Made by a program: the position numbers and the translations under genes
Assembly (NCBI RefSeq): GCF_005116655.2
Contig: NZ_CP050698.1
Location: 3,393,489-3,457,488, forward strand
Direction of reading: 5' to 3'
DNA: 64,000 bases
Source: Desulfosediminicola flagellatus
GTDB taxonomy: Bacteria > Desulfobacterota > Desulfobulbia > Desulfobulbales > Desulfocapsaceae
Part shown: in pieces, positions 1 to 64,000 of the stretch
How the letters are laid out: each line of letters opens with the position of its first letter
Numbering within the stretch: position 1 is the first letter of the stretch
Notes under the pieces: model-generated
The model's input: only the letters and a program-made list of their open reading frames with translations
What the model was told of the DNA's origin: nothing
Databases searched by the model: none

Positions 1-99
1 GTGATATTCTGATAACTATCTGACGTAAAGACAACATCAATCACAATCTTCAACGACGCAGTTTATTGCAACTGGTAACCGTCCACTTATCATCTAACC

Positions 100-348
100 A
101 TGAGTAAAACTGATTTAAATAGCCCTGAACCTGAATTTGACCATTCCAACCTTCTGGAACTTGCCGCAAGCAGAATGCCGTTTGGCAAATACTCAGGTAG
201 ATTACTGATAGACCTTCCAGAGCCTTATGTCGTATGGTTTGCAGGACAGGGGTTTCCACCAGGAAAACTCGGCCAAATGTTACAGACAGTCTATGAGATT
301 AAAGTGAACGGCCTTGAGTATCTCTTTGAACCCCTTCGAGAGAAATAA
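100..348 (+). CDS. DUF3820 family small protein
   Basis: This 82-residue protein matches what I know of the DUF3820 family. The recognisable stretch begins near residue 27 with MPFGKYSGRLLIDLPEPY and continues through a W-F-A-x-x-G-F-P motif and a C-terminal N-G-L-E-x-L segment, so nearly the whole protein is the family domain. The biochemical function of the family is not established. There is no signal peptide and no membrane segment, so it should be cytosolic. The ribosome binding site before the ATG is weak, but the family match starts soon after it and no better start exists. The gene is followed after 36 bases by another plus-strand gene that may share its transcript. Confidence 0.8.
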   Translation: MSKTDLNSPEPEFDHSNLLELAASRMPFGKYSGRLLIDLPEPYVVWFAGQGFPPGKLGQMLQTVYEIKVNGLEYLFEPLREK

Positions 349-384
349 CTTCTTTTTTCCCAAATTCTTCACAATGGAGCCAAA

Positions 385-921
385 ATGAACATTGATTCCT
401 CTGACGCAAAAGGCTTTTTAATTGAACTCTATTCAATGACAGAAGGCGACACAGCAAGACAGGTTTCAATGTATGATGTTGGGGAAAAGCTTGGGATGGA
501 AAAAAATGCTATCTCATCGATTAGTGAAGATCTTATTATAGATCAACTTGTCGAGCTGAAGACACTTTCGGGAGGAATCGGAATTACCCAAGAGGGGCTT
601 ACAGCACTTCAAAAAGAAGGGTTAATTTCAGCTGCGCCTACTCATAACGTACAGAAACTCGGAAAAGGCCCGGTACTTGATGAGAATGATCTGAAAATTA
701 TCGAGCAACTTCTTTCGAGTATCAAAAATGCAGTATTTGGCTCTCAAACAAAATACGCTCAACTAGAAGAGATTGTTATTGATATTAAAACTATCGAAAT
801 ACAGCTTCTTTCCCCCCGACCAAAGTTGTCTATCGCAATGGAGGTATTCAAATCCCTTCATACCACCTTACAGAATTCACAATCCAAAGAGATTGCCAAG
901 GCAATTGGAAACCTGTTTTAA
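385..921 (+). CDS. hypothetical cytosolic protein, possible winged-helix domain
   Basis: I do not recognise this 178-residue protein. Residues about 5-85 are predicted helical with a beta-hairpin-like segment (VELKTLSGGIGITQEGLTAL) that resembles the wing of a winged-helix domain. The rest is an amphipathic helical region that could dimerise. There is no signal peptide or membrane segment. A GGAG ribosome binding site lies 7 bases before the ATG. The C-terminal half (about 90-178) has no recognisable motif. A regulatory or adaptor role is possible, but this rests only on the fold impression. Confidence 0.6.
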   Translation: MNIDSSDAKGFLIELYSMTEGDTARQVSMYDVGEKLGMEKNAISSISEDLIIDQLVELKTLSGGIGITQEGLTALQKEGLISAAPTHNVQKLGKGPVLDENDLKIIEQLLSSIKNAVFGSQTKYAQLEEIVIDIKTIEIQLLSPRPKLSIAMEVFKSLHTTLQNSQSKEIAKAIGNLF

Positions 922-1227
922 ATACACAATTTTCCAACAGACAGATAGTGCTCTGATCGCTGAAGTTACAACGTGCTTCAGCGATTAATTAGCCGAAATC
1001 ATTTTGCCTTTAAAGAAACTGCCACCCTCCGCAAGGCATCGAAATCGCTTAAGGCTCTCTTCGCCCATTACGCATTTTTTAATATCGTAACCAGTTTTCT
1101 CACCTGTTATCTTCTGCTCACCTTGTCAGAACCATACAAATTCCTTATCATTTCTCAAGTAATTTACTTTTTAGTGCCCGGTAGGTTCTTCTCTGTTTTT
1201 CTAGTGTCTTTAACCTTGTAACTTCAA
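922..1227. other. intergenic, no gene supported
   Basis: An open frame at 973-1221 would encode 82 residues, but it has no convincing ribosome binding site and resembles no family I know, so I do not call it. The stretch is AT-rich. The string CTAGTGTC at 1201-1208 repeats the outer end of the inverted-repeat element that follows at 1228, which may mark a remnant of an earlier insertion or a partial duplication. Confidence 0.5.
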
Positions 1228-1393
1228 CTAGTGTCATGTCATTTGTCAGATGTCGTAATAATGTGAAGCTTTTTCTCTTCCTGCAAAGCATGCCTGATGG
1301 AGCATAGCAGCACTATGTGACTGAAGGAATAACCAAGTCAGGAAATGAACAGGGCGAGCAGAATTAGACATCTGAGGCATGACAGGACACTAG
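1228..1393. mobile_element. MITE-like element with 27-bp terminal inverted repeats
   Basis: The left arm (1228-1254) and right arm (1367-1393) are inverted copies that match at about 23 of 27 positions. Both outer ends read CTAG. The 112-base centre has no coding capacity, so this is a short non-autonomous element of 166 bp. The CTAG ends fit insertion at a TA or CTAG target, as known for IS630-type elements, but no transposase is present to assign the family. It ends 18 bases before the ATG of the oxidoreductase gene, directly before that gene's ribosome binding site. Confidence 0.65.
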
Positions 1394-1411
1394 AAGTAAA
1401 GGAGCATCAAC

Positions 1412-2488
1412 ATGAGCAACTCCGGCAATCAGCTTTTCACCCCTTTTAAACTCAAGAACTTCACTTTAAAAAACAGAATCGGTGTCGCCCCCATGACCAG
1501 AATGTCAGGTGGTGAAACATCCATCCCCCGTCAGGACGTTCTGGATTTCCTGGTGCGCAGAGCAGAGAATGGTTCCGCCATAGTATACACCGAAGCACTA
1601 GTAACTGATTTTGAGAGTGCTCAGGGGTATCCCGGACAAGCAAGAATTACAACCCAGGCACAAATTGATGCATGGAAACCAGTAGTCAAGGGAATCCAGC
1701 AAACAGGTGCTATTGCCGTTATGCAACTTTTCCATTGTGGTCGAATGGGCTGGCCTGAAGTCAATCCTGCGCGCAGACTCATTGCTCCAAGCCCCATTGC
1801 TCCAGCTCAAGATAATCCGCTTACGGGTACTCCTTATCCTGTCCCTGAAGAGATGACACAGTTTGATATCGATCACGTAATCAATGGATTTGTAGAAACA
1901 GTAAAGGGTGCTGTTGCAGCAGGATTTGACGGGATTGAAATTCATGGAGCACATGGATACCTGATAAGTCAGTTCCTCTCTGAGTACTCAAACACCCGAA
2001 CTGATAATTATGGTGGCACTGTAGAAAACAGATATCGCTTTACGCATGAAATTCTCCAGGCTGTAAGGAAAGTCATTCCTGAAGATAAGCTTCTGTTATT
2101 CAGACTCTCAAACTGGGGCGTAGCTGACATGGAGGTATCACTCTTTAAAAACGCAGCAGAATGGCAAAGTGTTATCCAAATGTTATCAGCAGAGCCAATT
2201 GATGCGCTTTCCGTATCTACCTATGATTTTCAGCAAAAAGCATTCGAAACACAAATGACAATGAGTGAACTCACTCGCACCTCAACCAATCTGCCTATTT
2301 TACTCTGCGGGAAAATTTACAACCGCCAGACAGCAGAAGAAGCTCTTGAGCATGCTGACATTGTACTCTTTGGCAAATCCGCACTTCTCAACCCTGACCT
2401 TGTAGAACAACTAAAAACAGACAGTGACCTGAAGTGTTTTAGTTCAGAAGATGCAAATATCGCCTACACTGACACACCTCTGCCATGA
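1412..2488 (+). CDS. Old Yellow Enzyme family NAD(P)H:flavin oxidoreductase
   Basis: This 358-residue protein is a TIM-barrel flavoenzyme of the Old Yellow Enzyme family. FMN-dependent members reduce activated C=C bonds or nitro groups with NAD(P)H. Visible family features are the N-terminal LFTPFKLKNFTLKNRI, the APMTRM segment, the MQLFHCGR strand, the GFDGIEIHGAHGYL motif, and SEYSNTRTDNYGG followed by ENRYRF. Length is normal for the short family members; no ferredoxin-type iron-sulfur extension is seen. A strong ribosome binding site (AAAGGAG) lies 8 bases before the ATG. The natural substrate cannot be inferred. The upstream inverted-repeat element occupies the place where a promoter would normally lie. 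Confidence 0.92.
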   Translation: MSNSGNQLFTPFKLKNFTLKNRIGVAPMTRMSGGETSIPRQDVLDFLVRRAENGSAIVYTEALVTDFESAQGYPGQARITTQAQIDAWKPVVKGIQQTGAIAVMQLFHCGRMGWPEVNPARRLIAPSPIAPAQDNPLTGTPYPVPEEMTQFDIDHVINGFVETVKGAVAAGFDGIEIHGAHGYLISQFLSEYSNTRTDNYGGTVENRYRFTHEILQAVRKVIPEDKLLLFRLSNWGVADMEVSLFKNAAEWQSVIQMLSAEPIDALSVSTYDFQQKAFETQMTMSELTRTSTNLPILLCGKIYNRQTAEEALEHADIVLFGKSALLNPDLVEQLKTDSDLKCFSSEDANIAYTDTPLP

Positions 2489-2503
2489 CACAACCAGAGA
2501 CTA

Positions 2504-2520
2504 GCCATTCTCAGAATGGC
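2504..2520. promoter_or_regulatory. 17-bp palindrome between two genes
   Basis: GCCATTC and GAATGGC flank a three-base TCA centre, giving a perfect 7-bp inverted repeat 15 bases after the oxidoreductase stop. There is no T-tract, so it is not a typical intrinsic terminator. It could be a weak terminator, an operator or an mRNA-stabilising hairpin. Confidence 0.35.
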
Positions 2521-2564
2521 CGCGTAGCTGAGGTTAAGGATACCTTTTAATTTATGAGTTGACC

Positions 2565-3074
2565 ATGAAACGATCTTTACCCGGCAGCGTAAGTTATCTT
2601 ACGCTGCCGATCACTTATGCGTACGTTATGTTTCTTACTGTTCTCATTCTGGCTGGCTGCTCAGCTAATAACATTACAGAAGAAAAAATCAGAGAATTTA
2701 TCAGCAATGCAGAAATTGCAATAGAAGAGGGCAATATCAGAAAAGTAGGTAACCTTATTGATGACACGTACAATGACAGCAGAGGACGAGGTAAAAAGGA
2801 ACTGATTCAGTATGTCACCTATCAGGTCTTACGAAAGCGTTCCATTCATCTGTACACCTCAATAACATCCATATCGTTTCCTACCCCAGATACCGCTACA
2901 GTCCAGCTCTATGCTGCGATGACAGGCGTACCCGTGGAAAGCACGAGAGCTCTCCTTGATATGCGTGCTGATATCTATACATTCGATTGCACTCTTACAC
3001 TGCATGATGAGAACTGGGTCCTTTCATCTGCATCATGGGAACCTGCATTACTTGAAGATCTACTGCCTGAATAA
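2565..3074 (+). CDS. small lipoprotein of unknown function
   Basis: The predicted product (169 residues from the ATG at 2565) has a lysine/arginine-containing N-terminus, a hydrophobic segment and a lipobox LAGC with the lipidated cysteine at residue 32. It should therefore be exported and anchored to a membrane. The mature part (about 137 residues) has an alpha-plus-beta pattern like the NTF2/SnoaL-like fold: helix with repeated E and I residues, then alternating strands ending in DENWVLSSASWEP. That fold assignment is an impression only. A TTG six bases upstream is in frame, and an ATG at 2628 would give a very short signal sequence without basic residues. I prefer 2565 because it supplies the basic n-region. 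The start-proximal mRNA carries a strong hairpin. Confidence 0.6.
   Translation: MKRSLPGSVSYLTLPITYAYVMFLTVLILAGCSANNITEEKIREFISNAEIAIEEGNIRKVGNLIDDTYNDSRGRGKKELIQYVTYQVLRKRSIHLYTSITSISFPTPDTATVQLYAAMTGVPVESTRALLDMRADIYTFDCTLTLHDENWVLSSASWEPALLEDLLPE
2583..2608 (+). promoter_or_regulatory. perfect 11-bp hairpin at the lipoprotein start
   Basis: GGCAGCGTAAG and CTTACGCTGCC are perfect inverted copies around a TTAT loop. The hairpin covers codons 7-15 of the preferred reading frame. It could repress initiation or act as an attenuator; no T-tract follows it. Confidence 0.5.
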
Positions 3075-3400
3075 TAACACGACCACGCACCACACTGCCC
3101 TGCACAATCCACAGCCAAACCATCTGAAGTGATACAAATTCTCAGGTCCTACAAGATATAGAAATCATAAGCACATTCTCCAGAGCATTCGCACTCACTG
3201 GAGTATGTGCATTTATTGGTAGAATTCGAAGGCATATTTTTGATACACTCTATGTATGCGCTGCTGATGAGTGTAATTTTCATATACCGACCTTCACCTT
3301 CCGCACAGGAAGTACGAATCAAGTACACTTCAGCAGAAATAATGACCTTGAGTACACGTTTTCCTCATTGATCAGTAACACCAGCATGGAGATGATTGCC
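3075..3400. other. intergenic, nothing recognised
   Basis: About 325 bases between the lipoprotein gene and the PilZ-like gene contain no open frame with coding character, no tRNA and no clear terminator. A promoter for the downstream gene is likely here but I cannot place it. Confidence 0.5.
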
Positions 3401-3886
3401 ATGTCGAATATATCAGAGTATTTGACCAATATGTGGATGATGCCTGTCGCACTGATCATCCTAACCACCCTCTTTATCATTACTACCTGGCTATTTGCAA
3501 GGTATTACAAAACTACCAAGTTTGGCTCGGTGTTTTTTCCCTTTCTACAAAACCAGCAAACCAACGGTGTTCAATTCAAAAATGATATTCGTCAATTAGA
3601 ACGAATTGAGGTTGAAGGTATCCGCGCAGATATTTCTGATGGTATATCATCCTACAGTGGACTGATTACCAATATATCGACATTGGGATTATGCTTGAAA
3701 GATGTACCGGCCAACATGTCTACGTCCCGATCATTTCTTTCGGTTGTCATACGTGGAAAATCAGAGGAATACAGGATTGTGGCGAGACCGCGCTGGGAAC
3801 AGATACAAAGCAATATGGGAAAAACTGTAGGTGCAGAGATTGCCAGTTCCCCGAATAGCTGGAACGACTTCGTACTCTCTCTTTAG
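3401..3886 (+). CDS. membrane-anchored PilZ-like protein
   Basis: The product (161 residues from the ATG at 3401) has one N-terminal membrane helix at about residues 13-33. A cytoplasmic domain follows that resembles PilZ, the c-di-GMP receptor fold. The PilZ-type signature would be R-Q-L-E-R at the start of the domain and NISTLG, a variant of the D/N-x-S-x-x-G motif. The first arginine motif is only an approximate RxxxR, so c-di-GMP binding is uncertain. I chose 3401 rather than the TTG at 3368 because GGAG lies 9 bases before it. It is the last plus-strand gene before the oppositely oriented tRNA cluster. Confidence 0.55.
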   Translation: MSNISEYLTNMWMMPVALIILTTLFIITTWLFARYYKTTKFGSVFFPFLQNQQTNGVQFKNDIRQLERIEVEGIRADISDGISSYSGLITNISTLGLCLKDVPANMSTSRSFLSVVIRGKSEEYRIVARPRWEQIQSNMGKTVGAEIASSPNSWNDFVLSL

Positions 3887-3903
3887 AATATGAAAACAAA
3901 AAA

Positions 3904-3930
3904 GGGTTACAGCCATAATGACTGTAACCC
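3904..3930 (-). terminator. intrinsic terminator of tRNA unit 1
   Basis: On the minus strand a 9-bp stem (GGGTTACAG pairing with CTGTAACCC) is followed by a run of T. It lies 11 bases after the 3' end of tRNA-Asp and may also serve the convergent PilZ-like gene. Confidence 0.9.
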
Positions 3931-3941
3931 TTGAAATTTGC

Positions 3942-4018
3942 TGGCGGGGCTGACGAGACTCGAACTCGCGACCTCCGGCGTGACAGGCCGGCATTCTAAC
4001 CAACTGAACTACAACCCC
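3942..4018 (-). tRNA. tRNA-Asp (GTC), copy 1
   Basis: The minus strand folds into a complete tRNA with encoded CCA. The acceptor stem GGGGTTG pairs with CAGCCCC, and the anticodon loop CTGTCAC gives anticodon GTC. It is the second gene of a Val-Asp unit. Confidence 0.97.
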
Positions 4019-4035
4019 AATCATGACACTTGACG

Positions 4036-4111
4036 TGGTGGGCGACACAGGGCTTGAACCTGTGACCCTCGGCTTGTAAGGCCGATGCTCTCCCAACTGA
4101 GCTAGTCGCCC
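4036..4111 (-). tRNA. tRNA-Val (TAC), copy 1
   Basis: This is a complete 76-base tRNA with encoded CCA. The acceptor stem begins GGGCGAC, and the anticodon loop CTTACAA gives TAC. It is transcribed first, 17 bases before tRNA-Asp. Confidence 0.97.
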
Positions 4112-4129
4112 GTCGTCAGCGTGAGAGAC

Positions 4130-4158
4130 TATTTACCAACTTCACCCGAACTCGTCAA
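4130..4158 (-). promoter_or_regulatory. sigma70-like promoter of tRNA unit 1
   Basis: On the minus strand TTGACG (4153-4158) and TAAATA (4130-4135) are separated by exactly 17 bases, ending 18 bases before tRNA-Val. The same arrangement is kept in all three copies. Confidence 0.75.
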
Positions 4159-4167
4159 GCAAATATC

Positions 4168-4482
4168 TTCACTTTTTTAATATTCTATTCAACATTTTCA
4201 GCCCACCAAGACACTCCTTAAAAGGTAATTGAATTCTGACTTTTCATCTCCCTGTTATTCCGACAAACCTCTATTAGTCGTGTAAACCTTACCTGATTTT
4301 ATATTATTACTACCATTTCAGGGATAGACAGATTTAAGGAATAATCCAGCATCACAGTCAATAAACACTGTGCTACCAAGCCATTGCTACATTTTATATG
4401 TACAAGAGGTAGTGAGAAGAAGAAAAATGCAGGAACATTCAGAGAATCAGACTTGTGGGATCACTATGCAACTGAAGAGACA
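4168..4482. other. intergenic between tRNA units 1 and 2
   Basis: About 315 AT-rich bases with no gene. The first bases resemble those after unit 2, so the duplication may extend slightly past the promoter. Nothing else is recognised. Confidence 0.5.
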
Positions 4483-4489
4483 AAAAAAA

Positions 4490-4516
4490 GGGTTACAGCC
4501 ATAAAGACTGTAACCC
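4490..4516 (-). terminator. intrinsic terminator of tRNA unit 2
   Basis: Same 9-bp stem as in unit 1, followed on the minus strand by at least six T. The loop differs by one base. Confidence 0.9.
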
Positions 4517-4527
4517 TTGAAATTTGC

Positions 4528-4604
4528 TGGCGGGGCTGACGAGACTCGAACTCGCGACCTCCGGCGTGACAGGCCGGCATTCTAACCAACTGAACTACAA
4601 CCCC
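4528..4604 (-). tRNA. tRNA-Asp (GTC), copy 2
   Basis: Identical in sequence to copy 1, lying 586 bases further along, with encoded CCA and anticodon GTC. Confidence 0.97.
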
Positions 4605-4621
4605 AATCATGACACTTGACG

Positions 4622-4697
4622 TGGTGGGCGACACAGGGCTTGAACCTGTGACCCTCGGCTTGTAAGGCCGATGCTCTCCCAACTGAGCTAGTCGCCC
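4622..4697 (-). tRNA. tRNA-Val (TAC), copy 2
   Basis: Identical to copy 1, anticodon TAC, encoded CCA, 17 bases upstream of tRNA-Asp copy 2. Confidence 0.97.
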
Positions 4698-4715
4698 GTC
4701 GTCAGCGTGAGAGAC

Positions 4716-4744
4716 TATTTACCAACTTCACCCAAGCTCGTCAA
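4716..4744 (-). promoter_or_regulatory. sigma70-like promoter of tRNA unit 2
   Basis: TTGACG (4739-4744) and TAAATA (4716-4721) with a 17-base spacer, at the same distance from tRNA-Val as in unit 1. Confidence 0.75.
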
Positions 4745-4753
4745 GCAAATATC

Positions 4754-5433
4754 TCCAGTTTTTTTATTATGTCAGAAATAATTATAGAACGCAAAAATAC
4801 TACTAAATAGATCTGTTCGTCCCGCCCTTTTCATCTCCCTGTTATTCCGGCAATCGAATATTTACTGAGGTTATTTGCTTGCCTCAAAGTGAAAAACAAT
4901 TGCACCATCAAAATCCGACGCCTGCTTTACACTATCGCTAGCTAAATGCTTTTGAAAGAAAAAACAGAAAATGTTGAAAGAGTAAAAGCACGAAATGGCC
5001 ACCTATATGTTCACACGCCAAAGATGTAACCAGCGGCTATATAATAAACACTACATAAAAGTTTATGATTAGCACTAATCTTCAGCTTGCAAAAGTGAGG
5101 AGAGAGGCGTGAGGTGTCGTAGATTGCCAAGTGGTGTTTTTTTTTAGATTCCCGTAATTTCATTAGTTGAGAAGAAGTCAGGAGCTTTGAGTTGTTACTC
5201 CTCACCCCTCTCTCCTCATTTCACTCAGCTGATCTTTGGTGGTAATCATATAAAGGCTTGAGGCAGCCTGGCATAACAACCACTCATATTGCTACACCTG
5301 AACATAAAACAATTAAAACGAACAACCTGTAGCTCGCTACACAGTTCAGATGAGATTTGTTGGCAAGATGCAATCAGGACGAATATCAACAGGTAGGCTG
5401 GAGATGATAGCAAAAAAGAAAGGAGATAAAAAA
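4754..5433. other. intergenic between tRNA units 2 and 3
   Basis: About 680 bases without a supportable gene. It contains a 136-bp inverted-repeat element (5089-5224, listed separately). An open frame on the minus strand at 5011-5205 overlaps that element and has no family resemblance. Confidence 0.5.
5089..5224. repeat. inverted-repeat element, about 28-bp arms
   Basis: The left arm (about 5089-5117) and right arm (about 5197-5224) share the complementary cores GTGAGGAGAGAGG and CCTCTCTCCTCAT. The arms match with a few mismatches and are separated by about 80 AT-rich non-coding bases. It may be a small transposable remnant or a long-stem RNA structure. Confidence 0.5.
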
Positions 5434-5440
5434 CAAAAAA

Positions 5441-5467
5441 GGGTTACAGCCATAATGACTGTAACCC
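5441..5467 (-). terminator. intrinsic terminator of tRNA unit 3
   Basis: The same stem as in units 1 and 2, followed on the minus strand by a T run. Confidence 0.9.
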
Positions 5468-5478
5468 TTGAAATTTGC

Positions 5479-5555
5479 TGGCGGGGCTGACGAGACTCGA
5501 ACTCGCGACCTCCGGCGTGACAGGCCGGCATTCTAACCAACTGAACTACAACCCC
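5479..5555 (-). tRNA. tRNA-Asp (GTC), copy 3
   Basis: Identical to copies 1 and 2, anticodon GTC, encoded CCA. Confidence 0.97.
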
Positions 5556-5572
5556 AATCATGACACTTAACG

Positions 5573-5648
5573 TGGTGGGCGACACAGGGCTTGAACCTGT
5601 GACCCTCGGCTTGTAAGGCCGATGCTCTCCCAACTGAGCTAGTCGCCC
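5573..5648 (-). tRNA. tRNA-Val (TAC), copy 3
   Basis: Identical tRNA with anticodon TAC. The spacer to tRNA-Asp differs by one base from the other copies. Confidence 0.97.
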
Positions 5649-5666
5649 GTCGTCAGCGTGAGAGAC

Positions 5667-5695
5667 TATTTACCAACTTCACCCGAGGGCGTCAA
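5667..5695 (-). promoter_or_regulatory. sigma70-like promoter of tRNA unit 3
   Basis: TTGACG (5690-5695) and TAAATA (5667-5672), spacer 17. The -35 box lies 10 bases after the lon stop codon, so lon read-through may also feed this unit. Confidence 0.75.
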
Positions 5696-5704
5696 GCAAA
5701 ATAA

Positions 5705-8098
5705 TTAATGAGCTGAATTATGTTCCAACTCTTTTGCTTCAGCAGCAACCTCAGGAACGACAACTGGTTTAAGAACAGTTTCACCTTCTTTCAAAACAAT
5801 CGCATGTTCAAGCACATTGTCCATATGCTCGACAAGCGTAATTGAAAGGCTCTTACGAATCTTGGCTGGAACATCATCTAAATCCCTCTCATTATCCTTC
5901 GGAATCAGGACATGAGTAATATTACCACGCTTGGCAGCAAGCAACTTCTCTGTCAAGCCGCCAATAGGCAGCACCCTGCCCCGCAGAGTGATCTCTCCCG
6001 TCATGGCAAGCTCATGCCTTACAGGAGCCTTTAACAGGGCTGATACAAGCGTAGTGGCTATGGTGATACCAGCTGACGGCCCATCCTTAGGGATGGCTCC
6101 CTCCGGCACATGTATATGTATATCAAGCTTCTGGTAGAAATCCGATTCCAGGCCAAGCATATCACCTCTTGAACGCACATAGCTGAGTGCAGCCTGAGCC
6201 GATTCCTGCATCACATCACCGAGTTTTCCGGTAATTATTAACTTACCGGCACCAGGCATGAGTGTAGCTTCAATCTGCAGCAACTCACCGCCAACTTCAG
6301 TCCAGGCCAGTCCGGTTGTAAGTCCAACCTCATCCTGCTCTTCTGCTAATCCAAATCTGTACTTTGGAGTTCCAAGGAATTTCAAAATAGACTGAGCACT
6401 AATACGATATTTTTTCTCAGGATCATTCCTCTTTAAGCGATCGCGCGCAATTTTTCTGCAAAGCGAAGCGATATTCCTCTCAAGATTCCTTACTCCAGCC
6501 TCGCGGGTGTAACGCCTGATAATTTCCAAAGTGGCCCCGTCGGTCATCTGGATATCGTCTGTAGCAAAACCGTTCGCCTCAACCTGCTTTGGTATCAGAT
6601 ACCCTTCAGCGATTTTCAGTTTTTCCTGCTCTGTATACCCACGGATCTGGATAATCTCCATCCTGTCCTGAAGCGGAACGGGAATACCATGAAGATTATT
6701 TGCTGTAGTAATAAAAAACACTTCAGAGAGATCGTAATCTATATCGAGATAGTGATCATTGAAGGCAGTATTCTGCTCGGGGTCCAATACCTCAAGAAGG
6801 GCCGAGGAAGGATCACCACGGAAATCCATGGACATTTTATCTACTTCGTCAAGACAGAATACCGGATTAGCCACATCCACCTTTTGCATAGACTGGATAA
6901 TTTTACCAGGCATAGCGCCAATGTATGTACGCCTGTGTCCTCGGATTTCAGCCTCGTCACGTACGCCACCCAGAGAAAGTCGTGCAAACTTACGACCCAT
7001 TGCCCGTGCAATTGAGCGGCAAATAGAGGTTTTACCAACACCTGGAGGTCCGACGAGACAAAGAATCGGTCCCTTTATCTTTTTCACCTGGGTCTGTACT
7101 GCCAGGTATTCAAGGATACGCTCTTTGGTTTTGGTAAGACCGTAATGATCTTCATCAAGAATTTTCTCAGCTTTAGCAATATCAAGCTGGGATTTGGACT
7201 TCTTCTGCCACGGCAGATTGACGATGCAGTCAATATAATTACGAACGACCGTCGTTTCCGCAGACATGGGAGGCATGTTTTTAAGCTTTTTCAGCTCTTT
7301 TACTGCTTTCTCCCTGGCAAGCTGCGGCATCTTTTTCTTCTTGATTGTCTCTTCGAGTTCACCCATCTCATCAAGACCATCTTCGCCCTGCCCCATCTCG
7401 GTCTGGATCTCCCTGACCTTCTCGCCCAGATAGTAATTACGCTGGGTTTTCCCCATACGCATTTTCACCTTTGCGTTGATGCTCTTTTCAAGCTCGGCAA
7501 GTTCGATCTCGCGATGAATAACTTCCAGGACCTTTTCTATTCGTACAACTATCTCATCACACTCAAGAATTTCTTGCTTCTCATTAGCTTTAAGTGGCAA
7601 ATGGGAGCAGATAATATCAAGCAATTTCACTGGTTCTTCGATGGCTGCAACAGACTTGACTACCTCTTTGGCAATCTTTTTATTGCCTGCAGCATACTCT
7701 TCGAAAAATTTGCGTAGTTCACGCTCATACGCAACAATATCACCAGTTTTTTCTATATCATCAGACAGCTCTTCGACTTCCGCCTGAAGGAAATTATCGT
7801 TGGGAACATATGAGACGATTCTAGCTCTGGAACGCCCTTCAACAAGAGCTTTAATTGTTCCGTCAGGAAGACGGAGCAACTGCATTACAGATGCAAGAGT
7901 TCCATAGGTGTAGATTCCATCCTCTTCAGGATCATCTACTGTAGAATCTTTTTGCGTGACCAAAAGAATTTCGGTACGCTTCTCCATTGCATCTTCCAGG
8001 GCAAGGATCGACTTCTTCCGACCTACAACAAGCGGTGCGACCATGTGCGGGAAAATTACAATATCCCGCAACGGCATGAGCGGATAGAGCTTAGTCAC
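5705..8098 (-). CDS. lon: ATP-dependent protease Lon
   Basis: This 797-residue protein is a full-length Lon, the cytosolic AAA+ serine protease that degrades misfolded and regulatory proteins. The N-terminal substrate-binding domain begins [16 protein letters not shown]. The AAA+ module shows Walker [10 protein letters not shown] and Walker [10 protein letters not shown]. The protease domain carries the catalytic dyad Ser675 in GPSAG and Lys718 in TEKLLAAKR, 43 residues apart as in E. coli Lon. It is the last protein gene of a quality-control cluster, 42 bases after clpX, and its stop lies just before the third tRNA promoter. No heat-shock promoter was found in the short clpX-lon gap, so it is probably cotranscribed. 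Confidence 0.98.
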
Positions 8099-8140
8099 AA
8101 ATTCTCCTTTGTATATAAACCGACCTGAACTACAGCCGGG

Positions 8141-9409
8141 TTAAGCAGTCTTTAATTTATCTTCAGAACCATTTTGATACAGAACAACAGGATATTCGCC
8201 ATTTACAATTACCTGCTCAGAAATTACACATTCCTGTACATTTTCTTTTGAAGGCAGATCGTACATCACATCCAGCATGGCAGCTTCCATTACAGAGCGA
8301 AGACCACGAGCACCTGATTTACGCTCGAGAGCCTTTTTAGCAATAGCAAGCAAGGCACCTTCAGTAAATCTGAGCTGTATTCCATCAAACTCAAAAAGTT
8401 TCTCGTACTGTTTGGTCAGAGCATTTTTAGGCTCACGAAGAATCTTAACCAGATCATCTTCCTGAAGTTCCTGCATTGTCGCAATAACAGGAAGTCGTCC
8501 AACAAGTTCAGGGATGAGTCCAAACTTCAGAAGATCTTCAGGCTGAACAGATGCAAGCAATTCACCAAGTTCCTTCTTAGCCCCGCCCATAACTTCAGCA
8601 CCAAAACCGATCGATTTCTGCCCCTGACGCCTGTTAACAACGCTGTCCAAGCCAACAAAAGCACCACCACAAATAAACAGAATATTTGTAGTATCAACTT
8701 TTACAAGTTCCTGCTGAGGGTGCTTTCTGCCACCTTTAGGAGGAATTGAAGCAACTGTGCCTTCAATAATTTTCAGCAGAGCCTGTTGAACACCTTCACC
8801 AGAAACATCACGAGTCAGTGAAGGACTGTCAGATTTTCTGGCGATTTTATCGATCTCATCAATATAAATAATACCGCGCTCAGCTTTCTCAATATCATAA
8901 TCGGCAGCTTGCAGAAGGTTGACAAGGATATTTTCGACATCATCACCGACATATCCCGCCTCTGTGAGCGTAGTCGCATCAGCCATACAAAACGGAACGT
9001 TCAGGATTCTAGCCAGGGTCTGAGCAACAAGTGTTTTTCCTGAGCCGGTTGGTCCAATAAGAATGATATTGGATTTCTGCAGCTCTACTGAATCGTCATC
9101 AACCGGAGCATCGATTCTCTTATAATGATTGTGTACAGCGACAGAAAGAACCTTTTTGGCATACTCCTGCCCTATCACGTAATCATTAAGATAGTCGTGT
9201 ATTTCCATTGGCTTAAGAGATGACGCCACCAAAGAGTCTCCATCGTCTTCTGCATTCTCAAGCTCTTCAGAAACAATTTCATTGCACAACTCAATGCATT
9301 CATCACAGATAAATACATCAGGCCCTGCTATGAGCTTTTCGACTTCATCCTGATTCTTACCACAAAAGGAGCAATGACATTCCGGTTCATTGTTCTCAAT
9401 ATCACTCAT
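8141..9409 (-). CDS. clpX: ATP-dependent Clp protease ATP-binding subunit ClpX
   Basis: This 422-residue AAA+ unfoldase selects and unfolds substrates and feeds them to ClpP. The N-terminal zinc-binding domain uses Cys13, Cys16, Cys35 and Cys38. Visible are Walker A GPTGSGKT, the pore loop GYVGDD, the RKH loop in GGRKHP, and an IGFG segment for docking to ClpP. It starts one base after the clpP stop, so translational coupling is likely. Length and motif order are standard. Confidence 0.98.
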
Positions 9410-9410
9410 G

Positions 9411-10013
9411 TTATTTATCCTCAGCTATCACGTCTCTGTTCACGATCACTTTATCAATTAAACCGTACTCTGCGGCTTCGGCAGCACTCATAAAGTTATC
9501 GCGTTCTGTGTCAACGGAAATTTTTTCGATATCATGCCCGGTATGGTGAGAAAGGATTTTATTCAGATCTTCACGCATCCTCAAAATTTCACGGGCGTGG
9601 ATATCAATATCCGTTGCCTGACCCTGAAAACCACCCATTGGCTGATGTATCATGATTCTTGAATTAGGCAGAGAATAACGTTTGCCTGCAGTTCCTGCAG
9701 CAAGCAATAATGCTCCCATAGAAGCAGCCTGCCCGAGACAGAGAGTTGCAATGTCACACTTGACATATTGCATGGTATCATAAATTGCCATGCCAGCGGT
9801 AACAGAACCGCCAGGAGAGTTGATGTAAAATGTCACATCTTTCTCAGGATCCTCAGCTTCGAGAAAAAGAAACTGGGCAATTATAACGTTAGCGACATCA
9901 TCGTTGACGCCTGAACCAAGAAAAACAATACGTTCTTTGAGAAGACGGGAGTAAATATCGTAGGCACGTTCGCCGCGGGGACTCTGCTCAACTACCATTG
10001 GGACAAGATTCAT
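9411..10013 (-). CDS. clpP: ATP-dependent Clp protease proteolytic subunit ClpP
   Basis: This 200-residue serine protease forms the ClpXP chamber. With the start at 10013 the triad falls at Ser98 (GQAASMGA), His123 (MIHQPMGG) and Asp172 (DTERDNF), the usual numbering. An in-frame start at 10070 would add 19 residues. I prefer 10013 because AGGAG lies 7 bases before it, the family N-terminus [10 protein letters not shown] begins there, and the longer form would overlap a strong hairpin. The gene follows tig by 143 bases. Confidence 0.97.
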
Positions 10014-10032
10014 CGTCACACTCCTAAAATGG

Positions 10033-10068
10033 GACGACTGCAACGGGCGTGCGCCGGCTGCAGTCGTC
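10033..10068 (-). promoter_or_regulatory. strong hairpin before the clpP ribosome binding site
   Basis: GACGACTGCA and TGCAGTCGTC form a perfect 10-bp stem around a GC-rich 16-base loop. On the minus strand it ends 7 bases before AGGAG and is followed by only four T. It could be a partial terminator, an RNA-processing site, or a translation-control hairpin. Confidence 0.5.
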
Positions 10069-10156
10069 AAAGTTATGTATAAGATCTGACGTGACGCTCT
10101 TCAATCAGCGACCAGATCAAATATATATCCATTCCCGGCAGAATGCCAGGAGGCTG

Positions 10157-11494
10157 TTAACTTTCTTCAGATTCTTCTTCTTTTTTCTCAGCATCTTCTG
10201 CAGGAACAGGTTTTTCAGCAACCATTACCGCCTGCTCTTTTAAGAAATGAAGAATTTTCTCGTTAAGCAACTCATTCATGAACGGGAGAAGATCGTCACG
10301 GCTCTGGAAAAATTCTTTAACCTTTGCAACAGTCATATTGTACTGATCGCCGATGCGTTTGAAGCCACGCTCCATATCCTCATCTTCGACCTTGATCTCT
10401 TCAACCTCACCAATCTTTTTAAGGATGAAATCACCACGTACACGCTTTGCAGCTACATCAGCATTCTGCTCTGCAAGCTTCTCTTTAGAGAGACCTGCAG
10501 CCTCAAGAGTGATTCCGCTCTGCTTAAGCTGATCTTCGGTCTGCTTGATCATCTGCTCAATTTCAAAAGCGACAAGTCTGTTTGGCACTTCAAAGTCGTG
10601 TGCTTCAAGCAGCTTCTGCATCAAACGATCTGTAATGATACCTTCAGCACTCTCTTCGCGCTCTTTGATCTTGCGCTCACGAATAGACTCTTTAAGGGCA
10701 TCAATTGTCTCAAAAGACTCACTTACCTCTTTGGCAAATTCGTCATTAAGATCAGCCAGTACACGTTCTTTCACATCTTTAACGATGATTTTGAACTCTA
10801 CTTTTTTACCTTTAAGAATCGGGTTTGGATGAGACTCGGGGAAATCAACTTCATGAGAAGCTTCTTCACCTTTTTTCATGCCAACAAGTTTTTCCTCAAA
10901 CTCAGGTCCCATGCGGCCAGAACCGACATCAACACTGTAGTCTTCGTTTTTAACCTGCTTCATCTCGTTACCTTTGTGGTAACCCTGGAAATCAACGATG
11001 ACAACATCGCCGTTCTGAATCTCGCGGTCATCTACTGAACGAAGCACTGCCATTTCTTTCTGAAGAGTAGCGATTTCAGCGTCGATTTCCTCTTCGGAAA
11101 TTTCAACTTCCGGCTTTTCTACTTCGATACCCTTATACTCACCCAGCTCAAACTCAGGGCGGGTATCTACATTCGCGATATAAGTAAACGATCCATCTTC
11201 GTTGTAATTAACGCTGGTAATTTCAGGATGGGTAACTGCATCAATGTTCTCTTTCTCGATAACATCAAAATAAGTTTCCTGTACCAGTTTCTCACCAATT
11301 TCGCCTTCAACCTGCGGCTTATAGTTCTTAACAACGACAGATCTAGGCACTTTACCACGCCTGAAACCTTTCATCTTTGAGTCTTTTTTGAGCTTATCGT
11401 ATTCAGCATTCAGTCTTGGCTGAACTTCACTTTCCGGGAGCGTAATAGTGAGCTTTTTGGTAAGAGCACCAACACCTTCAATGTTTACTTCCAT
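10157..11494 (-). CDS. tig: trigger factor, ribosome-associated chaperone
   Basis: The product (445 residues from the ATG at 11494) binds ribosomal protein L23 and shields nascent chains. The N-terminal ribosome-binding domain contains the signature GFRRGKVP. A central FKBP-type prolyl isomerase domain begins near GDVVIVDFQGYHKGNE, and the C-terminal arms are long, helical and charged. An ATG nine bases further upstream (11503) is in frame, but the AAAGGA ribosome binding site overlaps it and lies 8 bases before 11494, so I choose 11494. The C-terminus ends in a glutamate/lysine-rich tail. It opens the tig-clpP-clpX-lon cluster. Confidence 0.96.
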   Translation of the reverse strand: MEVNIEGVGALTKKLTITLPESEVQPRLNAEYDKLKKDSKMKGFRRGKVPRSVVVKNYKPQVEGEIGEKLVQETYFDVIEKENIDAVTHPEITSVNYNEDGSFTYIANVDTRPEFELGEYKGIEVEKPEVEISEEEIDAEIATLQKEMAVLRSVDDREIQNGDVVIVDFQGYHKGNEMKQVKNEDYSVDVGSGRMGPEFEEKLVGMKKGEEASHEVDFPESHPNPILKGKKVEFKIIVKDVKERVLADLNDEFAKEVSESFETIDALKESIRERKIKEREESAEGIITDRLMQKLLEAHDFEVPNRLVAFEIEQMIKQTEDQLKQSGITLEAAGLSKEKLAEQNADVAAKRVRGDFILKKIGEVEEIKVEDEDMERGFKRIGDQYNMTVAKVKEFFQSRDDLLPFMNELLNEKILHFLKEQAVMVAEKPVPAEDAEKKEEESEES

Positions 11495-11650
11495 CTGAGT
11501 CATCCTTTCGTTTTTGTTCCCTGAAGTCTATATATACGAGCCGAGCATACATATGCCCTGATTGTCATCAGGCACCTGCCATAAACGTCATCGGCTATCT
11601 GACTGCATGGATTATTGTTCGTACCGGGAAGAAGTCTTGCAAATCTGCTT

Positions 11651-11756
<106 letters not shown>

Positions 11757-12109
11757 GTACCTGGACATGCCAACAGTACGAAAATGTATTCAAGCCAGTT
11801 TCCCTCTAAAGCTCATTACAAGCAAGAAGAATACATAAGTATTTAATCTGAGACTTTGTAATTCACATCCACCGCCCAGTCAAGGCCGGACTTTAATCAT
11901 TCTGCAAAGTGGCGCAAAAAAGTTGCTATAAATACCATTTCGGCGCTACACTTTCCACAATTATTTGAACATTCCCCTTCAAAAGATGTCTTTAGGGGGC
12001 AGAATCCAATAATTATTTGCTTTCTTGCGAAAAAGAATAACATTAGCTAAGGTTCTATTAAGGCCTAAGTAATCAACATAAAATAATAACTCATTTTTTT
12101 GAGGTACAT
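11757..12109. other. intergenic between divergent tRNA-Leu and selenoprotein gene
   Basis: About 350 AT-rich bases between divergently transcribed genes must hold two promoters. The string TATAAA near 11930 could be a -10 box, but I see no good -35 partner. A good ribosome binding site (GAGG) lies about 6 bases before the ATG at 12110. Confidence 0.4.
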
Positions 12110-12988
12110 ATGAGATTAACACCAACCCTAGTCGCCTGCATGGCTCTGTTTCTGGGAGCCTCCCCGGCTCTATCCGAGACTGTGGCTCAAGCAGGTCGTG
12201 ACCAAAACGTTGAATGGCAGGTACGGTCCAGCTGGCAACTTGACAGTAAACCTATCGATATTGTTCATTCTCTCGACGGCAACCGTGTTTTTATACTTGA
12301 CGCTCAGCAACGAGTCCTCATCTATGATAACAAAGGCGAATTACAGGGAAGAATGCCCGTAGGTGAAGGTGTAACAGCTATTGATATCGCTCCACAAGGA
12401 GAAGCGCTTTATCTCATCGACGAAAAGGCCAACAGCTTCACCAGTCTTCAACTCAGCTTTGTCCATGATATAGATGTTACAGGCTCCCCTTTCAAAGGAA
12501 AGGCGGATGCTCCGGTAACGATTGCCGTGTTTACGGATTTCGAATGACCTTACTGTGGCAAAATTGAGCCACTACTCGAGCAGGTGTTCGAGAACAACAA
12601 AGAAAACGTCAAGCTGGTATTCAAAAACATGCCACTTTACAAAATTCACAAAATGGCAGATGCCTCTCACAGAGCTGCAATGGCAGCAGGGATGCAAGGA
12701 AAATTCTGGGAATATCATGACAAGCTTTTTGCTGCTAAAAAACTCAGTAATGATCTTCTCGACTCTACAGCTAAAGAGCTGGGCCTCGATCTGGACAAGT
12801 TCAAAAAGGACATGAATTCTAACACCGTCCGACAGCTAATTCGTAAAGACCTTACAGATGCCCAGAAAGCCGGTGTCACCGGAACGCCATCTGTATTTAT
12901 TAATGGAAGAGCTCTCACTCAAAGATCTGTGCAGGGATTTCAGAGTCTGATTGATGAAGAACTGGCACAATCCAAAGAAGGTAAATAG
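12110..12988 (+). CDS. exported DsbA-like thioredoxin-fold selenoprotein (UPYC)
   Basis: The frame is interrupted only by one TGA at 12545-12547 and then runs to 12988, giving 292 residues with selenocysteine at position 146. Residues 1-22 are a signal peptide. Residues about 35-120 look like two or three beta-propeller-type repeats (DGNRVFILD, GEALYLID). A DsbA/DsbG-like thioredoxin domain follows, with the line GKADAPVTIAVFTDFE, then U-P-Y-C-G-K. Other members of this family have CPYC there, so UGA replaces the nucleophilic cysteine. The conserved cis-proline loop TGTPSVFING is present. The protein should act as a periplasmic thiol oxidoreductase or disulfide isomerase. A pseudogene is the alternative, but frame, motif and hairpin all argue against it. 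Confidence 0.9.
12545..12592 (+). promoter_or_regulatory. UGA codon and SECIS-like hairpin
   Basis: Downstream of the in-frame UGA, CTCGAG (12575-12580) pairs with TTCGAG (12587-12592). A further C-G pair closes an AGGT loop. The two G of the loop lie about 36 bases after the UGA, within the spacing known for bacterial SECIS elements bound by SelB. The hairpin is short, with one G-T pair. Confidence 0.75.
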
Positions 12989-12995
12989 TATATTA

Positions 12996-13970
12996 ATGAA
13001 TAATCAGTGTGTAAGCCAGGAACTGGCATTTGATGACAACCAGGCAGTCATCAGCTTGTATGGAGATCTCAACAGAAATCTACAGCTTATCGAGAAAAGC
13101 TCAGGAGTAAAAATCAGTGCTCGCGGAAACAACCTGTCTGTTTCCGGCAATCAGCACGATGTTGATATTGCATGCGAATTACTTTCGCAGCTCTATGACC
13201 TCATTGGAAAGGGCTATCCTGTATACAGCTCAGATTTCGCTTTTGGCATTCGCATACTCGAATCAACCCCCAATGCCAGCCTGGCCAAGATTTTTCTGGA
13301 TAAAGTATATGTCACTACACAAAACCGTGTCATATCACCGAAAACCCGGAACCAGAAAATTTACATTGATTCTATTCGCACCAATGATGTCGTCTTTGGT
13401 ATAGGACCAGCTGGCACCGGCAAGACCTACCTTGCCGTTGCCATGGCTGCATCTGCCCTGGTTACAGGTCAGGTTCGCTCAATAATACTGACCCGTCCAG
13501 CCGTAGAAGCCGGAGAAAAACTTGGATTTCTTCCCGGCGATCTCGCCCAGAAAGTAAATCCTTATCTCAGGCCTTTGCACGATGCGCTCAACGATATGGT
13601 TGGCGCTGAAAAATGCCAGGATCTCATTGAGAGGGGTGTTATTGAAATAGCACCCTTAGCTTTCATGCGCGGCAGAACACTGAGCAACGCGTTTATAATT
13701 CTTGACGAAGCTCAGAACACAACCAGAGAACAGATGAAAATGTTTCTCACACGGGTCGGTTTTGATTCGATGGCTGTAATAACCGGCGATATTACCCAGG
13801 TTGATTTGCCCAACAAACATCACTCAGGTCTTCTGGAAGCGCAAAAACTGCTAAAATCGATAGAGGGCATTTCTTTTTGCAGCTTCTCCAAAGATGATGT
13901 TGTACGGCATCCTCTTGTGCAAAAAATTATCCACGCCTACGAAACAAAACAGGATAGCAACACCGACTAA
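12996..13970 (+). CDS. phoH: PhoH-like ATPase (YbeZ type)
   Basis: The product (324 residues from the ATG at 12996) belongs to the PhoH/YbeZ family of P-loop ATPases, linked to RNA metabolism together with YbeY. The N-terminus resembles a KH-like RNA-binding segment (residues about 10-75). The ATPase domain has Walker [12 protein letters not shown], a FIILDEAQN Walker B and the downstream motif [11 protein letters not shown]. The frame is open further upstream into the selenoprotein gene, but 12996 starts 7 bases after that gene's stop and fits the family length. The neighbouring ybeY supports the assignment. Confidence 0.93.
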
Positions 13971-14053
13971 GTAAAAACGGTAATTCCAAAAAATTACAGC
14001 AATGTATTCAACGTAACTCATTCATAACAATATATCTGCAACTCCAAACTGCC

Positions 14054-15250
14054 ATGCCAGTAGACATATCCGCCCACTACACTCTGGATAGCCACCCGAT
14101 CAGTCACAAAAAACTTGAGTTGCTGACCCGGTGGTTTATGAAACAACTTGAAGTGACGAATCACACCGTCTCTCTTCTGCTCGTCGACGACGAGGAAATC
14201 CGTTGGTTAAACAGTCAGTATAGAAATAAAGACACAGCGACAAACGTCCTTTCTTTCGCACTGACTGAAGGCGAAGCTGATACCCTCGACTTTCTGCCAA
14301 TCAACGAACTTGGAGATATAATTATATCTCTTGATACCGCGTTGCGGGAATCCATCGAATTCGGCCAGTCTCTTCAATACAGGATGAGTTGGCTCATATT
14401 ACACGGACTGCTGCATCTCTTAGGCCACGACCATGAACGCTCTGAACAGGAAGCCGAAGATATGTATGCAAAAGAGCAGGAGCTCTTAAAACGATTAGAA
14501 CATTACAGGAGACATATAATGCCGCAACTTGCTATTAATGTTGATCATGTTGCTACAGTCCGGCAGGCCCGCGGAACTACTGAGCCTGATCCGGTTACTG
14601 CCGCAGGTATCTGCGAACTTGCTGGAGCATCCGGCATCGTGGTTCATCTGCGTGAAGACCGCAGACATATACAGGACCGCGATGTACAACTGCTCAGGCA
14701 AACTATAAAAACCAGAATGAACCTTGAAATGGGTGCTACCAAAGAGATGATCGGTATTGCCCAGAATCTTGTTCCCGATATGGTGACCCTTGTCCCTGAA
14801 AAACGACAGGAACTCACAACTGAAGGTGGTCTTGATGTTGTAGGCCAGCAGAAAAAAATTACCAAAGCTATTGAAAAGCTTAGTCAGAAAAATATCCCCG
14901 TTTCACTCTTTGTAGATCCGGATATCGAGCAGATAGCGGCTAGTCGTCAAGCTGGCGCAACCTTTGTTGAAATACATACGGGTCGTTATAGTGACGCTCT
15001 TTCAGATGAAGAGCGAGATCTAGAATTCACCTTGATTGAAGAAGCGGCCCAGGAAGCGTTTCAAATGGGGTTGCGCGTTAATGCAGGCCACGGTCTGGAT
15101 TACATTAATACCGCACGGGTTGCGGCCCTGGATACCATAGAAGAGCTTTCTATTGGTCACGCGGTTATCAGCCGTGCAGTATTTGTCGGCCTTGATCAGG
15201 CTGTTCGTGAAATGCTTGCGATTGTTCAGCAGGCTAAAATGTCATTCTAA
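14054..15250 (+). CDS. ybeY: YbeY endoribonuclease fused in frame to PdxJ
   Basis: One uninterrupted frame of 398 codons covers two complete enzymes. Codons 1-155 encode YbeY, a zinc-dependent endoribonuclease for 16S rRNA maturation and ribosome quality control, shown by the metal motif [11 protein letters not shown] and by [13 protein letters not shown]. Codons 156-398 encode full PdxJ. There is no stop and only E-H-Y-R-R-H-I between the two. An AGGAG 7 bases before the internal ATG suggests PdxJ is also made alone. The first ATG has only a weak ribosome binding site. Whether ribosomes make the fusion, or whether YbeY simply lost its stop, cannot be decided from sequence. A sequencing error removing a stop is also possible. 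Confidence 0.85.
14519..15250 (+). CDS. pdxJ: pyridoxine 5'-phosphate synthase (possible internal translation product)
   Basis: The 243-residue product is a normal-length PdxJ. It condenses 3-amino-2-oxopropyl phosphate with 1-deoxyxylulose 5-phosphate in the last step of the DXP-dependent vitamin B6 pathway. Family marks are the N-terminal [30 protein letters not shown], and the C-terminal [12 protein letters not shown] and [14 protein letters not shown]. The start at 14519 is strongly supported by AGGAG at 14507-14511. The gene lies in the same frame as ybeY with no stop between them. Confidence 0.95.
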
Positions 15251-15424
15251 CTCAATCAGCTTTACTACGTTCACCTGATTCATATTAGTCTGCACACAAA
15301 CAGATAAAATATACAGCCTTGCAATGCTCTTCATAAATGCACCTGGAATCAACAGAGAATTAATACGTTAGAAATAAAATAACATTGTTTGTGAAAAAAC
15401 TATGCAGAAAGACATGATTGACAA

Positions 15425-15454
15425 TTGACAATCTTTAAACTGATGTGGTAAATA
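15425..15454 (+). promoter_or_regulatory. sigma70-like promoter of tRNA-Leu (TAA)
   Basis: TTGACA (15425-15430) and TAAATA (15449-15454) are separated by 18 bases and end 9 bases before the tRNA. A second TTGACA at 15418-15423 lies too far upstream for the same -10 box. Confidence 0.75.
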
Positions 15455-15463
15455 CAACGTCGC

Positions 15464-15551
15464 GCCTGGGTGGTGGAACTGGTAGACACCCGAGACTTAA
15501 AATCTCGTGGGCCTTGCGCCCGTGCGAGTTCGATTCTCGCCCTAGGCACCA
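15464..15551 (+). tRNA. tRNA-Leu (TAA)
   Basis: This 88-base class II tRNA has a long variable arm and encoded CCA. The acceptor GCCTGGG pairs with CCTAGGC with one G-T pair, and the anticodon loop ACTTAAAA gives TAA. Confidence 0.96.
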
Positions 15552-15560
15552 AAAGACAGA

Positions 15561-15605
15561 GGGCTTTCTGATTTGTAGTTAATCAGAAAGCCCTTTTCTT
15601 TTTTA
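15561..15605 (+). terminator. intrinsic terminator after tRNA-Leu (TAA)
   Basis: A 13-bp perfect stem (GGGCTTTCTGATT with AATCAGAAAGCCC) is followed by TTTTCTTTTTT. Confidence 0.95.
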
Positions 15606-16043
15606 GTAACACATACATTCTACACCTGCACATATCACATACAGACATATCACTCCCCGGCAGTCATTTTACCACGTTCCCAGGCCTGTACCGCACAGCG
15701 TATTTGAAAGCATCGCTAACTATAAAATTTCCTTGGGTACCTCGAAAAATTTATCTTTCCTGATGATATATCGATAATACTTCAGTATTATCACCCTTCT
15801 GCCTAACATACTCTGCGCTCGATATATTTTCATTAAATAGCATTTTTATCAAATTATTCGCTTAGCTCAAAAACAGACCTAGCGCCTTGATTTACAACTA
15901 CAATTCACTTTTTCAACAAATTATTGCTCTTGAAATTACGTATATTTACCCATTTACAGAACAGTTCTAAAAATATAGCATAGTCAGTGGAGATAAGCAG
16001 TTAGGGTAATCCATTGTCAATGCAACTTTTAATGAGGAATAAA
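15606..16043. other. intergenic, nothing recognised
   Basis: About 440 AT-rich bases between the tRNA terminator and a small gene. I see no open frame with coding character and no structured RNA that I recognise. A promoter for the small gene is expected near its 3' end. Confidence 0.5.
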
Positions 16044-16232
16044 ATGGATCGCACCGGAGAAGACGACGGATCAAAATTTCCGCCTAAAAGAAAATCGGAA
16101 AAGAGTAAACGCAAGACTGATACATTTACTTCAGAAATGCACTTTATCGTAACACGAAATAAACGAAACATCTGGCAGGATGATATGTATGACACTCCTC
16201 CAAACAGCGCAGACTTACCAGTCTTCAATTAA
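16044..16232 (+). CDS. small basic protein of unknown function
   Basis: This 62-residue product is supported by GAGGA 5 bases before the ATG and by an intrinsic terminator 38 bases after the stop. It has a highly basic middle (many Lys and Arg between residues 14 and 25) and a polar tail ending ADLPVF. I do not recognise a family. It is convergent with the megasynthase operon and has no evident link to it. An in-frame ATG at 16014 lacks a good ribosome binding site. Confidence 0.55.
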   Translation: MDRTGEDDGSKFPPKRKSEKSKRKTDTFTSEMHFIVTRNKRNIWQDDMYDTPPNSADLPVFN

Positions 16233-16270
16233 TTGTCTGGCAATTCACAGGTCGCCTAAAAAACCAAAAT

Positions 16271-16301
16271 CCCGGTTCTAGCATGAAACCGGGATTTTTT
16301 T
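16271..16301. terminator. intrinsic terminator, possibly bidirectional
   Basis: CCCGGTT and AACCGGG form a 7-bp stem with a 9-base loop, followed on the plus strand by seven T. On the minus strand the trailing ATTTT is weaker. It sits between the small gene and the end of the megasynthase operon and may stop both. Confidence 0.85.
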
Positions 16302-16385
16302 GTTTTGATTACTGCATAATTACGACCAATTCATCAGAATCAGTCGATTTCAGAGCTGACAGTCACATTCGTTGATTCTCAAAAA

Positions 16386-19300
16386 TCAGCTGAGATATTT
16401 TGCAATTTCACTCTCAGACAATCCGACAATTTCATCCAGCATTTCTTCCAGGTCCCCCTTTTCGCATGATTGCGCTACAGCAGCCACTACTGCTGACGAC
16501 AAACCGTTGATGGTTCGTTTATCAAAGAGCGTCCGAAGTGCAATTTCAACTCCGAAGTAATTTTTTATACGAACAGCAACTCGTGTGGCAGCAAGAGAAT
16601 GTCCTCCAATCTCAAAAAAATCGGCATTGACATCAGGGCATTCCATATGAAGAACATCGCACCAGATTGAGGCAATTGCTTTCTCGGTTGAAGTCCGGGG
16701 GGCAACCGGAAGTGAACAGCTTTTTACTCGATTTATAGGCATCTTACTCAGTTTTGTATAGTCGACCTTACCATTGATCGTCAGCGGAATAGCATCAATT
16801 TTCATGATACCTCCCGGCTGCATATACGGTGGTAAATATCTGCCCAGATGTTCACGCAACTCATTCTCCTCGATGACACTCTCTGCGGTATAAAAGGCGG
16901 CCAGGAAACTTTCGCCTGTTCCTTCAGGAGGATTGGAATATCCCAGTGTATTTAAAATGGAGTATGTGTTTGTCATATCAGGAGAAACATCAAGTTCGGC
17001 AAGGAAATCCTCCCTGGTCCGGTGACCAATGCGAACTTCCCAACTGCCCGGAAGTGCATAATTGTGAAATCCCCGTTCGCGTTGATGCACATAGATTCCT
17101 GCATCGTTAATTGCACAGTTCGTCGAACATCCGATTTCTTTAGGACTGATCCAAATCATGTGTTTCTTCAAATACGAAAAAATATCGGCCCGGGTAACAT
17201 CACAGTAACGATAAAAATCGATAAATTCTATTTGTTCGAAAACATTATCCGTCGCAAACAAATCACCCGCCATGGTTCTCCGCACAGAATCATCCATGCG
17301 ATGATACGCCTTACGAGCTTCAAGCACCGCGGCATCAATCCCGACATTATCAAATATTCCGCCAGAAAAGAGTTCGCCCAGCCGGGTTTCAAATAGTTGT
17401 CCCCGGGAAAGGCCGGTAACGATATATGGAATGTTTTTATCCTGTGCGGTTTGTATCGCTGCAGTATAGATGCTTTTGAAACACCCGTTACACACATTGC
17501 TGTATATTTCGAGGCTTTCGGAAAGAATACTGCTCATAGAAGGCGGGGTATGAATCAGGTAATCAACTCCGAGATGCGCCACTGCTGCTTTAATGTTCTG
17601 AATGGCACTTTCATACAGGTAGCCATTGTCGAGTGTGAAAATCAGTATTTTGTACCCCATCTCAACCAGCCTGCAGAGCATGTATGTGCTGTCTTTTCCC
17701 CCACTATATAGCACCAGAATATCGTATGGGCCGCTACCTTTTCTCATGACGGTTTTAAGATCGTCGAGTGTACAGAAGTAGCCCATTGCACGATCCTTAT
17801 ATGCCTTAAAGTCATTACATATACTGCATGCTCCCATTGTGTCGAAACTGATTCCCGGGTAGTTGGAAGGCATCCCGCAGCTGCTGCAGTGATGTAATTC
17901 TTTCTGATCGATGGGTATTTCGTCAATCTCCCGACAAACAACAGCTGCATTCTGTATAGCAGGATGCTCAAGGAGTCCTGATTCAATCTCTCCCGGTTCA
18001 ACCCTGTACCCACGGATCTTTACCTGCCTGTCAACTCTACCAAGATAGGTGATTTTCCCGTCTTCTTCCCATCTCGCCCGATCACCAGTGCGATACAATC
18101 GGATTCCGGGATGGGTTGGACTTTCAATAAACCTCTCTGCAGTCAGTGCCTCTCTGCCGAAGTATTCTCTGGCGACTCCTATTCCACCGATACAAAGTTC
18201 ACCGGAAACACCTATTGGAGCAAAATTCAGATTTCGATCAAGAATATAGATGACACTGTTGTCAATGGGACCACCTATAGAGACAGAGCCTGTTTTTTCT
18301 ACTTCAGGATCATATTCATGTATCATACAGCCAACCGTTGCTTCGGTAGGCCCATATTCATTATAGATTGCCACCCTGCCTTGTGCCATTTTATGTGCTG
18401 CACTGGTCAACTCTACTTTCAGGTCTTCACCTCCCAGAATCAGACTATGAATTCGTTTTGGAGAAAATCCTTCTGCCAACACCAGTGCAAGATGGGCAGG
18501 AGTCAGCTTAACTACATCGACCAGATCATCAGCTATTACCCGAAGAATCACTGGCGCAGAATCGACATCATCATAAATCCGCACCACACCGCCGCTAATC
18601 AGCGGTACAAATAACGAAGTAACCGTCAGGTCAAATGCCAGAGAGGAAAAAAGAGGAAAATCTACAGCATTGCCATTACCGTACTGCCGAAGTGCCCAGG
18701 TTATGTAGTTCACCACACTCTGATGCTCTACCATAACCCCTTTGGGTTCACCGGTGGAGCCAGAGGTGTATATAATATAGGCTCCGTTTGATGGGGTGAT
18801 ATTACTGACGAATAATGTATCATCAACTGTGGTGTGATGGCGCTTCAGTATATCAGAACGAAGAATGACTGGCGAATCCTGCCCTTCAACCAACTCGGCT
18901 AAGGATTCACGGACTTTCCCTTCTCTCTTTTGATCAACAATGACAGAACGCATTCGACAGTCTTTAGCTACAAAGGCAGTTCGTTTGGATGGCCATACAG
19001 GATCCATTGGCACATAGACCCCGCCAGCCTTTAGAATCCCAAGCAATATGGCAAGCATCTCTGCTGATCGCCCCATACAGACCCCAATGCGATCCTCTTG
19101 CGTAATTCCGTTATCGAGCAAATACCGGGCGATCCGGTTTGCATCCGCCTCAAGCTCCTTATAGGTTTTGGATATTCCATCAACTTCAATTGCCGCCGGA
19201 GCATCCGGATGTGCAATGACCTGCGCTGAAAACAGCTCATGAATACACTGTTGCGGAACAGGAAATACACACCCCTTGCCTATACGGGTGAGATGGTCGT

Positions 19301-20693
19301 GTTCTCCGACAGGTAAAAGTGACAAACCATCTGCCTGCACATCTACATCGTTAACCACCTCCGTAAGAACGACCTGAAAATGACGCCAAAGTCTTTCAAT
19401 AGTTGTACGCTCAAAGAGTGCCTTCTTATAAACAACATCACATTGAATTGAGTCATCAACCTCCCAGAGATACACTTCAACATCAAAACGTACTGTGCGT
19501 GTGCCTATCGGATAACTCGTGACAGTAAGTCCCTCCAGGGAAAGTTCTGCAATGGGGGCGTTCTGCATGATAACCATTATCTGGACCAGCGGCATCGCCT
19601 CATTGCTCCGCTCAGGCCGACTGATCTCTACTATTTTATCGTAAGGAATCTCCTGATGACCATAGGCATCCAGAGTAACATCCCGAACCCTGGTTATCAG
19701 CTCACGAACAGTAGGAGATCCTGACAGATCCAGACGAAGCGGTAAAGTATTGACAAAGAAACCGATGAGAGGTTCAAGTTCTGCTCGCTGCCGATTGGCG
19801 ATTAGAGAGCCCAAAATGATATCATCACTATTGGCATACCTGCCGAAGACAATCGAAAAAGCGGTCAATAGTATCATGTAGGGGCTGGCCTGCAACTGAC
19901 TGCTCACAGTGATAATCGATTGTGAAAGATGTGGAGAAAGCTCAGAATGAAATACATCCGCTTCATGAGAAGGCTCAGTGCTCGCAGGCGTCCTTGTTGG
20001 TAACAGAGGTACAATCGAGCTCTTTTCGAGTTTTTGCTTCCAATAGTATACAGATGTATCCCGCTGACCACTCGCCATTTCCTCCTGTTGCCTTCTGGCA
20101 AAAGCAGTGTATTGAATAGGGAGAGGATGTAGCGGTGAACCATGCCCTTCTATAAATGCACCATAGAGCGAGGCAATCTCATTGACCAGTACCCCCATCG
20201 ACCAGCCATCCGAAACAATATGGTGCATAGTCAATAAACAAATATATTCAGTATCTTCAATCTGTATGAGAAGGATACGTGCCAATGGTCCCCTGGTAAG
20301 CTCAAACCGTGTAACAGCTTGCTGTTCGACCATGATTGAGGCCTGTAATTCACGATCCTCTTCGGCAACGGTTCTGAGATCTACATATCTGATGGGAATT
20401 TCCATCCTGGTATAAACCACCTGCTCCACACCATCTTCCCCATACCTGAAAATAGTACGTAGAACATCATGTCGTTTCACCACTTCCTGAATGCTTTTTT
20501 CAAAAATCGCTCTATTCAGGTTTCCCTTGAGTCGGAGCCCTGCCGGAATGTTATAAAGAATTTCGTCCGGATCGAATTGTTCGAGAAACCACAGGCGCTC
20601 CTGCGCAAACGACAGAGGCGCGATCAGTTGTATTGTCGATGCAGCATCGTCGCTACTCATATCGCTACAGTCCTTTGCAGGCAAGTGATCCAT
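16386..20693 (-). CDS. NRPS module C-A-PCP, adenylation domain interrupted by PP-loop amidotransferase-like module
   Basis: This 1435-residue protein is the last enzyme in the operon. An LCL-like condensation domain (about 22-460, HHIVSDGW at 157-164) is followed by an adenylation domain with YTSGSTGEPKG near 642. The specificity residues read by eye are D-L-T-K-I-G-E-V-G, one step from the known Asn code DLTKLGEVGK. Between core motif A8 (RGYRVEPGEIE, 894-904) and A10 (NGKVDY, near 1307) about 330 residues are inserted. They carry Cys936, Cys939, Cys956 and Cys959 and the PP-loop SGGKDS at 997-1002. The carrier serine is Ser1366. The protein ends with a short acidic tail and has no thioesterase. 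It follows the previous gene by 36 bases. Confidence 0.93.
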   Translation of the reverse strand: MDHLPAKDCSDMSSDDAASTIQLIAPLSFAQERLWFLEQFDPDEILYNIPAGLRLKGNLNRAIFEKSIQEVVKRHDVLRTIFRYGEDGVEQVVYTRMEIPIRYVDLRTVAEEDRELQASIMVEQQAVTRFELTRGPLARILLIQIEDTEYICLLTMHHIVSDGWSMGVLVNEIASLYGAFIEGHGSPLHPLPIQYTAFARRQQEEMASGQRDTSVYYWKQKLEKSSIVPLLPTRTPASTEPSHEADVFHSELSPHLSQSIITVSSQLQASPYMILLTAFSIVFGRYANSDDIILGSLIANRQRAELEPLIGFFVNTLPLRLDLSGSPTVRELITRVRDVTLDAYGHQEIPYDKIVEISRPERSNEAMPLVQIMVIMQNAPIAELSLEGLTVTSYPIGTRTVRFDVEVYLWEVDDSIQCDVVYKKALFERTTIERLWRHFQVVLTEVVNDVDVQADGLSLLPVGEHDHLTRIGKGCVFPVPQQCIHELFSAQVIAHPDAPAAIEVDGISKTYKELEADANRIARYLLDNGITQEDRIGVCMGRSAEMLAILLGILKAGGVYVPMDPVWPSKRTAFVAKDCRMRSVIVDQKREGKVRESLAELVEGQDSPVILRSDILKRHHTTVDDTLFVSNITPSNGAYIIYTSGSTGEPKGVMVEHQSVVNYITWALRQYGNGNAVDFPLFSSLAFDLTVTSLFVPLISGGVVRIYDDVDSAPVILRVIADDLVDVVKLTPAHLALVLAEGFSPKRIHSLILGGEDLKVELTSAAHKMAQGRVAIYNEYGPTEATVGCMIHEYDPEVEKTGSVSIGGPIDNSVIYILDRNLNFAPIGVSGELCIGGIGVAREYFGREALTAERFIESPTHPGIRLYRTGDRARWEEDGKITYLGRVDRQVKIRGYRVEPGEIESGLLEHPAIQNAAVVCREIDEIPIDQKELHHCSSCGMPSNYPGISFDTMGACSICNDFKAYKDRAMGYFCTLDDLKTVMRKGSGPYDILVLYSGGKDSTYMLCRLVEMGYKILIFTLDNGYLYESAIQNIKAAVAHLGVDYLIHTPPSMSSILSESLEIYSNVCNGCFKSIYTAAIQTAQDKNIPYIVTGLSRGQLFETRLGELFSGGIFDNVGIDAAVLEARKAYHRMDDSVRRTMAGDLFATDNVFEQIEFIDFYRYCDVTRADIFSYLKKHMIWISPKEIGCSTNCAINDAGIYVHQRERGFHNYALPGSWEVRIGHRTREDFLAELDVSPDMTNTYSILNTLGYSNPPEGTGESFLAAFYTAESVIEENELREHLGRYLPPYMQPGGIMKIDAIPLTINGKVDYTKLSKMPINRVKSCSLPVAPRTSTEKAIASIWCDVLHMECPDVNADFFEIGGHSLAATRVAVRIKNYFGVEIALRTLFDKRTINGLSSAVVAAVAQSCEKGDLEEMLDEIVGLSESEIAKYLS
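16929..17921 (-). other. inserted WbpG/PseA-like PP-loop ATP pyrophosphatase module
   Basis: Residues about 925-1255 of the last NRPS form an independent module inside the adenylation domain. A four-cysteine zinc-type motif (C-x2-C, PGISFD, C-x2-C) is followed by the N-type ATP pyrophosphatase signature LVLYSGGKDSTYML, then TGLSRGQ and a second cysteine pair C-x2-C at 1068-1071. This order is that of the N-acetyl sugar amidotransferases (WbpG, PseA, LegN), which turn an acetamido group into an amidine. Here the target is unknown; an Asn side-chain amide, a peptide amide or the carrier thioester are all possible. ATP use is inferred. Confidence 0.85.
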
Positions 20694-20729
20694 ACATTCT
20701 GCTCCTTGTACTGAAGGTTGTGACTTACA

Positions 20730-23700
20730 TCAAGCTACTGTCTTTTCAATCACCGTATCATTACTGTCATTCGATAGTTCTTCTATGTGTAGCGCCAGAT
20801 CGGACAAAACAGGATTATCGAAGATGACTCGAAGAGAAAGCTCTATTGACAAGTCCTGCCTCACCCTGGAGGCCATCCTCGTAGCCGACAATGAATGGCC
20901 ACCTAGAGAGAAAAAATTATCATCGCGGCTGATACTCTCGACACCAATCACCTCACGCCAGATAGTGCAGAGTTGCTCTTCAGTCGGAGTTACAGGTTGC
21001 CTTTCGTGCACGTGATCATCTTCGACGCTTTCAAGCAGCACTGTCTCCCGAAGTTTCTTACGGTCAATCTTGCTACTCACAGTGAGTGGGAACTCCTCGA
21101 CCCAGACAAAACGTGTCGGGATCATATATTCAGGTATTACCTTGCGTAAAAAAGCCCGTAACTCTTTTGATGGTGGTCTTTGCTCATACTGACTTGATTC
21201 AGGTATGAGGAATGCGACCAGTATTTCTCCACCATGTTCATCTCTGGATATGACTGCGGCCCCCCGCACCATGGGATGTTCACAAAGGGATTTTTCGACT
21301 TCCATCGGTTCAATACGAAATCCCCTGATCTGTATCTGCGTATCGATTCGCCCAAGAAAATCAAGCCCACCCTTCTTTGCAAGACGAACCCTGTCACCCG
21401 TTCTGTAAACACGGTCCCCTTCTTTCAAAGGATGAGGGATAAATCGCTCTTCAGTAAGGTCCTCACGTCCTACATACCCCTGCGCGACCCCAGCACCACC
21501 AATAAAAAGTTCACCTATTGCACCGGGAGCCGTTTTCCGACCATGGTGATCACGTATAAAAATCTCGGTATTGTCGATAGGGTAACCAATGGGAATGGGC
21601 TGTTCGTTGTCAAATCCAGTAACTTCGACAGCCGTCGCAATGACCGTACCTTCTGTCGGTCCGTAGTTGTTGAACACCCTGAGACTGCCATCGCCAACAT
21701 ATCGCACGACATCAGCACCGGTCAGTATTTTGAAATCAGGATGTAATCTTCCCCCATGAATCTTGCAGATTTCCTCGCAAAGTACCGGTGGCAGATAGAC
21801 CATGTTGATATCATGTTTTTGGTAGAAAACAATCAGTTGCTCCCCATCGATAAAGGTATCTTTTAAACAATAAATAGAACCACCACTCAACAGCACAGGA
21901 ATCAGCTCTAGAATTGAGGCATCAAACGCCGGTGATGCGATCATTGTGCTACGCGTACTATTATCGAATTCATAATAATGGCCAATCCAGGAGGCGAAAT
22001 TAATCACTGACGCTGAAGATATCGCAACCCCTTTCGGAGTACCTGTCGAACCGGAGGTATAGAAGATATAGGCAGGGCTGCCCTGTGGAGCAGGGATCGA
22101 CTCAGCCAAAAAATACTTTTCTTCTATAGCTGTAACATCTGTAATGAGGATATCGGAGGGCCAGTCCAGAGATTCATAAAGGTCCGGCAAGCTCAAAACA
22201 ATTGTACATCCACAATTTTTGAGGATTGCCGCGGCACGTTGCTCCGGGCACAGGGGATCAAGAGGCACATACGTTGCCCCCGCCTGCAATATTCCAAACA
22301 GCGCCGCAGGAAGCCACCGACTGCGATCAATCATTACCGCAACACATGATCCCGGACTAAAGTTGGACTGCTGGCGAAGAAAACCTGCAACCCGACCGGA
22401 TAAAGCAGCAAGTTCTAAGTACGTCAAAGAACCTTTATCGTCGGTTATAGCCCTGCCAGAAGGAAATGCGCTCACCTGTCGCTCAAACAGCCTGCTCAAC
22501 GTTGTGTCAGTTTCAAAAGGACGGATCGTAGAATTGAGGGAATCAAGCAGCGAATATTCCTCAGTTGAAAGCGGCTCACATTCTTCAATGAGCATTTCAG
22601 GGTTTCTAACGAGATCTTCAAGCAAGGTTTGCACATGTCGGGCAACGTTATTCGCCGTAGCATCATCATACGCCGAGCGATTATACTGCAGTTCAATCTC
22701 AAACGTTTCCTGAGGTACGACAATCAGAGCCAGATCATAATTTATCTGCTCATGGGAACGGGTTGGTTGAATAGTCAGTGCATCGAGATTTTCCGAAAAC
22801 GTTTTCGGAAAATTCTCGACGGCGACAATATGGTTAATCAGGCTACGCTTGGCAGATGTCGAATTCTGGATCTCAGCCAGGTCGGAAAAATGGTGATCAG
22901 AAGCTTCAAGTGATCGCCTCTGCGCATCAACAGCAATCTGGCGAATACTCATGCCCTTCCGAAACTGCATCCGAACCGGGATGGTATTTATACACAGCCC
23001 GACAATACGGTCAGAACCGTACAAGGACTCAGGACGACCAGAAACAACAGTACCGAACACCACATCATCGCTGTCATTGTACCAGCCAAGTAACACCGCC
23101 CATAACGTGTGAATGATAGTACTTAAAGTGACCTGCCAGCGTGTCGCAATTTCCTGAAGATCTGCCCCTAATCCCGGATCACAGATTAGATGGACTGATT
23201 CTGCCAGGTAAGGGTTTTTATTCCGATGTTTCAGTTCTCCGGGCACTACTGTTTTAGCCTGATATCCCTCTAATTCCTTCTGCCAGTAGACAAGAGATTC
23301 GTTATTATCCCTCTTCTCCAACCAGGTTACATACCGGCTGAAAGGAACTACCTCAGGCGGCTGTATACGCACCCCACTGACGGCTGAGCGATAAAATTCC
23401 ATCAACTCTGAATACAAAATCCCGGTGCTCCAGCCATCAACAACAATATGGTGCATACTCCATATGAGTTCAAAGCACGACTCACCTAAAGTGACCAGAG
23501 TAATGCGAATGGGCAATTCGCTTGTACAATCCAAGCCTTTCTCGATATCAAGAGATCGAACCATATTGAGCGCATGATCCTGCTCATTGGCGCTCATGCC
23601 ACTCAAGTCCTTTTGTTGCCAGGGGACTGGTCTGGGTTTAAGCGCAATCTGCAAGGGACGTTTCGATTTCTTTGCCACAAATATCGTTCTCAAAGATGCA

Positions 23701-23885
23701 TGGCGCTCGACCAGGAAGTTGAACGCATCCTGCAGGATACCGATATCTAGAGAGCCGGTTATCCGATACGATCGTTGCTCAAAATATGTTGATCTGGATT
23801 CTGGATGCAGGAGGAAATGAAGCAGCATGCTCTCCTGCATCGGTGAAAGCGGGTAAATATCAGCAATATCGTTTTTCGTGAACAT
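20730..23885 (-). CDS. NRPS module C-A-PCP
   Basis: This 1051-residue protein begins directly with a condensation domain (YPLSPMQESM at 11-20, HHIVVDGW at 145-152). This N-terminal form is typical of domains that accept a D-configured donor, which fits the epimerase in the preceding protein. The adenylation domain spans about 465-945 with YTSGSTGTPKG near 609. The specificity residues read by eye are D-A-L-Y-L-G-N-V-I, which match no code I can name, so the amino acid stays open. The carrier serine is Ser998 in GGHSL. There is no epimerase. The start codon overlaps the preceding stop by one base, so translation is probably coupled. Confidence 0.93.
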   Translation of the reverse strand: MFTKNDIADIYPLSPMQESMLLHFLLHPESRSTYFEQRSYRITGSLDIGILQDAFNFLVERHASLRTIFVAKKSKRPLQIALKPRPVPWQQKDLSGMSANEQDHALNMVRSLDIEKGLDCTSELPIRITLVTLGESCFELIWSMHHIVVDGWSTGILYSELMEFYRSAVSGVRIQPPEVVPFSRYVTWLEKRDNNESLVYWQKELEGYQAKTVVPGELKHRNKNPYLAESVHLICDPGLGADLQEIATRWQVTLSTIIHTLWAVLLGWYNDSDDVVFGTVVSGRPESLYGSDRIVGLCINTIPVRMQFRKGMSIRQIAVDAQRRSLEASDHHFSDLAEIQNSTSAKRSLINHIVAVENFPKTFSENLDALTIQPTRSHEQINYDLALIVVPQETFEIELQYNRSAYDDATANNVARHVQTLLEDLVRNPEMLIEECEPLSTEEYSLLDSLNSTIRPFETDTTLSRLFERQVSAFPSGRAITDDKGSLTYLELAALSGRVAGFLRQQSNFSPGSCVAVMIDRSRWLPAALFGILQAGATYVPLDPLCPEQRAAAILKNCGCTIVLSLPDLYESLDWPSDILITDVTAIEEKYFLAESIPAPQGSPAYIFYTSGSTGTPKGVAISSASVINFASWIGHYYEFDNSTRSTMIASPAFDASILELIPVLLSGGSIYCLKDTFIDGEQLIVFYQKHDINMVYLPPVLCEEICKIHGGRLHPDFKILTGADVVRYVGDGSLRVFNNYGPTEGTVIATAVEVTGFDNEQPIPIGYPIDNTEIFIRDHHGRKTAPGAIGELFIGGAGVAQGYVGREDLTEERFIPHPLKEGDRVYRTGDRVRLAKKGGLDFLGRIDTQIQIRGFRIEPMEVEKSLCEHPMVRGAAVISRDEHGGEILVAFLIPESSQYEQRPPSKELRAFLRKVIPEYMIPTRFVWVEEFPLTVSSKIDRKKLRETVLLESVEDDHVHERQPVTPTEEQLCTIWREVIGVESISRDDNFFSLGGHSLSATRMASRVRQDLSIELSLRVIFDNPVLSDLALHIEELSNDSNDTVIEKTVA

Positions 23886-26800
23886 TAAATGATGCCCTCC
23901 AGCTCATCCAGGCTTAGGTCTGAATAGGTGAAATCTGCCGGCGTCATTTCAGTCTTTCTACCATCGCAGCAATGTTGGATGAGATGTAGTATTTCTGCAT
24001 GGAAGAGGTCTGCAAGCGATTGTGCAGCATCCTCAGGGCAGGCTTGCCGCGAATATGACAGGGAGATGTTTAATACTTCATCGACAACAATGCCGCTGAC
24101 ATCAACTATATGCTGTCGCTTCGCATCCGGATTTACCGCCGAACCATGATCTGAATCGAGTTCAACAGTAAACTCAGTGTCCGTTTGATCCTCAAGACGA
24201 CCGAGATAATTGAAGCTGATTGCCGGAGAACAGGAAATATCGTAGGTTCCAGTTATGTCGTCCGGCGCCAGGAACCTCAATATCCCATAGCCAATACCAC
24301 TCTCAGGAACCGCTCGCAGAGATTCTTTTACCGATTTGATATGATACGCCACATCTCTCTCAGGGTTAATAGAGAGTGCAAACGGGTACGTTACTGTCAA
24401 CCAACCGCACGTTCTGCTGAGATCCAAACCGAATGTCTCTTCTCTGCCATGACTCTCGAGCGTAATCAAAGTAGTGCTATGCCCGTGTCCGGCGTAAAGT
24501 GCACGCCCGAGTGCACACAGCAGAAGATCCTCAACCGTAGTTGAATAGGCATGATGCACTGACAGACACAGCTTCTCAGTTTCTTCTCTACTCAGTTTAA
24601 ATTGAATCATTGAAACATTGCGGTAGGTGTTATCACGAGCATCTGACCACATATCAGGGATATGCGTATTACTTTGCGCAACAGCCTGCCAGTACGGTAA
24701 CTGGGTGACTATCCGCGAATCACTCATATGCATTGTGAGCGTGTTAGCCCACTGTATGAGGGATACCGGCGATGGCGTCAACGTCACGTTTAAACCTGCC
24801 CGGGCATCTGTATACAGTTGAACGAGTTCTTTAAGAAGAATCCTCCAGGAAATCCCGTCTACCACTAAGTGATGAATCACCAGAAGTATGCGGTCTCCGT
24901 CATTGGTTCGGATGCATGCTGCCAACGCAAGCTTGCCGGATTCAATATCAAGAGAGCTATGGAGCAATTCAGCAATGTCTTCGTAACTGAGACGTTTCTC
25001 ACCCGTATTACGGATATCATACTCTTCGATGAGCCGTGATTGGAACTCGCTGAGTTCCTGATGCCATATACCCTGGTCCTGATAAAAAGTATTGCCAAGA
25101 GACACATGGGTAGCAAGAAGACAATCCCAGGCTGCCTGCAACGCTTCTATGTCAATATGCTTCGTACTTGAAAGCACCATGGCATGATTAAATCGCTCGG
25201 GCTCCACCGTGTGATTCTGAAAAAAATTCGTTTGAATCGGCGTCAACGGCCCGTGGTCTGCACGTACTTCAGCACCACTTTTTTTCTCTCTGACAGGAGT
25301 AATATGTACGGCAAGTTCTGCAATTGTCGGATAGCGGAACAAGTCACGGATGGTCACCACCCAACCAGCTCGTGCCACCTGGGAAACAACAGTAATAGCT
25401 TTGATCGAATCGCCGCCCAGGGCGAAATAATTATCATGTATGCTTAATTCATCTTTGCCGAGCACAGTTGCCCAGCATAAAGCCAACACCTGTTCTTCTT
25501 CGGAACGAGCCTTTTCTATTTCAGCTCCACGGGTTAGAGAGTTTGTCGGCACCATACTTCTCAATTGCCGACGGTCAAGTTTTCCTGATGAATTGAGGGG
25601 CAGTTCAGCAACTTTACTGAACATCGAAGGAATCATATAGGCAGGAAGATAACTGCGCAGATACTCCTGCAAGGCCTCAACCGTGATTTCTGCCAGGGTA
25701 ACGACAAAAGCTGTCAGCGTTCCCGGACCATCACCTGACACGATCGCAGTGACCGCGCAATTGGCAACTGCAGGATGGCGGCACAAACATTTCTCAATCT
25801 CCTCGGGTTCGATGCGATAGCCACGCACTTTGATCTGATTGTCTATCCGGCCACCGAACTCAATCATCCCCTCTTTGGTCCAGCGCGCCCTGTCTCCAGT
25901 ACGATATAGTCGACCACCATCAGCGTAAGGATCTGACACAAAACTCCGTGCACTCTCATCCGGCCTGTTCACATACTCCCGCGCAACCCCCTCACCACCA
26001 ACATAGAGTTCACCAAAGACGCCCCGTGGCACCAGTCGCATTGACCTGTCAAGAATACGAAAATAGCCGTTATCAATGGCTCTACCAAGTGGGAGCTGCC
26101 CCCATGTACGGTAGGAATCGTGATTAAAGAGAAAGGAGGACGCATCGACACAACACTCGGTCGGACCATACATATTACGAATGACAATACCCCGGTGTTC
26201 GGGATGGGCATACAACCTGTCAATCATGGAGCGTGAAAGTTTCTCTGCACCAACAAGTAACTGATCAAGGACCATAACTGAGCCACCCTGATCCATTGCG
26301 TCGAGCATCATTGCCAACCTGCTCGGGGTAACGTTTACCATCTGAATATGATGTTCTTTCAGGTAATCAAGCAATAACAAGGGGTCAGCAGCCGTATCGT
26401 CAGCTACAAGATGCAGGGTATACCCTGATAGAAATGCACCGAAAATCTGCTGGACCGAAACATCAAATATTAACGGCGCCACGGTTGCTTCGTTTATCGT
26501 TGAGGGATACCTGGCATAGATCGTTCGCCTTACCCAACCGATAAGGTTCTGTATAGAATGGTGCTCAATCACTACCCCTTTAGGGTTACCAGTGGAACCT
26601 GAGGTGTAAATGATGTACGCAACATCCGTTGGCATGACGTTACGTTGCGGATTTTCAACAGAACCATTTTCGATACTGCCGGATAACTTTTCCATGCTTA
26701 AAAACTGGCATGACGATTCGCACATTCTTTGCCGCTGCTCTGCTGGGATATAGGCAACCCCTGCAACATTTTTAAGCAGATCACTCTTTGCAAAACCATC

Positions 26801-29800
26801 ATTTCGGCTCAGCATTATCTCAACTATTTCGCAAATAGTCGCCTCTCCCTCGCCAATTACTGCTGCATCAACGTTGAGATCCCGCAACAACAGGTCTGTG
26901 CTTGAGGTTGCATAGGGGCCTCCTGCAATAATCGGTACGGTGAAACCCCACTGGCGAATAAGTTCAATACTCTTATGGAAAAAATTCTTATAATACGTAA
27001 GGGTTCTCACCCCGATAAAATCCGGCTGAAACTCTTCCAATAGCCTGCGCAGACCATCAAAATCTTCAAAATCAATCCGCGCCTTAGCAATCTTTCCCGT
27101 GATTTTTTCGCCAAACCGTTGATTCAGCACGGTAAGCAGCGATGCCAGACCTAAGGGAGGTTCAACCACATCGTAAAGCAAGGTCCTGTCCTCAACGAAA
27201 TACTGACTTAGATCAAGCAGCAGAATTCGCAGACCCTCTTTTTTTTGACTAGGCTTTTGAGGTGCAAACACCTTAGCAATTCGTCTGTTTAAGTCAGGTG
27301 GTCGAATTTCCGATTCGTTAATACAGGAGACATTGCCTAAATCTGCATGGTTCAAGCCGGCAACAGCTAATAGATCGTCAAGTGTATGTATATCCGCAGG
27401 TAGATAACTGTCATATTTCAGAGCAAGGGATCTCTCATCCATCACCTTCATCTGATATGGCAGTACCTGTTTCAGCCTATCCTTACTCAGGAAATATTCG
27501 TTGAGAAAAGCCATCTGGTAATGGGTTGCAACCTCTCTAGCGAAAGGCAGTGTTGTTGGAAGCTCATGATAACCCAACTCCATCGATTCCATGATAGCCT
27601 GTTCACTGATGCCGTGATTGTGTGCAATACCAGCCATTTCTGTATCGGGGAAGATCCGCAGAATAAAAACATAGGGGAAATGAATCCAGTTCACGCCCTT
27701 CATAAACTCCAGGGTCATCTTTGCCTCTTCGGGAGTTTCCGAAGGGAAGCCATGCATAGTGAACAGTTCCAGAATAACCTGAGGGTATTTCGAGGCAATA
27801 TAATTGAGGTTGTCGTGAAGCCTATCTATTTTCAACTGTTTTTGAATAAGTTTCTGCAGGCGTGCACTTGCTGTTTCTAAGGCAAAAGCCATTTGAATGG
27901 TACCTGCAGAGATCATGAGATCAATGTCGTCATGACTGAGAATGTCACCCCGCAACCCATTTGAAAAAAAGAACTGACACTGCAAATTCTTTGCGATCAC
28001 TTTTTCAAAGAAGGATCGACTTGCAGCACGATCAAGATTGAAGATATCGTCTATGAATACAAAACGTCTTACCCCGCATTCGTAGAGTTGTTCTATCTCT
28101 GTAAAAAGATGTTCCGGCGATCGCCGCACATGCTTCTTCGGCCATATCTTATGACAGTAAGCGCATTGATACGGACACCCTCTCGTAGCCTGAATTGCCA
28201 CCGAAAACCGGGCTGTCGACTGGCCAAGAAATTGGTGATATGCTTCGTAATCGATAAGGGACCTATCAATAATCGGCAAAGTATCGAGATTGGCAATCGG
28301 GGTCCGGGGCGAAGTATAAAAGGGATCTACGGATTCGAAAGATTCTGCAAGCCTATGCTTGAATGGCAGCTTTATGAGGGTCCCGGTTTCGAGAACAACA
28401 TATTTGGCATGGCACTCATGGACCATATGAGCCAGCCGTTTTTCAGGCATCTCCTGATCTAGTGGCAGATAGGCCGCACCAGCCTTGAGTATGCCCAAAA
28501 TAGAAACAATATACTCAGTTGACCTTGATAGCAGGATGGCAACGACATCGCCATGCTGCACATCATATCCATCAATCAGCGCATGCGCGAAACGGTTTGC
28601 ACGTTGATTAAGCTCAGCGTAGCTCAGGTGATCATTTCCAGATACCAGAGCAATTGCCTCCGGCGTTTTTATTACCTGTTGTTCAAATAAATCCACCACT
28701 GTCCCATCAGGCTGCGGATGAACTGTCGAATTCAGATCAAACAGGAGGTGATCAATTTCTGTTCTGTTCATTATTTGAACAGCATCAATTGGTGAAGTAA
28801 ATTCATTAACGCACGCTGAAACACACCTGGAAAAATGTCGGATCAGAGCTTCAATCTGCTCATCCTCATAGTGGTCACGACCATAAAAAAATGTGCAGCG
28901 CAACCCGTCATTGGTTGGCAGAAACTGTATATCCAACGCATAGTTGGTCCGCTCATGGATAGTTGTACTTTCTAAAACAAACCCGGAATCACCCGAGCGG
29001 GCAGCACTCTCCACAGCTACATCGACCGGATAACTTTCAACTACCATGATCGTACTGAACAGACCTGCCGGCAACGCACTCGCACGCTGAATTGCCGCAA
29101 GAGATGAATGGTGATGAGAGGCAGAACGTAACGACTTCTCCTGAACGTTTATTGCCAGTGAACGCCAGCTCATATCCTTTTCAATACACACCCGAACAGG
29201 TACGGTATTAATGAGGTTGCCCACCATGTGTTCAATACCCTCAACTTCAGCGGGTCGTCCGGATACAACCATGCCGAACACCACATCAGAGCAATCGTTA
29301 TATCTGCTTAAAATCACTGACCAGATACATTGAAGAAGAACACTTACAGTCACTCCACATTCAGCTGCCCGCGTCTGCAGCTCACCATAAAGACCAGGTT
29401 CAAGTAAGGTGCTGACAGATTCCTGCTCTCCGGCATTTGCAGACAGATCGAGGCTGGATTGTGGAATCTCAGCAATTCGACTGTAACCTTGCAGGTAATC
29501 ATCCCAGAACGCGTATGACACCTCACGGGACTGTTGCTCAAGCCAACTGATATAGCCGTTAACAGGTACCGAAGGTGAAAGAACTGTTAGCCGATCTTCC
29601 TTTAAAGATGAATATATCTGTAAAAACTCACTCAGCAGAATACCCACTGACCAGCCATCCAGCAGGAGATGGTGATGAGTCCAGACAACATCATAGAGAT
29701 CATCGCCCCGCTGAATGACAAACATCCGCATAAGCAGGTCACGACTGAGATTAAAGGGGGTCGTTCGCTGGAACACCAATATTTCATTTCGAACCGAATC

Positions 29801-30106
29801 ACGCCTCGTCTCATCTATAGCACGCAGATCCTGAAAATCGACTTTCAATGAAGCTTCTTTAACGACCACCTGAAGGGGACGATCGGTGCCTTCATGGGCA
29901 AACACTGTCCGCAGGCTGTCATGCCGTGCTATCAGTGTATTCCAGCTTCTCTCAAGTAATTTAATATCCAACGCTCCACGAATGGACCAGCAGACCTGCT
30001 GCATATAGGATACATGCCCGGTATCTGCCAGTGCATGATGCAACATACCTTCCTGCATCGGTGAGAGAGGGTAGACACCTTTGATATTATCTTTAGTCGT
30101 TCGCAT
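23885..30106 (-). CDS. NRPS module C-A-PCP-E, adenylation domain interrupted by radical SAM/B12 module
   Basis: This 2073-residue protein has a D-donor-type condensation domain (HHLLLDGW at 145-152). Its adenylation domain starts near 475 and reaches core motif A2 (LKAGAAYLPLD, 540-550). About 585 foreign residues (570-1155) follow before A3 (YTSGSTGNPKG near 1167). The rest of the adenylation domain runs to about 1515, the carrier serine is Ser1567, and an epimerization domain (HHLVVDG at 1745-1751) closes the module. Specificity residues read as D-V-Q-N-L-G-M-V-D, related to the Gln-like codes of other modules but not identical. The residue should be incorporated in D form. The inserted module probably modifies the residue or the growing chain. 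Confidence 0.93.
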   Translation of the reverse strand: MRTTKDNIKGVYPLSPMQEGMLHHALADTGHVSYMQQVCWSIRGALDIKLLERSWNTLIARHDSLRTVFAHEGTDRPLQVVVKEASLKVDFQDLRAIDETRRDSVRNEILVFQRTTPFNLSRDLLMRMFVIQRGDDLYDVVWTHHHLLLDGWSVGILLSEFLQIYSSLKEDRLTVLSPSVPVNGYISWLEQQSREVSYAFWDDYLQGYSRIAEIPQSSLDLSANAGEQESVSTLLEPGLYGELQTRAAECGVTVSVLLQCIWSVILSRYNDCSDVVFGMVVSGRPAEVEGIEHMVGNLINTVPVRVCIEKDMSWRSLAINVQEKSLRSASHHHSSLAAIQRASALPAGLFSTIMVVESYPVDVAVESAARSGDSGFVLESTTIHERTNYALDIQFLPTNDGLRCTFFYGRDHYEDEQIEALIRHFSRCVSACVNEFTSPIDAVQIMNRTEIDHLLFDLNSTVHPQPDGTVVDLFEQQVIKTPEAIALVSGNDHLSYAELNQRANRFAHALIDGYDVQHGDVVAILLSRSTEYIVSILGILKAGAAYLPLDQEMPEKRLAHMVHECHAKYVVLETGTLIKLPFKHRLAESFESVDPFYTSPRTPIANLDTLPIIDRSLIDYEAYHQFLGQSTARFSVAIQATRGCPYQCAYCHKIWPKKHVRRSPEHLFTEIEQLYECGVRRFVFIDDIFNLDRAASRSFFEKVIAKNLQCQFFFSNGLRGDILSHDDIDLMISAGTIQMAFALETASARLQKLIQKQLKIDRLHDNLNYIASKYPQVILELFTMHGFPSETPEEAKMTLEFMKGVNWIHFPYVFILRIFPDTEMAGIAHNHGISEQAIMESMELGYHELPTTLPFAREVATHYQMAFLNEYFLSKDRLKQVLPYQMKVMDERSLALKYDSYLPADIHTLDDLLAVAGLNHADLGNVSCINESEIRPPDLNRRIAKVFAPQKPSQKKEGLRILLLDLSQYFVEDRTLLYDVVEPPLGLASLLTVLNQRFGEKITGKIAKARIDFEDFDGLRRLLEEFQPDFIGVRTLTYYKNFFHKSIELIRQWGFTVPIIAGGPYATSSTDLLLRDLNVDAAVIGEGEATICEIVEIMLSRNDGFAKSDLLKNVAGVAYIPAEQRQRMCESSCQFLSMEKLSGSIENGSVENPQRNVMPTDVAYIIYTSGSTGNPKGVVIEHHSIQNLIGWVRRTIYARYPSTINEATVAPLIFDVSVQQIFGAFLSGYTLHLVADDTAADPLLLLDYLKEHHIQMVNVTPSRLAMMLDAMDQGGSVMVLDQLLVGAEKLSRSMIDRLYAHPEHRGIVIRNMYGPTECCVDASSFLFNHDSYRTWGQLPLGRAIDNGYFRILDRSMRLVPRGVFGELYVGGEGVAREYVNRPDESARSFVSDPYADGGRLYRTGDRARWTKEGMIEFGGRIDNQIKVRGYRIEPEEIEKCLCRHPAVANCAVTAIVSGDGPGTLTAFVVTLAEITVEALQEYLRSYLPAYMIPSMFSKVAELPLNSSGKLDRRQLRSMVPTNSLTRGAEIEKARSEEEQVLALCWATVLGKDELSIHDNYFALGGDSIKAITVVSQVARAGWVVTIRDLFRYPTIAELAVHITPVREKKSGAEVRADHGPLTPIQTNFFQNHTVEPERFNHAMVLSSTKHIDIEALQAAWDCLLATHVSLGNTFYQDQGIWHQELSEFQSRLIEEYDIRNTGEKRLSYEDIAELLHSSLDIESGKLALAACIRTNDGDRILLVIHHLVVDGISWRILLKELVQLYTDARAGLNVTLTPSPVSLIQWANTLTMHMSDSRIVTQLPYWQAVAQSNTHIPDMWSDARDNTYRNVSMIQFKLSREETEKLCLSVHHAYSTTVEDLLLCALGRALYAGHGHSTTLITLESHGREETFGLDLSRTCGWLTVTYPFALSINPERDVAYHIKSVKESLRAVPESGIGYGILRFLAPDDITGTYDISCSPAISFNYLGRLEDQTDTEFTVELDSDHGSAVNPDAKRQHIVDVSGIVVDEVLNISLSYSRQACPEDAAQSLADLFHAEILHLIQHCCDGRKTEMTPADFTYSDLSLDELEGII
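26642..28399 (-). other. inserted, apparently permuted B12-dependent radical SAM module
   Basis: Residues about 570-1155 contain the radical SAM cluster motif C-x3-C-x2-C at Cys644, Cys648 and Cys651 (TRGCPYQCAYC). A barrel with IDDIFN, FALETAS and FTMHGFPSET follows, and then a B12-binding-type Rossmann domain at about 958-1100 with PPLGLASLL, AGGPYATSS and GEGEAT. In class B radical SAM methylases the B12 domain comes first. Here the order is reversed, and the insert begins at the linker that normally joins the two (ANLDTLPIID). The DxHxxG cobalamin motif is not seen, as in many class B members. Likely reactions are C-methylation or another carbon-centred change. Confidence 0.85.
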
Positions 30107-30107
30107 C

Positions 30108-33100
30108 TCAGCTCTCCGTGAAAGTGTTCAAGAAAGAGTTTACTTCGTCAGACCCCACCCCTGTGTAATCTATGGTCGACGGCCCGGGATCCTTAGTTAC
30201 CACAGCAAGAGCATGATTAACTACGACATGAAGCTCTTCAACCCATGAGGCCATAAGTGCTTTGACCCGCGAGGTATCGATCGTTGTTCCATACTCGATG
30301 GAAAGCTGAATTCTTCCATCGGTGCACATACCGGTAACCTCAAGAGCAAAAGGCACTATTGCATCCGGATGAATAACAGCCCCGACCTCCTCTGTGGCTA
30401 GTTCGAACAGATCCGAACGTAATTCCCCATCAAAATCTCCGAGGTAATTAAACAGAATGGGAGGGAGCGCTTCCCTACGATCACTCGACTTACTGCCGCT
30501 CCCCCAGCGACGCATGCCAAATTCAATTCCGACTGAACCGGCCTTATGGATGGCCCGCTGCACTGCCTGTATATTTTCAGCCACCTCAACTGACGAACTA
30601 AAATCTAAAACAACAGGATACATGGAAGTAAACCACCCTACAGTGCGATCAAGCTCAACATCCTCAAAAATCGATTCCCTGCCGTAACCTTCCAGAGTAA
30701 TAGCAAAACAGTCTGTACCTGCCTCATTGTGTACCGCTCGGCCAAAGGCGCACACAAGCATATCTGTAATACCGGTCTGGTATGCCTGATGTACATGTGT
30801 TTGCAAGCGTTTACTCAGATCTCTGGACAGATGTTTGCTATGCCGCTGTCGCTCTTTGTAGGTAAAAGGTTCAGAGACATAAGGGGATGAAACTGGTTTT
30901 GACTGAATATTCGACGTATTCTCCGACCAGATCCGGCGCTTTGGTTGAAGTGATTGCGCATGAACTGCAAGCCGGTCCGACCATTCCTTGAATGATGTTG
31001 TTTTCACACCCAATCCGGGTTCATTACCTGAGAGAATCTGAGTATACGCGGAATGCAGATCCTGAAGCAATATTCGCCATGAAACCCCGTCCACCACAAG
31101 GTGATGGGCAGTAAGTAAAAGACGGTCATCATCATGCATCCGGTACAGAACTGCTGCAAACGGGGAACCTGCCGCCAGGTCTGTCCGGCTCATAACACCA
31201 CAACTATGTTCACGCATTGCGTCTAGGCCCAGTGCATTCTGGCGAAGATCGACATACTCAAAACGCACTGGTGAGGTGTGCTCCATCACCTCTTGTCTCC
31301 ACACACCGGTATCATCCTCGAAAAAACGTGACCTGAGCATATCATGATGCGCCTGCAGTATCTGGAGACTTCCTCTCAGTGCCGACTCATCCATCCTCTT
31401 GGCAGGCCGAAGCAGCACAGCCTGATGAAAGTGGTGTTTAGTTGATGTAAAGTGCTCAAAAAACCATGATTGAATAGAGGTAAGCGGTACCCGGCCTATG
31501 GCATGACTATGAGGCCTGGCAGCTATCCCTTCTTTCATAAGAGGAGCCAGTTGAGCAATGGTAGGAAATTGAAAAATATCTTTTAGAGCAATCTGATAAT
31601 GGTGTTTTCTCAAGCGCGAAACAATCTGCAGCGCCTTTATTGAATCTCCGCCGAGCATAAAGTATTTATCATGAATGTCGGGAGCCTCCACATTCAGAAC
31701 ATCCTGCCACACTCCTGAGAGTATTTTTTCTTTCTCCGTTCGCGGCGGGCAGTGCTTTTGGGACTCTTTTTGCAGTTGTACAAGATCGAGTGACAGCAAC
31801 GCTGAACGATCAACTTTGCCGCTGGTACTTCTCGGAAAGGAAGAAAGAGTAAAAAAACGGGCCGGGATCATGTAATGCGGTAGTTTTTCAGAAATCCCCC
31901 CATACAGATGCTCCAGTGTAACTCTCTCATCACCAACAGCCAGATACGCTACGAGCTCATAGTGTGAATTTTCTGTTTCCCGGGTGCAAACCACAGCATC
32001 GCGCACCATTGAGTACTGCCGCAAACACTGTTCAATCTCACCCGTTTCGATTCGATACCCATTAACCTTCACCTGATTGTCTGTACGCCCAAGAAAAGCG
32101 ATAGTACCATCAGCAAGAAACCTTACCCTGTCACCGGTTCGATATAGCCGTTTTCCTTGAAAGAAGGGGTTGTCGACGAAACGATCCGCAGTAAGAGCAT
32201 CCAGTCCCAGATACCCTCGTCCCACTCCGGGGCCACCAATGTATAGTTCACCAGGCATACCGGGAGCAACCGGTTGCCGTTGCTCATCAAGAATATAGGT
32301 TTCGGTATTGGCCATGGGTCGACCAATTGGAATAATTGCAAGTTCAGGTAACACATCGGACGGACAGGTAAAGGCAGTAGCATCCACACAGCACTCGGTA
32401 GGTCCATAGATATTCGTTACCGTCAGTCTGCGCCCGAATGAACCCGACTGTAACCTGTTCACAGTTTCATATGGAAGTGGCTCACCACCAATAATGAGAT
32501 GTTTGAGTGCCAGTCCCTCCATCTCCGCCAGTCCGGATTCAAGAAGCAGACGAAGCAGCGTCGGAGTACCGTCCGCAATGGTAACACCCTCCTCTCGCCA
32601 ATAGTCGAGAAGCAATGAATGGTTCTCTCGGCTGGCAGTATCCAGAACATGAAGTGTATGGCCACCACACAGGGCCGCAAAAATCTGCTGCACCGATGCG
32701 TCAAAAACTGTTGAGGCAAAGAGCGAAACCTGTTGTGGCCCCTGATAATGCGAATATACAATTTCTTCTAATCCACCAATCAAATTGACCACAGACCGGT
32801 GCTCGATCATTACCCCCTTCGGGGTACCGGTTGATCCTGAAGTGTAAATCAGGTAGGCAAGATTATCCGGCCGGACAGTTCGTTTAGTCTGAAAAGTCGC
32901 ACCCCTGTTCAGAGAAGTCTGTGAAATCTGCAGGGGATCAACCACTGTCACTCCGGAAATATCAGGAATACTATGATTGTCGGCAGCGATGATTATCTGC
33001 GCCTCACTGTCGCTAAGCATATTGTGCAGACGACTTTTAGGATGATCAGGCTCAAGAGGCAGATAGGCCGCACCAGTTTTAAGGATGGCCAGAATAGAGG

Positions 33101-34895
33101 CAATAAGATCAACAGATCGATCCAGACACACTCCAATAACTGTTTCTGTGTCGGCTCCTACCCGTTCGAGATGCAAGGCAATCGCGTCGGAGCGCTCATC
33201 GAGTTGGCGGTATGTGAGACGCTGACCGCCACACACCACTGCTAATCTATCAGGATTTTGTGTTGCACTGGCTGAGAACAGTTCATGCAGGCACAACTCA
33301 GGAACGGGTATGGTAGACGAACGGCTCCAGGTGTCGATGACTAAGGCCCGCTGCACACTATTGCAGCAATCCAGCAACTGTAACGGCTTAGAGGGACTTT
33401 TCATTGCTTCTTCAGCAAGGTGTTGAAAGCTTGAGGCCAGATGAACTATCGTATCGTCTTCAAAGAGGTCCGTCGCATATTCCCATTCAAGAACAATTTT
33501 GTCCCGGGTCTCGACAGCGATAAGGCTGAGGTCATATTTAGCAGTGGTTCTCTCAACCTGAATTTGTTCGACATGCAAACCGTCAAGTTTCGGTGGTTCT
33601 ATCGTACCATCCTGTAAAACAAAACCTATCTGAAATATCGGAGAGAAGCTCTGCTGGCGCTGCCCGAGCACTTCGACAACCTTTTCGAAGGGAACTATCT
33701 GATGTGCAAAGGCATCCAGTGTTGTTTGGCGCACCTGTGCCACGAGATCTTCATATGATAATCTACCATCTGCTGCTACCCGGATGACCAGGCTGTTCAC
33801 AAAAAATCCCAGCAGATCGTAGAGTTCCTTAAAAGGGCGGTTCGCTGTTGGAGTACCGAAAATGCAATCATTATCATTTTTGTATCGCCGCAGGAGCTCG
33901 ACAAAAACGGTTGCCAGGGCCATATACAGCGTGCAGCCTGTTTCCCGCGCTATCTCTTTGATGGCCCGGGTGAGCTCATGCCCAAATTCGCGGACAATTA
34001 CCCTGCCGCGCCCACGTGGCCTCGCCGGCCTGAAACGATCAGGCAAAAGAGAAGCGGGAGATGGGAGGTTTTTCAGTGTTTCCTGCCAATATTGAATATG
34101 GGGCTCAAGAAATTTATTTGTCAGTTGTTTCCGTTGCCAATAAACAAAATCACGGTAGTCGACATTAAGCTGCTTCAGCTCCGGCTCCACTCCCTTCAGG
34201 TAGGAGTTGTAATACGCTGCAAGCTCTTTGCTCAGGATTCCTTTTGACCAGCCATCAGCGATCATATGGTGCATTGTGAGGCAGAAAATATGTTCATGCT
34301 CACCTAGCTGAACCAAACAGGTTCTAAATAAAGGTCCGGCCTGGAGGTCAAAGATGCTATCTGCTTCTGTGGTTATACGATGTAAGGCCTTCGCTTTACG
34401 CTCATGTGGTTCCACCCAGCGTATATCAACGACCGGGATATCGACATTTACACTCTCTGCAACATAGAGGCAGGCATCCCCTTTATCCTCACGAATTGAC
34501 GCACGAAGCATAGCGTGACGTTCAACGATTTTTTGCAGAGACTGCCGAAGTACATTACGATCAAGGGGGCCGTTGAGCACAACAGCTTCAGGAATATTAT
34601 AGGCGGCATGCCCCCCGTTCATCTGATGCAAAACCCAGAGACCTTGCTGACCAAAAGACAATAGACCTGAGTTGCGGGCACCGGTTGCAAGCGAAGGAAG
34701 CATAGCAGCTGCACTGTCTTCTGCCCTGTTGCTACGCAGAAAGGCAAGAATCTCAGGTTTTCGTGAGCGCAAGGTCTGAATGGTCTCTGCGTTAAGAGTA
34801 CCTCGTGGAGCCCTGTAATGAAGCGTCTCTCCTTCGAGCCAGAATTTGACCCCCTGCGTCCCCAGTTGGGAAAGAACTTTTTCGATCCGTATCAT
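30108..34895 (-). CDS. NRPS module with TubC docking, C-A-PCP-E
   Basis: This 1595-residue protein starts with a TubC-type N-terminal docking domain (about 1-55; GVKFWLEGETLHYRAPRGTL pattern), which accepts the C-terminal tail of the preceding polyketide synthase. The condensation domain has HHMIADGW at 209-216. The adenylation domain (about 535-1030) has specificity residues D-A-Q-D-I-G-I-V-D, close to the known Gln code DAQDLGVVDK. Ser1085 in GGDSI is the carrier site, and an epimerization domain (HHLVVDG at 1264-1270) follows, so D-Gln is expected. Core motif A8 reads VNGYRIETGEIE, slightly unusual but intact. The gene overlaps the preceding one by 4 bases. Confidence 0.94.
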   Translation of the reverse strand: MIRIEKVLSQLGTQGVKFWLEGETLHYRAPRGTLNAETIQTLRSRKPEILAFLRSNRAEDSAAAMLPSLATGARNSGLLSFGQQGLWVLHQMNGGHAAYNIPEAVVLNGPLDRNVLRQSLQKIVERHAMLRASIREDKGDACLYVAESVNVDIPVVDIRWVEPHERKAKALHRITTEADSIFDLQAGPLFRTCLVQLGEHEHIFCLTMHHMIADGWSKGILSKELAAYYNSYLKGVEPELKQLNVDYRDFVYWQRKQLTNKFLEPHIQYWQETLKNLPSPASLLPDRFRPARPRGRGRVIVREFGHELTRAIKEIARETGCTLYMALATVFVELLRRYKNDNDCIFGTPTANRPFKELYDLLGFFVNSLVIRVAADGRLSYEDLVAQVRQTTLDAFAHQIVPFEKVVEVLGQRQQSFSPIFQIGFVLQDGTIEPPKLDGLHVEQIQVERTTAKYDLSLIAVETRDKIVLEWEYATDLFEDDTIVHLASSFQHLAEEAMKSPSKPLQLLDCCNSVQRALVIDTWSRSSTIPVPELCLHELFSASATQNPDRLAVVCGGQRLTYRQLDERSDAIALHLERVGADTETVIGVCLDRSVDLIASILAILKTGAAYLPLEPDHPKSRLHNMLSDSEAQIIIAADNHSIPDISGVTVVDPLQISQTSLNRGATFQTKRTVRPDNLAYLIYTSGSTGTPKGVMIEHRSVVNLIGGLEEIVYSHYQGPQQVSLFASTVFDASVQQIFAALCGGHTLHVLDTASRENHSLLLDYWREEGVTIADGTPTLLRLLLESGLAEMEGLALKHLIIGGEPLPYETVNRLQSGSFGRRLTVTNIYGPTECCVDATAFTCPSDVLPELAIIPIGRPMANTETYILDEQRQPVAPGMPGELYIGGPGVGRGYLGLDALTADRFVDNPFFQGKRLYRTGDRVRFLADGTIAFLGRTDNQVKVNGYRIETGEIEQCLRQYSMVRDAVVCTRETENSHYELVAYLAVGDERVTLEHLYGGISEKLPHYMIPARFFTLSSFPRSTSGKVDRSALLSLDLVQLQKESQKHCPPRTEKEKILSGVWQDVLNVEAPDIHDKYFMLGGDSIKALQIVSRLRKHHYQIALKDIFQFPTIAQLAPLMKEGIAARPHSHAIGRVPLTSIQSWFFEHFTSTKHHFHQAVLLRPAKRMDESALRGSLQILQAHHDMLRSRFFEDDTGVWRQEVMEHTSPVRFEYVDLRQNALGLDAMREHSCGVMSRTDLAAGSPFAAVLYRMHDDDRLLLTAHHLVVDGVSWRILLQDLHSAYTQILSGNEPGLGVKTTSFKEWSDRLAVHAQSLQPKRRIWSENTSNIQSKPVSSPYVSEPFTYKERQRHSKHLSRDLSKRLQTHVHQAYQTGITDMLVCAFGRAVHNEAGTDCFAITLEGYGRESIFEDVELDRTVGWFTSMYPVVLDFSSSVEVAENIQAVQRAIHKAGSVGIEFGMRRWGSGSKSSDRREALPPILFNYLGDFDGELRSDLFELATEEVGAVIHPDAIVPFALEVTGMCTDGRIQLSIEYGTTIDTSRVKALMASWVEELHVVVNHALAVVTKDPGPSTIDYTGVGSDEVNSFLNTFTES

Positions 34896-37800
34896 AGGGT
34901 ACCTGTATCATCCATATCAAAATCTTCATCCGACCAGACATTTTCATCTGAAACCATTGCGCGCATTGCCTCAATACGTTCCGATAGCCTAGCGACAGTC
35001 TGATCCTCAAAGAGTGCACGGACAGTAATATTGGCCTCAAATACTTCACTCAACCGCGCAACAACCTTGATAGCGATCAGTGAATCACCACCTATTTCCG
35101 AGAAAACATCATCGAGACCGATACGTTCGATACCCAGTACATCTTGCCAGACAGCGACGATCGTTTTTTGAGTATCACTGACTGGAGCTGTATAGGCGCT
35201 GTTCAATACAGGCCGGGATTGCATCGATACAGGCCCTGGAACGCGATCAGCAATATTTGCTGAAGTACCGGCTCTGGCCTCACTGATCCAACCGTTGAAC
35301 GGCCGTGTTGAAACCACAATCTGGCCTGAATACGGGTTGTCCAGAATGCGGGCAAATGCATCCATCCCCTCTTCAGCTGACATTCCACCCATCGGCTTGC
35401 TGCCACTCAAGCTCAGAAACCGTTTTTCAAAAGAAGCAGCCATGCCAGTGCCGATCCACCTGTCCCAATCAATGGCAACAGTATACCTGTCAGTGTTTTT
35501 GGCCTTAGCCGAAGCAAAGGCATCGGCAAAAGCATTTACCGCCGTATATTCCACATCGCCAACCCCACCCAGTATTGAGGTTATTGATGAACAAATAACC
35601 ATAAAGTCAAGAGAACGCGTCTTAAACAACTCATCAAGCACTATGGAACCATTGACTTTAGCGGCAAACTCTGGGCCCTCGGTGCCTACCTCTTTCAACT
35701 GAATTGCACCACGATTTTCGACAGCCGCCGAATGTATAACCCCATGAATATTCCCGAACTCAGCTTCCACTGCATTGATTACAGCCTCCATCTGTTCAGG
35801 GTCAGAAATGTCTGCAGCGTATGTTCTTACCTCCGCTCCCATCTCCTCCAATCTGGTCATCCGTTTACTTAATACCTCTGTTGGTATGCCAGAAGTATTG
35901 CCAGGTAAGGTGTGTCTGGGTGCCATGCCAACCACAAGGCAGCAGTCATGCTCAACTCTTTTTGCACTATCCAGAGGATAGGCGTGGACATTATCAAAAC
36001 CGACCTTTGACAGGACAGTCTCCCATCTATCAGCCTTTAGTAAAGGCCCCTCAGGACGAAGATCAGTATCTTCATAAAGCCACCAGCCTTCGGCCAGACC
36101 ATAGATCATTGTTGTCCAGCGAGGAGTAGAGGTCGATTCTGCCATCAACAGCATTCCTTCAGGGACAAGTAAACGCCTTAAATTGCCAAGGGTCGAGATG
36201 ATGCGCGGAGTGGCATGCACCACATCCAGCTCAATAATCATGTCATAACTTCCAGCTTTATATCCTTGCGCTGAGAAATCCCGACCTATATCAAATGTAC
36301 CGAAACGCATGTCATCGTAACCTTTCTGAGCAGCCCAAGCCCTCGCCTCTGCAACAAAAGACGGACCAATATCAGTAAAAGTATATTCAACATTTTTTCC
36401 GGATATTAGTGGCATAACATGCTTCGTCAGAATACCTGCACCGCCACCGATTTCGAGTATTCGTATGCATCTGCCATTAGCTGCATCAACCACTTCCCTG
36501 ACTTTTTCGGCCAGAAGCATGCAGTAAACCCTGTGAAATGTGTGTTCCTCTATTTCGTCGGCGATCTTCTTTAAGGCAGTTGAATCTCCTTGAGGATAGA
36601 GAACCGAGATAGCCTCTTTTTCACTGGTCAATGCACGAGGATACTTATCAGCACAATGCTCCAGAAATTGTATCATCGGAGCAAAGGCGGGAAACTCTTC
36701 AATAAGAGAAGCAACTGAGATGATTGGATCTTCAAGCTCTTCGACTGAACCGAGAAAAGTAATGCTACCGTCCTGCAGACGAGCATGCCCATCTTCCGAA
36801 AGTGTTGAGATAAGAAATGAGAAAAGCCGTGTAAATTTAGGTGAAATATCGAGCTGTTTTTCAAGGCTGGTGAGCGTGTATAAACGCCCTGGTCTGGTAT
36901 TAATATCAGATCTATTCAAGTAGCGTATCACAAGAGCAGCACACAGACTATTAAGCCTCGGTTCGAGTGAACCACGATTTCTGATACTCTTGATGGCGCA
37001 GGCCCGCTCGATTTTCTCACGTTCACCATCTATTTGTAACCACTGCTGCTTTTTAGCAGGCGTTATCTGCTCTTTTTGATACGAAATACGTTCTCTGGCA
37101 GGCAATATATTTCTGCCTAAGAGAATGAGGCGTGCCCCTGCAGATTGAGCGAGATACTCAGCCAACTCGAGCCCAATCCCTCCCATACCTCCGGCAATAA
37201 GATAGACTCCCCCCTGCCGGACAACTGACGGCAAACCGGTTACCGCAGGAAGCGATACCGGCTCAAAGATTCGTTCCCAGCAGTAGGTCCCTCGCAGAGC
37301 AATCACCGGTTCAAGGGATCGACTCTTGCAAACAGCGGCCAGAGAGACCGGCATAGCAGAATCACTCTTCTCTATCCCGCCTGAATCTGTAATATCGACA
37401 ACTTTGCAGGAAATATGGGGATGTTCCTGCGGGATTACCGTTACCGGCCCCATAAGAAGAGATACGGCAGGGTCTATCTGCTCATTGCCAATCACCTCAA
37501 ACATTCCGGAAGCAACTACAGTGATGAGATTAGGCTGTCCTGGTTTACACTGTTCCAAAGCCTGAACCAGAAGAATAAGAGAGTCATAGTAAATCATCCT
37601 GCCAGCACTAATCGTGTTCGGCATCTTCTGTGACTGACCAGTCAAGCTCCAGCAATAGACAATTCCATCAGGAAATTTCCCTTCATCATCAAGCTGTTGG
37701 ATCAAACTCAGGTATGCACTCGTATCACGCGGATCAATCGAATATCCATCATCGGTGTCATGCTGTACTGAATCTGCGGCGACTACAAATTCCACAGTGG

Positions 37801-40669
37801 CACCATCATCCCGCAGGGTCTTACCCAAATCTCGACCAATACCAAGATTATCTGTGAAAATGAGCCAGTGCTTAATGGGCTCGTCGCCTTCTCTTTGCAG
37901 TGGAAGTACTCCCCGTTTCCAGGAAGGACGATAGAACCAATCGGCCGAATCCTGCCGCAACTGCACTTTCTTAACGTCACCGCCCAGGCTATTCCCTGCC
38001 ACAGGCTTAAGGAAATAACGTTGTCGTTCAAATGGGTAGGTGGGAAGCGGTATTCTCTGCCGCTTTTCGCCCTCGTGCAAGGCATGCCAGTCAATATGTA
38101 CAGAGGATTCCCATAATTTCGCCAGACATCGTGCAAACGTAACGCAGTTGTCCTCATCAGCCGTCCGTGCGTGAGGTAAAGTTGAACACACGACATATTC
38201 GCTCGGGCACAAAGCATGACTTCGAACGAATGATGCCAGCGTATGCCCCGGACCGATCTCTACCGAGAGATATGGTGCCTCCGAGAATAGAGTAGTGATT
38301 CCATCCGCAAAACGCACTGTGCTCAGCAGGTGTTCACCCCAATAGCATGGATCAGTTGCCTGTTCATCACTCAACCAGTTGCCTGTCACGTTGGAAATTA
38401 TTTTAATTTCCGGAGTCGAGAGCTTCAGCGTTTCAAACTCTATGATGAACCTCCCGATGACCGGGCGCATCATTTCAGAGTGAAAAGCATGAGAGGTATG
38501 TAAACGCTTTGTTGGTATACCTGCACCAGCGAGCCTCTCCTCCACCTCTTCTATTTGCGAAAAAGTACCCGACAGTACACATGAACGTGTCGTGTTGACT
38601 GCGGCTACAGACACGTCCTCAAGACATTCAGCCGATAATTCTTCAGGAGTCGCGGAAACAGCAATCATTGCACCTTTGACCATTTCCTGCATGAGGCGCC
38701 CTCTGCAAACTATAATCCGCAAAGCGTCTTCAAGTGAAAAGACTCCGGCAATGCATGCTGCTACGTACTCTCCCAGGCTGTGGCCGATACACGCCTCAGG
38801 AATAACGCCAATAGAGATCATGAGCCTTGCCAGCGAGTATTCCACAACAAATAAGGCAGGTTGAGCGAGTGAGGTCTCCTGAAGGATCTGTTCAGCTTCA
38901 GATATCTCCGTGTCTTCTGCAAACAGGATATGACGAATATCCCTCCCCATCAGCGGCACAAGTATTTCCGCACATCGGTCTACTTCTGTTCGAAAGCGTG
39001 GTTCGGTACGATAGAGGTCTTTTCCCATACCGATATACTGAGTTCCCTGACCTGAAAAAAGAAAAGCGATCCGGTGCCCATCTGTTTCCACATTATAACT
39101 TTCAGCAAATGGCGATTCAGTATTCTGCAGGGCGGCAATAGCGCTCTCTCGGTCATGACAGACGATCGCCCTTTTATAGTTAAAGCGTGAGCGTCCAACC
39201 TGAAGTGTATAGGCTAAGTCGTCAAGGTTTACCGAAGGGTTTGCAGCGATGAACTCAGCAAGCCTTTGTCGCGTTGCGTCAGGAGCAGATCCGGTCTTTG
39301 CGGAAAGAGTGAGTAAATACCAGATACGCGAAGTCGACGAGGGTATTACCGGCGGTGGCTCTTCAAGGATAACATGAGCATTGGTTCCGCCTACACCAAA
39401 AGAACTGACACCTGCGCGACGCGGAGTTTCACCGCCTTCCCATCTCTGTAGCTCAGAATTCACCTGAAAAGGTGAGTTCGCAAAATCAATTTCCGGATTA
39501 GTCGCTTCACAGTGAAGAGTCGGCGGGATCGCCTGATGCTTAAGCGCCAGAACCGTCTTTATAAGGCCTGCCATGCCTGCAGCTGTATCGCAATGTCCAA
39601 AATTGCTCTTTACCGAACCAAGATAACAACTTCCGCTTTCCGTATTTCCACGTGCAAACGCTTTGCTCAGCGCTGCAAGTTCAATTGGGTCACCAAGAGG
39701 TGTACCTGTTCCGTGCGCTTCAATAAACCCGATACTTTCCGGCGAGACACCTGCCATTTCCTGTGCTTCAACAATAACCCTGGCCTGCCCCTCGACACTC
39801 GGGGCAGTAAAACCAATTTTGTCAGCGCCATCATTATTCACAGCAGTACCGCGAATCACTGCATGGATAGTGTCGCCTTCGGCAAGCGCATCAGCTAGTC
39901 GTTTAAGAACAACAATTCCAACACCCGCACTTCCGACAGTACCACCTGCATCAGCAGAAAATGGTCGGCAATGACCGTCTGCTGAAAGTATACCTCCCGG
40001 TTCATGCATATACCCCTGATCCTGTGGAGTATAGATTGAGACAGCTCCCGCAAGAGCCATATCACATTGATACGCCAGCAGACCGTTACAGGCATAGTGC
40101 ACAGCCACAAGTGATGTCGAACAGGCTGTAGAGATATTGAGACTGGGACCTTTCAAATCAAGCTTATACGATGTTCTGGTAGCAACAAAATCTTTATCAT
40201 TACCGATAAGAATCCGGTATTCCCCTTCTTTGCTAAGTATATCCGGGTCAGCCATAAGATTACGTAAAGCATAGGTGTTAAGACCTGCTCCGGCAAACAC
40301 CCCCGTCCCCTCTCCTGATTGCCGGGGATCATAACCTGCATGTTCCATTGCCTCCCAGGCGCACTCAAGAAAAAGACGATGTTGCGGATCGGTGACTGCA
40401 GCTTCACTGGGCGTAAATCCAAAAAAGGCTGCATCAAAGAAATCATGCTCCTCAAGCCGACCTCTCGCCTTGACATATCGAGGATGAGCAACTGTCGAAG
40501 GCTCGACACCTGCAACGAGTAGCTCTTCATCTCTGAAGACAGTTATGGACTCAACCCCGTCCCGTAAATTTTGCCAATACCTCTCTACCCCGGAAGCACC
40601 TGGAAAACGACACGCCATACCGACAATGGCAATCAACTCAATTTCCCCTGTAAAGAGATCTTCAGACAT
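34892..40669 (-). CDS. PKS module KS-AT-KR(cMT)-ACP
   Basis: This 1925-residue polyketide synthase has a ketosynthase (active Cys183 in TACSTS, EAHGTG and SNFGH histidines) and an acyltransferase (Ser631 in GHSLG; HAFH at 727-730, which points to malonyl-CoA). A ketoreductase has its NADPH motif GGMGGIG at 1160-1166 but its catalytic part (Ser1695, Tyr1708) only after a 400-residue insert. That insert is a C-methyltransferase (LEIGGGAG near 1405). The carrier serine is Ser1873. The unit should add an alpha-methyl-beta-hydroxy extension; no dehydratase is present. A short acidic C-terminus (SDEDFDMDD) probably docks to the TubC domain of the next protein. It overlaps the previous gene by 8 bases. 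Confidence 0.94.
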   Translation of the reverse strand: MSEDLFTGEIELIAIVGMACRFPGASGVERYWQNLRDGVESITVFRDEELLVAGVEPSTVAHPRYVKARGRLEEHDFFDAAFFGFTPSEAAVTDPQHRLFLECAWEAMEHAGYDPRQSGEGTGVFAGAGLNTYALRNLMADPDILSKEGEYRILIGNDKDFVATRTSYKLDLKGPSLNISTACSTSLVAVHYACNGLLAYQCDMALAGAVSIYTPQDQGYMHEPGGILSADGHCRPFSADAGGTVGSAGVGIVVLKRLADALAEGDTIHAVIRGTAVNNDGADKIGFTAPSVEGQARVIVEAQEMAGVSPESIGFIEAHGTGTPLGDPIELAALSKAFARGNTESGSCYLGSVKSNFGHCDTAAGMAGLIKTVLALKHQAIPPTLHCEATNPEIDFANSPFQVNSELQRWEGGETPRRAGVSSFGVGGTNAHVILEEPPPVIPSSTSRIWYLLTLSAKTGSAPDATRQRLAEFIAANPSVNLDDLAYTLQVGRSRFNYKRAIVCHDRESAIAALQNTESPFAESYNVETDGHRIAFLFSGQGTQYIGMGKDLYRTEPRFRTEVDRCAEILVPLMGRDIRHILFAEDTEISEAEQILQETSLAQPALFVVEYSLARLMISIGVIPEACIGHSLGEYVAACIAGVFSLEDALRIIVCRGRLMQEMVKGAMIAVSATPEELSAECLEDVSVAAVNTTRSCVLSGTFSQIEEVEERLAGAGIPTKRLHTSHAFHSEMMRPVIGRFIIEFETLKLSTPEIKIISNVTGNWLSDEQATDPCYWGEHLLSTVRFADGITTLFSEAPYLSVEIGPGHTLASFVRSHALCPSEYVVCSTLPHARTADEDNCVTFARCLAKLWESSVHIDWHALHEGEKRQRIPLPTYPFERQRYFLKPVAGNSLGGDVKKVQLRQDSADWFYRPSWKRGVLPLQREGDEPIKHWLIFTDNLGIGRDLGKTLRDDGATVEFVVAADSVQHDTDDGYSIDPRDTSAYLSLIQQLDDEGKFPDGIVYCWSLTGQSQKMPNTISAGRMIYYDSLILLVQALEQCKPGQPNLITVVASGMFEVIGNEQIDPAVSLLMGPVTVIPQEHPHISCKVVDITDSGGIEKSDSAMPVSLAAVCKSRSLEPVIALRGTYCWERIFEPVSLPAVTGLPSVVRQGGVYLIAGGMGGIGLELAEYLAQSAGARLILLGRNILPARERISYQKEQITPAKKQQWLQIDGEREKIERACAIKSIRNRGSLEPRLNSLCAALVIRYLNRSDINTRPGRLYTLTSLEKQLDISPKFTRLFSFLISTLSEDGHARLQDGSITFLGSVEELEDPIISVASLIEEFPAFAPMIQFLEHCADKYPRALTSEKEAISVLYPQGDSTALKKIADEIEEHTFHRVYCMLLAEKVREVVDAANGRCIRILEIGGGAGILTKHVMPLISGKNVEYTFTDIGPSFVAEARAWAAQKGYDDMRFGTFDIGRDFSAQGYKAGSYDMIIELDVVHATPRIISTLGNLRRLLVPEGMLLMAESTSTPRWTTMIYGLAEGWWLYEDTDLRPEGPLLKADRWETVLSKVGFDNVHAYPLDSAKRVEHDCCLVVGMAPRHTLPGNTSGIPTEVLSKRMTRLEEMGAEVRTYAADISDPEQMEAVINAVEAEFGNIHGVIHSAAVENRGAIQLKEVGTEGPEFAAKVNGSIVLDELFKTRSLDFMVICSSITSILGGVGDVEYTAVNAFADAFASAKAKNTDRYTVAIDWDRWIGTGMAASFEKRFLSLSGSKPMGGMSAEEGMDAFARILDNPYSGQIVVSTRPFNGWISEARAGTSANIADRVPGPVSMQSRPVLNSAYTAPVSDTQKTIVAVWQDVLGIERIGLDDVFSEIGGDSLIAIKVVARLSEVFEANITVRALFEDQTVARLSERIEAMRAMVSDENVWSDEDFDMDDTGTL
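35894..37078 (-). other. C-methyltransferase inserted within the ketoreductase
   Basis: Residues about 1198-1592 interrupt the ketoreductase just after its first nucleotide-binding strand (LILLGRN). The insert has a SAM-binding motif (ILEIGGGAGILT), an IELDVVHAT segment and the WWLYED pattern of polyketide C-methyltransferases. The ketoreductase resumes at VRTYAADISDPEQM. Confidence 0.85.
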
Positions 40670-43600
40670 TACGCCTCCGTGATTGTTTTAAAACCTGCTG
40701 CTGACGCTGCATTGCCTTTTTGCGAGCAGCACTCCTCTGCTCTGCAGGATTATTCACATTTTCGGAACTTACCGAACTTGTCTGACTTGTCGGACGGGAT
40801 TCAGATGGCCGTTGCTCTGTGTTTGCAATATATGCGGCAAGAGCACCAATTGTCGGATAGCGAAAAAAGTCTGTAACAACAAGATTATTACTCAACGAAG
40901 ATTGGAGTTTTCGTTGAACCTGCACCACCAGAAGCGAGTTCACTCCGATATCGAACAGGTTATCGTCAACCCCTACCCTTTTCCTGCCCAGCACCTCTGA
41001 CCACATTGAGGCCAGAAGTTTTTCGGTCTTTGTCCGGGGGGCTTTGTAATCCCGTGCACTGCGGGCCTGGTCGTGAGGCGGCAATGCTGCTATGTCGATC
41101 TTACCATTGTGAGAAACAGGTAATTTCTCAAGTCGAACAATCGCCTGCGGTATCATATATTCCGGCAATCTTTCGCGAAGCTGCATCCTGAGTGTTTCAT
41201 CGTCGGGAGCATCTTTTTCGGCAACGATATACGCTATGATTCCACTATCACCGTCATCATCGCGCAAAACAACCACCGCTTGTGTGATTGGTGTTAAAGC
41301 GCAAAGTGCATACTCAATTTCGCCCGGTTCAATACGAAAACCACGAATCTTTGCCTGACGATCCATACGGCCCAGAACAGAAATAGTTCCATCATTCGCA
41401 AAACGCGCAAGGTCACCGGTATGGTAGAGACGCTGTTCACTACTGAGATCAAACGGATTTTCCGTAAATTTCTCTGCCGTCAACTCAGGCCGGTTATGAT
41501 AGCCGCATGCGACACCAACACCGCCAATACAAAGTTCCCCAGGACTGTTAGGTGGCAGAGGATTGCCATACTCATCAAGAATATACATCCGCATATTGGC
41601 AAACGGATGACCTATAGGAACAGTTGCCTGCTGCAGGTCAGCAAGCCCTACCCTGTGTACAGAAGCCCAGACTGTTGCTTCAGTCGGCCCGTAAAAATTC
41701 CATACCGGGATATTCCATTTGAGCACACGCTCTGCGAGTTTTGAAGGAAATGACTCTCCCCCGCAACCAATATGCCTAAGCGGAATTTTTTTATCAGCCT
41801 CTTCATGACTCGAAGCAAACTGTTCGAGTGCAGTGGGCGTCTGACTGAGAAGAGTGACCTGTTCCCGTACTGCAAGTGTATAAAAGGCATCAGGGTCCCT
41901 GGCTACTTCGGCATCAACCATGACCAGAGTACCACCACTCAACAAGCCGCCCCAGATCTCCCACACAGACAGGTCAAACGAATGAGAGTGAAAAACAGTC
42001 CATACTTCATCACTTGATGGTTTAACCTCAGCACAAATTGCCTCTACCATGTTTATCACTGCACGGTGACGCACACGCACCCCTTTGGGTGTTCCTGTAG
42101 ATCCCGATGTGTAAATGATATAGCAGAGTGCATCGGGATCGCCCTTTTCTCTCTTCTCCATCGAGGTCGGCAGTTGATCAGAATCGACCGACAAAAATGG
42201 GCCATGCCACCAGTCGGCAACTGAATCCCGAAATGAAAATTCGGTCAGAATACAGTGAACACCAGCATCGTTGATCATCAGATCGCGACGAGTCGCCGGG
42301 TAGCCTGGGTCAACAGGTACATAGACAGCATTCGCTTTCAGAATTCCCAACATAGCAGCTATACTGCACCATGTCCTGCCCGTGAAGATACCCACTTTAT
42401 CCCCGGCCTGTACTCCGGAACGCAAGAGCCAGCCGGCGATCCTGTCAGCCAGGGAATCAAGTTCTCCTCTGTTTAAACGGTCATCCCCTGAAACTATTGC
42501 AAGCGCCGCCGGATCGGCAACTGCCAGAGAATGAAATTGTTCATGAAGGGTTGCCTGGTCAGAATATGATCGCTCAGTCGCATTCCAGATTTGGGTAATT
42601 TGATGATGCTCATCCCGATCAAGCCACACCATCTGCGAAATACGCTCATTTGGACTCGCAGCCATCGTCTGTAAAATCCGACAGTAACGTGCACACATTT
42701 TCTCCGCTGTACTGCGATCGAAGAGGTCTGTGTTGTAGAAAAGCATCCCCTTCAATCCGTCAGAGGTTTCCCAGAGATGCATCTCAAGATCAAGACGGAT
42801 GAATTGCTGATTCACTTCCATAGCCTCCACCTCCGCACCATGAAGTTCAAGCTGCGGTTGGGGACCATGCAATGGTGCATTCTGCAGAGCAAACATGACC
42901 TGCACCAACGGATTTCTACTTAAATCCCGCTCAGGCTGAATGGCATTTACAACCTCATCAAAAGGGATATCCTGATTTTCATACGCTCCAATAGATGCTG
43001 TTCGGATGCGACTGAGGAGATCGAGAAATGTCGGATTACCTGCAAGCTTTAGGCGTACAGGAACAGTGTCGGAAAAGTATCCGATAAGCGGCTCAAGTTC
43101 CTGCCTGAGCCGGTTATGCATCGGGATGCCGACAAGAATATCATCCTGAGTGCAGCTACGCGAAAGAAACACACCATATCCTGCAAGGAGTGTCATAAAT
43201 AGGGTTGCCTCACCCTTGGCGCTCACCTCTTTCAGCCTGCTGGTGGTCTCGCGATTTATTTCAAAAAGAACAGAACTGCCGTTAAAAGTTTGTAATGCCG
43301 GTCGAGGTTTATCTGTAGGAAAATTGAGCGTATGCGCGGAGTCCTCAAGTTCTTTTTTCCAATAGTTACGCCTTGTTTCACGGTAATCACCGCTAAATCG
43401 CTGCTGTTGCCATGCCGCATAATCTGCATACTGAATTTTCAATGGTTCCTGTTGCCCTGGCAACCCCTGCACCAATTCATTATAAAAAGCCGCCAGCTCA
43501 CGCTGAAATATCCCAATCGACCAGCCATCAGCGGCACTATGATGAAATGCGACAATACATACATATTCTGCGTCGTTTATCTTTATCAGTGACGTTCGAA

Positions 43601-44159
43601 GCGGGAGGTCTTTGCTCAGTTCAAAAGGTGTTCGTATTGTCAAATCAATATTTCGTTCAATTTCTCTCTGCTGCTGTTCGCCCTCCAGTCCCTGTAAATC
43701 AATGATGTTGAGCGGGATCTCAGGGGCAGACACAACACTCCCATAAAATGAGCCGTCATCAAAACGCATTACAGTTCTAAGCACTTCATGACGCGTGATG
43801 ATTTTCCCAAGAGCAACTCGCAGGCTATTCACCTGAATTGAACCTCGCAAGCGTAGGACAGCTGGCAGAATATATGCAGCCCCGACTCCAGCGAATTCTT
43901 CCAATACAAGCAATCGTCGTTGCGAGAAAGAGAGAGGGACTATGCCATCATCCCGGCTCACGGGTAAGATATGTTCACCATCCGGTTCGGAAAATATTTC
44001 CTGCTGGCGAAAATGTGCAAGAAGTTCCTCTTTGTGGGCGGTTATCCGCTCACGAATGTCCGGCGACATAACTCCTGCCGGAGCGTTGCATTTGAGCGTA
44101 CCGTTTTCGCTGCGGAGTTGGATATCTAGAGAAGCAAGTGTATTGAGTAATTCATCCAT
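40662..44159 (-). CDS. NRPS module with TubC docking, C-A-PCP
   Basis: This 1165-residue protein begins with a TubC-type docking domain (about 1-55; LDIQLRSENGTLKCNAPAGV pattern). The condensation domain carries HHSAADGW at 206-213. The adenylation domain (about 535-1027) contains YTSGSTGTPKG near 683. Its specificity residues read as D-L-W-S-G-G-F-V-W, for which I know no match. The FDLSVWEIWG and LSQTPTAL style is often seen in domains for polar residues, but that is weak evidence. Ser1075 in GVNSL is the carrier site. The C-terminal tail is rich in Arg, Lys and Gln and probably docks to the next polyketide synthase. Confidence 0.93.
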   Translation of the reverse strand: MDELLNTLASLDIQLRSENGTLKCNAPAGVMSPDIRERITAHKEELLAHFRQQEIFSEPDGEHILPVSRDDGIVPLSFSQRRLLVLEEFAGVGAAYILPAVLRLRGSIQVNSLRVALGKIITRHEVLRTVMRFDDGSFYGSVVSAPEIPLNIIDLQGLEGEQQQREIERNIDLTIRTPFELSKDLPLRTSLIKINDAEYVCIVAFHHSAADGWSIGIFQRELAAFYNELVQGLPGQQEPLKIQYADYAAWQQQRFSGDYRETRRNYWKKELEDSAHTLNFPTDKPRPALQTFNGSSVLFEINRETTSRLKEVSAKGEATLFMTLLAGYGVFLSRSCTQDDILVGIPMHNRLRQELEPLIGYFSDTVPVRLKLAGNPTFLDLLSRIRTASIGAYENQDIPFDEVVNAIQPERDLSRNPLVQVMFALQNAPLHGPQPQLELHGAEVEAMEVNQQFIRLDLEMHLWETSDGLKGMLFYNTDLFDRSTAEKMCARYCRILQTMAASPNERISQMVWLDRDEHHQITQIWNATERSYSDQATLHEQFHSLAVADPAALAIVSGDDRLNRGELDSLADRIAGWLLRSGVQAGDKVGIFTGRTWCSIAAMLGILKANAVYVPVDPGYPATRRDLMINDAGVHCILTEFSFRDSVADWWHGPFLSVDSDQLPTSMEKREKGDPDALCYIIYTSGSTGTPKGVRVRHRAVINMVEAICAEVKPSSDEVWTVFHSHSFDLSVWEIWGGLLSGGTLVMVDAEVARDPDAFYTLAVREQVTLLSQTPTALEQFASSHEEADKKIPLRHIGCGGESFPSKLAERVLKWNIPVWNFYGPTEATVWASVHRVGLADLQQATVPIGHPFANMRMYILDEYGNPLPPNSPGELCIGGVGVACGYHNRPELTAEKFTENPFDLSSEQRLYHTGDLARFANDGTISVLGRMDRQAKIRGFRIEPGEIEYALCALTPITQAVVVLRDDDGDSGIIAYIVAEKDAPDDETLRMQLRERLPEYMIPQAIVRLEKLPVSHNGKIDIAALPPHDQARSARDYKAPRTKTEKLLASMWSEVLGRKRVGVDDNLFDIGVNSLLVVQVQRKLQSSLSNNLVVTDFFRYPTIGALAAYIANTEQRPSESRPTSQTSSVSSENVNNPAEQRSAARKKAMQRQQQVLKQSRRRNV

Positions 44160-44165
44160 ATTGAT

Positions 44166-47100
44166 TCAAAACTCCATCTCTTCACGGGGGGGGGTAAACC
44201 CGACTTCTGGCTGCACCATGTGCTGACGAACCAGTGCCGCCATGTCGGCAAGGCGGGGTGCTTCAAAAAGAGAGCGTAAAGGAAACTCGACTCCGAGTGA
44301 CTCCTTAAGACGCGAATGGACCTGAGTAAGTTGTAATGAATTTCCACCAAGAGTAAAAAAACTCTCATCACCGTCGGTCACAGGCGCCCCGAGCACGATC
44401 CGCCAAATCTCTGCAACAAATTCTTCTTCAGGATCATTCAGCTTCTGCACAACAGAACGTTGGTTATCAGTGTTGCCTGCACAGCCTAAACTTCCGGGCT
44501 CTACCCGATCCGGCGACCACCAATGCAATCGAGGAGTTAAGTCGGTAGTTGAGACAGCAACTCGATCTGTACATCGAGCCAGGGCAAGACGGGCAAGCTG
44601 TTCAGCACCAACTGCGGCAGGAATAGCGTATCTGACTGAATCGTTTTCCCCGGATGAGTCCTCTGATAATTCAGTAGATAGTTCATTAAAGCGCCAGCCG
44701 TCCCAGTCAATACACAGCCACCGATCGTCTGTACGATTGTCAGAGGTGATTTGTGTGGCCATGATGGCATTTGCAGCTCCATAAGCGCCCATTCCCGTTC
44801 CACCAAGGATGGCAGAAAGAGATGACATGGCAATGAGAAAATCGGGCTCCCGATCCGCCATAATATCCCGCAAGATGCGATAGCCATCAAGCTTGGGAGA
44901 GCTGATCATCCGAAATTTCTCCACCGTCATGTCACGGTAAGAACAGAGTGCATCAGCGCCGGTGACTCCTGCGGCATGGATACACCCATCAATTCTGCCA
45001 AAACGGTTCTCTGCACCAGCAAGAAGAGTTTGCATCTCCTGTTGTGAACTGACATCAGCCGACACTGCCATTACCGCTGTGCCCCGTTCAAGCATGGTCA
45101 TAAGACGACTGATAATCACCGATGTCTGATTGTTATTCTCATGCTCGGCCAACCATGCGTCCCATCCATCCTGCTCAGGAAAATATGATTTTCTTGTCAG
45201 GATCAGGTTGGCGTTGCACTGACGTGATATATAGTCAGCCAAAGCCAGACCTATATCGCCCAGTCCACCAGTTATGAGATATGTGCCCCGATCTCTAAAA
45301 ACCACATCAGGTGCAGCATGAGATACCGACTCATAGTATTGTTGCCAACGGTAACCACCACGAAGAGCAATTGTCTGCTTTCGCTCAGCAGTCATCAATT
45401 CATTCACCAGCATCTCTACTCTGGTGTCAGACCACAAGGCATGGGTGTCCTCGATGCCACAATCAATACAGCGACAGTGAAAGGCAGGATATTCGCGGGA
45501 TAGGGACTGGGCTATAGCAACGTAAGCAGCATGCGCAGGAATAAGCCGCTCATCACCTGTGATATCATATATCCCGTGGGTAAGTATATCACAAAAAACC
45601 TGCCCATTTCGCTTATGCGTATCCAGTGCCTGAGCCAGGGCGATCGTAAAACGAATCGTCTGCTCATCCCAAATTATAGAAGAAGACTGATTATGGAGAG
45701 ACGGTATATGTACAATGCTCAATTTTTTCGCATCGGTGAAAGTATGGAGCAGTTGCCCCAGATGCTCTGGATCACTAACATCTGCCGAGATATTTCCATC
45801 AACGTGATCACAGAATTTTTCAGCTGGAGTAACAACCGACAATTGAACGCCACGCGTTTTCAGGCCCCGGATTACAGCGTCTGAACCTTGGCCGGAATTA
45901 CTGATAACAATCCACTGATCTCGGTGGTTGTGGCTGCTTCCCCGTTCACGCTGTGATAGACGTCGCCATGCAGCTGTAAAAAGCCATTCGTCAGCAGGTA
46001 ACAACTGAGGTTTGTCTTCAGACACTGACGTTGACTTTTGCACGGCTGCCATCCAGTGCACCTCACGCTCAAATGGATAGGTGGGAAGAGGAATACGCCG
46101 TACATCATCATGCTCATTGAAAGCCTGCCAATCGACCTTTACACCAAATGTCCACATCTTGCCGATAGCGGAAAAGAGCGCCCTGTCGCATCCTGTCTCA
46201 TCGCGCGGATGACACCCCACACCAATAATATGCTGGTTCTCTTCAAGAGACCTGTCACGCATGGCTATACCGGCAAGAGTGTTTCCGGGTCCGACTTCAA
46301 GCAGTAGACGTCCCGGCGCGGTTAGCAGAGCATCCAGCCCATCGTTGAACCTGACAGTATGTCGCAGATGTCGTGCCCAATACCATGGGTCCACAGCCTC
46401 GTGGTCTGAAAGCCGGTGCCCGGTAAGGTTTGATAATATCTCTATTCGTGGCACCTCACGTGGTATATCCTTTACGATAGCCGCAAACTCATCCATTGCT
46501 TCGTCAAACATAGCAGAATGAAAAGCATGGGAAGTTTTCAAAACAGTATGCGCAATTCCCTCAGATGAACACAGGCCAATAAAATCATGAACCGCTGCGG
46601 ATGGCCCTGATACTGTACATGAAGAACCATTGTCGGCCGCTAGAGAAACCTCTTTACTCAAAAATGGCACTACTTCTTGAGGTGCCAGTGCCACTGCGAC
46701 CATCAGTCCCTTTGGCTGCCGCTGCATAAGTGCTCCGCGTGCTGCAACCAGCCGAAGCGCGTCAGGTAAGTTGAAAATACCGGCCATACAGGCAGCGACA
46801 TACTCACCCAGACTGTGACCTATCATTGATTTAGGATGGATTCCCCATTCAGCCAGCAACATGGCGTAGGCATACTCCACACTAAAGAGCACCGGCTGTG
46901 CAATGGACGTCTGTTGTAATTCTTCAGCAAGAGAATTATCTCTGGTGTTAATGTAGTTGCGCAGATCTAAACCCAAAACAGGAATCAATATTTCTGCGCA
47001 ATAATCTATATTTGCACGAAAAACCTTCTCTGTTACATACAGTTCCCGTCCCATCCCAACATACTGGCTTCCCTGCCCCGGGAACATAAAGGTAATAACA

Positions 47101-48689
47101 GGCGACATCCTGCCATCAAGCGTACAGATCCGAAGACGATCAACATCGTGAGACTCTGACAATGCCTTCGTCACCTCATTTCGGTTGCTACCTATATAAA
47201 ATATTCTGTTGTTCAGTGGTCGCCGACCGACCTGAAGTGAAAATGCAATATTCTGCATCTCTTTTTCAGGATGAGCTTCGATATCCCCTCCCAATTGATG
47301 CGCAGATGCTGTTACAGCAGTGACAGTCTTAGCCGAAATCGGCAGCAGACTGAAGCTGCGGCGACTGGCAGTTTTTTTACGGTCTGGTGCTTGCTGGACG
47401 ATAACATGAGCATTGGTGCCGCCCATGCCAAACGAACTTACTCCCGCAAGCCTCGGTCCACTTCGTGCCTCCCAATTGGTTGGCCTCGTGCACACCTTAA
47501 AAGGGGTGTCCTCAAAATTGATAGCAGGATTCGGTTTTTCGTAATGCAGCGAAGGTGGAATGATCCCGTTCTTTAAGGTAAGTAATGTCTTAATGAACCC
47601 GGCTATCCCCGATGCCGCATCACAGTGACCAATGTTGGTTTTCACTGAGCCGATGAAGCACTCGTTCTGAAATTGGCTTTTCTTTCCAAACGCCCTTCTG
47701 AGCGCTTCGATCTCCACAGGATCTCCCATTGGGGTTGCAGTTCCGTGGGCCTCGACATAGCCGATTTCAGACGGATAAACTCCCGACACAGCCAGGGCCT
47801 CACGAATAACCGTAATCTGACCTTCAACCCCCGGCGCACTAAAACCGACTTTGCCAGCACCATCATTGTTTACGGCGCCGCCCTTAATAACCCCATAAAT
47901 ATAATCCCGGTCTTCAAGAGCATCCTCCAGCCGTTTCATCAGTACAACACCGGCACCACTACCCATTACAGTGCCACTCGCCGAGGCGTCGAATGCCCTG
48001 CAATGCCCATCAGGAGAAAGAATCATCCCCTCCTGATACCGATAGCCGCATATTTGGGGAAGAAAGATGGAAACTCCTCCCGCAAGAGCCATATCACACT
48101 CGCCGTTTAGTATCGCCTGGCAACCGCAATGAACAGCAACCAACGAGGTGGAACACGCCGTTTGCACAGTTATGGCCGGACCGGTCAGGTTAAGTTTATA
48201 GGCGGTCTTTGTTGCCAGAAAATCCTTTTCGTTGGCCTGCATAACCTGATACAGGCCAGCCAGATCATCCTTATGGGAAACAGGCAGCACATTATCACGC
48301 AGATAACTGTTTGCACCTGAACCACCGTATACGCCAACAGGACCGCGGTAATTGCTACCATCATACCCGCCATCTTCCATTGCTTCCCAGGCGCACTCAA
48401 GAAAAAGTCGATGCTGAGGATCAGTCATTGCTGCTTCTGAAGGTGTCATATCAAAAGCTGCTGCATCAAATGAATCTATGTTATCAAGCACTCCGCGAGC
48501 CCGCACATAACTTTGGTGGTCATACAACGAACTATCCAGACCCGCCGCGGCAAGTTCCTCTCTCGAAAAAAACGTTATAGATTCACGTCCTTCGATCAAA
48601 TTCCTCCAAAAGGAGGAAGGATTATTCGCCCCGGGAAAACGGCAGCTCATACCAATGACAGCAATATCTGTTTCAGCAGTATCGACCAT
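44166..48689 (-). CDS. PKS module KS-AT-KR-ACP
   Basis: This 1507-residue polyketide synthase has a ketosynthase (Cys179 in TACSTS, EAHGTA, TNIGH) and an acyltransferase (Ser626 in GHSLG; HAFH at 721-724, malonyl-type). A ketoreductase has NADPH motif GGLGDIG at 1141-1147 and catalytic Ser1290 and Tyr1303, and Ser1451 in GGNSL is the carrier site. Without a dehydratase it should leave a beta-hydroxyl. Because the upstream module loads an amino acid, the product would be a statine-like gamma-amino-beta-hydroxy acid. The acidic end PREEMEF probably pairs with the TubC docking domain of the next protein, whose start lies 6 bases further on. Confidence 0.95.
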   Translation of the reverse strand: MVDTAETDIAVIGMSCRFPGANNPSSFWRNLIEGRESITFFSREELAAAGLDSSLYDHQSYVRARGVLDNIDSFDAAAFDMTPSEAAMTDPQHRLFLECAWEAMEDGGYDGSNYRGPVGVYGGSGANSYLRDNVLPVSHKDDLAGLYQVMQANEKDFLATKTAYKLNLTGPAITVQTACSTSLVAVHCGCQAILNGECDMALAGGVSIFLPQICGYRYQEGMILSPDGHCRAFDASASGTVMGSGAGVVLMKRLEDALEDRDYIYGVIKGGAVNNDGAGKVGFSAPGVEGQITVIREALAVSGVYPSEIGYVEAHGTATPMGDPVEIEALRRAFGKKSQFQNECFIGSVKTNIGHCDAASGIAGFIKTLLTLKNGIIPPSLHYEKPNPAINFEDTPFKVCTRPTNWEARSGPRLAGVSSFGMGGTNAHVIVQQAPDRKKTASRRSFSLLPISAKTVTAVTASAHQLGGDIEAHPEKEMQNIAFSLQVGRRPLNNRIFYIGSNRNEVTKALSESHDVDRLRICTLDGRMSPVITFMFPGQGSQYVGMGRELYVTEKVFRANIDYCAEILIPVLGLDLRNYINTRDNSLAEELQQTSIAQPVLFSVEYAYAMLLAEWGIHPKSMIGHSLGEYVAACMAGIFNLPDALRLVAARGALMQRQPKGLMVAVALAPQEVVPFLSKEVSLAADNGSSCTVSGPSAAVHDFIGLCSSEGIAHTVLKTSHAFHSAMFDEAMDEFAAIVKDIPREVPRIEILSNLTGHRLSDHEAVDPWYWARHLRHTVRFNDGLDALLTAPGRLLLEVGPGNTLAGIAMRDRSLEENQHIIGVGCHPRDETGCDRALFSAIGKMWTFGVKVDWQAFNEHDDVRRIPLPTYPFEREVHWMAAVQKSTSVSEDKPQLLPADEWLFTAAWRRLSQRERGSSHNHRDQWIVISNSGQGSDAVIRGLKTRGVQLSVVTPAEKFCDHVDGNISADVSDPEHLGQLLHTFTDAKKLSIVHIPSLHNQSSSIIWDEQTIRFTIALAQALDTHKRNGQVFCDILTHGIYDITGDERLIPAHAAYVAIAQSLSREYPAFHCRCIDCGIEDTHALWSDTRVEMLVNELMTAERKQTIALRGGYRWQQYYESVSHAAPDVVFRDRGTYLITGGLGDIGLALADYISRQCNANLILTRKSYFPEQDGWDAWLAEHENNNQTSVIISRLMTMLERGTAVMAVSADVSSQQEMQTLLAGAENRFGRIDGCIHAAGVTGADALCSYRDMTVEKFRMISSPKLDGYRILRDIMADREPDFLIAMSSLSAILGGTGMGAYGAANAIMATQITSDNRTDDRWLCIDWDGWRFNELSTELSEDSSGENDSVRYAIPAAVGAEQLARLALARCTDRVAVSTTDLTPRLHWWSPDRVEPGSLGCAGNTDNQRSVVQKLNDPEEEFVAEIWRIVLGAPVTDGDESFFTLGGNSLQLTQVHSRLKESLGVEFPLRSLFEAPRLADMAALVRQHMVQPEVGFTPPREEMEF

Positions 48690-48691
48690 AG

Positions 48692-51600
48692 CTATGCCTC
48701 CGTCTCCGTAAGACCTTTACGAATCGACCGTCGCACACTCCCTAAACCTGCTGCTCGTCTTTTCTGCTGCTGTCGTCTTCCTTCCTCCTCCCGGTGATCC
48801 TCCGCCAAATCCTGCTCATCCTTGGCGTAAAATTCCGCCAGCGAATGGATGGTAGGAAAGCGAAACAGTTCTGTAATACCTATGTCACGACCAAGTGCAG
48901 CCTGCAGACGAATCTGCACCTTCGTCAAAAGTAGCGAGTTTCCGCCAAGATCGAAAAAATTATCATGCAGCCCCACTTCCTTCAGGCCGATAATATTCTT
49001 CCATATTGAGGCTACTTCCCGTTCAAAATCCGTTTGGGGTTTGGCTGAGATAGTATGAGGTAATATCGATCCTTCAACCGGTTTAGGTAATTTCCTCCGA
49101 TCGACTTTGCCACTTGAGCTCAACGGAAACGATGGCATAACAACAAAGAGAGAAGGAATCATATAATCCGGCAGGTCAGCTACCAGTTGACCGCGAATGT
49201 CCCCGGTGCTAACGGCTTCGCCACCAACAATAAGATAGGCAACCAGACGCCGGTCACCCGGGATATCTTCCCTGACGATAACCACAGCATCCCGCACCTC
49301 TGTGCAGCGACGTAGCCGGTGTTCGATCTCGCCGGGTTCAATACGAAACCCTCTGACCTTAACCTGGTTGTCAATCCGACCCAGAAAGGCAATCACGCCA
49401 TCCGGCAGAAAACGAACACGATCTCCGGTACGGTACAGTCGGGTTCCCGGCTCAAAAGGGTTTGTAACAAAACATTCCGCAGTGCGCTCAGCCTGATTAA
49501 GATATCCCCTGCCGACACTTGGGCCACCGATATAGAGTTCTCCCGGCATACCCGGCACCACAGGCTCCTTCTTCTGGTTGAGTATGTATGCCTGCACATT
49601 TGCCATGGGGCGGCCAATCGGCAATATCGTCTCATCCGGAAGATCGTATGGATCCAGATCCATGGCTGTGACATCAACACAACATTCAGTAGGGCCATAA
49701 ATGTTTGTAATGCTAATGTCACTCCCCGGCCCTGATTTCAATCTGCTTACCAGTTCACGAGCGAGTTGTTCTCCGCCTATGATTAAATGCTTAAGCGACA
49801 AGCCCTCTACCTCTGATAAACCTGCATCGAGCATCATTCCAAGCAGAGTCGGTGTACCATCAGCGATCGTCACTCCGCTCTGTCGCCAGTAATCCAGAAG
49901 AATTTTGCCGTCACGGCGACACTCTTCGGTCAGCACATGCAGGGTGTGGCCACCGCATAGGGCACCAAATATCTGCTGCACAGAGGCATCAAACACCGTT
50001 GACGCAAATACCGATACATGCTGGCTGCTCTCATATTTTGAGTAGATGACATCATTTAGACCAGTGATCAAATTCACCACTGATTTATGTTCAATCATCA
50101 CTCCTTTCGGCTTACCTGTAGAGCCGGATGTGTATATCACATACGCCAGATCAGTTGGATATACAGCCTTCTCCGCGGCAAACCGCTCGGCCCTGGCAAT
50201 AACAGATGCAGGATCACAGACACGTAAACCCGGCACCGCTGAAATTTCTGCGGTATCTGCTGTGATCAATACTCCGGCACCGCTGTCAATCAGCATCTCC
50301 CTTCTGCGTGATTCCGGATGAGTTACATCCAGTGGCAGATAAGCACCTCCGGCTTTCAGAACACCAAGCAACGAGGCAATCAAATCTGTTGAACGTTCGA
50401 GACAGACACCGACTATAGAACCGGAAGCAACACCAAGATCCTGCAAACACCAGGCAATAGCGTCGGAACGCTCATCAAGTTCACGATATGTAATAGAATG
50501 ATTGCCGTAGACAACAGCCTGTTCATCGGGAATTAAGGAAGCCTGCACCGCAAACAATTCTTGCAGACAACAATCCGGCACTTCTTTGGTGACTGACTGT
50601 GCCCATTGATTCACTGTCTGCAGTTGATGCGAATCCAGAAGAGGGATCTCGGCTATATGCAACTCCGGAGAGTCACATACAGACTCTACAATCATGCACA
50701 ATGATCTGCAGAGATTATCGATGGTTTCAGGGCGGAAGATATCGCTATTGTATTTCATAAAGCCAAAAAGCGATTCTGCCCCCTCAGCCATCTCAAGCGA
50801 TAGATCAAACTGCCCTTCCTGTTGTGGAACAACAAATGGTGCAAGCTCTGAGGTTCCCCAGTACAATCTCGTATCGCTGCTCGTACCGCCCATAAAATCA
50901 ATCAGTTCCGCATTTGTGTGCGCACGTTGATAGGTGAAATCGACCTGAAAAACCGGGGTACGTCCCGGTAACCGTTCTGGCTGAAGATGTTCAACCAATA
51001 AATGAAATGGAAAATCCTGAAATTCAAGACATTCGATTATTTCCCGGCGCATCACTTCAACAAATTCACGCCATGATGGATTTGCTGTCAGATCTCCACG
51101 GATAACAATCATATTGACGAAATGGCCGACAGTGCGTGCAGTATCAGAATCTATACGTCCAGCCGTTGGCGATCCTACAAGTATCTGCGTCTGGTTAGTA
51201 ATGCGGTGAAGCAATACGTGATACGCTGCCATCAGTAACGTGAACATCGTTGTATTCTGTTCACTGGCCATCCGCTTGAGTTTATGAGTTACCGATGAAG
51301 AAATAGAAAAAGAACGCGAAGAGCCGTTGAGACTTTGAGTTAGCGGACGAGGATAGTCCGTTACAAGTTCGAGCATAAGCGGAATATCCGCTAAGCGTTC
51401 AGCCCAGAACTTCTGCCCTGCTCTCAGTTCTTCAGTTCCTGACCATTTTTCCAACTGTCTTTTAGCACAAGTGATGTAGCTCGCCCCCAACGAAGGGAGA
51501 TCACCACTCGACATACCTGTTTCTGCAGCATAGATGGTCGCAAGCTCCTCAAGAAGAAGCCATAACGACCAGCCATCACAACCAATATGATGTACCACCA

Positions 51601-54600
51601 GTAGAAAAACGTGATCCGAAGCGCTGCGGGTGAATAGATGCCCCCGAATGAGAGGGCCGGCAACAAGGTCAAAGGGCTGAGCATAGGCCTTTCGAGCCCC
51701 CTGAAAAAGCTCTTCGTCGCTCCAACCTGTAGCATCTGTCTCAATCAGGAATGCATCTCCTGCCGCATGTACCTCCTGTGAAATTTCGCCATTATGCACT
51801 GAGTATGTGGTACGAAGTGATGCATGGCGCTCTACCAGCGCCTGGAGACAACGTTGCAGCGCGTGCTTATCAAGAGCACTGATTACTCGCGCTGAGAAAG
51901 AAACATGATAGGCGCATACTTTGGGTGACATGCTCGAAAGCAGCCATTGCGAATACTGATTGAATGAAAGAGGAAAAAATCCTGTTTCATTCTGGTCTTC
52001 AGAATCTGAGACAACATCTTCAGCGCCCGGTATCGGCTGACTGTCAAGTAACTCACCAAGAGACTGCGCTAACAATTCAATTGAAGGACCACTTATAATA
52101 GTCACTACCGGTAAGGTGACACCATAAGCTTTTTCCATGCAGGCGCGGATTTCCAGAGCCATCAGAGAATCAATGCCTAAAGCTGTCAGTGGAGTCGCAG
52201 GATCAACACCTTCCTTCCCTGCCCCAAGGGCATGGGAGACCAGACGCGAGAGTCCTTCAACGAGCAACGCATGTCGTTTCTCGTGGGGTAAAGCAAAAAG
52301 TTCTGCTCTGTCCGGCAGGTTGTGGCGTATCTGTTCATGCCGGGCAAGTCCTGACAAGACGTGCTCCCAATAAACGAGTCCTGACTGTGACGGATATGCA
52401 GCCTGCCATTCTTCCCAGACAACAGGCAAAACTGCAACTCGAGCAGCAGAACATCCAAGAAGCTGCCCCAGTATCTGCATTCCGTCATCGTTGCTAAGAG
52501 GCTTGAGGGTTCTTGAAAAATTCGCATCACCAGCCTGCTCTGCAACAACGGCCATGCCCCCGTCTTTAAAAGTGCTCCAATCGATGCTTATTACCGGATA
52601 GCCTTCCAGCCTGCGTTGCTGTGCGTAACTATCCAGAAAGGAATTTGCGGCTGCATAGGTGCCAAGAAACGGAGAATTGATGATCGTTGCAGCCGACGAG
52701 AAAAGAGCTACAAAATCCATTGAGCGTAAATCAAACACCTGCTCAAGCGCCATAACACCACCGGCCTTCGCCTTTACGACCGATAGACATGCATCTTCTG
52801 AGATATCTTCCAGTGCCTCTTTTGAAACCACACCGGCAACATGAAATATTCCTTTAACCGGTTCGTTAGCTTGCCGACTATACTCTTCCTCCCATAATTT
52901 CAATGCATTGGCATCGCTGATATCAAGGGTAACACTCGTCACCTTTACTCCTGTTTCCTCTAATTGTTCTATCAGGCCAAAACGTCCTTCCTTCCTGTCT
53001 GCCTTAGACTCAGCTGTATGCGGTGCGGCTGGAGGACCACTCTTGCCAATTAATATAATATTTCGTGCTCCCTGAGCCGCCAACCACAGCGCTACACTAC
53101 TGCCAAGCTTTCCAAAACCGCCTGTAATGAGATACGCTCCATCAGAACGTATACCCTTCTGATCTTCGCCTGCAAAGGTCTTCATAGCTCGAAGGCGTGG
53201 AGTAGTGATTTCACTGCCAATCCTTAATTTATCGCAATGAATACTCCCTGTTACCGCCCTTGAAATTTCCAGTGCAACCTGAACGGGATCAATCCCTTCT
53301 TCTATATCAATCAGGCCGCCACGGTTTCCTGAGTGCTCAGCTGCAATTGCTGAATAAAGCCCCCAGAGAGACGATGCCGACTGTGGAACTGTTCCTTTAC
53401 TCACTGGCCATACATTCGTGGTTACAAACCAGATTTTTGCCTGGGTAAAGGCTGAATTTCGCGAGATGAGGTGGACTGTCTGCCTGGCCTTCATTACCTG
53501 GTCGACAATCGCCTTGGCCATAGCATCAGGATTGTACAGCTCACGTTCAGGAGAGACGAAACAGAGAATTCCCTGAACAGGTTGCTGAGCATCAGCCGGA
53601 ACTACGGAATTACAGTCATCTAAACGTAACACACGATGCCCCATCCCCTGTAACTGCTCAACGCAACTCTCTGCATAATCGTTGTGACTGCCAACCACCA
53701 GAAAAGCAGCCGGAGTTGTAACTGCAGAAGTCACCGGAAGTTGAAACGCAGCCCACTCTTCAGTAAAGAGCCATTGCCGCCAGTGTTCATTTTTTTCCTC
53801 TTCCAGAAAGCTGAAAGCGAGATCCTCGGCCATTAATATGTTTCGACCATTCACATCAGTAACTGTCAAATCACCCACTAACGACCGCTCGCCCCGTTTG
53901 GTCCAACGCGCATAGGCGATAAGCTCGCCGGTAAGTGGACCTGCGATATGCAGTCTCCCCACCCGCTTGCCGACAAATGCGCCAGAGCCCTCTGCTCCTC
54001 CTGACATGGCCTGGACGCACGCATCAAGAAGAGCAGGATGAATTACATACGTACCTGCGTCTCGTGTCACCTCTGGAGTTTCCTGCAACCATGCTATCGT
54101 TTCCAAATCTCCAATTCTCATACGTTGGATACTTTGAAATGACGTTCCCCAATGATTACCTCGGCTCTGCCAACCACTGTAGAAGTCCGTTCCTATAACA
54201 GTAGACGGACAATTCTTTTCGACATCTGTAACTGAGACGACTCGTCCAGAAAATTCAGTTCCGGTTACTGTTCCCCGCACATGCAGACGCCAGTTCTCAT
54301 TCGGTTCTGCATCACTCTCCATGCTGTAGATTGCGCAATCAAGAGCATCACCTTTACGCTGAACAACTGTCTGCAGGCGATAACGGACGGTGCCTGTGAA
54401 AACAAGAGGTGAGCTGAATTCGAGGTTTGATATATCGATACACTCCCTGATACCAGAAGAACGTGCCGCATATGCAATCATTTCTGTAAATGCCGCCCCG
54501 GGAAATACAATAACTCCGTTAACCACATGATCTTTGAGATAGAGAACATCCATCTCACCCAAAATATTCTCCCAGATGATTCGCCCATCCGAGCCGGCAA

Positions 54601-57600
54601 GATGCAGACGATTTCCAAGCAGTGGGTGCTCTACTGTCACTCTTGCGGCCACACGCTCTTTTGGATTGGCGATCCAGTGACGCTTGCGCTGAAAAGGATA
54701 GGTCGGCAGGGAAATCATGTTGTAGGCACGCCCCCTATAGAAACTGTCCCAATCAATCTGATATCCAAGAGTGTACAATTGTGCCAACCCCTCAAGCATA
54801 CTTTGCTGATCATTTATGCCTGGACGTAAAGTTGGTATCCATACAGCCTGCTTTGCTGCATCAAACCTGCGAGCCATGTTGATGAGTGTCGGAGAAGACC
54901 CTATTTCTATGAAAACAGTCTCTGGTTTCTCTAAGGCGCAACGCATTGCTTTTTCAAACTGCACAGGTTCACGCAGGTGGCGGCGCCAATAGCCGGAACC
55001 GGCAATCTCACTATCTACCCGATCTCCCGTGAGGGTCGAAATCATCTCTATACGCGGTTCCGTAAACGTGACTTTCCCTGCATATTCTTCGAATGCATCT
55101 AACATCGGATCGACACAGGTCGAGTGAAAACCATGTGTTACATTGAGCTGTATAGAACGTAACCCACTGTTCTCAAGGACAGGCAGCAGATCATGAATTG
55201 CATTCTTGCTGCCGGAGACTATGATATGTTCCGGCCCGTTGATTACCGCAATTTCACACCCCGTACCCTCAATGGCGTGTTCGACTGTACGCACATCTGA
55301 AAATACAGCAGCCATTGCCCCCCAAACCGGCAACGCCTCAGCAAGCCGTGCCCGATGAGCCACGAGAACAAGGGCATCTTGCAACTCCAGCACACCTGCT
55401 ATACACGCAGCAGCGTACTCACCAAGACTGTGCCCCAGCACCGCCGAAGGAGCTATGCCCCACGATAGCCATAGTTGTGCCAGCGCATATTGAATCGAAA
55501 AGTGAAGCGGCTGAATATCTGTCGGCAAACCTGGACCGCTTGATTCACTGGTTTGTTCAAGCATACCTTTGACTGAAATATTCAGTTCATTCTCAAGAAT
55601 GAGATCACACTCTTCTATGCATGCTCTGAATACCGGTTCGGATTTTAAAAGTTCCCTGGCCACTCCTTCAAGCTGCAGCCCCTGACCACTAAACAGAAAC
55701 ACTACGTCCCTGGGTATTCCCTGCCTGCTGGTTGCACTATTCGGCGTTTCCAGCGTAAGCTCTTTCAGTTTCAGCTGCAGTTCATCGACGGTTCCGGCCA
55801 CTATCGCTCGTTTGTGGTCGAAGTGTTCCCGGCCCTGATTAAGCGTATAGCAGATATCCCCCAACGCCTGACCGGGATTCATCAGTATATGTTCAACAAG
55901 GTTATCAACCCGGGCTTTAAGAGCCTGAAGAGAATGCGCCGACACAGTACATAAATGATACGAAGAAGAGACTTCGGAGTAAGAGAGAACAGCATCAAAT
56001 TCGGAGACAATCGTATGGGCAATAGTACCGCCAAAACCAAATGAACTGACACCTGCCGTCCTGGTCCCGTTATTCTGTTCCCAGATAGCCGAATCGGGAG
56101 AGATGATCATCGGGGTACCACCAATATCTATAAGCGGGTTGAGCGTGCGCAGGCGAGTGTTTCCAGGAATTATACCATTATTCATGGCAAGAATAGTCTT
56201 GATGAGCCCTGCCATACCGGCGGCACTCTCCAGATGGCCGATGTTTGCCTTAACAGATCCTATCCGGCAACTGTTATCAGCTTTCCTATCTGAATAGACG
56301 TTCCGAATCGCTTCAACTTCAATCGGATCTCCAAGAGCTGTTCCCGTCCCATGCGCTTCTACAAAACTGACGGCCGACGGAGAAAGATTCGCATCCCGCA
56401 GTGCAGATCTTATAACCGATTCCTGTGCCAGTCGATTAGGAGCGGTAAGACCGTTACTTCTGCCATCCTGTCTGACAGCCGAACCACGAATTACCGCAAA
56501 TATGCGATTGCCATCAGCAAGCGCATCACTCATCCGTTTAAGAATTACAACTCCGCACCCTTCACCCCTGACGTAACCGTTAGCATCACCATCAAATACT
56601 TTACAGCTACCATCGGGAGACATCATTTTTGCTTTAGAAAGCCCTACAGTCAGATGTGGAGTGAGCACAGCATTAACCCCACCAGCTATCGCCAGACTGC
56701 ATTCACCACTGCGAAGACTTGTCACCGCCTGGTGTATTGCAACCAGCGAAGAGGAACATGCTGTGTCAATCGCCAGACTCGGTCCATGCAGATCCCAGAA
56801 ATATGAGAGTCTGTTTGCCGCTATGCAATGCGCCCCACCGGTGCCAGTGTACGCTGTGATTGAATGGATATCTTCAGTCTGGAGTTGCAGGTAGTCGTGG
56901 GCACTGACACCGACAAACACACCACTGTCGGTTCCGCGAAGCGTTGATGGGCGAATAGCCCCGTTCTCCAGGGCTTCCCAGCTAACCTCCAGAAGCAATC
57001 TGTGCTGAGGGTCTATATAATCCGCTTCACGGGGAGCTATTCCAAAAAACTCTGCATCGAATTGATCAATGCCACTGAGAAACCCACCCCAGCGCGTATT
57101 CATCATTCCGGGTGAATCATTTATGTCATAATACGCATCGATATCCCAGCGCTCGGGAGGGACTTCACCGGTTGCAATCGTACCATCTTCGAGAAGGTGC
57201 CAGAACTCTTCCAACGATTCCGCGCCAGGGAAACGGCAACCCATTCCAACTACCGCAATTGATGCATCATCAGTGCTGGATACCAGGCCCTTAGCCTGTA
57301 CATTTTTGTCCTGTAGTGACACATGCTGGTCTCCCAGCAAATACGCCTGAAGAGATGCTATGGTTCCACATTCATATAATACTGTCGGGCTACATGGTTT
57401 ACCGCTAATTCGCTCAATCTCGCCCGCAAGAGCAACCGCAGCAGCTGAATCAAGACCGTAATGGGCCAGTGGTTCATCAGATTTAATCTCTGCTACGTCA
57501 ATATTGAGATGAAATGCTGCGGCATCAAGAATCATTGAACGCAGCTTATGTGAATCCTGCTGCTCTTTCTCTTTTCTCTGCTGCCGATCACTACTCACTT

Positions 57601-59383
57601 CACGATCACTACTCCCAAGTGTTGCCACGACATTCAGTTTCTTTTCTAAAAAGAGCAGCCGGCATGCCTGGCGCTGAATCTTTCCACTGGTTGTCTTTGG
57701 TATGGTGTTCGTTCGTAACAGGCAGACAGTGTGCACCGCAATACCATGCTCATCTGCCACAACTTCCTTCATCCGCGCCATGATCGCGGTTGCATCCTTA
57801 GTGCGCAGGTACTTGCGGTCAAGTTCATGCACTACCACTAACCGCTCCTGGCCGTTGAAATCAATCGAGAACGCAGCTCCACATCCACCTCGCAACTCAG
57901 GACATGCTTTTTCAACGGTCAGCTCAATATCATGTGGATAATGATTCATTCCACGAATAATGATCATGTCCTTAATTCGTCCGGTAACAAAGAGGTTGTC
58001 GCGGTACACAAACCCCAGATCCCCTGTACGGAGATATGGCCCTTCTCCACAATCAGCAAGAAAAGCATTAAATACTAAAGTATTATCTTCAGGTCGGTTG
58101 TAGTATCCCTTTGCTATTGTCGGTCCCTTAACCCATATTTCACCCACCTCATCGGCCGCACACTTCACCAGCGTTTGAGGATCTACAATAAGATACTCGG
58201 TATCAGACTCGGTTCTACCACAGCCAACGAGACTCCATGCCCCATTCTCACCACCCGGAACCACTCGGTTTTGCTCAAGTGCCACAGAGTCAAAGCTCCA
58301 GATTGGTGTATCCAGAGCAGCAGGCACCATGCTGACTTTGAGAGTTGCCTCAGCCAGACCATATCCCCCGCTCAAAGCTGTAGGATTAAATCCTGCCTTG
58401 GCAAAATGCGCAAAGAACCTCTGAAGACTTATTGCCCTGATTGGTTCAGCGGCATTCAATACCATGCGCATTGAAGAGAGATCCAAACGGGGCACCTCAT
58501 CTTCTTCGATAGCACGAACACATAGATCAAAAGCAAAATTGGGGGCTGCACTATGGGTGCCCTTAAACCGGCTAATCGCCTCAAGCCACCTAAGCGGACG
58601 TTGAAGAAAAGAAGCGGGCGGCATCATATAGCATGGAAATCCCCGGTAAAGGGGTTGGAGTGCTCCGTAGATAAGGCCTAAATCGTGATGAATGGGCAGC
58701 CAGGTTACCATGACACTGTCCGTGTCATGTGCACACCCCAGATGCATGTCTTCCAGATTATGAAGGAGATTAAAATGACTTACGCAAACCCCTTTAGGCT
58801 GCGATGTTGAACCGGAAGTATACTGAATAAAGGCTGTAGAATCGGGAGCGGGATTGTATTCCTGCCACAACTGAGCGCTGGATGCTTCATTATAATCAGT
58901 AGCAATCCACGGTACAGCATACAAAGCATCATCTGATTCGCCTTTTTTTCCACATGTATCAGCAATATCGCGTGTAGTTAGGACAAGAACGGGGCTGGCA
59001 TCAATGACGATACCCTCAAGCCTGGCATCATGACGATTTCGTCTGGGCGGGTACGCGGGAATTGCCACGCAACCAGCATACAGACAACCAAAAAATGCGC
59101 ACATAAATTCAAGCCCTGAGGGATACAGCAGAAGCACACGCTCTCCTACAGCACAGCGTGATTGTAATGTTGCGGCGATTGCACGGGCCCGGGAATCTAA
59201 ATCTTCATATGTGAGTTGATCAGACGGCTCCTCGCCATCCTGAAGATAGATATATCCTACATAATCTTTCCCAGCTCCTGCTCGATAACGTGCAAGATTT
59301 ACAAGATTTTCAAATGACCCGTTATTTGACATTTCAGAGGTTTCCTGCACGATATTAGTGGTCATATACGTGGTAATTTCCAA
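48692..59383 (-). CDS. hybrid FAAL-ACP-PKS-NRPS loading and first extension protein
   Basis: This 3563-residue protein starts the assembly line. Domains in order are: fatty acyl-AMP ligase (about 25-590; YTSGSTSQPKG, GRIKDMIIIRGMNHYP); ACP (Ser646); ketosynthase (Cys876); acyltransferase (Ser1319, HGFH near 1417, malonyl-like); dehydratase (His1619 in HVVNGVIVFP, Asp1787); ketoreductase (GGFGKLG near 2088, Ser2230, Tyr2243); ACP (Ser2406); condensation (HHIGCDGW from 2598); adenylation (about 2940-3435); PCP (Ser3483). Specificity residues D-A-Q-D-I-G-I-V-D suggest Gln. A fatty acid would be extended to an alpha,beta-unsaturated acyl chain and joined to the amino acid. The first codon is TTG; an ATG at 59365 (six codons later) is an equally good start. 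The tail is rich in Arg and Gln. Confidence 0.94.
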   Translation of the reverse strand: MEITTYMTTNIVQETSEMSNNGSFENLVNLARYRAGAGKDYVGYIYLQDGEEPSDQLTYEDLDSRARAIAATLQSRCAVGERVLLLYPSGLEFMCAFFGCLYAGCVAIPAYPPRRNRHDARLEGIVIDASPVLVLTTRDIADTCGKKGESDDALYAVPWIATDYNEASSAQLWQEYNPAPDSTAFIQYTSGSTSQPKGVCVSHFNLLHNLEDMHLGCAHDTDSVMVTWLPIHHDLGLIYGALQPLYRGFPCYMMPPASFLQRPLRWLEAISRFKGTHSAAPNFAFDLCVRAIEEDEVPRLDLSSMRMVLNAAEPIRAISLQRFFAHFAKAGFNPTALSGGYGLAEATLKVSMVPAALDTPIWSFDSVALEQNRVVPGGENGAWSLVGCGRTESDTEYLIVDPQTLVKCAADEVGEIWVKGPTIAKGYYNRPEDNTLVFNAFLADCGEGPYLRTGDLGFVYRDNLFVTGRIKDMIIIRGMNHYPHDIELTVEKACPELRGGCGAAFSIDFNGQERLVVVHELDRKYLRTKDATAIMARMKEVVADEHGIAVHTVCLLRTNTIPKTTSGKIQRQACRLLFLEKKLNVVATLGSSDREVSSDRQQRKEKEQQDSHKLRSMILDAAAFHLNIDVAEIKSDEPLAHYGLDSAAAVALAGEIERISGKPCSPTVLYECGTIASLQAYLLGDQHVSLQDKNVQAKGLVSSTDDASIAVVGMGCRFPGAESLEEFWHLLEDGTIATGEVPPERWDIDAYYDINDSPGMMNTRWGGFLSGIDQFDAEFFGIAPREADYIDPQHRLLLEVSWEALENGAIRPSTLRGTDSGVFVGVSAHDYLQLQTEDIHSITAYTGTGGAHCIAANRLSYFWDLHGPSLAIDTACSSSLVAIHQAVTSLRSGECSLAIAGGVNAVLTPHLTVGLSKAKMMSPDGSCKVFDGDANGYVRGEGCGVVILKRMSDALADGNRIFAVIRGSAVRQDGRSNGLTAPNRLAQESVIRSALRDANLSPSAVSFVEAHGTGTALGDPIEVEAIRNVYSDRKADNSCRIGSVKANIGHLESAAGMAGLIKTILAMNNGIIPGNTRLRTLNPLIDIGGTPMIISPDSAIWEQNNGTRTAGVSSFGFGGTIAHTIVSEFDAVLSYSEVSSSYHLCTVSAHSLQALKARVDNLVEHILMNPGQALGDICYTLNQGREHFDHKRAIVAGTVDELQLKLKELTLETPNSATSRQGIPRDVVFLFSGQGLQLEGVARELLKSEPVFRACIEECDLILENELNISVKGMLEQTSESSGPGLPTDIQPLHFSIQYALAQLWLSWGIAPSAVLGHSLGEYAAACIAGVLELQDALVLVAHRARLAEALPVWGAMAAVFSDVRTVEHAIEGTGCEIAVINGPEHIIVSGSKNAIHDLLPVLENSGLRSIQLNVTHGFHSTCVDPMLDAFEEYAGKVTFTEPRIEMISTLTGDRVDSEIAGSGYWRRHLREPVQFEKAMRCALEKPETVFIEIGSSPTLINMARRFDAAKQAVWIPTLRPGINDQQSMLEGLAQLYTLGYQIDWDSFYRGRAYNMISLPTYPFQRKRHWIANPKERVAARVTVEHPLLGNRLHLAGSDGRIIWENILGEMDVLYLKDHVVNGVIVFPGAAFTEMIAYAARSSGIRECIDISNLEFSSPLVFTGTVRYRLQTVVQRKGDALDCAIYSMESDAEPNENWRLHVRGTVTGTEFSGRVVSVTDVEKNCPSTVIGTDFYSGWQSRGNHWGTSFQSIQRMRIGDLETIAWLQETPEVTRDAGTYVIHPALLDACVQAMSGGAEGSGAFVGKRVGRLHIAGPLTGELIAYARWTKRGERSLVGDLTVTDVNGRNILMAEDLAFSFLEEEKNEHWRQWLFTEEWAAFQLPVTSAVTTPAAFLVVGSHNDYAESCVEQLQGMGHRVLRLDDCNSVVPADAQQPVQGILCFVSPERELYNPDAMAKAIVDQVMKARQTVHLISRNSAFTQAKIWFVTTNVWPVSKGTVPQSASSLWGLYSAIAAEHSGNRGGLIDIEEGIDPVQVALEISRAVTGSIHCDKLRIGSEITTPRLRAMKTFAGEDQKGIRSDGAYLITGGFGKLGSSVALWLAAQGARNIILIGKSGPPAAPHTAESKADRKEGRFGLIEQLEETGVKVTSVTLDISDANALKLWEEEYSRQANEPVKGIFHVAGVVSKEALEDISEDACLSVVKAKAGGVMALEQVFDLRSMDFVALFSSAATIINSPFLGTYAAANSFLDSYAQQRRLEGYPVISIDWSTFKDGGMAVVAEQAGDANFSRTLKPLSNDDGMQILGQLLGCSAARVAVLPVVWEEWQAAYPSQSGLVYWEHVLSGLARHEQIRHNLPDRAELFALPHEKRHALLVEGLSRLVSHALGAGKEGVDPATPLTALGIDSLMALEIRACMEKAYGVTLPVVTIISGPSIELLAQSLGELLDSQPIPGAEDVVSDSEDQNETGFFPLSFNQYSQWLLSSMSPKVCAYHVSFSARVISALDKHALQRCLQALVERHASLRTTYSVHNGEISQEVHAAGDAFLIETDATGWSDEELFQGARKAYAQPFDLVAGPLIRGHLFTRSASDHVFLLVVHHIGCDGWSLWLLLEELATIYAAETGMSSGDLPSLGASYITCAKRQLEKWSGTEELRAGQKFWAERLADIPLMLELVTDYPRPLTQSLNGSSRSFSISSSVTHKLKRMASEQNTTMFTLLMAAYHVLLHRITNQTQILVGSPTAGRIDSDTARTVGHFVNMIVIRGDLTANPSWREFVEVMRREIIECLEFQDFPFHLLVEHLQPERLPGRTPVFQVDFTYQRAHTNAELIDFMGGTSSDTRLYWGTSELAPFVVPQQEGQFDLSLEMAEGAESLFGFMKYNSDIFRPETIDNLCRSLCMIVESVCDSPELHIAEIPLLDSHQLQTVNQWAQSVTKEVPDCCLQELFAVQASLIPDEQAVVYGNHSITYRELDERSDAIAWCLQDLGVASGSIVGVCLERSTDLIASLLGVLKAGGAYLPLDVTHPESRRREMLIDSGAGVLITADTAEISAVPGLRVCDPASVIARAERFAAEKAVYPTDLAYVIYTSGSTGKPKGVMIEHKSVVNLITGLNDVIYSKYESSQHVSVFASTVFDASVQQIFGALCGGHTLHVLTEECRRDGKILLDYWRQSGVTIADGTPTLLGMMLDAGLSEVEGLSLKHLIIGGEQLARELVSRLKSGPGSDISITNIYGPTECCVDVTAMDLDPYDLPDETILPIGRPMANVQAYILNQKKEPVVPGMPGELYIGGPSVGRGYLNQAERTAECFVTNPFEPGTRLYRTGDRVRFLPDGVIAFLGRIDNQVKVRGFRIEPGEIEHRLRRCTEVRDAVVIVREDIPGDRRLVAYLIVGGEAVSTGDIRGQLVADLPDYMIPSLFVVMPSFPLSSSGKVDRRKLPKPVEGSILPHTISAKPQTDFEREVASIWKNIIGLKEVGLHDNFFDLGGNSLLLTKVQIRLQAALGRDIGITELFRFPTIHSLAEFYAKDEQDLAEDHREEEGRRQQQKRRAAGLGSVRRSIRKGLTETEA

Positions 59384-59711
59384 TCCTATAGAATCACTGA
59401 CTTTCTCAGCGCGTAGTTATTCCGTAGTAATGTTGATGTATTGCCAGGACTGCCTATTATCCATATTTTTTCATTATTTGCCGAATCTGTTGCTTTTCCA
59501 GCATTCTGCATAGACTGGAAGCGTTCATAAGGACTTAGGCCAAAGGTTAAAGGTTAAAGAACGTAGTGTTTCAGAAGCTTACTGCATTTTTCCATGCAAT
59601 TTACTCAGTCCTAACCTCTTTAACCTCAGTCCTTTTGTTGTGTTTTCAAGGATCGTACGCAATCTGCATGGTTGAGGATTTCGCTTATGGGTAATAGGCA
59701 GTCCCAGCCAG
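59384..59711. other. spacer between exporter and megasynthase genes
   Basis: About 330 AT-rich bases with no gene. It contains the inverted repeat listed at 59529-59634. A promoter for the 43-kb operon may lie here, but I cannot identify boxes with confidence. Read-through from the exporter operon is also possible. Confidence 0.5.
59529..59634. repeat. 106-bp imperfect inverted repeat upstream of megasynthase operon
   Basis: The ends AAGGACTTAGG (59529-59539) and CCTCAGTCCTT (59624-59634) are inverted with one mismatch. Inside, GGTTAAAGGTTAAAG faces a CTAACCTCTTTAA stretch, and the centre has a smaller palindrome (TGCAT and ATGCA). It could be a mobile remnant, an attenuator or a regulatory structure. 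Confidence 0.5.
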
Positions 59712-61352
59712 TTACTCCTCATGGTCATACTTCACACAACTGCCATATTCCATTTTGTATATTCTATCGGACGCATAGAAATAATTATCGTCATGGGTAA
59801 CGGCGATTATGGTTTTACCCTTGGCCTTCAACTCAGGCAAAAGGACGTTATAAAAGTATTTTCGAAATACCGGATCCTGATCAGCAGCCCATTCATCAAA
59901 GATGATGACCTGCTTATTCTCAAGAACGCTGGTAATCAGACTCAATCGCTTTTTCTGGCCTGTCGAGAGGTCACGGTTAGTAATCACTCCGTCTTCGATC
60001 GACGTCTTGTCAATCAGTTCCATTTGAGAGAGGAGCGTCGAAACAAGTTCGCTGTCCGGTTCATCTATACCTATCAGTCGTTTGAAGAGGTGATAGTCAG
60101 TAAAAATCACTGAAAAGATATTTCTGTAACTCGCTTTATTGTATGGGGTAATCTCGGTCTCATCGAGAAGAATGTGCCCGCTGCTTAACGGATAAAGACT
60201 GGCCAGAACTTTTAAGAAGGTCGATTTACCTGAACCGTTACCACCCACAATGAACGTGATCTCGCCTTTATGAAACTCAAGGTGCATCGGCCCAATGCTG
60301 AACGGTCTGCCGTTCTCTTTCTGGGGAAACTGAAAGAAGACATCCTTCAGGATTATTTTGTTCCAATCAAGCTCAACGATTTCCTGCTGATCACAAATCA
60401 ATTCATTCCGACTCTGCCCCTGATCAATGAGCTCTTCAAGCGTACGGATATTGTTAATAGCAGCCTCAGCCCGTGACATTGCCGGTATCGCTATAGCAAA
60501 ATCGCTGATCGGTCCGGCAGTAAAAATAAGAAAGGCGATCAGTTTTGGAATAATCGGAATTTCGCTCTTATCCAACTGTGGCAGAATAAAGAGAATGCAT
60601 CCGATTGAGATGAGCAGAAAGGATTGAGAAAGAAGAATAGTCACATTCAGCTTAAGCCCTGCCTTTATGCGTTGTTCCGTCGAACCATCAATAACCTTAC
60701 TCAGTTCCTCCTGGCTAAAATCCTCGTATTTGCGCCTATTCATCTTCAATTCCTTGAAGCCATTGAGCAGACCTCCAAGGTTATCCATGAAACTGTTTTC
60801 GCACGATGCTGATTTTTGTAATGCTGATGCTATCTCTTTTTCATTTCGGAGATATAAAAGCACCATAAAACCGACAATCCCGACACTGATCAGTAAGGCT
60901 TTAAACGACATTACACCGATATAAATTATTATGAATACCAGCATGATCGCTGAAGAGATTGCATTAACAGCAAGAGTAGTTGAAGCAGAAATAGTATTTG
61001 CATCCATCGCGAGAGAAGAATAAAAGATACCTTTGTCTATCCCTTCCATGCCAAGAAGGTCTGTACTCCTAAGCTTGGCAAGGATTCGATGTCGGATGAT
61101 GCGCACGACCTCTTCAACCAGCCTGGTACTCTCATTCATAGAATAACGCTTGCAATACCAAAACAGCGCCATCAGGGAGGTGAACAACAAAAACTCGCGA
61201 AAATGCAGACTTCCCGGTTTCAATTTTCCTGCAGCATGAATAGCGGTGGCCACAGCAAGGCCATTGGCAATGCCAGCTACCACCGTCATTAGAGCCATGG
61301 TTTTGTTGAAATGGCCTGCTTCAGCCTTTACAAATTCGAAGTAATTTTTCAC
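59712..61352 (-). CDS. cyclic-peptide-type ABC exporter (fused permease and ATPase)
   Basis: This 546-residue protein joins an N-terminal membrane domain (about 1-300, six predicted helices) to a C-terminal ATPase. Walker A is GGNGSGKST, the signature is LSTGQ and the Walker B region is IIFDEWAADQDP followed by VTHDD. The phrase DEWAADQDP is a hallmark of the SyrD/PvdE/YojI group, which exports non-ribosomal peptides and siderophores or microcin. It is very probably the exporter of the product made by the downstream megasynthase. Its start overlaps the stop of the binding-protein gene by 4 bases, so the two are translationally coupled. Confidence 0.93.
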   Translation of the reverse strand: MKNYFEFVKAEAGHFNKTMALMTVVAGIANGLAVATAIHAAGKLKPGSLHFREFLLFTSLMALFWYCKRYSMNESTRLVEEVVRIIRHRILAKLRSTDLLGMEGIDKGIFYSSLAMDANTISASTTLAVNAISSAIMLVFIIIYIGVMSFKALLISVGIVGFMVLLYLRNEKEIASALQKSASCENSFMDNLGGLLNGFKELKMNRRKYEDFSQEELSKVIDGSTEQRIKAGLKLNVTILLSQSFLLISIGCILFILPQLDKSEIPIIPKLIAFLIFTAGPISDFAIAIPAMSRAEAAINNIRTLEELIDQGQSRNELICDQQEIVELDWNKIILKDVFFQFPQKENGRPFSIGPMHLEFHKGEITFIVGGNGSGKSTFLKVLASLYPLSSGHILLDETEITPYNKASYRNIFSVIFTDYHLFKRLIGIDEPDSELVSTLLSQMELIDKTSIEDGVITNRDLSTGQKKRLSLITSVLENKQVIIFDEWAADQDPVFRKYFYNVLLPELKAKGKTIIAVTHDDNYFYASDRIYKMEYGSCVKYDHEE

Positions 61353-62602
61353 TGGCTATCGCTTTTATGAGTTTTCAGATCATCGCGGGATTGTTTGACA
61401 AAGTTTGAAGACTGAGTTCCCCCCTGGAAAAGTCCACCTCTAGGCAGAGGCAGTTTAATCAAAGTATCTGGCGTCTTCGTCTCCAGTACCTTGGCCCAGG
61501 CGTCTTCATACAGCCTATTCTTCTCCCCGAGATCCATCAGGTATCGACGATTCTCCTCAATGGGAAAGAGAAAGCCGGGTCCGTTTCTGATGATCCGTTT
61601 AACAAAGGGCATCGAAGCGGTTACACAGTTTGGATTAGAATTGTAATTGCTCATTCGAGCTGCAACCTCAGGAATGAGCAGATAATTTATAAAAAATTCG
61701 GCAGTGCTGATCCGTTTGCTCTTCGCGCTGACAACTGCACTGTCTATAGCCACCAGGACTTCTCCTTCAGGCAGGAGAAATCGAATCTCAGGGTTTTCAT
61801 GCAACGCGATAGCCGCAGTTCCGTTCCAGCTTATGCTAAGAAGAACGTCGTTTGACGCCAGGGCTTCGTCATCGTTTAATTCTCCCATCAAAACCAACCC
61901 GTATTTTTCCACCATTCTAATGAGCACATCCCGCGCCTCTATTATCTCTGCAGGGTTTATAGTGTTAGGAGAATATCCGAGGTACATAAGAGCTACGCCC
62001 ATCGCAAACCGCATTTCCTTTACAATTCCAGTACGGTAGGCGAGATAGTCGTTTTGAATCTGCTCAACAATAAATTCCAAATCACGTGGAATTCCTGTAA
62101 CATATTTAATATTAAACCCAATCCCAAGGCTGGTACGAAATAACGGGACGCAGAAGCGTAGTCCCCGGTCATACTCAGCCCTTCGTACATCTTCATCCAG
62201 CCTTCCAATGTTAGAAAACTTATCGTGATCAAGGCGATGTAACAGACCTTCATTGATCATTTTCGTAACCATGTAATCGCTGGGAGTCAGGACATCATAT
62301 TTTCCCGGAAATTTTTCCAGAAGTTCCAGCATTTCCTCATTGCTTGTAACCTCTGTGGCAACTATCTCAGTTCCGTATTTCTCGGTGAATAGATCAAATA
62401 CTTCCTGAGGAAGGTAATTACCCCAGGTTACCACCATGAGCTGTTTGTCTGGTGAGAAGCCGGCAGCAGGCAATACAATATCCTCTGCCCAGTCGGCACT
62501 ATCGCTAATCCCAATCCGATGTTTACCCTCATAAACGGTTAGGATTTTCATGCTCATAATTATGAAAACAACAAGGATCATGCCCCCCCATGCAATCTTC
62601 AC
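61349..62602 (-). CDS. polyamine-type periplasmic substrate-binding protein
   Basis: This 417-residue protein has an N-terminal hydrophobic segment (about 5-23) that could be an uncleaved anchor or signal peptide. The rest follows the PotD/PotF spermidine/putrescine-binding pattern: VVTWGNYLPQEVFDLFTEKYG, TSNEEMLELL, YDVLTPSDYMVTKMINEGLL, RLDHDKFSNI, then FRTSLGIGFN. No importer permease or ATPase of that family is encoded next to it; the only transporter is an exporter. The protein may therefore work as a periplasmic partner of the export system or as a sensor. It overlaps both neighbours by 4 bases. Confidence 0.85.
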   Translation of the reverse strand: MKIAWGGMILVVFIIMSMKILTVYEGKHRIGISDSADWAEDIVLPAAGFSPDKQLMVVTWGNYLPQEVFDLFTEKYGTEIVATEVTSNEEMLELLEKFPGKYDVLTPSDYMVTKMINEGLLHRLDHDKFSNIGRLDEDVRRAEYDRGLRFCVPLFRTSLGIGFNIKYVTGIPRDLEFIVEQIQNDYLAYRTGIVKEMRFAMGVALMYLGYSPNTINPAEIIEARDVLIRMVEKYGLVLMGELNDDEALASNDVLLSISWNGTAAIALHENPEIRFLLPEGEVLVAIDSAVVSAKSKRISTAEFFINYLLIPEVAARMSNYNSNPNCVTASMPFVKRIIRNGPGFLFPIEENRRYLMDLGEKNRLYEDAWAKVLETKTPDTLIKLPLPRGGLFQGGTQSSNFVKQSRDDLKTHKSDSQ

Positions 62603-63756
62603 AGGGATTTTTCCTTTCCTGAGTTGAGTGCATTTGGATTTGTGAGGGTTTCCTTGTCAGAGGAGATATATTGCTTCAGCCTTGATAAGAATGACTTTTC
62701 TGGCTCAATCCCATCCTGCTCATGAAGTACTTGTGGTGGAGACTGCTTATTTGATAGTGAGTCTGCCTGCGGGATTATTGGTTTCGGGACCACAGCTGGA
62801 ACTGAAGTCGTTAACGATTGCTCAACTGCCGAATTTTCAGCGGGATCAGATTCTGAATTCAACGCCGCCGTTGTTTCCATGTTCATGATAAGTGGAAGAC
62901 TGCCACCTCCTCCGCCAATAACAACAACCTTGGAGTTGTTGGATTTCGCAAGATCCACCGTGGCGTTTATACCTTTGAACTGCAGATATTTATCGAAATA
63001 ACCTCCAGCCTTGACTATATCCTGAAAGCGCTTGATACCCTCAGCTTCAATGGCCTTTCGTCGTGCCTCTTTTGCTTCACTCTGCAGCCGATATTCCAGT
63101 TCCTGAACATACTGTTTCTGGGAGAGTTTCCTTTCAATCGCATCAACGATTGTTTTCGGCAAAGTCATTTTGCGGATAAGCAGATTGTCGAGGACAATAT
63201 GCTTCTCATCTATCGCCAGCATGGCACCCTGCATAATTATCTGAAGCAGATATCCCTCTGATGTGTAAATTTCTTCCGGCAGATAATTGGCAACCACCTT
63301 TCTGAGATGTGCCTGAACTTCTGGTTTCACTATCTTTTCGACATAATCAGGCCCTACAGTTTTGTGGAGAAGCGGAAGCTTCTCCTTATCTGGCCGGTAA
63401 CGGGCTGAGACATCAAAATGTATTGGCAGACCATCTTTGGAGAGAGCCTCGAACTCAAAAGGTCGATGTTGATTACGAATATCATAGACATACATTATAT
63501 TCCATGGCGGGATAATATGAAGTCCTTCGTCATAGACGAATTTCATATCAGTACCACCATGGAAACGCTCCCAGAGAACTCCAGCGTGACCGGGATAGAT
63601 ATTGATGAAAATTCGATTAAAAAAATAGCCGGTGATTACAAGGCAGAGAAGAAAAGAGACGATAGAAAAAACCGTAAGACGATGCTTGATAGCTCCCCAA
63701 TTCCTTGAAATATTGGTGAAGATATTGTTTACGGTTTCCAGGTCCGGTACTGCCAT
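62599..63756 (-). CDS. SPFH/prohibitin-like membrane protein
   Basis: This 385-residue protein has one membrane helix at about residues 26-48, then an SPFH domain (about 50-220; VYPGHAGVLWE-like start as INIYPGHAGVLWERFHGG, GLHIIPPWN, LSKDGLPIHFDVSARYRP). A long charged helix (about 220-275, SEAKEARRKAIEAEGIKRFQ) and a proline/serine-rich tail follow. Such proteins form oligomeric membrane rings or scaffolds that organise membrane microdomains. It is the first gene of the exporter operon. Its role here may be to cluster the export complex, but that is inference. Confidence 0.88.
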   Translation of the reverse strand: MAVPDLETVNNIFTNISRNWGAIKHRLTVFSIVSFLLCLVITGYFFNRIFINIYPGHAGVLWERFHGGTDMKFVYDEGLHIIPPWNIMYVYDIRNQHRPFEFEALSKDGLPIHFDVSARYRPDKEKLPLLHKTVGPDYVEKIVKPEVQAHLRKVVANYLPEEIYTSEGYLLQIIMQGAMLAIDEKHIVLDNLLIRKMTLPKTIVDAIERKLSQKQYVQELEYRLQSEAKEARRKAIEAEGIKRFQDIVKAGGYFDKYLQFKGINATVDLAKSNNSKVVVIGGGGGSLPLIMNMETTAALNSESDPAENSAVEQSLTTSVPAVVPKPIIPQADSLSNKQSPPQVLHEQDGIEPEKSFLSRLKQYISSDKETLTNPNALNSGKEKSL

Positions 63757-64000
63757 ATATGCTCCAATTTCTTGAAGAGGTAAGACTCAAATAACAACGC
63801 TTTTTCAGACGCTATTCATTGTGCTGAGACAGGATGAAACCGCAGAGACCTAACGCTTTGTTGATGCCCATGCAATAATTTATACAATGATTAACACAAA
63901 GAATTCAAGAAATTATTGTCATTTGTCAGCGTGTGGCCGACCAGGTAAGCTCATCAGGGTTTATTTGGGATATTCTTACGAAGGCATTACTTCAAATGCC
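63757..64000. other. upstream region of the SPFH gene, window end
   Basis: About 240 bases without a supportable gene. A promoter for the minus-strand exporter operon is expected here. I do not see clear -35 and -10 boxes, and the operon or the biosynthetic cluster may continue beyond the window. Confidence 0.4.

Follow-up and report, generated by a model that had tools for sequence, protein, structure and literature searches.

How does a single adenylation (A) domain come to hold what appears to be a whole radical enzyme, and what could that enzyme do there? The window, a 64,000-nucleotide stretch of the Desulfosediminicola flagellatus genome (NZ_CP050698.1, positions 3,393,489 to 3,457,488), carries on its minus strand, as are all features below, a nonribosomal peptide synthetase (NRPS) ORF of 2073 aa (23885..30106) that is open throughout and encodes one C-A-PCP-E module. 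The condensation domain (residues 9-454; 28745..30082; Pfam PF00668) is followed by the N-terminal part of the A domain with motifs A1-A2, at about residues 456-575 (28382..28741), as placed by the translation, by aligning interrupted A domains with one another and by the A fold seen with AlphaFold and Foldseek. Between A2 and A3 the A domain is split by about 530 residues, all in the one open frame. The C-terminal part, motifs A3-A10, occupies residues 1133-1509 (25580..26710; Pfam PF00501 and PF13193): the AMP-binding match at 1133-1378 begins at profile position 151 and so represents the second part of an A domain, AMP-binding_C lies at 1436-1509, and the A3 motif YTSGSTG (residues 1167-1173; 26588..26608) stands just downstream of the insert. 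The specificity code of this A domain reads DVQNLGMVDK. Next come a peptidyl carrier protein (residues 1541-1601; 25304..25486; Pfam PF00550) and an epimerization (E) domain at about residues 1615-2070 (23897..25264), its start placed by eye and its identity based on two PF00668 stretches in the protein and a match at 1919-2071 to NCBIfam TIGR01720, which we take to be a marker of E domains.

An HMM of related inserts delimited the insert to residues 596-1127 (26726..28321), slightly inside the bounds 26642-28399 given in an earlier note on this DNA, which did locate it correctly. Within it, a radical SAM barrel leads through a helical stretch to a B12-binding domain. The radical SAM core (residues 639-801; 27704..28192; Pfam PF04055, E 4.2e-12) has a partial TIM barrel and the CxxxCxxC cluster motif (28154..28177), whose C644, C648 and C651 the translation confirmed as that note had numbered them. 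A B12-binding Rossmann domain follows at residues 982-1094 (26825..27163; Pfam PF02310, E 7.6e-11), with a profile match to TokK residues 65-140; this match and a confident AlphaFold model (residues 588-1140; pLDDT 91.4, pTM 0.91) bear out the B12-type fold that had been proposed. Class B enzymes carry the B12 domain N-terminal to the barrel, whereas here it is C-terminal, and matches to NCBIfam models and to the insert HMM upheld the proposed circular permutation in that the domain order is reversed relative to ordinary B12 radical SAM enzymes. As in interrupted A domains generally, a putative auxiliary catalytic domain lies between two A core motifs and the A fold is retained around it: AlphaFold gave pLDDT 86.7 and pTM 0.78, and Foldseek aligned the interrupted domain with 4d56 at a target TM of 0.92 over 1043 columns. 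The closeness of the two insert termini expected in the earlier note would follow, indirectly, from this intact A fold. We conclude from sequence and predicted structure that this is almost certainly an NRPS A domain carrying a complete, permuted cobalamin-dependent radical SAM enzyme between A2 and A3. Both the cluster-binding motif and the signature of the B12 domain are intact.

Is this build peculiar to one contig? The same A2-A3 insertion was searched for in other genomes and found in relatives, and the build and site recur on many contigs. Because the search started from two exact 7-residue patterns and retained the best 80 of 91 relatives (76 loci), it is no census. Among these 80 instances, which come from the genome scan plus the window, 55 were in NRPSs and 24 were free-standing; an A-domain shell was present at the same site in 53 of the 55. 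Desulfopila sp. IMCC35008 shares the build, with 47% identity over query residues 27-584. The open frame and the same build in related genomes rule out an assembly chimera or frame artefact. In a 70-row insert alignment, C61, C64, P397 L398 G399, G475 G476 P477, E499 and E501 were invariant, with C57 and G500 almost as constant; CxxxCxxC was intact in 78 of the 79 instances, among the best 80 of 91, that hold this stretch. In one embedded copy, L032, Tyr replaces the first cysteine.

Not every shell was as well preserved as its insert. In nine NRPS copies among the best 80 of 91 relatives, the A shell was eroded and the radical SAM unit kept, and two of them (L037 and copy 1 of L009) had also lost the A1-A2 shell. 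Six eroded copies with an A1-A2 shell, a comparison that leaves out L009 copy 1 because it has none, showed a mean pairwise identity of 63% for the insert versus 27% for the shell. Could the insert have lost its activity, or could the locus be a gene or assembly chimera? The missing cysteine of L032 speaks for such a reading, but the recurrence at one site in NRPSs, the nearly universal cluster motif and the greater conservation of insert than of shell make either very improbable.

The earlier note had tied the permutation to the needs of insertion into a loop, but the free-standing relatives show that it is not peculiar to insertion. Of the 24 free-standing instances among the best 80 of 91, 23 were long enough to show domain order, and all 23 ran from radical SAM to B12. 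Inserted and free-standing copies thus share the permuted order. Across the same 80, the B12 part was C-terminal in 73 of 73 instances whose match spanned both parts, the window included. The canonical order was seen in L080, L082, L083 and L084. The free-standing relatives (from Pelagibacteraceae, Kordiimonadales, SAR324 and others) are single proteins of 545-628 aa, apart from two shorter ones cut by contig ends; where aligned, they are 40-46% identical to the window insert. After the third cysteine they have Asp (CDxx), except L076, whereas the insert has His (CHKIWP). L076 lies beside NRPS/PKS genes. We considered whether it might once have sat in an A domain and later become free, but its pairing with L014 in a quick tree (SH-aLRT 92) was not upheld by a careful tree, which placed L076 inside the 50-row NRPS clade at an unresolved position, with a bootstrap that had not settled. 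Both trees were rooted at the midpoint.

What might the inserted enzyme do? We put at about even probability that it is an in-line cobalamin-dependent C-methyltransferase acting on a carrier-bound residue. The A domain would activate an L-amino acid and load the downstream carrier. The inserted enzyme, using SAM, a [4Fe-4S] cluster and methylcobalamin, would then abstract a hydrogen at one of the bound residue's unactivated carbons, the beta carbon being the best guess, and place a methyl group there. The modified residue would be epimerized in the window, or condensed in most relatives with a callable next domain. A carrier-bound substrate is plausible because structures of CysS and TokK hold pantetheine-type ligands by their titles: the CysS structure contains a pantetheinylated substrate, and the TokK ligand title starts "(2R)-pant". 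For methyltransferase-interrupted A domains, methylation is likewise described as following linkage to the carrier domain (PMC11355689).

Structural matches of the insert included the B12-type proteins MgmA, TsrM, TokK, CysS and Mmp10, all of which we take, partly by structure title, to be methyltransferases. These several matches favor methylation over a different radical transformation of the carrier-bound residue in which B12 would play another role: dehydrogenation, dehydration, C-C or C-N cleavage, ring change, stereoinversion or cross-linking. On the other hand, the best solved match by both sequence and fold was the diol dehydratase AprD4, which is not a methyltransferase, and OxsB was also among the structure matches. 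The insert fell short of the cut-off of every NCBIfam model; the top models below cut-off, rSAM_ladder_B12, ApyD and BchE, have mixed functions. One insert lineage also serves many different residues, as might be expected of a reaction at the backbone that they have in common. In the window, the E domain that follows makes stereoinversion unlikely. Overall, we regard such another reaction as a less likely alternative to C-methylation.

If the insert methylates the residue chosen by its own A domain, does its phylogeny follow the A-domain code? By their codes, the interrupted A domains are predicted to select Thr, Pro, Ile, Glu, Val and other residues; Thr, Ile, Val and Pro codes account for 27 of the 33 assigned domains among the best 80 of 91 relatives. 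All 9 Pro-coded inserts grouped in a single 10-row clade (support 100/95) whose remaining row is unassigned, a pattern that would fit an insert acting on the residue chosen by its own A domain. Pro aside, on 24 rows of a quick tree, the insert tree required 12 changes of predicted substrate versus 12.9 with shuffled labels, and 32% of shuffles were as low, leaving substrate tracking unsupported for the non-Pro residues. Exchange of A-domain cores is known (PMC8097286) and could by itself blur the correspondence between insert tree and A code.

Might the A domain then be only a mooring, with the radical SAM unit serving residues of other modules or the growing chain? In the eroded copies, where the shell has decayed around a kept insert, the insert must work independently of the A domain that holds it, and in eight of the nine another A domain precedes it in the same ORF. 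The two copies without an A1-A2 shell, the free-standing L076 beside NRPS/PKS genes and the mismatch of tree and code outside Pro point the same way. Against this stand the single Pro clade, the A3 motif that follows the insert in 41 of the best 80 of 91 instances, and core swapping, which could alone obscure a match of tree and code. We consider a mere mooring role improbable. As for C-methylation, the observations that we count against it are AprD4 as top match, the functionally mixed NCBIfam models, the non-Pro inserts, the nine eroded shells and the Tyr of L032.

The earlier note had also mentioned the adjacent epimerase. Adjacency holds in the window, but epimerase partnership is ruled out as a rule: the next domain was callable in 34 of 54 NRPS rows, being C in 28 and E in 6. 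Most of the 20 rows with neither call came from ORFs or contigs that end early; L014, L034, L035 and L045 had long tails yet no C or E call. Hosts belong to several lineages, mostly anaerobes. Among the best 80 of 91 relatives, MAGs named Aminicenantes held 40 of the 55 NRPS instances, and one of them, CS4-C025, held 28 of all 80. Near the source genome, the insertion is rare and patchy, since it was present in 2 of 93 genomes of the family, 2 of 242 drawn from the order and, at a stricter cut-off, 1 of 395 drawn from the phylum, the source genome being included each time.

On balance, we lean toward a scenario in which a permuted B12 radical SAM family entered A domains in several phyla, always at the same site and mostly in anaerobes, where it would perform in-line radical C-H functionalization of Thr, Pro, Ile, Val, Glu and other residues while they are bound to the carrier. 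In Aminicenantes-type genomes it would have outlived the eroding A shell, leaving A-(radical SAM-B12)-PCP with a changed pocket (Cys at position 235). The family would then exemplify how a permuted enzyme can take up residence in a host domain and later outlive it. The insert probably lets the peptide synthetase do difficult carbon chemistry during peptide assembly. If C-methylation is correct, radical chemistry is built into an NRPS A domain and modified residues could be predicted from sequence. The family also draws attention to anaerobes as makers of an unexplored class of peptides.

RiPPs and separate enzymes already provide examples of radical C-methylation at unactivated carbons. A literature search of mostly titles and abstract openings, apart from the Lundy 2020 classification of interrupted A domains, turned up no A domain that harbors a radical SAM domain. 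The class B enzymes TokK, CysS, TsrM and AprD4 share with the insert the radical SAM core and B12 Rossmann domain; the insert differs in its reversed order, its place inside an NRPS and its scores below every NCBIfam cut-off. The closest parallels in position are TioN and MarQ, described as carrying a tailoring domain likewise between A2 and A3 with the A motifs kept (PMC11355689). The window insert is a circularly permuted radical SAM/B12 enzyme of about 530 residues rather than a classical SAM methyltransferase, and it could reach an unactivated carbon; it may also widen the choice of inserts for NRPS engineering, since this site is one where insertions are known to be tolerated (PMC11355689). 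Another close parallel is DscE, likewise a B12 radical SAM enzyme for a nonribosomal peptide: it is reported as a methyltransferase that works in trans, as a separate protein assayed on discodermins (PMC12858407), whereas the window enzyme is built into the A domain.

The protein in question, a 2073-aa NRPS of the order C-A(insert)-PCP-E, is encoded by ORF 23885..30106 (-) and belongs to a PKS/NRPS cluster of about 16.4-59.4 kb of the window; the genome is a single contig of 6.75 Mb. Domain searches placed the C domain at residues 9-454, the second part of the A domain at 1133-1509, the PCP at 1541-1601 and the E domain at the C-terminal end, all on the (-) strand. The first part of the A domain, from about residue 456, carries motifs A1-A2. 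Within the insert (residues 596-1127), Pfam recognizes Radical_SAM at 639-801 and B12-binding at 982-1094. Motif A3 starts 39 residues past the insert's HMM end in the same ORF; the insertion lies between A2 and A3, as the earlier note had observed.

The same cluster holds a second interrupted A domain (ORF 16386..20693), whose code corresponds to Asn. Its insert (16944-17921, (-) strand), after A8 and ahead of A10, is a PP-loop domain (SGGKDS) with CxxC pairs. The top NCBIfam match, to the WbuX N-acetyl sugar amidotransferase, scores 98 bits, under the cut-off; a possible function is amide or thioamide formation on a carrier-bound residue. A similar insert occupies the identical place in two Aminicenantes loci from our genome scan, L042 and L044; in L044 the open frame ends early, shortening the insert.

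Does the insert fold, and does its host? Structure prediction gave a confident fold for the insert alone (AlphaFold, 70-row alignment; pLDDT 91.4, pTM 0.91). The entire interrupted A domain (34 rows) reached pLDDT 86.7 and pTM 0.78. In this model the A fold is whole despite the insert, because Foldseek aligned it with the A domain 4d56 over 1043 columns (target TM 0.92).

The note's central claim was that the insert is a circular permutation of a B12 radical SAM enzyme, beginning at the usual linker between B12 domain and barrel. We compared domain orders using an HMM of 535 positions built from inserts. In canonical relatives (L080, L082, L083 and L084), the N terminus corresponds to HMM positions of about 362-529, the B12 part, followed by the linker and barrel at positions of about 2-290. 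By comparison, 73 of the 80 listed instances, the window among them, gave a single colinear match from barrel to B12 part; the other seven, lacking a match to both parts, are cut or broken copies. NCBIfam agrees: the barrel matches late model parts (for example TIGR04072, 181-380 of 443; BchE, 161-354 of 497) and the B12 region early ones (TIGR04013, 63-136 of 382; KedN5 model, 30-158 of 624). A PDB profile search likewise paired the barrel with AprD4 165-396 and TsrM 221-420; for the B12 part it returned TokK 65-140. Foldseek, which preserves sequence order, matched B12 radical SAM enzymes over part of their length; its longer hits, loose at a TM of about 0.2, were to MetH and methylmalonyl-CoA mutase, in which the B12 domain comes after a barrel. 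We conclude that the enzyme is permuted and that the cut falls at the B12-domain/barrel linker of canonical relatives. The contigs of L080 and L083 carry runs of canonical B12 radical SAM genes (five two-part frames plus two barrel-only, and four plus one, respectively).

The scan, seeded with two exact 7-residue patterns, kept the best 80 of 91 relatives, in 76 loci; the 80 listed instances, scan loci plus window, do not overlap. Forty-one are NRPS copies with A3 35-74 residues downstream of the insert, nine sit in an eroded A shell, five are truncated by a contig end, one is a piece of a frame-broken copy already represented among the 41 by its other half, and 24 are free-standing. The same A2-A3 insertion was indeed found elsewhere: 53 of the 55 listed NRPS instances retain the A1-A2 shell (L037 and L009 copy 1 lack it) and share one insertion point, bordered upstream by a stretch typically ending in LLT and, in intact copies, downstream by one like REILLLDE. 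Aminicenantes MAGs account for 40 of these 55, isolate CS4-C025 alone for 28. The other listed hosts are one Acidobacteriota MAG, Clostridium puniceum DSM 2619, Desulfopila sp. IMCC35008 from the window's genus, the window, and MAGs named Ruminiclostridium, Lutispora, Halothermothrix, Bacteroidales, Desulfuromonadaceae, Desulfarculus, Thermoflexales and Elusimicrobia. Most of these groups are anaerobes, which oxygen-sensitive clusters would favor. The L032 insert, well kept in other respects, has Tyr for the first cysteine of CxxxCxxC, a natural loss or a sequencing error. Downstream of the insert-bearing NRPS genes of L013, L020 and L081 lie adjoining separate frames of 566-573 aa that match radical SAM weakly (76-83 bits).

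The 24 listed free-standing relatives are single proteins, permuted in the 23 long enough to tell. L076, from [Clostridium] polysaccharolyticum DSM 1801, bears the NRPS-type motif CHKIWP and directly follows NRPS/PKS genes (A-KR-PCP, KS-PCP, A-nitroreductase, A-PCP); it is probably an in-trans version. The Pfam-checked proteobacterial L055 and L059 are also permuted, among genes of mixed kind; at L055:9911-14499, in a Pelagibacteraceae genome, the neighbors of the free-standing enzyme include an Antibiotic_NAT-family gene and a B12 radical SAM gene of canonical order.

Is the insert tied to the substrate of its A domain? Codes were read in GrsA numbering. Thirty-three of the 41 listed A3-bearing instances fit a classical code, the predicted residues being Thr (10), Pro (9), Ile (6), Glu (3), Val (2), Asn, Leu and Tyr (1 each); the window's DVQNLGMVDK is among the eight that do not. 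On a quick insert tree, substrate labels required 13 changes versus 19.6 when shuffled (0 of 2000 shuffles as low); with Pro rows removed (24 rows), 12 versus 12.9, with 32% of shuffles as low. Pro-coded inserts and one row without code assignment form a single 10-row clade (support 100/95) that includes Halothermothrix and Thermoflexales MAGs. Insert distances correlate with those of the A-domain parts before (r 0.53) and after (r 0.46) over 34 rows. Our reading of these sequences is that the insert is tied, at least partly, to its own A domain. For non-Pro residues, either the insert is tolerant or the code was altered after insertion through A-core swaps, which are reported to be common (PMC8097286).

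In the nine eroded copies A3 is absent, and a PCP or another domain is soon reached. In eight, another A domain lies earlier in the same ORF, and its pocket is invariably CVQYIAHVVK or a near variant; a ninth such pocket precedes the contig-cut L074. Asp235 normally holds the amino group. Cys replaced it, in a Pro-like pocket, in nine A domains (L009, L010, L023, L024, L027, L030, L037, L067 and L074), each ahead of an eroded or truncated radical SAM unit, and in none of the other A domains compared by code. Mean pairwise identity in six eroded copies with enough A1-A2 shell for comparison was 27% for shell versus 63% for insert, compared with 46% versus 56% in 37 intact copies; neither side of the shell is left in L037 and L009 copy 1. 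This pattern suggests that the radical SAM unit stays under selection after the host A domain stops working. At L042, a separate gene (9650-12241) following the NRPS gene with the PP-loop insert encodes an A1-A2 shell, radical SAM, B12 and an eroded A remnant, which by eye continues into a partial C domain.

In the titles, abstract openings and passages covered by our full-text searches, we found neither a radical SAM domain in an A domain nor a B12 radical SAM enzyme with circular permutation; an earlier mention, for instance in the 2020 classification of interrupted A domains, is possible. A-domain inserts named in the papers covered are methyltransferases, oxidases, monooxygenases and ketoreductases (PMC11355689, PMC8097286). 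The closest solved match of our insert is AprD4, which is not a methyltransferase. Methyltransferases inserted in A domains act after carrier loading (PMC11355689), CysS was crystallized, by its structure title, with a pantetheinylated substrate, and DscE is described as methylating nonribosomal discodermins in trans (PMC12858407). By analogy with these three cases, the insert would C-methylate a carrier-bound residue, the beta carbon being the likeliest position; we give such in-line C-methylation an even chance.
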